A DNA stretch of 30,163 bases, from positions 1 to 30,163 of the forward strand of contig CABIVS010000013.1 in the NCBI GenBank assembly GCA_902362375.1, given 5' to 3'. The notes under the pieces are model-generated. The model did not search any database. It was not told the origin of the DNA and saw only the letters and a list, made by a program, of their open reading frames with translations. Made by a program: the position numbers and the translations under genes. Positions 1 to 30,163 of the stretch are shown here, piece by piece. The DNA is from Bacteroidaceae bacterium (GTDB lineage: Bacteria > Bacteroidota > Bacteroidia > Bacteroidales > Bacteroidaceae). Position 1 is the first letter of the stretch. Each line of letters starts with the position of its first letter.

Positions 1-60
1 CTAAAAGCTGGGTGGGATGAAAAATATTTATCAAAACTTTTACAGGATAATGATTTTTAA
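1..60 (+). CDS. possible 3' end of an upstream gene (partial)
   Basis: Frame 1 is open from the first base to a TAA at 58-60 and encodes 19 residues (LKAGWDEKYL then SKLLQDNDF). The mixed charged and hydrophobic composition looks like the helical C-terminus of a protein. The stretch is too short to assign a family, and an open run of 19 codons can occur by chance. If real, the gene is convergent with the LysR gene. Confidence 0.3.
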   Translation, partial: LKAGWDEKYLSKLLQDNDF

Positions 61-268
61 TGCGTCTGCCCTGCATGCGTGGGCTGTACGGCACACACTT
101 GTGAACTATAGAAATAGTGCCGCTCCTCATAAATAATTAAGCTGTCAAATACAGGTTATCTTCCTATAAAGTGTGCATTCGTATGTCTTTAAATGGATTA
201 TCTCACCTAATGCTACACTAAAACAGATACAGTACAGGAATGATAGATGTCCCTTTTTGCTGATAAAA

Positions 269-306
269 GTATGATAGATACATTTTTTTAGAGCTATCTA
301 TCATAC
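269..306. repeat. perfect 12-bp inverted repeat (hairpin), with third copy at 348-359
   Basis: GTATGATAGATA at 269-280 is exactly complementary to TATCTATCATAC at 295-306, leaving a 14-base loop that includes a T run. A third direct copy of the same 12-mer lies at 348-359, so the central arm could pair with either flank. A shorter relative (ATGATAGATG) lies at 240-249. It may be a terminator-like or regulatory hairpin, or a protein-binding site. Function is not known. Confidence 0.6.
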
Positions 307-383
307 CTATTATTTTGATAATTAGAATATTATTAAAATGAATGATAGTATGATAGATATTTTTCCACTATGTATGACCGAAT

Positions 384-444
384 CCGTACAGTTTCACTCA
401 TTTTCGCACTGTTTCATTCATTTCCGTACCGATATGAATCATTT
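384..444. promoter_or_regulatory. three-unit ~20-bp direct repeat, operator-like
   Basis: Three related units follow head to tail with a period of about 20 bases, each starting CGTAC or CGCAC and ending in CATTT: 384-403, 404-423 and 424-444. The spacing of about two helical turns is what tandem AraC-type sites show. The layout resembles operators in front of Bacteroides susC genes controlled by hybrid two-component regulators. No gene starts downstream before the convergent LysR gene, so it could be a remnant. The binding protein is inference. Confidence 0.4.
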
Positions 445-534
445 TGGACAAAACAATAATTAGCTCATGACGGCATGGCTATGAATCTTCTTTTAGAAAT
501 CCTGTAATCTTGAACCCAATCCCCCAATTCCCAA

Positions 535-1434
535 CTAAGCCTGAATAAGGTTATTTTGGGACATTACTTTTTGAATAATCTCAATAAATTTCCGTGTAAC
601 CAATTTCTTATACCTACCTTTCAATTGAAACAAGTATACGTGCATTTCTCCTCCCTTTTCTTTCAAAGGCACAGCTTTTAAATCAGGCTGATTATCAACG
701 CTATGCTGTGAAAGAACACTAATCCAATCTCCAGTGCGCACCATTTGCAGCAAAAGATTAGTATCATTTATTTCCGCCATTGGCTGGAGGCTAATCCCGC
801 TTCGAGATGCTACATTTTCTATCACATTGCGGGTATATGACCCAGACTTTAACAGAGCGAGCGGATAATGTGTCAAGGCCTGTATTGATATTTTCTGCTG
901 TGAAGCTAATGGAGAACGACGATGAACAATCACACACAAAGGGTCCGGGCATAAATCTATCTTCTCCGTCAATGACGATAATGCATCCAGCTTATATGCC
1001 AAGGCAAAGTCTACCTCATTGTTATGCAACATCGTAGTCATATCATTAATGGAAGTGGACTGTGTGAGTATCAGTTTTATACCGGGATATTCTTTTGAGA
1101 AACGGACAATGCTTTCCGCCAGCATGGGACACAGACTGTAAATCACACCAATACGGAGCTCACCTTTATAAATTTGCTGCATATCCCGAAGCTTCTGAAT
1201 ACCCGTTTCCGTTTCGATAATCGACTGCCGAGCATAAGGTAAGAATGCCTGCCCGGCATCCGTCAAATATACTTTCTTCCCTATACGTTCAAAAAGTGGT
1301 GTTCCCAGTTCACTTTCCGTTTGACGGATACTTTGTGAAAGGGTACTTTGGGTGATAAATAATTGTTTGGAAGCCTCCGTAAAATTGAGTACTTCCGCCA
1401 GTCGGATAAAATATCTAAGCTGCGTCAGTTCCAT
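535..1434 (-). CDS. LysR-family transcriptional regulator
   Basis: This 299-residue protein is a DNA-binding regulator of normal LysR length. The winged helix-turn-helix fills about residues 1-60, with the typical ELTQLRYFI start, the segment FTEASKQLFITQSTLSQSI and LGTPLFER. The effector-binding domain covers about residues 90-290, and the ligand cannot be read from sequence. The ATG at 1434 is chosen because the family pattern begins right there. The gene is divergent from pckA with 141 bases between start codons. That is the classic LysR arrangement with an adjacent target, so control of pckA, itself, or both is plausible but not shown. The family is certain, the target is not. Confidence 0.93.
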   Translation of the reverse strand: MELTQLRYFIRLAEVLNFTEASKQLFITQSTLSQSIRQTESELGTPLFERIGKKVYLTDAGQAFLPYARQSIIETETGIQKLRDMQQIYKGELRIGVIYSLCPMLAESIVRFSKEYPGIKLILTQSTSINDMTTMLHNNEVDFALAYKLDALSSLTEKIDLCPDPLCVIVHRRSPLASQQKISIQALTHYPLALLKSGSYTRNVIENVASRSGISLQPMAEINDTNLLLQMVRTGDWISVLSQHSVDNQPDLKAVPLKEKGGEMHVYLFQLKGRYKKLVTRKFIEIIQKVMSQNNLIQA

Positions 1435-1473
1435 TATTATTTCCGATATATATCATTAAAAGTATTAATTATG

Positions 1474-1481
1474 CAAATATA
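1474..1481 (-). promoter_or_regulatory. Bacteroides -7 element for the LysR gene
   Basis: On the minus strand TATATTTG, followed by C, fits the Bacteroides TAnnTTTG consensus about 40 bases before the LysR start codon. No good TTTG was found at the usual -33 distance. Confidence 0.5.
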
Positions 1482-1502
1482 AGACATCGTTTGGAAAGGC
1501 TG

Positions 1503-1510
1503 TAACTTTG
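1503..1510 (+). promoter_or_regulatory. Bacteroides -7 element for pckA
   Basis: TAACTTTG fits TAnnTTTG and lies 65 bases before the pckA ATG. A TTTG at 1490-1493 is only 9 bases upstream, which is too close for a normal -33 box. The promoter may be weak without an activator, which would fit control by the divergent LysR protein. That last point is inference. Confidence 0.5.
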
Positions 1511-1575
1511 CCGTCGATAAATAAATCAGGAATGAAGAAATAAATTTTATATATCAATCATTAATATTTGAAAGT

Positions 1576-3168
1576 ATGGAAAATGTAGATTTAAGCAAGT
1601 ATGGCATTGTCGGTAATTTTGAGATTGTACACAACCCATCGTATGAACAATTGTTTCAGGACGAAATGAATCCAGCTAATGAAGGTTTCGAGAAAGGTTA
1701 TCTGACTGATACGGGAGCAGTAGCCGTGAATACTGGTAAGTTCACAGGACGGTCACCCAAAGACAAATATATTGTGAAAGATGCTATTACCGAAAATACT
1801 GTTTGGTGGGACGGGGTAATAAACAAGCCTGTTTCTACCGAAATATGGAATGACTTGAAAGCATTATCTCAAAAACAACTTTCTTCTTCGAGAAAGTTAT
1901 ATGTGGTAGATACTTTCTGCGGTGCTAATGAGAATACCCGCCTGAAAGTACGTTTCATTATGGAAGTGGCCTGGCAAGCACATTTTGTCACCAATATGTT
2001 CATGCGCCCCTCTTTTTATGATTTGAAAAACTATGGCGAACCGGATTTTGTGGTATTAAATTCTTCCAAGACTGTTAACCCGAATTGGAAAGAACAAGGC
2101 TTGAATTCGGAAGTTTTCGTCTGCTTTAATCTAACTGAACGTATGCAGGTGATTGGCGGCACATGGTATGGTGGCGAAATGAAAAAAGGAATGTTCTGTA
2201 TGCAAAACTATTACCTGCCGCTGCAAGGTATTCCCTCAATGCACTGTTCCGCAAATGTGGGCGAGGCAGGTGATGTGGTGATTTTCTTCGGTTTGTCGGG
2301 AACGGGAAAAACTACTTTATCTGCCGACCCGAAACGTTATCTGATTGGAGATGATGAACATGGCTGGGATGAAAATGGTGTATTCAATTATGAAGGTGGT
2401 TGCTATGCCAAAGTTATTAACCTGAGCGAAGAGAGTGAACCAGATATCTGGCGTGCCATCCGTCGGGATGCACTGTTGGAAAATGTGACGGTACGTCCTG
2501 ATGGAAGTGTAGACTTCACTGATAAATCAAGAACAGAGAATACACGTGTATCTTATCCGATTTATCATATCAATAAGATTGTACTTCCTTCCAAAGCTGG
2601 TCATGCAAAAAAAATCGTTTACCTGTCTGCCGATGCATTTGGCGTGTTACCCCCGGTTTCTATCCTTGACGAGAACCAAGCTCAATATCATTTGCTGAGT
2701 GGCTTTACATCCAAACTGGCAGGTACTGAACGGGGCATCACCGAACCTATACCATCATTCTCGCCAGCATTTGGTGAAGCTTTCCTGACATTACATCCCA
2801 CCATGTATGCAAAAACACTCGTTGCCCGGATGAAAGAACACGGTGCGAAGGCTTATCTTGTAAATACTGGTTGGAACGGTACGGGTAAACGAATTTCTCT
2901 CAAAGACACCCGTGCTATCATCGACTCCATCATCGATGGTTCTATTGATGAAGTGGATACGATTCATATTCCTATCATGAACCTGAATGTACCCAAAGCA
3001 TTGAAAAATGTATCGGAAGGCATTCTCGACCCTCGTAATACTTACACCGATGTCAATGAATGGAAAGAAAAAGCAAAGAAATTGGCTGGTATGTATAGGG
3101 AAAACTTTAAGCAGTATTGCGATAATGACGCTGCCAAAGCACTTGTCGTTTTCGGACCCCAACTCTGA
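1576..3168 (+). CDS. pckA: phosphoenolpyruvate carboxykinase (ATP)
   Basis: A cytosolic enzyme of the ATP-dependent PEPCK family (EC 4.1.1.49) that interconverts oxaloacetate and phosphoenolpyruvate. In Bacteroides it is thought to act mainly in CO2 fixation on the way to succinate, with ATP gain. The 530-residue length is normal. Visible motifs are the substrate Arg in TGRSPKDK (Arg59), MHCSANVG (His223), the kinase-1a loop [11 protein letters not shown] (239-249), the metal-binding GDDEHGWD (258-265) and NYEGGCYAK (271-279). The protein begins at the first ATG of the frame, in line with the family. It is monocistronic, with a strong terminator at 3284-3323, and is divergent from the LysR gene. 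Confidence 0.98.
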
Positions 3169-3283
3169 ACCACCTCATCTATCAATCAGATACAGTAGTG
3201 CTACTTAATTTTTAAACTTTATTGTAAAGAAAATGAGTTTTATAATTTAGTCCAAATCCTACAAAATCTTATGTTAACCACTT

Positions 3284-3323
3284 AAAATAAAAGCGATGAA
3301 TTCAAATTCATCGCTTTTATTTT
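3284..3323. terminator. bidirectional terminator between pckA and the OmpA remnant
   Basis: Arms 3284-3302 and 3305-3323 are perfectly complementary over 19 bases, with a GCGATGAA core and A-rich/T-rich ends. The innermost pairs must open to form a loop. T runs follow on both strands, so it can end pckA transcripts and the long minus-strand transcript from the PUL. Confidence 0.9.
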
Positions 3324-3344
3324 ATCTCTAAGTGAAGGTCTTTT

Positions 3345-3671
3345 CTACTCTTTCACATCCTTATTAGCAATTGTATCGGATGAAGAACTACCAGGAGCCT
3401 GATCAATCAAATCCATGAACTGATCCAGTTTAGGAGTTATAATAATCTCGTTCCGGCGGTTACGAGCTTTTCCTTCTGCCGTATCATTACCGGCTACCGG
3501 ATTAAATTCACCTCGACCGGCAGCTGTCAGGCGTTTGGGATTTATACCATAAATATTCTGTAATGCCTGAACAACAGATGAAGCACTCAACGCACTCAAA
3601 TCCCAATTATTACGTATATTTGTACGAGAGAACGTGCCTGATTTTCTCTTAGCTGCAATTGTACCTATCAC
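3345..3671 (-). pseudogene. C-terminal fragment of an OmpA/MotB-family outer membrane protein
   Basis: The frame encodes about 108 residues that match the last part of an OmpA-like peptidoglycan-binding domain: NNWDLSALSASSVVQAL, INPKRLTAAGRGEFNPVAGN, then KARNRRNEIIITPKLDQ. Everything before this is missing: signal peptide, N-terminal region and the first half of the OmpA domain with its usual HTD motif. The only start is a GTG at 3671, overlapping the stop of the GH2 gene by four bases. An in-frame TAG lies a few bases upstream (one codon before the GTG). It is therefore a decapitated gene. A short cytoplasmic protein could still be translated by coupling, but it would not reach its normal compartment. 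The missing half is not elsewhere in the window. Confidence 0.75.
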
Positions 3672-5716
3672 AATCTACAATGAAAGCTATCGCTCAAAGG
3701 TAACTTCTTATTAGTGGAGACGACCTTTATTTCATTTTCACCAGGTTGTAGTTCCACATTTTTCCATTCCAGAATAGCATACGAATCCGGTGTTGCTTTA
3801 CCATAACTCTTACCGTTTACAAACAATTCGGCTCCTGACTGATTCGTGAAAGCAATAATTGTTTGCAAACGTTGTGTACGCACCGTGTTACGTTTGCCTG
3901 TCAAATAAAGCATTGGTTCTTCCCCATTCCAGTTAGCTTTATAGAAGTAGAAAGCATCTTTACGAACTTTCCGGTCGAAGGTAACCAAACCTTTATCATT
4001 AATTCCGGGACGATCTCCTTCAGTGCGATGTGCAGCGCCAAAATCAAACATATTCCATACAAAGCTTCCCCATACATAAGGGCGGGAAGAGATTGTTTTC
4101 CAGTTTTCAATGTGATAATACGTCTGCCAGTTTTCAGGATGCCACCAGCTGGTTGGTACAGTTTTAACCAACGAATCTTGTTGATGGTAAATACTTGCGC
4201 CGGCACCATATTCACTGATAGCGATACATATTTCCGGATGATCCTTATGCATTCGATCCAACCATTTCCCCAAATCAGCGGGAGTGCCACCATACCATCC
4301 ATCATAACGGTTCCAGGCAATAGCATCCGTTATGAAATTCAAATCTCCCATTTGATTACTTGCAGAGGTCGTAAGTCGAGTAGGATCTTCCTGATGTGCC
4401 AGCACATTTAATTCTTTGATGTACTCAACCGGATTATCTCCCAACTCCGTCAACTCATTAAATAGCCCCCACACACAAATAGAAGGATGATTATAATGTT
4501 GGCGAATCAGCTCTTTGAGCTGTTCCTTTCCGTTGGCACGGAAAGCAGGTAAATCCACAAACCCCTTATCATTATATCCACCAGGGCCCACAAAAGGTAT
4601 TTCAGCCCATACAATAATACCATTCTTATCCATCAGATCATAAAAATAAGTAGCTTGCGGATAATGCGCCAGACGAACAGCATTCACTCCCATCTCCAAC
4701 ATCAATGCCACATCTTCCTCATGGTGTTGCGGGCGCAACGCATTGCCCACCTCACTCCTATCCTGATGACGGCAAACGCCTTGAAGAGGTAAATGTTTTC
4801 CATTCAGGAAAAAACCTTTATCAGGGGCGATCCGGTAAAAACGAAGTCCTAACGGTTGTGTGACGCGATCTACCATCTGACCATTCCGGGAAAGAGTCAC
4901 TTCCGCCTGATAAAGGAAAGGATCCTGACGGCCATTCCATAAATGAGGTTGATCGATTTCAAATGTAAATTCCTGCTGCATTGCTGCGTTTCCAGAAAGA
5001 TTCACTTTCTTTGTACCTTCTTTCACCACCCTTTGACCATCTAACAGGCGTACATTAAGCTCTACTTCCCGATTACCACTATCTCCGTTTGATAAATCAA
5101 CAACAGCACGCACCTTAGCATATTTATGGCTTACACTATCCTGTATCAGACGTACTCCGGGAGAAGCATAATTCAAAGGAGAAATACACGTCTCATCAGT
5201 AATCAGCAAATGTACATCCCGATAAATACCTCCATAAAAATTAAAGTCACCGACCAAAGGCATAATATCCAACTGTTCACCATTATTCACCCGTACCAAT
5301 ATAGAATTTTCTTTTCCATATTCCACCTTTCCAGTGATCTCAAAGATAAAAGCCCCATATCCCCCACGATGCTCACCTATATGACGACGATTGACAAACA
5401 CATCCGCAATGTTATTCACTCCTTCGAAACGAATAAAAAGACGTTTTCCTTTCCATTCGGAACGAATAAATAAATTCTTCTCATAATTGCCAATTCCCCG
5501 TTTATAGTCTATCTTACCGGACAAAGCATCCTGTGCATTCCAAGTATGAGGCAAATCAACTCTTACTTCTGTTCCCTTCTGTACCTGATGCGAGAACCGG
5601 AAATTCCAATCGTTATTTAACAAGATATCCTGTCGCTGGGCAAACATCGACATACCATAAAGCATAAATAAAACAACCGATACCAAACGGTTGGACTGTA
5701 AAAAAACTGTTCTCAT
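3668..5716 (-). CDS. GH2 beta-galactosidase
   Basis: A 682-residue glycoside hydrolase of family 2, expected to remove terminal beta-galactose from an imported oligosaccharide in the periplasm. An N-terminal signal peptide ends near MSMFAQ (about residue 27). A jelly-roll sugar-binding domain covers about 30-175, an Ig-like domain 180-295, and the TIM barrel about 300-590. The acid/base is Glu421 in GLFNEL and the nucleophile Glu502 in ISEYGAG. A C-terminal beta-sandwich (about 605-682) appears to end naturally. I see no clear beta-glucuronidase-type Asn-Lys signature, so beta-galactosidase is the best call, although linkage specificity is not readable. The ATG lies one base after the sulfatase stop, so translation is probably coupled. 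It is the last intact gene of the PUL. Confidence 0.92.
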   Translation of the reverse strand: MRTVFLQSNRLVSVVLFMLYGMSMFAQRQDILLNNDWNFRFSHQVQKGTEVRVDLPHTWNAQDALSGKIDYKRGIGNYEKNLFIRSEWKGKRLFIRFEGVNNIADVFVNRRHIGEHRGGYGAFIFEITGKVEYGKENSILVRVNNGEQLDIMPLVGDFNFYGGIYRDVHLLITDETCISPLNYASPGVRLIQDSVSHKYAKVRAVVDLSNGDSGNREVELNVRLLDGQRVVKEGTKKVNLSGNAAMQQEFTFEIDQPHLWNGRQDPFLYQAEVTLSRNGQMVDRVTQPLGLRFYRIAPDKGFFLNGKHLPLQGVCRHQDRSEVGNALRPQHHEEDVALMLEMGVNAVRLAHYPQATYFYDLMDKNGIIVWAEIPFVGPGGYNDKGFVDLPAFRANGKEQLKELIRQHYNHPSICVWGLFNELTELGDNPVEYIKELNVLAHQEDPTRLTTSASNQMGDLNFITDAIAWNRYDGWYGGTPADLGKWLDRMHKDHPEICIAISEYGAGASIYHQQDSLVKTVPTSWWHPENWQTYYHIENWKTISSRPYVWGSFVWNMFDFGAAHRTEGDRPGINDKGLVTFDRKVRKDAFYFYKANWNGEEPMLYLTGKRNTVRTQRLQTIIAFTNQSGAELFVNGKSYGKATPDSYAILEWKNVELQPGENEIKVVSTNKKLPLSDSFHCRL

Positions 5717-5717
5717 A

Positions 5718-7157
5718 TTATTTCTTTAATGATGACTTCTTTATTCTGATAAAAGAAGACAATGATTCGACCTTATTCTTATATTTTTTCTCATCTACCC
5801 GGTTCTTGTTTTCCTTCCTGTCAATCTGATGATCAAACAGCATACTAGCTTTCTTCACGTCGCCTTTCATCCATTCCGCATAACTATAACGCCGGTCAAC
5901 AGCATTATCTCCTCCTTCCCACTGAATATAAACTTCATCTTTCGTCTTAGCTTTCAGATTTTTGAAAACCCCGGCAAAGCTTTGTCCGCTTAACTGTTCA
6001 GCGGGAACAGGAAGTTTGCAAAGTTCACATAAAGTCGGGTACAAATCAACAAATTCCACCATCGATTTTGTTTTTCCCTTTTTCATTCCCGGCACACGGA
6101 CAATCAACGGTACATGAGTAGAAGTATCCATCAGATTATGTTTACCTATAAAATCATGTTCTCCCAGATTCCAGCCATGATCCCCCAACAAAACCACAAT
6201 TGTATTATCCGATAATCCCAGTTCATCCAATGCATCCAATACCTTGCCGATCTGTGCATCCACATAACTCAAACAAGCATAATATCCATGTTTTACCTCC
6301 CGTTGGAAGTCAATATCACTCGTATCCGTAACCCGTGCATACGCATATATCTCGCCCGAATTACGAACCTGCTCCGGTAATCCTTCAGGCCGGAAACGAT
6401 TGGTAGCCAAAGGTATTTCCTCCCGTTTATATAAATCCCAATATTTCTTTGGAGCATTGAACGGCAAATGAGGTTTCCAGAAACCACAAGCCAAGAAGAA
6501 AGGTTTGCCGGTCTCCTTCATCCTTTTCAAGTCACGAATAGCCCGGTTTGCAAGTTTCCCATCATCATAGGCAGTATCAGGAACATCAGCAGATTCACAG
6601 AAAGGTCCCCTCATCGTTTTCGGATTAATCGTTTTTCCCGATTCCGAATTCATCCAAAGTTCCCATTTATTATATTCCGCCCAATATACATCATATCCAT
6701 CCGGATGATTCCGGTAAGGAGCCTCGCTCCACGAATCCGCATGATCGCTGATATGATGAAACACCTTGCCGTCCGAAATAGTATGATAACCATTCCGGGT
6801 GAACCATCCCGAAATAGGTATTGCTTCAGGACAATCTTTGCTGGCATAGGCGGAAAAACTAATAAAGCGATCGGGATAATGAGGATATACCCCCGTCAAT
6901 AAACTAGCCCGGGATGCCCCACTCACCGGAATATTACAATACGCATTCTGAAACAAGACTCCACTTGCCGCCAAACGGTCCATATTAGGAGTTTTCACTA
7001 CATCTACCCCGTAGCACCCCAGTTCGGGACGCATATCATCAGCCATTATAAAAAGCACATTCATTCGAGATACATCCTGTTGTGCACGTAGTATAGATGA
7101 GATGCAGCAAGCTGTTCCACAAAAAAACGCATATTTTATTGATATTCTATTTTTCAT
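5718..7157 (-). CDS. S1-family sulfatase, serine type
   Basis: A 479-residue type I sulfatase (alkaline phosphatase superfamily) most like the iduronate-2-sulfatase-type branch. A signal peptide of about 25 residues ends near ILRAQ, so it acts in the periplasm. Metal-binding MADDMRP has Asp40-Asp41. The catalytic site is PVSGASRASLLTG with Ser79 as the residue to be turned into formylglycine. S-x-A-x-R is a serine-type variant of C/S-x-P/A-x-R and needs an anSME maturase encoded elsewhere. GDHGWNLGEH (325-334) and Lys339-His340 supply further metal and sulfate ligands. It is the first enzyme after SusD, separated by a hairpin. Together with the GH2 enzyme it points to a sulfated, galactose-containing glycan. 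The sulfate position is unknown. Confidence 0.93.
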   Translation of the reverse strand: MKNRISIKYAFFCGTACCISSILRAQQDVSRMNVLFIMADDMRPELGCYGVDVVKTPNMDRLAASGVLFQNAYCNIPVSGASRASLLTGVYPHYPDRFISFSAYASKDCPEAIPISGWFTRNGYHTISDGKVFHHISDHADSWSEAPYRNHPDGYDVYWAEYNKWELWMNSESGKTINPKTMRGPFCESADVPDTAYDDGKLANRAIRDLKRMKETGKPFFLACGFWKPHLPFNAPKKYWDLYKREEIPLATNRFRPEGLPEQVRNSGEIYAYARVTDTSDIDFQREVKHGYYACLSYVDAQIGKVLDALDELGLSDNTIVVLLGDHGWNLGEHDFIGKHNLMDTSTHVPLIVRVPGMKKGKTKSMVEFVDLYPTLCELCKLPVPAEQLSGQSFAGVFKNLKAKTKDEVYIQWEGGDNAVDRRYSYAEWMKGDVKKASMLFDHQIDRKENKNRVDEKKYKNKVESLSSFIRIKKSSLKK

Positions 7158-7174
7158 TTTCTACCTTAAATTTT

Positions 7175-7210
7175 CAAGACCTGCAATATACTAAAATATT
7201 ACAGGTCTTG
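7175..7210 (-). terminator. hairpin between susD and the sulfatase gene (attenuator-like)
   Basis: Arms CAAGACCTG (7175-7183) and CAGGTCTTG (7202-7210) pair perfectly, and the stem extends inward to 7189/7196 with one mismatch and a six-base loop. No long U tract follows in the minus direction. It may be a leaky terminator or an RNA-stability or processing element that lowers enzyme mRNA relative to susCD, rather than a full stop. Confidence 0.6.
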
Positions 7211-7230
7211 TGCATCATTTTAATTTAAAA

Positions 7231-9045
7231 TTACTTTGTCCATACCGGATTTTGTTCCAGATTCGTATTTAAAGCCAATTGCTTCAAAGGCAACGGATAC
7301 AGATAATAATGTTCCTGCCATCCAAGCGGGGTATCAAAGAAATAAACATATCCTTCATCAGCACCTGTGCCACCCGTTACTTTCAAATTCTTGGCCGAAG
7401 CCCCTGTCACATAAGCACCTAGCGGTTGTTTGTTAACATAGTCTCCTTTCTTCCACCTGCGCAAATCATCCAGACGGAAACCTTCACCCATCAACTCAAC
7501 TCGTCTCTCCCTACGCACTTCCCACAAGAGAGCAGGAACGGAAGGATCACGCTTCGGATCAAAAGCATCATTAATATCATTTACCACCATTTTCGCCACA
7601 TTAGCTCTTGCCCGAAGTTTGTTAATAGACTTATCCGCAGCATCCTGGTCTAACTTGTTCAATTCGCACATCGCTTCGGCATAATTTACCATCACCTCAC
7701 CTATACGGAACAGCGGGGCATCTGTTGTATTCACCCCATTCGCGTTGGTAGCTACAGTATGTGTATTATAATATTTCCATACCCAGAAGCCCATTTGGGA
7801 AGCATTCCAGCCCTGTCCCCAGTTCATATTCTTAAAGTGAGGTTGTCCTTGCACAGTGAATCCTTTAAAGTTGGAAGACGGCAAACGATGATAAGTTTCA
7901 CCGGAAATCGTAGCCATTAAATCTATAAATTCTCTGTCCTGTGCATTATCCGTATATTTCCAATCAGCCGTACTGGGTCCGTTTTCTTTCTTCACCATAT
8001 ATGGAGGACAGATCGTCAAATACAACCGGTAATCACGATCACGGAATTGTCCATACATATTCTTATCACCCCCATAATGGCTAGTCGTCGTGCTAACCGG
8101 TCGTCCATCCGTACAGAGATAACTGTCTACCGCGTCTTTCGTTGCCTCAATATAAGATTCACCTGTACGCACCATACGGGTCAAACCATGCATCAACTGT
8201 CCGGTTTCATAAGCCTTATACAAAATAATACCTGTCACTCCATCCAGTGTTTCCGAATTAAACAACTCATCATATTTAGGATGCACATTCGGATATTGCT
8301 TAATCACCTCTTCAGAAGCACGGGCACATTCTTCCAGATAAGTATCTGCCCCCGACAAACCATGATATTTTCTCCAAGTTCCTTCAAATAAAGCAAAACG
8401 GGAAATAAGAGCTTTCACCACATACATATTAATTGTATTTTTCCCATCCGCTTCGATATTACTGCCAATATGTGTTTCCGCATATTTCAAATTAGACAGA
8501 ATATTGGAAGCCACCAGGTCACGACTATCACGTTTTCCATAAAGCTCGGGACTTTCCTCTGTCAAAGCATGCTCTACCCAAGGAATATCACCAAATTTGG
8601 AAAGCATCTGAAAGTATTTATAAGAACGGAAGAAATATCCCACACTTCTCCAATGCTCCCTCTCGGTTTCATTCATTTCCGAATGATCGATATTATCAAG
8701 CATCAGATTAACACGGCGGATATAATCGTAATCCCAATCTTTAGATTCATCCGTAGCCTTTGCTTTGCGATATGCCCACTGACCTTCATATCCATCCAAT
8801 CCTTTTATCATGTTATCCGATTCAAAATCACCACGGAAAATTTCATCCGTTTGCCCTGTATCATACGTATATCCGAAGAACACGTTATACAATCCCCATG
8901 TATACGTTTTAAAGTTGTCATAAGTAGTAAAGACCGATGCTTCTGTTTGCTGTCCTTTAGGATAAACCTCCAGAAATTCGTCATTCAGACAAGACGACAT
9001 CAACAAACAAAAACTAACGCTTACACATAGTATATATTTATTCAT
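7231..9045 (-). CDS. susD: SusD-like surface glycan-binding lipoprotein
   Basis: A 604-residue RagB/SusD nutrient-uptake outer membrane protein that caps the SusC channel and captures the glycan at the cell surface. The lipobox LMSSC places the acylated cysteine at residue 19, and the following LNDEF is acidic, as in surface-exported Bacteroidetes lipoproteins. The N-terminal FLEVYPKGQ region, the TPR-like helices in the first third and the C-terminal pattern (LFRIGEVMVNYAEA, LWEVRRERRVELMGEGFRLDDLRRW, then LYPLP and LEQNPVW) are hallmarks of the family. The gene begins 28 bases after the susC stop. The ligand is not predictable from sequence. The symbol denotes the family, not the starch system gene itself. 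Confidence 0.96.
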   Translation of the reverse strand: MNKYILCVSVSFCLLMSSCLNDEFLEVYPKGQQTEASVFTTYDNFKTYTWGLYNVFFGYTYDTGQTDEIFRGDFESDNMIKGLDGYEGQWAYRKAKATDESKDWDYDYIRRVNLMLDNIDHSEMNETEREHWRSVGYFFRSYKYFQMLSKFGDIPWVEHALTEESPELYGKRDSRDLVASNILSNLKYAETHIGSNIEADGKNTINMYVVKALISRFALFEGTWRKYHGLSGADTYLEECARASEEVIKQYPNVHPKYDELFNSETLDGVTGIILYKAYETGQLMHGLTRMVRTGESYIEATKDAVDSYLCTDGRPVSTTTSHYGGDKNMYGQFRDRDYRLYLTICPPYMVKKENGPSTADWKYTDNAQDREFIDLMATISGETYHRLPSSNFKGFTVQGQPHFKNMNWGQGWNASQMGFWVWKYYNTHTVATNANGVNTTDAPLFRIGEVMVNYAEAMCELNKLDQDAADKSINKLRARANVAKMVVNDINDAFDPKRDPSVPALLWEVRRERRVELMGEGFRLDDLRRWKKGDYVNKQPLGAYVTGASAKNLKVTGGTGADEGYVYFFDTPLGWQEHYYLYPLPLKQLALNTNLEQNPVWTK

Positions 9046-9073
9046 AATAATTACTCTTTAAGTTGTGAAACAA

Positions 9074-12000
9074 TCAGAATGAAAGGTTTATACCGAACGA
9101 ATACTGTCTCATATACGGATAGGTAAAACCACGTTGTCCTAAATCATCCGTGACAGAACGTTCCGGATCAAGTCCCTTCGGCAAGTGGTCGAACGTATAA
9201 AGATTCTCACCACTGAAGAACACAGCCAGATTATTAACTCCAATCTTACTCATCCACTTGGAGGGGAAATTATAAGAAAGTGTTATATTACGAATACTTA
9301 AATACGATCCATCCTGTAAATAACGAGTCTGTACACGTGTATTGGCATCTGTATTTCCGGCCGCTTTCTCATAAATACGGGGAAAATAACTATTCGTATT
9401 TTCCGGAGTCCAGTAATTCAACTGTGAATCGTAAACGGTAGTCCAAGCATCATAATGTGGATAAAACAGATCGTTCATCACCCATAAATCCCGTTTACCA
9501 ACTCCTTGCAGCAAGAATGACAGAGAAAAACCGTTCCAACTTGCACTACCATGAATACCATACTGATAACGCCGGGTATTATTACCGATGATTTTACGGT
9601 CTCCCGGATCTTTCGTTGTACTGGTACCACTGTTGATAATATTATTACCATCCAAATCTTTGTATAATATATCTCCCGGATTCGGATTATACCCTTCCAC
9701 TTTGGCAATACCCGGTTTCAATTTACCTTCCGCATCGAAATCATCTACTGTATACAAACGATCGGTTACATATCCCCAGATCTCACCCAGCTCCATTCCT
9801 ACACGATATGTTTCATTATCATTCTTGTCCTTACCAAATAATCCTGTTTCGTTATTGTATTTAGTAATCTTTGTTTTCGAATCGTAAAGATTGAAACCTA
9901 AGCTATATTTCACTTTTCCGATTTGGTCATTCCAGTCAACCGAAACTTCCCATCCTTTAGAACGAAGGTCAGCCGTATTTTGTAAAGGAGCACTTGCACC
10001 TAATACACCCGGAAGTTCAGAACCCGGAGCAAGCATACCCTTAGTATCTCTTCTATACCAGTCGAACACCATATTTAGTCTGTTATCCAATAGCCCAAGA
10101 TCGAATCCGACATCAATTGTCGTAACTTTCTCCCAAGTAAAGCTATTGCTGACCAATGCAGCAGGTTTCAAAGTAGTAACTTTAATACCGGAAACAGTCC
10201 AATAAGCCTGTTCAGCATCCATACCGGGAATATATGCATAAGGAGTGATACTCTGATTTCCGATATTACCCCAAGAACCACGCAATTTCAAGTTAGAAAG
10301 AACTGAATTCAAAGGTTTCATAAATGCTTCCTCGCTGATACGCCATCCGGCGGAAACAGAAGGAAAGAAACCGAAACGGCTATTCTTCGGGAATTTGGAA
10401 GAACCGTCATAACGTCCGTTCGTTTCAAGCAAATACTTGCCGGCAAACGAATAGTTGATGCGATAGAACAACCCTCTTACCGTATAACGTTCAAATTTGT
10501 CTTTAGCAAAATAGTCACCTGTCGACTGCGAGATAGACGGCAGATCTTCATTAATCATATTCATACGCGACATCTCCGCATAGCGGTAGTCGCTACTTTC
10601 CTGATTGAAACCTCCCATCACCGTTACATCATGTTTGCCCCATGAGTTGTTATAGTTAGCATAGAAGTTCAATGCATTATAATCCGTAATACCATTGGAG
10701 TATTCATACTTGGAATTGGCAGTGGAAACCTCTTTCACAAAATTGCCTCCATGGGCATAATAGAACTTCTTCTCAAATTTCGTTTTCTCGTTACTTAGAT
10801 GATTGAATGTGTACTCACCAATCAACTTCACATTCTTCAAAGGACTGATCGTTACCTTTCCGAAAATACGAAGATTATTCTTTTGAATAGTGGTCGGATA
10901 TGCCAGGTCAATCAAATTACGAGGAGTATTGATCGGTAATTCTTCACCGTCGATATTCATTGTTCCGGTAGGGAAATAAGAAGGGAATGCGACTGCTGCT
11001 CCCCATATACCATATCCTCCGGAAGTTTCCGGCAATGAAGAGTTGGAATTCGTATATTTAATATCCAATTCCGGAGTAATCCATGAAAACACATCTGAAC
11101 GGAGATAAGAAGACACATTGTAACGCTTGTACGTATCTTTATCCGAAGCCAGTACCCCATTTTCATTCACCATACCGAAGGAGAAACGATAAGAAATATC
11201 TTTCGTACCGCCACCTACCGAGATATTATGAGTTTGCTGGAAACCAGTCTCCATCATATCATCGAAAAGATCAGTTTCTGCCAAGCTATAACGCAGCCCG
11301 TCCACCATTGCATAACCATCCGGATATGCAGACGGATTAGCATTATATTCCTTCAAAAGTCCCAACCAGGTATCTACGTTCTGACCACTTTGATAATTGA
11401 TTGTCCCCATGTCCTTATAAGCCTGTACCGTTTGGAGCGGAGTAGCCTTATGAGGCATATTGGCAGGCCTGCTGAAGGAGAAATTATTTGAATAATTAAT
11501 AGAGAGTTTAGTTGCATCCGAACCTTTCTTTGTAGTAATCAAAATCACCCCGAAAGCTGCCCGTGCTCCATAAATAGCAGAAGATGCCGCATCCTTCAAA
11601 ACAGTCACCGATTCGATATCGTTCGGATCGAGCATATTAATATCCATCTCCACGTTATCCACCAGTACCAGCGGTTTTCCATTCTTATCCAGACTGTTGA
11701 CACCACGAATATTGAAACTCATTTCTTCACCGGGTCTTCCAGAATTACCTGTAATCTGCAAACCGGGCATTGCCCCTTTCAAAGCGTCACTCACAGACAC
11801 CACCGGACGGTCACCTAAAACATCATCCATCTTCACACTGCTCACCGCACCTGTCAGGTTCGCTTTCTTTTGTACGCCGTAACCAACAACTACTACTTCG
11901 TCTATTAACCGGGTATCTTCTTTCAAAGTTACATTGAGAGGACGTTGATCTTTTACCACCACTTCCTGTGTGGCATAGCCGATATACGATATGGATAAAC

Positions 12001-12502
12001 GGGCATTCGGAGTAACCATCAAGGAGAAATTGCCATCCATATCCGTAATGGTACCTTCCGTAGAATCGACCACTTTCACATTTGCCCCAATCACCCCTTC
12101 ACCTGTAGGATCAGTGATCCGTCCTTTTAAGACAAACGCTTTTTTCTGTTCTTTCTGCGGTGTCACTGCATGGAACATAATCACCCGGTTTCCGTTCACT
12201 TCATACCTGACGTCCGTTCCGGCCAGCAATTGTCCCATCACATCATTAATAGTACCGTTATTTATATTCACAGAAACTTTCCTATTCAAATCAATGTCAT
12301 TATTACGAATCAGGAAAGAGTAATTGCCTTGCTTCTTTATTACTTCAATGGCTTCTTTTAAAGTAATATTATCTACTTTCACACTGAAACTTTTACTTTG
12401 TACCTGTGCCGATAGCTGGAAACCACCAGTCAAAGCATTTCCTACAGACAAAAGCAGAAGCATTAATAATATTCTTTTTACTATTAATCTCATATTTTTC
12501 AC
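9074..12502 (-). CDS. susC: SusC-like TonB-dependent transporter with STN domain
   Basis: A 1142-residue outer membrane SusC/RagA-family transporter. After a signal peptide (about 1-33) come an STN signalling domain (about 38-110, FSVKVDNITLKEAIEVI), a carboxypeptidase-regulatory-like domain (about 123-195), a TonB-box-like segment LIDEVVVVGYG (199-209), the plug, and a long beta-barrel ending in an aromatic residue (FGINLSF). The STN domain is the part that contacts FecR anti-sigma factors, so this transporter is also the sensor of the PUL. It is preceded by fecR and the ECF sigma gene. The 88-base gap before it is the likely place for a sigma-dependent promoter. The length and domain order are normal. 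Confidence 0.97.
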   Translation of the reverse strand: MKNMRLIVKRILLMLLLLSVGNALTGGFQLSAQVQSKSFSVKVDNITLKEAIEVIKKQGNYSFLIRNNDIDLNRKVSVNINNGTINDVMGQLLAGTDVRYEVNGNRVIMFHAVTPQKEQKKAFVLKGRITDPTGEGVIGANVKVVDSTEGTITDMDGNFSLMVTPNARLSISYIGYATQEVVVKDQRPLNVTLKEDTRLIDEVVVVGYGVQKKANLTGAVSSVKMDDVLGDRPVVSVSDALKGAMPGLQITGNSGRPGEEMSFNIRGVNSLDKNGKPLVLVDNVEMDINMLDPNDIESVTVLKDAASSAIYGARAAFGVILITTKKGSDATKLSINYSNNFSFSRPANMPHKATPLQTVQAYKDMGTINYQSGQNVDTWLGLLKEYNANPSAYPDGYAMVDGLRYSLAETDLFDDMMETGFQQTHNISVGGGTKDISYRFSFGMVNENGVLASDKDTYKRYNVSSYLRSDVFSWITPELDIKYTNSNSSLPETSGGYGIWGAAVAFPSYFPTGTMNIDGEELPINTPRNLIDLAYPTTIQKNNLRIFGKVTISPLKNVKLIGEYTFNHLSNEKTKFEKKFYYAHGGNFVKEVSTANSKYEYSNGITDYNALNFYANYNNSWGKHDVTVMGGFNQESSDYRYAEMSRMNMINEDLPSISQSTGDYFAKDKFERYTVRGLFYRINYSFAGKYLLETNGRYDGSSKFPKNSRFGFFPSVSAGWRISEEAFMKPLNSVLSNLKLRGSWGNIGNQSITPYAYIPGMDAEQAYWTVSGIKVTTLKPAALVSNSFTWEKVTTIDVGFDLGLLDNRLNMVFDWYRRDTKGMLAPGSELPGVLGASAPLQNTADLRSKGWEVSVDWNDQIGKVKYSLGFNLYDSKTKITKYNNETGLFGKDKNDNETYRVGMELGEIWGYVTDRLYTVDDFDAEGKLKPGIAKVEGYNPNPGDILYKDLDGNNIINSGTSTTKDPGDRKIIGNNTRRYQYGIHGSASWNGFSLSFLLQGVGKRDLWVMNDLFYPHYDAWTTVYDSQLNYWTPENTNSYFPRIYEKAAGNTDANTRVQTRYLQDGSYLSIRNITLSYNFPSKWMSKIGVNNLAVFFSGENLYTFDHLPKGLDPERSVTDDLGQRGFTYPYMRQYSFGINLSF

Positions 12503-12590
12503 TATTAAAGGTTAACATAATATCTTTCTATACAACGCTGAACCGCCGATATATCTATCGACTAAGTTCTCAATCATACTTTACTTTTTC
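12503..12590 (-). promoter_or_regulatory. susC leader, probable site of ECF-dependent promoter
   Basis: The 88 bases between fecR and susC contain no TAnnTTTG element. They do hold a GAACTT word on the minus strand (12569-12564) of the kind ECF factors use at -35, and a small CGATA/TATCG inverted repeat next to it. In this PUL type the dedicated sigma factor usually drives susC. The exact promoter here is inference. Confidence 0.35.
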
Positions 12591-13619
12591 TTATTTTACC
12601 TCCTTTTTCTTGTCAGTTATAAAGATAGTGTCTCCACTAACTTTCCATGTATATTGCTTCTCAACGTTGATTTCTCCCAATATATCATTGATACTTTGAT
12701 TACTATTGAAACATCCGGAAAAGCGTTCCGCTTTCAGACGTTCACTCTCTAAACTGATCTTCACCTGGAATTTGCGCTCCAGACGGTGTGCGATGTCGGC
12801 AAACGGAGCATCCTCAAATGTCAGGCCACCATCCAACCAGTCACAGGCAGAACTAGCATTTGATTTCATTTTCTCCATGCGGCCCGTATTCTTATCGTAA
12901 AAAGCCTGTTCGCTAGGGAATAGCTTCATCACCGAACCGGACAAAGTGGCTAAATTGACACGACCTTCCAACAGAGATACCATTACATAATTATCGTCAT
13001 CATAAGCACGGACATTAAAAACAGTCCCCACCACCTTTACCTGCACACCATTCGTCGTTACAAAGAAAGGAATCTTCTCATTTTTCGCCACCTTGAAATA
13101 TCCTTCGCCATCAAGCGTAACATCACGTTCACGAATACCGAACCCTCGACAATAGCGTAACACAGAACCCGCATTCAATGAAACCTCTGTTCCATCCGGA
13201 AGCACAATATTCGTCCGCGAACCGGCCGGCACTTTAATTTCATAAGGAGAATCCGCATTCGTATATACTTCCGTAAGATTTTCAGTATAAGTGTACCAGA
13301 AGTAATTACAGCCCAACAACAAAATAATTGCAGCAGCCACCTTCAGCCACACAGGAACTATCTTCCGCGAACGGACAGGCTTCATCTCTGCAGCCGCTAT
13401 TTTTTCTTTTATCTGTGATAAATTAGCATCCTCTATTTTCGCAAATGCAGGCACAGAAGAAACAGCCCATACTGCGGACATCTCCCGGAAAATTTTAGCA
13501 GCATCTTCATTGGAAGCCAGATAAGCGAGCAGAGCTTCTTTCTCTTCTTCGGTGCAGTTACCGGACAGATAGTTGCTTATCCGGATTTCCAATTCTTCTA
13601 TATGATAAGAGTCATTCAT
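12591..13619 (-). CDS. FecR-family anti-sigma factor
   Basis: A 342-residue inner-membrane anti-sigma factor. Residues 1-85 are cytoplasmic and should hold the sigma factor (LSGNCTEEEKEALLAYL, as in the FecR N-terminus). One membrane helix spans about 88-109 (VPVWLKVAAAIILLLG). The periplasmic FecR domain follows (about 118-215, VPAGSRTNIVLPDGTEVSLNAGS). A C-terminal domain of the DUF4974 type (about 270-340, LTFEDAPFADIAHRLERKF) should meet the SusC STN domain. The gene lies 77 bases after the sigma gene and 88 before susC. The full sigma/anti-sigma/SusC relay is therefore present and intact. The identification rests on domain order and context and is firm. Confidence 0.94.
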   Translation of the reverse strand: MNDSYHIEELEIRISNYLSGNCTEEEKEALLAYLASNEDAAKIFREMSAVWAVSSVPAFAKIEDANLSQIKEKIAAAEMKPVRSRKIVPVWLKVAAAIILLLGCNYFWYTYTENLTEVYTNADSPYEIKVPAGSRTNIVLPDGTEVSLNAGSVLRYCRGFGIRERDVTLDGEGYFKVAKNEKIPFFVTTNGVQVKVVGTVFNVRAYDDDNYVMVSLLEGRVNLATLSGSVMKLFPSEQAFYDKNTGRMEKMKSNASSACDWLDGGLTFEDAPFADIAHRLERKFQVKISLESERLKAERFSGCFNSNQSINDILGEINVEKQYTWKVSGDTIFITDKKKEVK

Positions 13620-13696
13620 AAACGTACTTTTTCTATGGGTGTATATAACTAGATACGCAATAAAAAAAGAAACGTTTAAAAGAAAAGCGATTTTTT

Positions 13697-14284
13697 TTAG
13701 AGAAACATCAAAATAGCTATCATATAAGGAGTACCTAGCGATTCGCGCAGCTTAGTCAATGCTATTTTCATCTGTACCCTTACAGTGGTCACATTAATAT
13801 TCTGCTCCTCGGCAATTTCACTATATGTCTTCCCCTCATACAAACTTGCTTTAAATATGGCACGGCATTTGGCAGGCAATTCCTCCACCTTCTTCATGAT
13901 GATGGTATTCATTTCGCTATGCTCCAATGCCTGCAAAGGATTATCGGAAGAAAGAATATGATTTTCGAGAAAAGCCCAGATTTCTTCCATCTGTTCCGTC
14001 ATCTGTTTTTCGTTGAAGTAAGAAGAGCGCAGATAACTGATGCTCGCATTTTGAATGGCACGCCGCAAATACGGAAGAGCAGGATGAGTAATATGATGTC
14101 GATTCTGCCAAAAAGCAACAAAGACATCATTCACAATCTCCCCTGCCACCCTTTTATCATGCACATAATAAACGGCTATCGCACACAAATAAAGATAGTA
14201 GGTATGATAAATTTTATCAAATGCTTTTGTATTACCGTGATTTAACTGTTCAACTAGATTTTCAGAGATTTCTGGTAGATTCAT
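13697..14284 (-). CDS. ECF RNA polymerase sigma factor (PUL regulator)
   Basis: A 195-residue extracytoplasmic-function sigma factor of the Bacteroidetes sigma-70 type. Region 2 includes AFDKIYHTYYLYL and VAGEIVNDVFVAFWQNR. Region 4 contains ELPAKCRAIFKASLYEGKTYSEIAEEQ with the DNA-binding helix (INVTTVRVQMKIALTKL). The frame is open further upstream to an ATG at 14374, but that extension runs across a good promoter (14311-14340) and lacks sigma-like sequence. The ATG at 14284, giving MNLPEISENLVEQL, is therefore the better start. It should be released from the FecR protein when SusC imports its glycan, and then activate susC and the genes after it. Context makes the role strong. Confidence 0.94.
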   Translation of the reverse strand: MNLPEISENLVEQLNHGNTKAFDKIYHTYYLYLCAIAVYYVHDKRVAGEIVNDVFVAFWQNRHHITHPALPYLRRAIQNASISYLRSSYFNEKQMTEQMEEIWAFLENHILSSDNPLQALEHSEMNTIIMKKVEELPAKCRAIFKASLYEGKTYSEIAEEQNINVTTVRVQMKIALTKLRESLGTPYMIAILMFL

Positions 14285-14310
14285 TCGTTGTCTTTCTTTA
14301 AGGAACGGTG

Positions 14311-14340
14311 CAAATATAGCGATTAATTCAGAAAAACAAA
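14311..14340 (-). promoter_or_regulatory. promoter of the sigma/anti-sigma genes
   Basis: On the minus strand TTTG (14340-14337), 18 bases, then TATATTTG (14318-14311) form a near-ideal Bacteroides housekeeping promoter. It lies about 27 bases before the ATG at 14284. It starts the PUL independently of the AbgT gene, and it rules out the longer reading of the sigma ORF. Confidence 0.75.
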
Positions 14341-14383
14341 ATTCCAATCTGATAAACCGGAGCCCGGCAATCATTCCTTAGCC

Positions 14384-15838
14384 CTACAATCCCATCGGTA
14401 TTTTCAACAAATACCAAACGATAAACAACAATGTCCAGACAACCAAAATGCCTAATGAATATCTCCAGGTATATTTCAGCAATGAACCATACGTAATCTG
14501 CTTATCATACTGCCGCATATAGGTAAGCACCAGAGGCATATAGAATAAGAAAGGAGTAATGGCATTCGTCGAGCTATCTCCGATACGGAAAGCACATTGT
14601 GCTATATCCGGAGCAATTCCCATCTGTGCAAACATCGGGATAAAGATAAAAGACATAAAAGCCCATTTGGAAGTAGCAGATACCATAATCAGGTTTATCA
14701 ATGCCGTAAACAGAATAAACAGGACAAGAGCAGACAAAGGAGCCGGTTTAAACGAAGAAAGCAGATCAGCACCCATGATAGCCAGACATTTATCCAGATG
14801 AGAATATTCAAAACAGGCAAACATCTGCGCAGCGAAGAAAGCGATAACGAAATACACTCCAAGAAGCTTCATCGGCTGCGTAAGTCCTTCAATCACATCA
14901 TTGTCTGTGCGATACCGTCCGGAACTGAATCCATAAGCCATTCCCGTAATACCTGCTCCCAAAGAAAGCAAAAACAAAATACCGGCAATAAAAGGCGAAT
15001 GCATCAAGCCACCGTTCACACCCCGCAAAATTCCATAAGAAGAAAAAGTAAGCCACAAGATAAGAGCCACATAGATAGCTGCCACAACAATGGAAATCAT
15101 AATAGCACGCCGCTCTTTACGAGACAGAGGATGGTAAGCCACCACTTTCATACTGCCTTCATATTTACCTAACGTAGGAAGAAGCCATTTTTGAGTAATC
15201 CAATACACAATAGCCGTAATGGCCACCGTTGAAGCACTCATAAAAAAGTAATTGCAAAGAGGTTCCGTATTCCCCTGATAACCCGTTTGTGCCAGTGCAG
15301 CCTCTTGCGTGGTATGCGCCAACAACGGGTCCATCGTACTTAATACAATATTAGCACTATACCCGCACGCAACGGAAACATAAGCCGTAACAATCCCTGC
15401 AACCGGATGAAGCCCCACCCATTGAAACAGCATAGCAGCAATAGGCAATAAAATGATATATCCACCATCACCAATGGCATTCGACAACAAACCAAGCACA
15501 ATCACCCACAAGATGATTTTCCTCTTTTCCTGCCGGTTTCCCACCCCCATGCGGATACATGCATCAATAAAACCGGAATGTTGTGCCACTCCCAATCCGA
15601 ACATAGCAATAATCACCATGCCCAACGGAGCAAAGCCCGTAAAGTTCTTAATAGCGTTCCGCAACCACCAACGGATTCCTTCCGGACTCAACAGGCTTTG
15701 TACACGGATATCCTCACCTGTCTGCGGCAATGTCACTTTCAATCCATAGATATCGCATATCCATGAAAGAAAGACCACTGCCATTGTCAGCAGAAGGAAC
15801 ATCGTAGCGGGATGGGGCATGCGCCATTTATTCTTCAT
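14384..15838 (-). CDS. AbgT-family transporter
   Basis: A 484-residue integral membrane protein of the AbgT (p-aminobenzoyl-glutamate transporter) family, with about a dozen hydrophobic segments. Recognisable stretches are MPHPATMFLLLT at the N-terminus, FTGFAPLGMVIIAMFGLGVAQHSGFID, and GDSSTNAITPFLFYMPL near the C-terminus, which forms part of the substrate site in this family. Characterised members import p-aminobenzoyl-glutamate or export sulfonamides and related compounds, but the substrate here is open. It begins 26 bases after the response regulator gene, so it is probably cotranscribed with the two-component genes and may be their output or their sensed cargo. Length is normal. Confidence 0.92.
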   Translation of the reverse strand: MKNKWRMPHPATMFLLLTMAVVFLSWICDIYGLKVTLPQTGEDIRVQSLLSPEGIRWWLRNAIKNFTGFAPLGMVIIAMFGLGVAQHSGFIDACIRMGVGNRQEKRKIILWVIVLGLLSNAIGDGGYIILLPIAAMLFQWVGLHPVAGIVTAYVSVACGYSANIVLSTMDPLLAHTTQEAALAQTGYQGNTEPLCNYFFMSASTVAITAIVYWITQKWLLPTLGKYEGSMKVVAYHPLSRKERRAIMISIVVAAIYVALILWLTFSSYGILRGVNGGLMHSPFIAGILFLLSLGAGITGMAYGFSSGRYRTDNDVIEGLTQPMKLLGVYFVIAFFAAQMFACFEYSHLDKCLAIMGADLLSSFKPAPLSALVLFILFTALINLIMVSATSKWAFMSFIFIPMFAQMGIAPDIAQCAFRIGDSSTNAITPFLFYMPLVLTYMRQYDKQITYGSLLKYTWRYSLGILVVWTLLFIVWYLLKIPMGL

Positions 15839-15864
15839 ATAATACTTTATACCTAATACTTAAT

Positions 15865-16593
15865 TTACTCTTCGTCAGGCTCCAGATTATCCAGATCAAT
15901 AATACGCAATTCCAATGCACGTACTGCCAACCGGGTAGCATTCACTCCCACCCGTTCACCATTCGGGAAAAGACGTCCGATAAGATCATTCTGCCGTTTC
16001 TCCAATGATTTCACACCAAAAGGCATTCCTTTCAGATTGGCAATCATCTCTTTCGTATAACCTAATGCCAGATGACGGAGAAAACGTTCGTCATATTCAT
16101 CAATATCATAACTGATGACAGCCTCCTGACGCTTGGCATCGTTGGCTACAGATTTCTTGAAACGATCTACAATCTTTTCCAAAATCGGATAGTTAAATAC
16201 CAATTTCTTTCCGTCCATCACAGCCTGAACGTCTGTTTTCGTCAGTAACTCACCCGTTTTGAGGATGATTCCATCGGCACCGGCATTCAATACGTCCACC
16301 CACAATTTTTCGTTCAGAATCTCACCCGTGAAGATCAGTACCCGAACTCCTTTGTAACGTTTGAATATATTCTTGCAAATATCAACACCAATGGTCGTAG
16401 AACCTCCCAGTCCTAAGTCCAACAATACCAGATCGGGAAGCTGGGCCTCCATCAACGGCCAAAACTCACTTTCCGTCATTGCCGTGCCGATCACTTCCGC
16501 ATTCGGTATTTCATGACGGAATATTTCTTCTGTCCCTTTCAACTCCAGTTTTACATCCTCTACAATAATAACTTTAAACTTCTGTTCTTCCAT
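15865..16593 (-). CDS. response regulator with LuxR-like output domain
   Basis: A 242-residue response regulator. The receiver domain (about 6-120) has the acidic pair Glu12-Asp13, the phosphorylation site Asp59 in LVLLDLGLGG, Thr89 in VLIFTGE and Lys112 in IILKTGE, so the phospho-switch is complete. The C-terminal part (about 165-235) has a LuxR/NarL-like helix-turn-helix pattern: RFLRHLALGYTKEMIANLKG, VKSLEKRQNDLIGRLF, then TRLAVRALELRIID. It is divergent and resembles Bacteroidetes-specific output domains, so DNA binding is likely but not certain. It starts 34 bases after the double kinase gene and ends 26 before abgT, which makes the kinase its partner. Confidence 0.92.
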   Translation of the reverse strand: MEEQKFKVIIVEDVKLELKGTEEIFRHEIPNAEVIGTAMTESEFWPLMEAQLPDLVLLDLGLGGSTTIGVDICKNIFKRYKGVRVLIFTGEILNEKLWVDVLNAGADGIILKTGELLTKTDVQAVMDGKKLVFNYPILEKIVDRFKKSVANDAKRQEAVISYDIDEYDERFLRHLALGYTKEMIANLKGMPFGVKSLEKRQNDLIGRLFPNGERVGVNATRLAVRALELRIIDLDNLEPDEE

Positions 16594-16627
16594 GTTCCTT
16601 ATCTAATAACTTTTATGTGTTTTCCTT

Positions 16628-19600
16628 CTATCGGCGCGGAATAGTGAAATAAACCGTAAACCCGCCGCCTTCAGCCGGCTCGGCATTGATACGGCATCCC
16701 CTACGTCCCGCAAATTCGTCGTGGTCGCGGATAATCTGCTTGCATACCAGATATTCCGTTCCCCTCAACTCCCCTTTTTCACCGGAAGTCATACGTGCCA
16801 GATTCGGATAAAATAGTTGATTCAACTCTTCCACACTCTTCTCGCGTCTCGTATCCGTAAAGAGGAAACGAATATATTCATTATCCTTGCGTGCTTGCAG
16901 ACGTATCACTCCATCTTCACGCACAGTCAATGCTTCATCAATCAAATTCTCCAATAGAAAACGCAACTGATTCACGTCTCCTATCACCTTCGCCTCCATA
17001 GACTCTATTTCCAATTCTATCCTCTCCGGCCGATTCTTCATCAACTTCTTGAAATATTTTCCGGCAGCATCCAAAAGCTCCTGTACCGGAATCACAGTAC
17101 GCCGGAAAGTGACCTCCTCCAATTGACGGGAAGCACACGAACTCAAAATCGTAAAGATTCCCTTATAGTATTCAATCAATTCCGTCATAGTCTCCACCGC
17201 TTCACGCTCCTCCGTTTCCGTAAGATTCTGCGCATTCAACCGTCCTACAATCTGTTTGATCTTATTCGGATAATAAATCGTCTCATGTTTAATAGTCGAC
17301 AGACAGTTGTCAAGCACCATATTCTGTACATGCAACATGCTGTCCTCCCAAGAAGCCCGGCGTGTTTCTTCGTGTGCCGACTCGATATCCCGGTATTTTG
17401 TAGCCAGCTTCACCACTGCGTTAAACACGACAATAGCCACATAACGAGCTACCAGTTCAAAAAGCAGTCGATCCGTCTCCTGTTCCGTTCCCTCCCTGCG
17501 CTCCAGATAAAGCACACCGACACATTGATGCTCGCCTCCTGCTTCCACCATCAGCGGAATTGCCTGAAGATGCTGTTCGGAAAGATATTTCCCGGAACTA
17601 AAACACAGCTCTACCATCTCCGGCATTTCCTGTCCGGGACGAGAAGCATATTCCAGCCGGTGTGTCGTTTCATTATAAACAGCAATCCCCATCCGGTCAA
17701 TCGTCAGTAATTCATTTACCGAACTGAATGCTTCATCCACAATCCGCTGTGGAATTTCTTTAAGCGTACTCTCTTCCCGTTGAAGCGCCTCTGCGTTTTC
17801 CTGTTCCTGCGGTCTCACCAAAGATGCGGCAAACACCTTCTGATTAATCTCAAGTACTTGTTCGAGATTCAAGCGATTCTGCAAACGTTTTCTCATGTAC
17901 AGGAAATAATATCCGACCAACGAAACAATCAATAAAACAAAGCATAAAATAATTCCTACCGTCTTATTGGTATTCGAACGCTCCAACTGCCGGCAATATG
18001 CTTCGAGAGTTTGATCCTCTCCCTGCAACTTATACAAATCCGTAAATGCCGAATTATTATAACTATATGCATCCAACTGTTTCAAAGCCAGAAAAGCTAC
18101 TGACGCCTCATTCCTGATATCCAAAATTACATGATAATCCGAATCAAACAGTTCGTTCCACCAACTGATTTCAGCAGGCGTTCCCTCACCTACCAGCTTC
18201 ATATACCGATGTGGACGATCCGGACGCGCATATTTTTCATAATGCTCATTCAGAAAAAGCATGGCAGAATCTATATATTGCAAAGCCAACTCATAATTTT
18301 CATCCACATTAGCAAAATAGGCGGCATTCGCATAATCCGATGCTACATCCAGCAAATCCTCATACGCAGAATCCGTAACTACTACAATCGAATCGCCATC
18401 CTGCAACATGGGAGGAATCGGATCATGCAGACAAGAAACCATCCCTAACGGAAATAACAAGCAAAGCAGCAATCCCCCCATCGCTTTACGCACTCCCGAA
18501 GGCAAACGAAAATAAAAACGACTTCCTTTCCCCAGTTCGCTCTCCACATCAAAGACACATCCCCGGAATAAATCATTCGTTTTCTTATACTTCTCAATGA
18601 TTCCCTTACAATTCATCAATCCGAAACCACTACCTTTGTTCTCTTTCAACACTTCCGGATCGGCTGCATTCTTCATTCCGATCACACGGGAATCATACAC
18701 CTTCTCACCAATGATATACACCACATCCTCTTCGGAAATACCTCTTCCGTTATCCTCCACAGAGATCTCGACATAGGCATCCTCCGTAGTGCGGGCATAC
18801 ACTTTAATGGTTCCTCCTTCCGGAGTATATTTACGGGCATTTTCAGCCAGCGTATTAATCATAAACAAAGTCAGTGCCCGGTCAGCCTTCACCATAGCCG
18901 TAGTCGGTTCAATTTCCAACTTCTGATTTTTCATTTCAAAAGCACGTCTTCCCTTGCCTAGCAATTCAAACAGTTCATTGAGACTGAAAGTTTCAATATT
19001 CAAGCTAAGCGTTCCCTGCTTCATCTTAATCCAAAGAGCCAGAATATCGTTGTACTCATTAATCGTAGTTACCAGCTCATCAATGTATTGATACTTCTCT
19101 TTCTTAATCTTCGCATGATCAATATATCCCCTCTCCGTCAACTTATGCACCTCATTCAAGATACGGTCGATATAAGGATTAATACCATTGACAATGGCCA
19201 GACAAGCCTTCTTTATAAGATTCTGGCGTTTATTTCCCGCAATATGTTGTTCGTAAACATACCGTTGCTTTTCCAACTGCATCCGCTCGTCACTCAACGC
19301 TTCCACCATCTGCTCATTATCCGCAGCCCAAACAATATACGGTTCAAGCACATGCACTAACGCTTTTTCATCACGGTTCAACCGATGCAGAGGAACCAGT
19401 GCCGCTTTTCCCTCCTCCGAAATTTCCAGTTGAAGACGTCCTTTCCCGAACAATTGATCGATACCTTGCTGAATTAATGGGACATTCATCGGAATAGACG
19501 AAGTTATGTCCCGGCAAAGAGTCAGAATCCGTTGCAGACGCTCCACGTCTACCTGATTCCTTATTTTAGACCGTTTATTGAAAAACCACCAAAGAATAAC

Positions 19601-20947
19601 CACCAATACAAGTCCGACAATAACCAAAGAAAGTACAAGCGTCATTTGTCGTGAATCGGCTTCCAATGAAAGATAACGGCTCTCCAACTCCTTATCCTGA
19701 CGGGTATAATTCAAAATATCCAGATATATATTCCGGTTGTAGTCAGAAGCATACTTCATCCCGAGCCCCGCATACGACACACTCAATTGCTCCCGAATCC
19801 TTGAAATCCATTCAGGTACCGTTCTCACATCTTCCTGCATAATCCATGGAACCCCGGTATAAGTCGTATCTCCTTCTACAAAAACATATAGTTTATCCAA
19901 TGTATCCGCCGCATGATGATAATAGAGCATGTGATGTTGATTCACACAATCCAACGCTTTTGCAAGCGTATCCAATGCCTCCGAATAACGTCCGTGCTCA
20001 TTCATATATTTACCGATAGACACATACGCACCGGCAATCTGATACAAATCATTATACTCACGGAACTTTTCAAGCGCACGCTGTGCCATCCGCAAAGGCA
20101 AAAGCGAATCTACCGGAAAACCAAACTGATCCAGCGCATATCCCCTTCTCGTCCGGAAAAGTTCGAAATTATTGGGTGAAACCATCAGATTAGCTAATCC
20201 TTGCAGACCATTTCCTTCGAAATAAGGATGATTGGTCTGAACAGCTGTCCGCCACGTAATATAAAGTTGGTCGAACTCACGCATTTTCCGGTCTTCCGGC
20301 TTGGTTGCTTCTACCAATGAGGCCGAACCTTTTATATAATGATAATAAAGCAACTGATTAGTATCTGTCAAAGCTTCATCTTCGGGAATCCGGTTGAGAG
20401 ATGTGATGGCCTCCTGCCGTTGCTGCAGATAGTAGTAATAAATAGAAGAAACGATGAAAAATTCGGTGAACGCATAATCCAGCCGGAGTGCTTCGTGACG
20501 ATCAGCAAACAGGTCACTCTCTTCACGAATACGTTTCATGCGCTTGAGCGCACTGTTACGATAATCATAAAATTCTTTGTTCATAGCCGTCCGCTGACAG
20601 ATTTTCATCAGTCCGATGTCGGCAATCAACAGTTCGAGTTCATTTTTAGTCAGTTTATATACTTCCTTATGCAACGCTTCCGCCCGGTCAAAGTCCATAG
20701 CCATAAAAACACAGAATCCCAGGTTGTTGGATGCTTCCGCTTTCCCCGACTTGTAGAAATTCACCTGCCGATAGGCTTCATTGGCATATTTATAAGAAGA
20801 ATCCAGGCTTCGATAACGATAAGCATACGCTTTCCCGTTTAATGAATCAATCAGGCGCACCTCTTTGGTCGGCACCATATCAGTGCACGAAAAAAAAGAG
20901 GCAAACAACACTATACCTATTATATATAAAGGAAAGCGTGAACTCAT
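16628..20947 (-). CDS. double sensor histidine kinase fusion with TPR-like sensor
   Basis: A 1439-residue membrane protein that reads as two sensor kinases in one chain. It begins with a lipoprotein-like signal (Cys21) and a TPR-rich periplasmic region (about 40-430), then a membrane helix (435-457). A cytoplasmic kinase core follows: the N-box TLAENARKYTPEGG (699-712), EDNGRGI (731-737) and GSGFGLMNCKG (772-782). Next come a second membrane or signal-like segment (822-839), a second periplasmic region (840-993), a membrane helix (996-1018), a GAF-like region (about 1065-1180) and a second kinase core with STIKHETIYY (His1221). The first core has no histidine at the matching place (NG, 587-588). 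The second core keeps His1221 but has lost the DxGxG and GxGxG boxes. I recognise Bacteroidetes DUF5112/DUF5113-type sensors here, from memory. It is the first gene of the kinase-regulator-AbgT operon. The signal it senses is unknown. Confidence 0.88.
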   Translation of the reverse strand: MSSRFPLYIIGIVLFASFFSCTDMVPTKEVRLIDSLNGKAYAYRYRSLDSSYKYANEAYRQVNFYKSGKAEASNNLGFCVFMAMDFDRAEALHKEVYKLTKNELELLIADIGLMKICQRTAMNKEFYDYRNSALKRMKRIREESDLFADRHEALRLDYAFTEFFIVSSIYYYYLQQRQEAITSLNRIPEDEALTDTNQLLYYHYIKGSASLVEATKPEDRKMREFDQLYITWRTAVQTNHPYFEGNGLQGLANLMVSPNNFELFRTRRGYALDQFGFPVDSLLPLRMAQRALEKFREYNDLYQIAGAYVSIGKYMNEHGRYSEALDTLAKALDCVNQHHMLYYHHAADTLDKLYVFVEGDTTYTGVPWIMQEDVRTVPEWISRIREQLSVSYAGLGMKYASDYNRNIYLDILNYTRQDKELESRYLSLEADSRQMTLVLSLVIVGLVLVVILWWFFNKRSKIRNQVDVERLQRILTLCRDITSSIPMNVPLIQQGIDQLFGKGRLQLEISEEGKAALVPLHRLNRDEKALVHVLEPYIVWAADNEQMVEALSDERMQLEKQRYVYEQHIAGNKRQNLIKKACLAIVNGINPYIDRILNEVHKLTERGYIDHAKIKKEKYQYIDELVTTINEYNDILALWIKMKQGTLSLNIETFSLNELFELLGKGRRAFEMKNQKLEIEPTTAMVKADRALTLFMINTLAENARKYTPEGGTIKVYARTTEDAYVEISVEDNGRGISEEDVVYIIGEKVYDSRVIGMKNAADPEVLKENKGSGFGLMNCKGIIEKYKKTNDLFRGCVFDVESELGKGSRFYFRLPSGVRKAMGGLLLCLLFPLGMVSCLHDPIPPMLQDGDSIVVVTDSAYEDLLDVASDYANAAYFANVDENYELALQYIDSAMLFLNEHYEKYARPDRPHRYMKLVGEGTPAEISWWNELFDSDYHVILDIRNEASVAFLALKQLDAYSYNNSAFTDLYKLQGEDQTLEAYCRQLERSNTNKTVGIILCFVLLIVSLVGYYFLYMRKRLQNRLNLEQVLEINQKVFAASLVRPQEQENAEALQREESTLKEIPQRIVDEAFSSVNELLTIDRMGIAVYNETTHRLEYASRPGQEMPEMVELCFSSGKYLSEQHLQAIPLMVEAGGEHQCVGVLYLERREGTEQETDRLLFELVARYVAIVVFNAVVKLATKYRDIESAHEETRRASWEDSMLHVQNMVLDNCLSTIKHETIYYPNKIKQIVGRLNAQNLTETEEREAVETMTELIEYYKGIFTILSSCASRQLEEVTFRRTVIPVQELLDAAGKYFKKLMKNRPERIELEIESMEAKVIGDVNQLRFLLENLIDEALTVREDGVIRLQARKDNEYIRFLFTDTRREKSVEELNQLFYPNLARMTSGEKGELRGTEYLVCKQIIRDHDEFAGRRGCRINAEPAEGGGFTVYFTIPRR

Positions 20948-20974
20948 TTTTGACTATTAACTGTTTTCAGAAAG

Positions 20975-20982
20975 CAAATCTA
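20975..20982 (-). promoter_or_regulatory. Bacteroides -7 element for the kinase operon
   Basis: TAGATTTG (then C) on the minus strand fits TAnnTTTG and lies about 28 bases before the kinase start codon. No clear TTTG was found at the -33 position, so the call is moderate. Confidence 0.5.
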
Positions 20983-21056
20983 CAAATATTTCCGATAAGT
21001 TGGAGAGAAAAATATTTTTTATACAATAAGTCCTTCTAAATAATAAGAGAAATTCC

Positions 21057-21064
21057 TACCTTTG
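21057..21064 (+). promoter_or_regulatory. Bacteroides -7 element for prs
   Basis: TACCTTTG followed by CA matches the TAnnTTTG consensus and lies 36 bases before the prs ATG. The -33 region is AT-rich without a clear TTTG. Confidence 0.6.
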
Positions 21065-21100
21065 CAGGCAAATTAACAAATAGGTAACATCTATTACAAA

Positions 21101-22039
21101 ATGAGCGAAAAAGCACCCTTTATGGTATTCTCGGGAACAAACTCGAGATATCTTGCAGAAAAAATCTGCGCAAGCCTGGATTGTCCTCTGGGAAATATGA
21201 ACATTACCCATTTTGCCGATGGCGAATTTGCTGTTTCATATGAAGAGTCAATTCGTGGCGCACACGTATTCCTGGTTCAATCCACTTTCCCTAACTCAGA
21301 CAACTTAATGGAACTTCTCCTGATGATCGATGCTGCTAAACGTGCATCTGCAAAGAGCGTTGTGGCCGTAATCCCCTATTTCGGATGGGCACGTCAGGAT
21401 AGAAAAGACAAACCGCGTGTATCTATCGGCGCTAAGTTGGTAGCCGACCTGCTATCTGTTGCAGGTATCGACCGCCTGATTACGATGGACTTGCATGCAG
21501 ACCAGATTCAGGGATTCTTCAATATTCCGGTAGATCACCTGTATGCATCAGCAGTATTCCTTCCCTACATCCAGTCATTGCAACTGGAAAACCTGGTTAT
21601 TGCTACACCGGACGTAGGAGGTTCAAAACGTGCCAGCACTTTCTCCAAATACCTCGGTGTACCATTGGTACTTTGCAACAAATCACGTGAAAAAGCCAAT
21701 GAAGTAGCATCTATGCAAATCATCGGTGATGTAGAAGGTAAAAACGTTGTATTGATCGACGATATTGTAGACACGGCAGGAACAATCACCAAAGCAGCCA
21801 ACATCATGCTGGAAGCCGGTGCCAAATCTGTACGTGCTATCGCCAGCCACTGTGTAATGTCTGATCCGGCTTCTTTCCGTGTACAAGAGTCTGCCCTGAC
21901 TGAAATGGTATTTACCGACAGCATCCCTTACGCAAAGAAATGCCCGAAAGTGAAACAGTTAAGCATTGCCGATATGTTTGCAGAAACAATCAAACGAGTG
22001 ATGAATAACGAATCTATCAGTTCACAATACATCATTTAA
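21101..22039 (+). CDS. prs: ribose-phosphate pyrophosphokinase (PRPP synthetase)
   Basis: A 312-residue cytosolic enzyme (EC 2.7.6.1) that makes phosphoribosyl pyrophosphate from ribose 5-phosphate and ATP for purine, pyrimidine, NAD, histidine and tryptophan synthesis. Visible signatures are FSGTNSRYLAE at the N-terminus, HFADGEFAVSYEESIRG, the ATP-binding YFGWARQDRKDKPR (93-106), the metal-binding MDLHADQIQGFF (129-140) and the PRPP loop VVLIDDIVDTAGTI (216-229). Length is normal and the ATG fits the family start. It is flanked by minus-strand genes on both sides and has its own promoter and terminator, so it is monocistronic. Base composition is somewhat richer in preferred codons, as for a highly expressed gene. 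Confidence 0.97.
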   Translation: MSEKAPFMVFSGTNSRYLAEKICASLDCPLGNMNITHFADGEFAVSYEESIRGAHVFLVQSTFPNSDNLMELLLMIDAAKRASAKSVVAVIPYFGWARQDRKDKPRVSIGAKLVADLLSVAGIDRLITMDLHADQIQGFFNIPVDHLYASAVFLPYIQSLQLENLVIATPDVGGSKRASTFSKYLGVPLVLCNKSREKANEVASMQIIGDVEGKNVVLIDDIVDTAGTITKAANIMLEAGAKSVRAIASHCVMSDPASFRVQESALTEMVFTDSIPYAKKCPKVKQLSIADMFAETIKRVMNNESISSQYII

Positions 22040-22064
22040 TAGATGATAGGTGATAAATGATAGT
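22038..22064 (+). repeat. left arm of a 27-bp perfect inverted repeat
   Basis: These 27 bases, starting inside the prs stop codon, are exactly complementary to 22176-22202. They consist of degenerate TGATARN words (AGATGATAGG, TGATAAATGATAG). The two arms enclose 111 bases that carry the terminator. Confidence 0.85.
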
Positions 22065-22097
22065 TGATAGTTGAAGTTACTTTCAACGGGAAATTAT

Positions 22098-22140
22098 AAA
22101 ATGGATAATGACCGCTTTGGGTTATTATCCATTTTTCTTT
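22098..22140. terminator. terminator between convergent prs and MORN genes
   Basis: AAAATGGATAAT (22098-22109) pairs with ATTATCCATTTT (22124-22135). The stem continues inward through a G-T pair and ACC/GGT, leaving a short loop. TTTTTCTTT follows on the plus strand, and a TTTT run sits at the other side for minus-strand transcripts, so it can serve both genes. Confidence 0.88.
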
Positions 22141-22175
22141 GTACCATAAAAAAGAGGCCACGCAATGCGCAGCCC

Positions 22176-22202
22176 ACTATCATTTATCACCTATCATCTA
22201 TT
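22176..22202 (-). repeat. right arm of a 27-bp perfect inverted repeat
   Basis: Exact reverse complement of 22038-22064. It overlaps the last codons and the TAG stop of the MORN gene (stop at 22198-22200), so the arm is partly coding. Confidence 0.85.
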
Positions 22203-23367
22203 GAAGTCTTCCAAATTTATAGGTTCCTTTTTTAATCACTTTCCCATCTTTATCTGTTTCTACAAAGGGACCATTCTTCTTTCCTTGTTTGAAAAAGCCT
22301 TCGAAGCGATTACCGTCTTTGTCGATTTGTACGCCTTGTCCGTCTTCCAATCCATCAACAAAGCCACCTTTATATTGCATACCAGCAACGGTTTTCAGAG
22401 TACCCTGTCCATTGGGACGGTTATCTTTCCACTCACCATCATAAACATCGCCATTGCTCCATTTATAGACTCCCTTACCATCACGTTTGTTATTTTTCCA
22501 GCTTCCTTCATATACAGCACCATTCGCCCAGGTAAAAGTACCTTTTCCGTCTTGCATGCCATTTTTGAAATTACCAACATATTTGTCACCGTTAGCGTGA
22601 TAATAAACTCCCTCACCGGTACGTTCACCTAAGAGATAAGAACCTTCATAACGATCGCCCGTATGAAAGTAGTAAGTACCTTTCCCATGTTGGATATCAT
22701 CTGCCCAGTCACCGTCGTATTTATCTCCATTGGTATATTCAAACACCCCTTTTCCGTGACGGACATCATCTTTCCAGTCTCCTTCATACTTACAGCCGTC
22801 GTCCCAGTTCATGATACCTTTGCCATTCTTCTTATCATTTTTCCAGTGACCGGTATATTGGGCACCATTCGCCCAAGTGTATGTACCTTCGCCTTCACGC
22901 TTATCATTCACCCATTTACCTACATACAAATCACCGTTATGATAATACATTGTTCCTTCACCATGCTGATAATCCTGATACCACATACCGTCGTAACGGT
23001 TATTATTCATAAAATAATAAATACCCTTTCCATGCTGCTGGTCCTGAAACCACTGTCCTTCGTACTTTTCTCCGTCGGGAAACATATAAATTCCATATCC
23101 CTCACGTTTTCCCTTCACATATTCTCCTTCAAAGACATCACCGTTTTTAAAGACAGTTTTTCCTTTTCCATTCGGTTTTCGTCCTTTCATTTCTCCCGTA
23201 TAGACACTGCCATCCTTAAAAGTATAGTTGCCAATCTTTATTTCAGTGGAGAATGTATCTTTAATTTTTCCGAAAAATCCGCCTTTTTTTCCTTCATTTT
23301 CTTGTGCCATCACTCCCTCTTGTGCAAGAAGAGCCAGCAAAAGTGTAGTATATAGATATTTCCTCAT
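22198..23367 (-). CDS. secreted MORN-repeat protein
   Basis: A 389-residue protein with a signal peptide (about 1-21, ending VMAQ) and fourteen consecutive 23-residue MORN repeats from about residue 55 to 376. Typical units are KYEGDWKDDVRHGKGVFEYTNGD and VYEGSWKNNKRDGKGVYKWSNGD (split here for display: Y-x-G-x-W, then G-K-G). The repeats are diverged yet of strictly equal length. MORN arrays form elongated beta-sheets that can bind lipids or scaffold proteins. There is no kinase domain, so the common label PIP 5-kinase would be wrong. The role is unknown, and location is periplasmic or outer-membrane associated by inference. It has its own promoter and is separated from the M16 gene by 85 bases. 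Confidence 0.9.
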   Translation of the reverse strand: MRKYLYTTLLLALLAQEGVMAQENEGKKGGFFGKIKDTFSTEIKIGNYTFKDGSVYTGEMKGRKPNGKGKTVFKNGDVFEGEYVKGKREGYGIYMFPDGEKYEGQWFQDQQHGKGIYYFMNNNRYDGMWYQDYQHGEGTMYYHNGDLYVGKWVNDKREGEGTYTWANGAQYTGHWKNDKKNGKGIMNWDDGCKYEGDWKDDVRHGKGVFEYTNGDKYDGDWADDIQHGKGTYYFHTGDRYEGSYLLGERTGEGVYYHANGDKYVGNFKNGMQDGKGTFTWANGAVYEGSWKNNKRDGKGVYKWSNGDVYDGEWKDNRPNGQGTLKTVAGMQYKGGFVDGLEDGQGVQIDKDGNRFEGFFKQGKKNGPFVETDKDGKVIKKGTYKFGRLQ

Positions 23368-23406
23368 TGGTTTTAGTCGTTACTCATTTTAGAATTACAA
23401 TTTGGA

Positions 23407-23414
23407 CAAAGATA
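23407..23414 (-). promoter_or_regulatory. Bacteroides -7 element for the MORN gene
   Basis: TATCTTTG on the minus strand fits TAnnTTTG and lies 39 bases before the MORN start codon. TTTG words upstream are not at the standard distance. Confidence 0.5.
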
Positions 23415-23452
23415 CAATTTCTATCCCAAACAGCCCACTTTCGGAAAGCAAA

Positions 23453-24736
23453 TTATGACAACTTTTTACCTGCAATGACCTCTTTTAATGTCTCTTTGCA
23501 CAAATAGCGCTGTGCCAAATCTTGTATTTCCATCGAAGTAACCTCATTCACAGCCAACAGAGAACGTGAAAAGTAGTCATCATCCAGACCGGAAGTAGCA
23601 ATGAAGATCCACGCATCCGAAAGTGAGAAAGGCGACTCATAACTACGGCACATTTCTCCCAACATATAGTTGCGCACAATAGTCAGTTCTTCGGCTGATA
23701 CAGGTTCCTGATGCAGGCGGTCTATTTCATGGTACACTTCTTGTATCAACGGTTCCACATATTCATTATCCGTTTCTGTCGAGATAGCCAACAGTCCGCT
23801 ATCCGGATAAAACATGATTCCTGCCGAAATACCATAAGTATATCCCTTCTCTTCACGGATATTAGACATCAGCCGACTGCCGAAATAACCTCCGAATAAA
23901 GTCATCAGTACCCGAAGTTTCAAATAATCAGGATGATTACGGGTAATGGTCGTATATCCCATCTTCACAGCACTCTGCATAGCATCTTCACGCTCTGTAA
24001 AAATCCTCTTTTCGGGAACAGCAGTAAAAGGAAAACTTAATCTCGACACCTGCTGCTGATGTTGACCGAAAGAAGTGCCGAATGTATCTGTCACCCGACT
24101 GATAATATCCTCCGTCACCTTGCCGGACAAGAATATAGAGCAATTACCCGAATGATAATACCGTTCATAAAATTCACGGAGCACTTCCGGAGTGATGGCA
24201 TGATAATCTTCCTCCACCACAATTTTACCACATGGATGCTGTTCACCGTAAAGTGACTGCAACAGGCTGCGGTGTGCCAGAAAATCAACTTTGGAAGTAT
24301 TAACCAGATATTGTTGGATATTGGTATCGAGAATAGTATGCAATTCCTTCTCCGGGAAAAGCGGTTCTTTAATCATGGATTCCACCACCTCCAATGTTTT
24401 CGCCAAATACTTATTCAACGAATAAACAGTGATATATGCATATTCCGACGAACTGGACAATTCGAGCCATGAGCCGTAATAATCCAGTTTTTCGGCAATG
24501 GTAGCAGCCGTATATTTTTTCGTGCCTTCGCGCAGCATCCGGTTCGTAAACAGAGCTTGCAGTTTCTGCGACTGCTGCCAGCGTCCCCCGGCAAAAAGCA
24601 CATCTATGCGTACCACTTCTTGTTCACCCGCATTAATAACAGTCAACGGAATGCCGTTTGGCAACGTCATTCGAACAGGAGGAAGTATACGAAAATTTTT
24701 CAGGGTTTGTATTTCAGGTTGTATCGTACGATCCAT
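23453..24736 (-). CDS. M16-family peptidase homologue lacking the zinc motif
   Basis: A 427-residue protein with the two-domain fold of M16B (PqqL/MPP-like) peptidases. The N-terminal half begins MTLPNGIPLTVINAGEQEVVRIDVLFAGGRW and the C-terminal half contains YTYGISAGIMFYPDSGLLAIST. The catalytic H-x-x-E-H is absent: the aligned segment reads LFTNR (62-66) before MLREGT, and the distal glutamate region (about 139-142, TNIQQ) is also not conserved. It is probably inactive and may be the partner subunit of an active M16 protein encoded elsewhere, as in MPP alpha/beta pairs. No signal peptide is visible, so it should be cytoplasmic. It lies 4 bases after kdsB, as the last gene of the pbp operon. 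Confidence 0.9.
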   Translation of the reverse strand: MDRTIQPEIQTLKNFRILPPVRMTLPNGIPLTVINAGEQEVVRIDVLFAGGRWQQSQKLQALFTNRMLREGTKKYTAATIAEKLDYYGSWLELSSSSEYAYITVYSLNKYLAKTLEVVESMIKEPLFPEKELHTILDTNIQQYLVNTSKVDFLAHRSLLQSLYGEQHPCGKIVVEEDYHAITPEVLREFYERYYHSGNCSIFLSGKVTEDIISRVTDTFGTSFGQHQQQVSRLSFPFTAVPEKRIFTEREDAMQSAVKMGYTTITRNHPDYLKLRVLMTLFGGYFGSRLMSNIREEKGYTYGISAGIMFYPDSGLLAISTETDNEYVEPLIQEVYHEIDRLHQEPVSAEELTIVRNYMLGEMCRSYESPFSLSDAWIFIATSGLDDDYFSRSLLAVNEVTSMEIQDLAQRYLCKETLKEVIAGKKLS

Positions 24737-24740
24737 AAGA

Positions 24741-25493
24741 TTAACTTCTATTCTTCAAAAATTCTTCTGCCCGTTCCAAGTCTTGCGGCGTATCAATTCC
24801 AATAGTTTCCACTTCACTGATACCTACCTTTATTTTGTATCCGTTCTCCAGCCAGCGAAGCTGCTCCAAAGATTCGGCCAACTCCAAAGAAGACTGTGGA
24901 AGCATGGTAATCTCTTTCAGCACCTCTGTACGATAAGCATACAATCCGATGTGCTTGTAGTAGGTATGTCCCTTCAACCAGTCCTGTTTCTCGGCATTAC
25001 GCTGATAAGGAATGATAGAACGGCTGAAATAAAGTGCATTCCAGTTCTTGTTGACTACCACTTTCGGTGAATTCACGTTTTCCAGTACGGCAAACGGTTC
25101 ATCGGCAGTAAAAGGCTTCACCAATGTAGCAATCTGCGTGGTTACATCCTCGAAGCAAGCCTTTACCGCATCCAGTTGTGAAGGCTGAATAAAAGGCTCA
25201 TCTCCTTGTATATTCACTACGACGTCAAAATCACCTCCAATCTTGGTACAGGCTTCATAACAACGATCCGTACCACTTTTATGGTGAACGGAAGTCATCA
25301 CAACCTTTCCCCCGAACGCCTTAACGGCAGCTTCAATGCGTTCATCATCCGTAGCTACATAAGCGTCATCTAAAACGCCTGCCACCTGTTCGTATACACG
25401 TTGTATGACTGTTTTTCCGCCTAACATAGCCAACGGTTTCGCAGGAAAACGAGTGGATGCATAGCGGGCAGGTATAATTCCAAGAAATTTCAT
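24741..25493 (-). CDS. kdsB: CMP-Kdo synthetase (3-deoxy-manno-octulosonate cytidylyltransferase)
   Basis: A 250-residue cytosolic enzyme (EC 2.7.7.38) that activates Kdo with CTP to CMP-Kdo, the donor for the inner core of lipopolysaccharide. The nucleotide-binding start IIPARYASTRFPAKPLAMLGGK (6-27, split: IIPARYAST, FPAKPL), the metal-binding QGDEPFI (96-102), and the C-terminal GIDTPQDLERAEEFL are typical. Length is normal. The ATG directly follows the TAG stop of the HPPK-like gene (TAGATG), so translation is probably coupled. The M16 homologue follows after 4 bases. It is part of an envelope-related operon with the class A penicillin-binding protein. Confidence 0.97.
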   Translation of the reverse strand: MKFLGIIPARYASTRFPAKPLAMLGGKTVIQRVYEQVAGVLDDAYVATDDERIEAAVKAFGGKVVMTSVHHKSGTDRCYEACTKIGGDFDVVVNIQGDEPFIQPSQLDAVKACFEDVTTQIATLVKPFTADEPFAVLENVNSPKVVVNKNWNALYFSRSIIPYQRNAEKQDWLKGHTYYKHIGLYAYRTEVLKEITMLPQSSLELAESLEQLRWLENGYKIKVGISEVETIGIDTPQDLERAEEFLKNRS

Positions 25494-25880
25494 CTACTTA
25501 ATAAATAATGAAGAATGGAAAGCAGACAATGACTGTTGTATATATCCCCTTTGCCAATCTTCCGGTTTTAATATTTTGTTATCATATAAAAGCATGTCAA
25601 TATCCAGACATACTTTTTCCTCTTTCTTATCCTCCGGACGACGCCCGGACCTCTGTTCTATATCTTTCAGCATTTTCCTCACCGTCTCTTCATCCTTATC
25701 GGAATAGAACAGAGCCACTTGGTTGGAAAACAGAGCCGGATTCTTAAAAAACAAAGGTTTAGTTTCCAGTTCGGGAGCAAAACAAATAGAAGAGAACGAT
25801 TCAGTCAACTTCTGTCTGGCAAAAGTCAGGTTCTCTTTCCTATTGTAATTACTCCCTATGCAAACAATATACTTGTGCAC
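25494..25880 (-). CDS. folK: HPPK-like protein (6-hydroxymethyl-7,8-dihydropterin pyrophosphokinase family)
   Basis: A small protein of about 128 residues related to the folate enzyme HPPK (EC 2.7.6.3). Seen are the start YIVCIGSNYNRKENLTFARQ, the FKNPALFSNQVALF segment, LKDIEQRSGRRPEDK (72-86) and LDIDMLLYD (92-100) with the two metal-binding aspartates (93 and 95). The usual GPR before L-D-x-D is replaced by KKEEKVC, so activity is less certain. The frame is open to 25994, but homology begins at the GTG at 25880. That start overlaps nothing and fits the family, and an in-frame ATG at 25928 is the alternative. It is 4 bases beyond the stop of the PBP gene and touches kdsB. Confidence 0.75.
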   Translation of the reverse strand: MHKYIVCIGSNYNRKENLTFARQKLTESFSSICFAPELETKPLFFKNPALFSNQVALFYSDKDEETVRKMLKDIEQRSGRRPEDKKEEKVCLDIDMLLYDNKILKPEDWQRGYIQQSLSAFHSSLFIK

Positions 25881-25884
25881 TTCT

Positions 25885-28209
25885 TTAATTGAACAGATCG
25901 TCCAGTCCTCTTTCTTCCACTTCGCCATCAGGAGTTTCCGAACCGGCACACGGGTCAAATCCTTCAGGAAGTTTGAATCTCTCCTGCTGGTCATATCCTA
26001 AAGTCGGGTCATCATATACTTTCTTCATATACATCGCCCAGATAGGCAAAGCTGCAGCAGCCCCCTGTCCATAGGTCATTCTACCGAAGTGAATATCACG
26101 TTCGTCCCCTCCTACCCAACAACCGGATACCAGTGAAGGAGTAAATCCCATAAACCAGGCATCGGAGTTATCATTGGTCGTTCCTGTTTTTCCACCCATA
26201 TCGGCGGTAATTCCATATCGACGAACACGTCCACCCGTTCCCTCATTGATAACGGCACGCAGCATAACCAGCATCTTGTAAGTGCTCGACGCGCTTATCA
26301 CTTCTTCCATTTGCGGTGCAAAAGTAGAAATGACATTGCCATCACTATCCTCAATGCGAGTAACGAACAATGGAGCCACCCGGATTCCCTTATTGGCAAA
26401 AGCCGTGTATGCGCTGACCATTTCACCGACAGAAATTTCACAAGGTCCCAGACAAAGTGAAACCACCGGATCAATTGCTTTATTGCGTACACCGAAACTA
26501 TGGATCAAGCGTACCAAATCATACGGATTCAGCTTACCCATCAGGTATGCAGAAATCCAGTTATCGGAGTTTGCCAATCCCCATTTCAGAGTCACCATTT
26601 CTCCATAACGCTTATCATTTGCATTACGTGGTGTCCAGGGAGTCCCATTCTCATCAATCAAAGTTTGCTCTACGTGGCGTGCCTGGTCACAAGGAGAAAA
26701 TCCGTTCTCCATTGCCAATGTATATAAATACGGTTTAATAGTAGAACCTACCTGACGACGTCCCACCATCGCCATATCATACTGGAAGTATACATAATTC
26801 GGTCCACCCACATAAGCCTTCACGTGTCCGTTTGCCGGATCCATTGACATAAATCCTGTCCGCAAGAAAGATTTATAGTAGCGGATTGAATCCATCGGTG
26901 TCATAATCGTATCTTTATCACCCTTCCAGGAAAAGACAGTCATTTCTTCCGGTGTATCGAACGCCTTACGAATCTGTTGTTCCGAAGCTCCCGCCTCTTT
27001 CATGAGGCGATAACGTTCCGTTTGTTTCATTGCTTTCGTCAACAACTCTTCCACTCGTTTTTCCGGCAGTGATCTTGCATACGGGGCATTCTTACTTCCC
27101 TCTTTTTCCTTGAAGAATACAGGTTGCAGATAATCACCCAAATGCTCTTTTACAGCATCTTCGGCATACTGCTGCATACGTGAATTGATAGTTGTATAAA
27201 TCTTCAATCCATCTGTATAGATGTTATAATTTGTACCGTCTTTCTTCTTGTTTTTCGCACACCAGCCATATAACGGGTTAGTTTCCCAAGCGATAGAATC
27301 CTCATAGAATTTCTGCATTTGCCAACCACGATAATCACTTCTTACCGGTTTCGGTGCTGTCATGACGCCACGGAGATATTCACGGAAATAAGTAGCCAGT
27401 CCCTCTTTGTGGTCAACACGGTTATATGTCAGTTTCAACGGAAGAGCCTGCAAAGAATCACATTCTGCATCTGTGATATATCCGGCTTTACGCATCTGCT
27501 CGAGCACCACATTACGACGGCCACGGGAACGTTCGTTGAAACGAACCGGATTGTAGAGTGACGGATTCTTACACATACCCACCAACGTAGCTGCTTCTTC
27601 AACCTTCAAGTCCTTCGGTTCACAGCCAAAATAGGTATATGCAGCAGTTTTGATACCAACAGCATTATTCAGAAAATCAAATTTATTGAGATACATACTC
27701 AATATTTCCTCTTTGGTGTAGTAACGTTCAAGTTTCACTGCAATCACCCATTCAATTGGTTTTTGAAAAAGACGCTGAAGTGTATTTCTCGCCACATTTT
27801 CCGTAAACAACTGTTTAGCTAACTGTTGCGACAAGGTACTACCCCCACCTGCATTTTTCTGAAACATCAAACCACGTTTCACAAACGCACGGAACAACGC
27901 TTTGGCATCAATCCCGGAATGCTCGACAAAACGAACATCTTCCGTTGCAATAAGAGCATTGATAATGCTGGGTGACAAATCCTTGTAAGCCGTGTACACC
28001 CGGTTTTCCTTGCTGTAAGACCATGTACCAAGCACTTTCTCATCTTCAGAAAAAATCTCCGTTGCAAATTTATAGCTCGGATTCTCAAGTTCCTCTACAG
28101 GAGGCATATAGCCAATCCAACCCTTTGAGATAGAGACAAAGATGACAACAATAGCCAACACAACGACTGCCAAAAATATCCAAAGAGCTTTTATTATTTT
28201 TCGAATCAT
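25885..28209 (-). CDS. mrcA: class A penicillin-binding protein (PBP1A type)
   Basis: A 774-residue bifunctional peptidoglycan synthase anchored in the inner membrane by one helix (about 8-27). The GT51 glycosyltransferase domain (about 50-235) shows ATEDVRFVEHSGID with catalytic Glu90, GGGSTLSQQLAKQLF (121-135) and KEEILSMYLNKF. The transpeptidase domain (about 450-715) shows the active Ser489 in GSTIK (488-492), SDN (548-550) and KTGT (674-677). It polymerises lipid II and crosslinks stems in the periplasm. Length is normal for PBP1A. It leads the operon with the HPPK-like gene, kdsB and the M16 homologue, and has its own promoter at 28247-28278. The C-terminus is acidic (EVEERGLDDLFN). Confidence 0.96.
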   Translation of the reverse strand: MIRKIIKALWIFLAVVVLAIVVIFVSISKGWIGYMPPVEELENPSYKFATEIFSEDEKVLGTWSYSKENRVYTAYKDLSPSIINALIATEDVRFVEHSGIDAKALFRAFVKRGLMFQKNAGGGSTLSQQLAKQLFTENVARNTLQRLFQKPIEWVIAVKLERYYTKEEILSMYLNKFDFLNNAVGIKTAAYTYFGCEPKDLKVEEAATLVGMCKNPSLYNPVRFNERSRGRRNVVLEQMRKAGYITDAECDSLQALPLKLTYNRVDHKEGLATYFREYLRGVMTAPKPVRSDYRGWQMQKFYEDSIAWETNPLYGWCAKNKKKDGTNYNIYTDGLKIYTTINSRMQQYAEDAVKEHLGDYLQPVFFKEKEGSKNAPYARSLPEKRVEELLTKAMKQTERYRLMKEAGASEQQIRKAFDTPEEMTVFSWKGDKDTIMTPMDSIRYYKSFLRTGFMSMDPANGHVKAYVGGPNYVYFQYDMAMVGRRQVGSTIKPYLYTLAMENGFSPCDQARHVEQTLIDENGTPWTPRNANDKRYGEMVTLKWGLANSDNWISAYLMGKLNPYDLVRLIHSFGVRNKAIDPVVSLCLGPCEISVGEMVSAYTAFANKGIRVAPLFVTRIEDSDGNVISTFAPQMEEVISASSTYKMLVMLRAVINEGTGGRVRRYGITADMGGKTGTTNDNSDAWFMGFTPSLVSGCWVGGDERDIHFGRMTYGQGAAAALPIWAMYMKKVYDDPTLGYDQQERFKLPEGFDPCAGSETPDGEVEERGLDDLFN

Positions 28210-28246
28210 GTTTTTTCTCGCTTAAAATAACGCATTTAATTAAGGT

Positions 28247-28278
28247 GCAAAGGTAGATAAAATCCGCTATTCAGCCAA
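28247..28278 (-). promoter_or_regulatory. promoter of the pbp-folK-kdsB-M16 operon
   Basis: On the minus strand TTG (28278-28276), 20 bases, then TACCTTTG with a following C (28255-28247) match the Bacteroides -33/-7 consensus. The -7 element lies about 38 bases before the PBP start codon. Confidence 0.7.
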
Positions 28279-28362
28279 CGAGTTTGATTAGATTTTCTAT
28301 TTTGTTAAAATATAGAGCGATACTCCTAACAAATAGCACGAAACAAAAAGAAAGAACGTTTG

Positions 28363-28394
28363 TTTGGGAAAATAGCGGAAAGAAAGTATCTTTG
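28363..28394 (+). promoter_or_regulatory. promoter of the AAA-ATPase/nuclease gene
   Basis: TTTG (28363-28366), 20 bases, then TATCTTTG (28387-28394) match the Bacteroides consensus, 42 bases before the ATG at 28437. It is divergent from the PBP promoter. Confidence 0.7.
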
Positions 28395-28436
28395 TATACA
28401 CTTATTCAAAGTGCATTCATATAAAAGACATTAATT

Positions 28437-30163
28437 ATGAAATATGTATCATCAGACAGGAAGTTGTTACCTTATGGTATGATGAACTTCGAGGACATCC
28501 GTTTGGATAATTATTATTACGTGGATAAAACCTCTTACATCCCCTTGATAGAGCAATCAGATCGTTTTTTCTTTTTTATCCGCCCGCGCCGATTCGGAAA
28601 AAGTCTGACTTTGAATATGCTTCAACATTATTATGATGTACGTGCCAAAGAAAAGTTTGACGCTTTGTTTGGCGATCTTTATATTGGAAAGCATCCCACA
28701 AAGGATCGCAATAGCTATCTGGTAATAAAATTAAATTTCTCGGGAATAAGTGGAGATTTACACAGCTACCGCAAAGGTCTGGACGAACATTGCAGAATCG
28801 TATTTGACTATTTCTGCGACGTTTATGCTGACTACTTACCTGAAGGAATCAAAGAAAAAATGGACGAAAAAGACGGGGCCGTCAGCCAATTCGAATATCT
28901 GTTTACGGAGTGCGCCCGTGTAAATCAAAAGATTTATCTCTTCATTGATGAATACGACCATTTCACCAATACAATACTCTCTGATGTCGACAGCTTAAAC
29001 CGTTACACTGATGAGACACACAAAGAAGGTTATTTACGTGCTTTTTTCAATAAAATAAAATCCGGCACAGACTCCAGTATTAAACGTTGCTTCATCACAG
29101 GTGTCAGTCCCGTGACAATGGATGACTTGACCAGCGGCTTCAATATCGGCACCAATTACTCGCTTTCATCAGAATTCAACGAACTGATGGGATTCACAGA
29201 AAGTGAGGTTCGCGAAATGTTAACTTATTATTCTAACACAGGACACTTCAACCATACCATCGATGAATTGATAGAAATTATGAAACCGTGGTATGATAAT
29301 TACTGCTTTGCACAAGAATGCTATGGTCGAACCACTATGTACAATTCCAACATGGTACTCTATTTCGTCAAAAACTATATCCGATACGGTGAAATACCGA
29401 AAGATATGGTAGAAGACAACATCCGTATTGACTACGAAAAATTGCGTATGCTCATCCGCAAAGACAAGGAGTTTGCGCACGATGCTTCCATCATACAGAC
29501 TTTAGTAAGCCAAGGATACATCACTGGAGAAGTGAAAAAAGGATTCCCAGCCGCCAGTATTATTGATCCGGACAATTTCATAAGCCTACTCTATTATTTT
29601 GGCATGCTTACTATTAGTGGCACACATGAAGGAAAGTGCAAACTCACCATTCCCAATCAGGTAGTTCGCGAACAACTTTACACCTATTTGTTGAACACTT
29701 ACAATGAAGCCAACTTAAGCTTCAGTAATTATGAGAAAAATGAATTATCCAGTTCGCTCGCTTATCGAGGTACCTGGAAAGCTTATTTTGACTACATAGC
29801 TGATTGCCTGAAACGCTACGCCTCCCAACGCGACAAGCAAAAAGGAGAATTTTTCGTACATGGTTTCACGCTAGCCATGACTGCACAAAACCGGTTCTAC
29901 CGCCCTATTTCGGAAGCAGATACACAAGAAGGATATGCTGACATCTTCTTATCTCCATTATTAGATATTTATCCGGATATGAAACACAGCTACATAATCG
30001 AGTTGAAATATGCTAAATACAAAGACCCCGAAAATCGTGTGGATGAATTACGATTAGAAGGTATCGCTCAAACCAACCGTTATGCTGATACAGATACAGT
30101 AAAAAATGCTATTGGCACCACACAGTTACATAAGATTGTTGTAGTATATAAAGGAATGGAAAT
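28437..30163 (+). CDS. AAA-ATPase-like / PD-(D/E)XK (DUF1703) protein, 3' end cut by the window
   Basis: An open frame of 575 codons runs off the window end. It is a Bacteroides-expanded family with an N-terminal AAA-ATPase-like domain and a C-terminal nuclease-fold domain. After a typical opening (KLLPYGMMNFEDIR, then YYVDKT), residues 49-57 read RPRRFGKSL, an atypical P-loop. Walker B is IYLFIDEYD (166-174). The C-terminus has GYADI (Asp502) and IIELKYAK (Glu522, Lys524), which fit a PD-(D/E)XK site. The end HKIVVVYKGMEM suggests only about ten residues are missing. Cellular role is unknown: links to nucleic-acid processing or genome defence are guesses. It has its own promoter and is divergent from the PBP operon. 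Confidence 0.9.
   Translation, partial: MKYVSSDRKLLPYGMMNFEDIRLDNYYYVDKTSYIPLIEQSDRFFFFIRPRRFGKSLTLNMLQHYYDVRAKEKFDALFGDLYIGKHPTKDRNSYLVIKLNFSGISGDLHSYRKGLDEHCRIVFDYFCDVYADYLPEGIKEKMDEKDGAVSQFEYLFTECARVNQKIYLFIDEYDHFTNTILSDVDSLNRYTDETHKEGYLRAFFNKIKSGTDSSIKRCFITGVSPVTMDDLTSGFNIGTNYSLSSEFNELMGFTESEVREMLTYYSNTGHFNHTIDELIEIMKPWYDNYCFAQECYGRTTMYNSNMVLYFVKNYIRYGEIPKDMVEDNIRIDYEKLRMLIRKDKEFAHDASIIQTLVSQGYITGEVKKGFPAASIIDPDNFISLLYYFGMLTISGTHEGKCKLTIPNQVVREQLYTYLLNTYNEANLSFSNYEKNELSSSLAYRGTWKAYFDYIADCLKRYASQRDKQKGEFFVHGFTLAMTAQNRFYRPISEADTQEGYADIFLSPLLDIYPDMKHSYIIELKYAKYKDPENRVDELRLEGIAQTNRYADTDTVKNAIGTTQLHKIVVVYKGME

Follow-up and report, generated by a model that had tools for sequence, protein, structure and literature searches.

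Histidine kinases are mostly homodimers whose two active sites are identical, which makes it difficult to assign a role to either one. In the FasB/FasC system of group A Streptococcus, as outlined in PMC12675982, FasC is a proposed pseudokinase, its H246 is the proposed target of the FasB kinase domain, and the FasB/FasC heterodimer phosphorylates one regulator. CheA3 and CheA4 of Rhodobacter sphaeroides are reported as two parts of which neither autophosphorylates alone, whereas the mixture does (PMC3591291). ChpT is described, with Spo0B named alongside, as a stand-alone dimer acting in a phosphorelay (PMC3433190), and DivL and RetS as histidine-kinase relatives acting on another kinase (PMC12471899, PMC12675982). 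The literature matches listed included no description of a double, dual or tandem histidine kinase of the type presented here, and no mention of DUF5112, DUF5113 or DUF5932 was found in the literature searched.

The window (the whole stretch of DNA analysed, 30,163 nucleotides) contains a double histidine kinase gene with the features below. The source of the gene is a gut Bacteroides.

16628..20947, minus strand: double histidine kinase ORF, 1439 amino acids in one open frame (translation, Pfam)
20885..20941, minus strand: N-terminal signal or transmembrane segment, residues 3-21, ending in the lipobox-like SFFSC (hydropathy; Cys21 in 177/194 homologues)
20060..20851, minus strand: DUF5112, residues 33-296, presumed periplasmic TPR-like sensor (Pfam PF17139, E 5.9e-95)
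19571..20056, minus strand: DUF5113 copy 1, residues 298-459 (Pfam PF17140, E 1.6e-53)
19580..19645, minus strand: transmembrane helix of half 1, residues 435-456
19013..19270, minus strand: DHp1, residues 560-645, dimerisation helices without phospho-acceptor His (model helices, column counts)
19163..19204, minus strand: H-box equivalent CLAIVNGINPYIDR, residues 582-595, with N587 in place of His
18494..19012, minus strand: CA1, residues 646-818, complete ATP-binding domain
18431..18499, minus strand: junction of the halves RKAMGGLLLCLLFPLGMVSC, residues 817-839, signal-peptide-like
17891..18364, minus strand: DUF5113 copy 2, residues 862-1019 (Pfam PF17140, E 8.2e-56)
17894..17959, minus strand: transmembrane helix of half 2, residues 997-1018
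17498..17788, minus strand: GAF-like stretch, about residues 1054-1150 (model secondary structure)
17123..17377, minus strand: DHp2, residues 1191-1275, carrying the phospho-acceptor (column counts, model helices)
17285..17287, minus strand: His1221 codon, within K-H-E-T-x-Y-Y-P (194/194)
16631..17113, minus strand: CA2, residues about 1279-1439, ATPase fold without a working ATP site
15865..16593, minus strand: probable cognate response regulator, receiver plus DUF5932 (Pfam; adjoins the kinase in 72/74 loci)
14384..15838, minus strand: AbgT-family transporter gene, perhaps co-transcribed (Pfam)

The combination of DUF5112, DUF5113 and HATPase_c in one protein, with a DUF5932 gene adjacent, places it in the DUF5112/DUF5113 kinase family. 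Pfam found neither a receiver nor an HTH domain in the chain and the regulator is a separate gene, so the protein is not a Bacteroides hybrid two-component system; nor is it a split CheA itself, since CheA P1 and P5 domains are absent among the 10 Pfam families at E ≤ 1. The GAF_3 match in half 2 (E 0.017) lies under the Pfam cut-off, and GAF_3 reached E ≤ 0.01 in 2 of 38 family members scanned. An AbgT-like ORF lies downstream of the double kinase in 56 of the 64 loci with enough flank.

Conservation was assessed in 194 Bacteroidaceae proteins (190 distinct, about 130 effective), the pattern having first been counted in 75 sequences. Loci with a broken frame (L066, L067, L073, L079) or cut (L078) were excluded from a set of 79, and L159, another kinase whose row reads DLRSPL without the KHET motif, from a set of 20 divergent loci; L001-L014 are pieces and were unused. 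The 100 later loci were picked among the listed best matches of a profile search rather than from all matches, and that profile includes the H-box, which biases them toward members retaining it. The double kinase occurs in about 233 of 301 sampled Bacteroidaceae genomes, hence in most, common gut bacteria included.

At the H-box place, half 1 reads CLAIVNGINPYID (residues 582-594) and half 2 reads CLSTIKHETIYY (1215-1226). Alignment with single-domain relatives sets N587, via a one-residue gap after CL, and not G588, opposite the lost histidine. His occupies column 587 in 3 of the 194 homologues (L081, L158 and L214), where the next residue is Gly or Ser and never acidic, and column 588 in none. 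K-H1221-E is found in half 2 of all 194, the acidic neighbour E1222 being equally invariant. The ATP boxes of half 1 are all present (N-box N698-T708; G1 D732-N-G-R-G736; G2 K771-G-S-G-F-G-L777), with N703, D732, G734, G736, G774 and G776 each conserved in 194/194 and G772 in 190/194. In the profile alignment of the cores, N703 falls opposite E1338, G734/G736 opposite R1367/E1369 and G772/G774/G776 opposite L1394/G1396/E1398; CA2 still scores above the Pfam HATPase_c cut-off (36.7 bits vs 26.4). No complete ATP site was seen in half 2 among the 194 homologues, the near-miss being L265, which has both G1 glycines without the Asp.

An acceptor His followed by an acid is therefore confined to half 2 and the N, G1 and G2 boxes to half 1, and neither DHp-CA unit of the window's protein combines His and ATP site. 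Judged from sequence, one part has an ATP site without an acceptor and the other an acceptor without an ATP site, as in a split kinase. The initial annotation had described a half 1 lacking the H-box His with its ATP boxes intact, and a half 2 keeping His1221 without DxGxG and GxGxG. Both descriptions hold, and the loss pattern recurs in 194/194 aligned proteins; an invariant half-1 H-box His, a complete half-2 ATP site and a doubly canonical protein were sought in these 194 and none was found. Complementary loss goes beyond chance and is a confirmed family trait in Bacteroidaceae. Because one half keeps the ATP site only and the other the His only, the two probably work only together. The degenerate CA2 is under strong purifying selection, its dN/dS (0.038-0.063) being similar to that of CA1 (0.033-0.064).

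The one frequent His in DHp1 is H568, about 19 residues before the H-box place and with no acid following it, which is His in 136/194 proteins; it was set aside as an alternative half-1 acceptor because Arg replaces it in 37/194 and it stands outside the H-box. A frameshift or draft artefact was rejected because 194 proteins share the pattern.

Sequence comparison gives good support for a tandem duplication. The protein has two copies of DUF5113, and the half-2 core matches the half-1 core over 341 columns (hhalign probability 98.4, E 7.8e-15); DHp1 and DHp2 alone are barely similar (hhalign probability 1.5), these profiles being too short to align well. Among the 120 single relatives listed of 680, RHDxxP[YF] is present in 120, the N-box in 117, G1 in 117 and G2 in 116 as HGFGL or GxGFGL, the strict GxGFGL in only 18. 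Three of nine single kinases scanned (P0219, P0231, P0236) have DUF5112 above cut-off and resemble the double kinase in sensor family, and the single kinase L191 4230-6362 resembles it in its DUF5932-type regulator. These four represent the unduplicated form: they share the CLS..H-box surroundings of the double kinase but consist of a single half in which His and ATP site occur together. A DUF5932 regulator lies beside a single kinase in G102. DUF5932 was found in 6 of 295 Bacteroidales genomes, four Bacteroidaceae and two from the family of G102, where it occurs in 2 of 60 genomes. Matches to P0231 came from 2 of the 295, both of one genus, and from 0 of 32 Bacteroidaceae genomes, a set selected for no or weak double-kinase profile matches in which the zero carries no weight alone. 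In a tree, half 1, half 2 and the singles each occupy one side of a branch (support 100/99, 100/99 and 100/97); long branches connect the three groups, whose order, sisterhood of the halves included, the tree does not settle.

We consider it likely that the gene encodes a split histidine kinase in which CA1 phosphorylates His1221 and the DUF5932 regulator then receives the phosphoryl group. The ancestor would have been a single sensor kinase (DUF5112-DUF5113-TM-DHp-CA) whose DUF5113-to-CA part was duplicated in tandem and fused. Half 1 would then have lost the phospho-acceptor His and retained a working ATPase domain, and in half 2 the His and its acidic neighbour would have stayed while the ATP site was lost from an otherwise preserved ATPase fold. 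CA1 would bind ATP and phosphorylate the DHp2 histidine, His1221, the likeliest setting being a four-helix bundle formed by DHp1 and DHp2, and the phosphoryl group would pass from His1221 to the adjacent regulator, with CA2 serving as a structural or regulatory pseudo-ATPase.

His1221 could also receive phosphate from another kinase. In sequence and model, half 2 has the plan of ChpT and Spo0B, a His helical hairpin with an ATPase-like fold that lacks a working ATP site, and might be a phosphotransfer or phosphatase module fed by such a kinase, with CA1 only sensing nucleotide. We regard this as very improbable: the catalytic boxes of CA1, which shares one open frame with half 2, are conserved in 194/194 proteins (G772 190/194), and Pfam finds no receiver domain in the protein to feed such a module.

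For the one-gene split kinase, the packing of the halves was considered in two structure models, both of the monomer (pTM 0.54 and 0.57). In model 1, five LOV-kinase chains superpose on DHp1 through CA2 (228-239 residues, rmsd 5.3-7.0); in model 2, two of the five span DHp1-CA2 (232-234 residues, rmsd 6.8) and the remaining three cover only half 2 (rmsd 16.1-16.8). Within-half superpositions were obtained with 4biy_A on half 2 (rmsd 6.5) and 3d36_B on half 1 (7.1) in model 1, and with 4biz_E (6.7), 5idj (7.0) and 8vc9_A (7.2) on half 1 in model 2. The superposition ranges, with rows for and against, are indirect evidence and only suggestive of a mixed DHp1:DHp2 bundle. Ordinary kinases are homodimers, conservation is high in both DHp1 and DHp2 (mean pairwise identities 0.47 and 0.53) and some within-half superpositions match the cross-half ones in quality, as would suit homotypic dimers of two full-length chains in which each DHp packs against its own counterpart (DHp1 on DHp1, DHp2 on DHp2) and CA1 reaches His1221 in either chain. 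This arrangement nevertheless seems unlikely to us, as each monomer model yielded two or more superpositions in which a kinase protomer spans DHp1 to CA2, again only suggestive of the mixed bundle. An mfDCA test for DHp1-DHp2 coevolution (190 distinct rows, Neff 130) had no power, with enrichments of 0.81 and 0.92 within the DHps and 1.22 between them, and was unused because within-DHp pairs were not enriched either.

In a split kinase of the CheA3/CheA4 type the parts are separate polypeptides; here the two halves share one ORF, yet the junction between them is signal-peptide-like. FbcH is a precedent for an internal signal. The junction comprises a basic n-region, a short hydrophobic run (median 14 vs 18 in controls) and a cleavage-like site. 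Given this resemblance, the gene may encode a precursor cut into two subunits, and these, as separate chains, could be the active form. Signal peptidase would cut at about residue 839, releasing an ATPase subunit and a His subunit as a 1:1 membrane pair, a version that is possible although we do not favour it. By signal-peptide rules made by hand after the sequences had been viewed, a lipobox or SPase-I-like site is present in 64.9% of 194 junctions vs 18.5% of 151 control segments and a lipobox in 36.6% vs 2.0%, the family members not being independent and the controls, unlike the junctions, having been selected for two or more preceding K/R. The positive control, the N-termini of these proteins (n=190), gave 80.0% and 76.8%, respectively. 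Junction lipoboxes (71/193) exceed their shuffles (mean 19.5, maximum 31; 500 shuffles), as do lipobox or [AVSTI]xA sites together (125; mean 79.8, maximum 98). However, neither AxA alone (29 vs a within-row shuffle mean of 19.2, maximum 30) nor [AVSTI]xA (69 vs 66.9) rises above shuffles, a strict lipobox is passed by only 26/194 junctions (N-termini 54/194), and a relict signal retained as a transmembrane helix would look alike. The site type, judged by eye, differs by lineage. Tentatively, the product could be a precursor with an internal signal peptide whose cleavage yields two subunits in obligate 1:1 pairing, with a single kinase site and a single acceptor; which enzyme cuts would depend on lineage (lipobox vs AxA-type), with the division of labour unchanged.

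The junction signal is absent from the initial annotation, which had proposed tandem duplication, fusion and division of labour, with half 1 phosphorylating half 2 in cis and two sensors gating the output. The duplication, fusion and division of labour are well supported by the two DUF5113 copies, the matching cores, the complementary loss in 194/194 and the unduplicated relatives, and two sensors is a fair description (DUF5112 and DUF5113 in half 1; DUF5113 and the GAF-like stretch in half 2). Phosphorylation in cis does not follow: the models are only suggestive, coevolution is without power, and a cut at the signal-like junction would place the reaction between polypeptides, which fits division of labour and not a reaction in cis.

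The double kinase would represent an asymmetric kinase fixed by evolution, in which a single ATP site and a single acceptor go with two sensor regions. It makes testable the integration of two inputs at one phosphorylation site, the purpose of a conserved pseudo-ATPase domain, and switch-like responses of the kind modelled for CheA3/CheA4 (PMC3591291). Cleavage at the junction, if it takes place, would also add an example of polyprotein synthesis for a bacterial signalling enzyme.

As described in PMC3433190, ChpT resembles half 2 in carrying its acceptor His on a helical hairpin with an ATPase-like fold that makes no use of ATP; ChpT stands alone, whereas half 2 belongs to a fused chain that also includes an ATPase-competent half and a membrane sensor. 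DivL and RetS, whose PDB chains (4q20 and 6dk7) are among the fold matches of the models, are like the double-kinase halves in not doing the whole reaction themselves, but are reported to modulate another kinase (PMC12471899, PMC12675982), whereas here two incomplete halves would complement each other. CheA3/CheA4 also split ATP binding from the phospho-acceptor, a likeness read for the double kinase from its sequence; the CheA pair are separate chemotaxis proteins with a P1 acceptor domain (PMC3591291), and the double kinase has two DHp-CA folds in one membrane chain. FasB/FasC likewise divide labour between two sensor-kinase halves, but are encoded by two genes, and FasB retains a candidate His (H284) (PMC12675982), whereas the double kinase is one gene whose half 1 lacks the His. 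Compared with FasB/FasC as presented there, the double kinase has other sensors, and its pattern is found in all 194 Bacteroidaceae proteins examined.

The double histidine kinase is encoded by a single open reading frame in which a sensor-kinase unit occurs twice, as an N-terminal half 1 and a C-terminal half 2, each with a DUF5113 domain. The dimerisation helices and ATPase-fold domains are termed DHp1 and CA1 in half 1, and DHp2 and CA2 in half 2.

Window 16628-20947, minus strand: double histidine kinase ORF, 1439 aa
Residues 3-21: N-terminal signal/transmembrane segment
Residues 33-296: DUF5112
Residues 298-459: first DUF5113 (half 1)
Residues 435-456: transmembrane segment of half 1
Following, up to about residue 818: DHp1, then CA1, a complete HATPase domain
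Residues 817-839 (window 18431-18499, minus strand): hydrophobic junction between the halves
Residues 862-1019: second DUF5113 (half 2)
Residues 997-1018: transmembrane segment of half 2
Following, to residue 1439: GAF-like stretch, DHp2 and CA2, in that order
Window 14384-15838, minus strand: AbgT-family transporter gene, after the regulator gene

This topology would place the DUF5112 and DUF5113 parts in the periplasm and both kinase cores in the cytoplasm. Close relatives carry the database names 'histidine kinase' or 'DUF5113 domain-containing protein'. Immediately after the kinase, on the same strand, comes a gene for a response regulator whose output domain is DUF5932. A regulator adjoins the kinase in 72/74 homologous loci (none was seen at L024 and L027), and an AbgT-like ORF lies downstream in 56 of the 64 with sufficient flank. 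At the transporter position of Phocaeicola-type loci, the AbgT-like ORF is much shorter, at about 250 aa (e.g. 12083-12844 in locus L086). Downstream of the window's transporter lie genes for a sigma-70 factor and a FecR-type anti-sigma factor (window 12591-14374, minus strand). The product of a further minus-strand gene (window 22198-23367) is 389 aa long and has 13 MORN repeat matches; its lipoprotein-like start scores far under the Pfam cut-off.

The initial annotation had described half 1 as possessing the ATP boxes without the acceptor histidine, and half 2 as possessing His1221 without DxGxG and GxGxG in its ATP-binding region. At the positions given this was correct: the H-box position reads CLAIVNGINPYIDR in half 1 and CLSTIKHETIYYP in half 2, while all three ATP boxes (N-box, G1 and G2) are present in half 1. 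In a profile alignment of the halves, E1338 lies opposite N703 of the N-box, R1367 and E1369 opposite both G1 glycines, and L1394, G1396 and E1398 opposite the three G2 glycines.

We assessed whether this pattern of loss extends to homologues. A species-genome scan yielded 79 loci (33-96% identity in the best segment), of which 74 intact loci and the window formed the first set; 19 divergent loci, picked to cover lower-scoring members, and 100 further Bacteroidaceae loci were later added. The final set comprised 194 proteins, of which 190 were distinct; at 80% identity the Neff was about 130. The pattern was conserved: K1220, H1221, E1222, Y1226 and P1227 were each present in 194/194, in a set biased by its 100 later loci, which are top matches of a profile that includes the H-box. 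N703, D732, G734, G736, G774 and G776 were likewise invariant (194/194), and G772 was found in 190/194. Column 587 is histidine in three proteins (L081, L158 and L214), followed by G or S rather than by an acidic residue; none of the 194 has histidine at column 588. Within residues 540-650, H568 is the only histidine occurring in more than half of the proteins (136/194, with R in 37), and it lies outside the H-box. This residue (window 19244-19246, minus strand) sits in DHp1 near the position of half-2 H1206 (163/194). In half 2, asparagine at column 1338 occurs in none of the 194. One half 2 (L265) keeps both G1 glycines and lacks the aspartate. D1365 is retained in 153/194, and thus the degradation of CA2 varies in degree.

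Judged by these motifs, CA1 appears to be the only domain with the usual ATP-binding capacity, and no H-box acceptor other than H1221 is invariant. CA1 must consequently serve H1221 if the protein is a self-sufficient kinase. We propose that CA1 would phosphorylate H1221 of the same or the other chain, and that the neighbouring DUF5932 regulator would be the obvious receiver of the phosphate.

Two monomer models were obtained (pLDDT 80.3 and 80.6; pTM 0.54 and 0.57). A shared DHp1/DHp2 bundle is expected to allow superposition across the halves. In model 1, five LOV-kinase protomers superposed from DHp1 to CA2 (228-239 residues, rmsd 5.3-7.0). Two of these did so in model 2 as well (232-234 residues, rmsd 6.8), where the remaining three fell on half 2 alone (rmsd 16.1-16.8). 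Other kinases matched within one half at similar rmsd (model 1: 4biy_A 6.5, 3d36_B 7.1; model 2: 4biz_E 6.7, 5idj 7.0, 8vc9_A 7.2), so the models are only suggestive of DHp1 and DHp2 joining in one bundle. Coevolution analysis of the 190 distinct rows (Neff about 130) was uninformative.

Profile comparison aligned the periplasmic regions of the two halves (probability 99.1, E 4.2e-19) and their cytoplasmic cores across 341 columns (98.4, 7.8e-15). An unduplicated relative was found in a Bacteroidales genome (G102): a single kinase of 710 aa that has both CLSIFRHDMSPY and an ATP site. The regulator adjoining it scores 26.2 bits for DUF5932, above the cut-off of 23.7 bits. A protein search with this kinase returned 680 relatives; among the 120 matches listed, RHDxxP[YF] was present in 120/120, the N-box and G1 each in 117/120, and G2 (HGFGL or GxGFGL) in 116/120, the strict GxGFGL form in 18/120. 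DUF5112 was above cut-off in 3/9 single kinases scanned. The half-1 periplasmic region matches that of the singles (96.6, 6e-10), whereas the half-2 region barely does (28.0, 6.3e-4). Via the singles, N587 falls at the position of the lost histidine and H1221 at that of the retained one, although alignments restricted to the DHp are short and score poorly (probabilities 28, 10 and 1.5). A tree was built from 39 half-1, 39 half-2, 20 single and 5 other cores; in it, half 1, half 2 and the singles each occupied one side of a well-supported branch, with long branches between groups whose order is not fixed.

The half-2 profile matched 260/301 Bacteroidaceae genomes at E<=1e-3; by hand count among the matches listed, 233 did so at 1.6e-20 or better, and the remaining 27 resemble hits to ATPase domains in general. 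Order-wide, 154/247 genomes matched at E<=1e-5. Three of these are Bacteroidaceae (3.6e-175 or better), and the best match beyond them is G102 (3.3e-18). Among the matches listed, the ranges in non-Bacteroidaceae fall mostly on the ATPase part, and these proteins, few of which were inspected, were therefore taken as other kinases. The simplest history would be that a canonical kinase was duplicated and fused and underwent complementary loss before the sampled Bacteroidaceae split.

The window junction, RKAMGGLLLCLLFPLGMVSC, resembles a bacterial signal peptide with a lipobox-like end, and junctions of other genera have AxA-like ends (e.g. RRALTILLLLCTGLTARAQ). The junction may be the relict start of the second gene, now a membrane anchor, or the precursor may be cut there by signal peptidase. 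A loose lipobox follows the junction in 71/193 proteins, compared with a mean of 19.5 and a maximum of 31 in 500 shuffles; AxA-type sites at the junction showed no excess over shuffles. A strict lipobox occurs at 26/194 junctions and 54/194 N-termini. Against 151 internal hydrophobic segments with K/R ahead, drawn from neighbouring genes, the hydrophobic run is shorter at the junction (median 14 vs 18). By signal-site rules of our own, fixed after inspection of the sequences, peptidase-like sites are commoner there (64.9% vs 18.5% of controls; lipobox 36.6% vs 2.0%), the proteins' own N-termini giving 80.0% and 76.8%, respectively. With cleavage, one gene would yield a genuine split kinase of two subunits.

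Separation of ATP binding from the acceptor has a precedent in CheA3/CheA4 (PMC3591291) and in FasB/FasC, where the FasB kinase domain is proposed to phosphorylate H246 of FasC, a proposed pseudokinase (PMC12675982). Half 2 resembles ChpT, which combines a His hairpin with a domain that is ATPase-like yet makes no use of ATP (PMC3433190). The split-kinase survey in PMC3591291 counts candidates with HisKA and HATPase on separate proteins, a definition that would leave a one-gene case such as the double kinase outside its count. Among the matches listed from the open-licence literature, no description of the DUF5112/DUF5113 double-kinase family was found.
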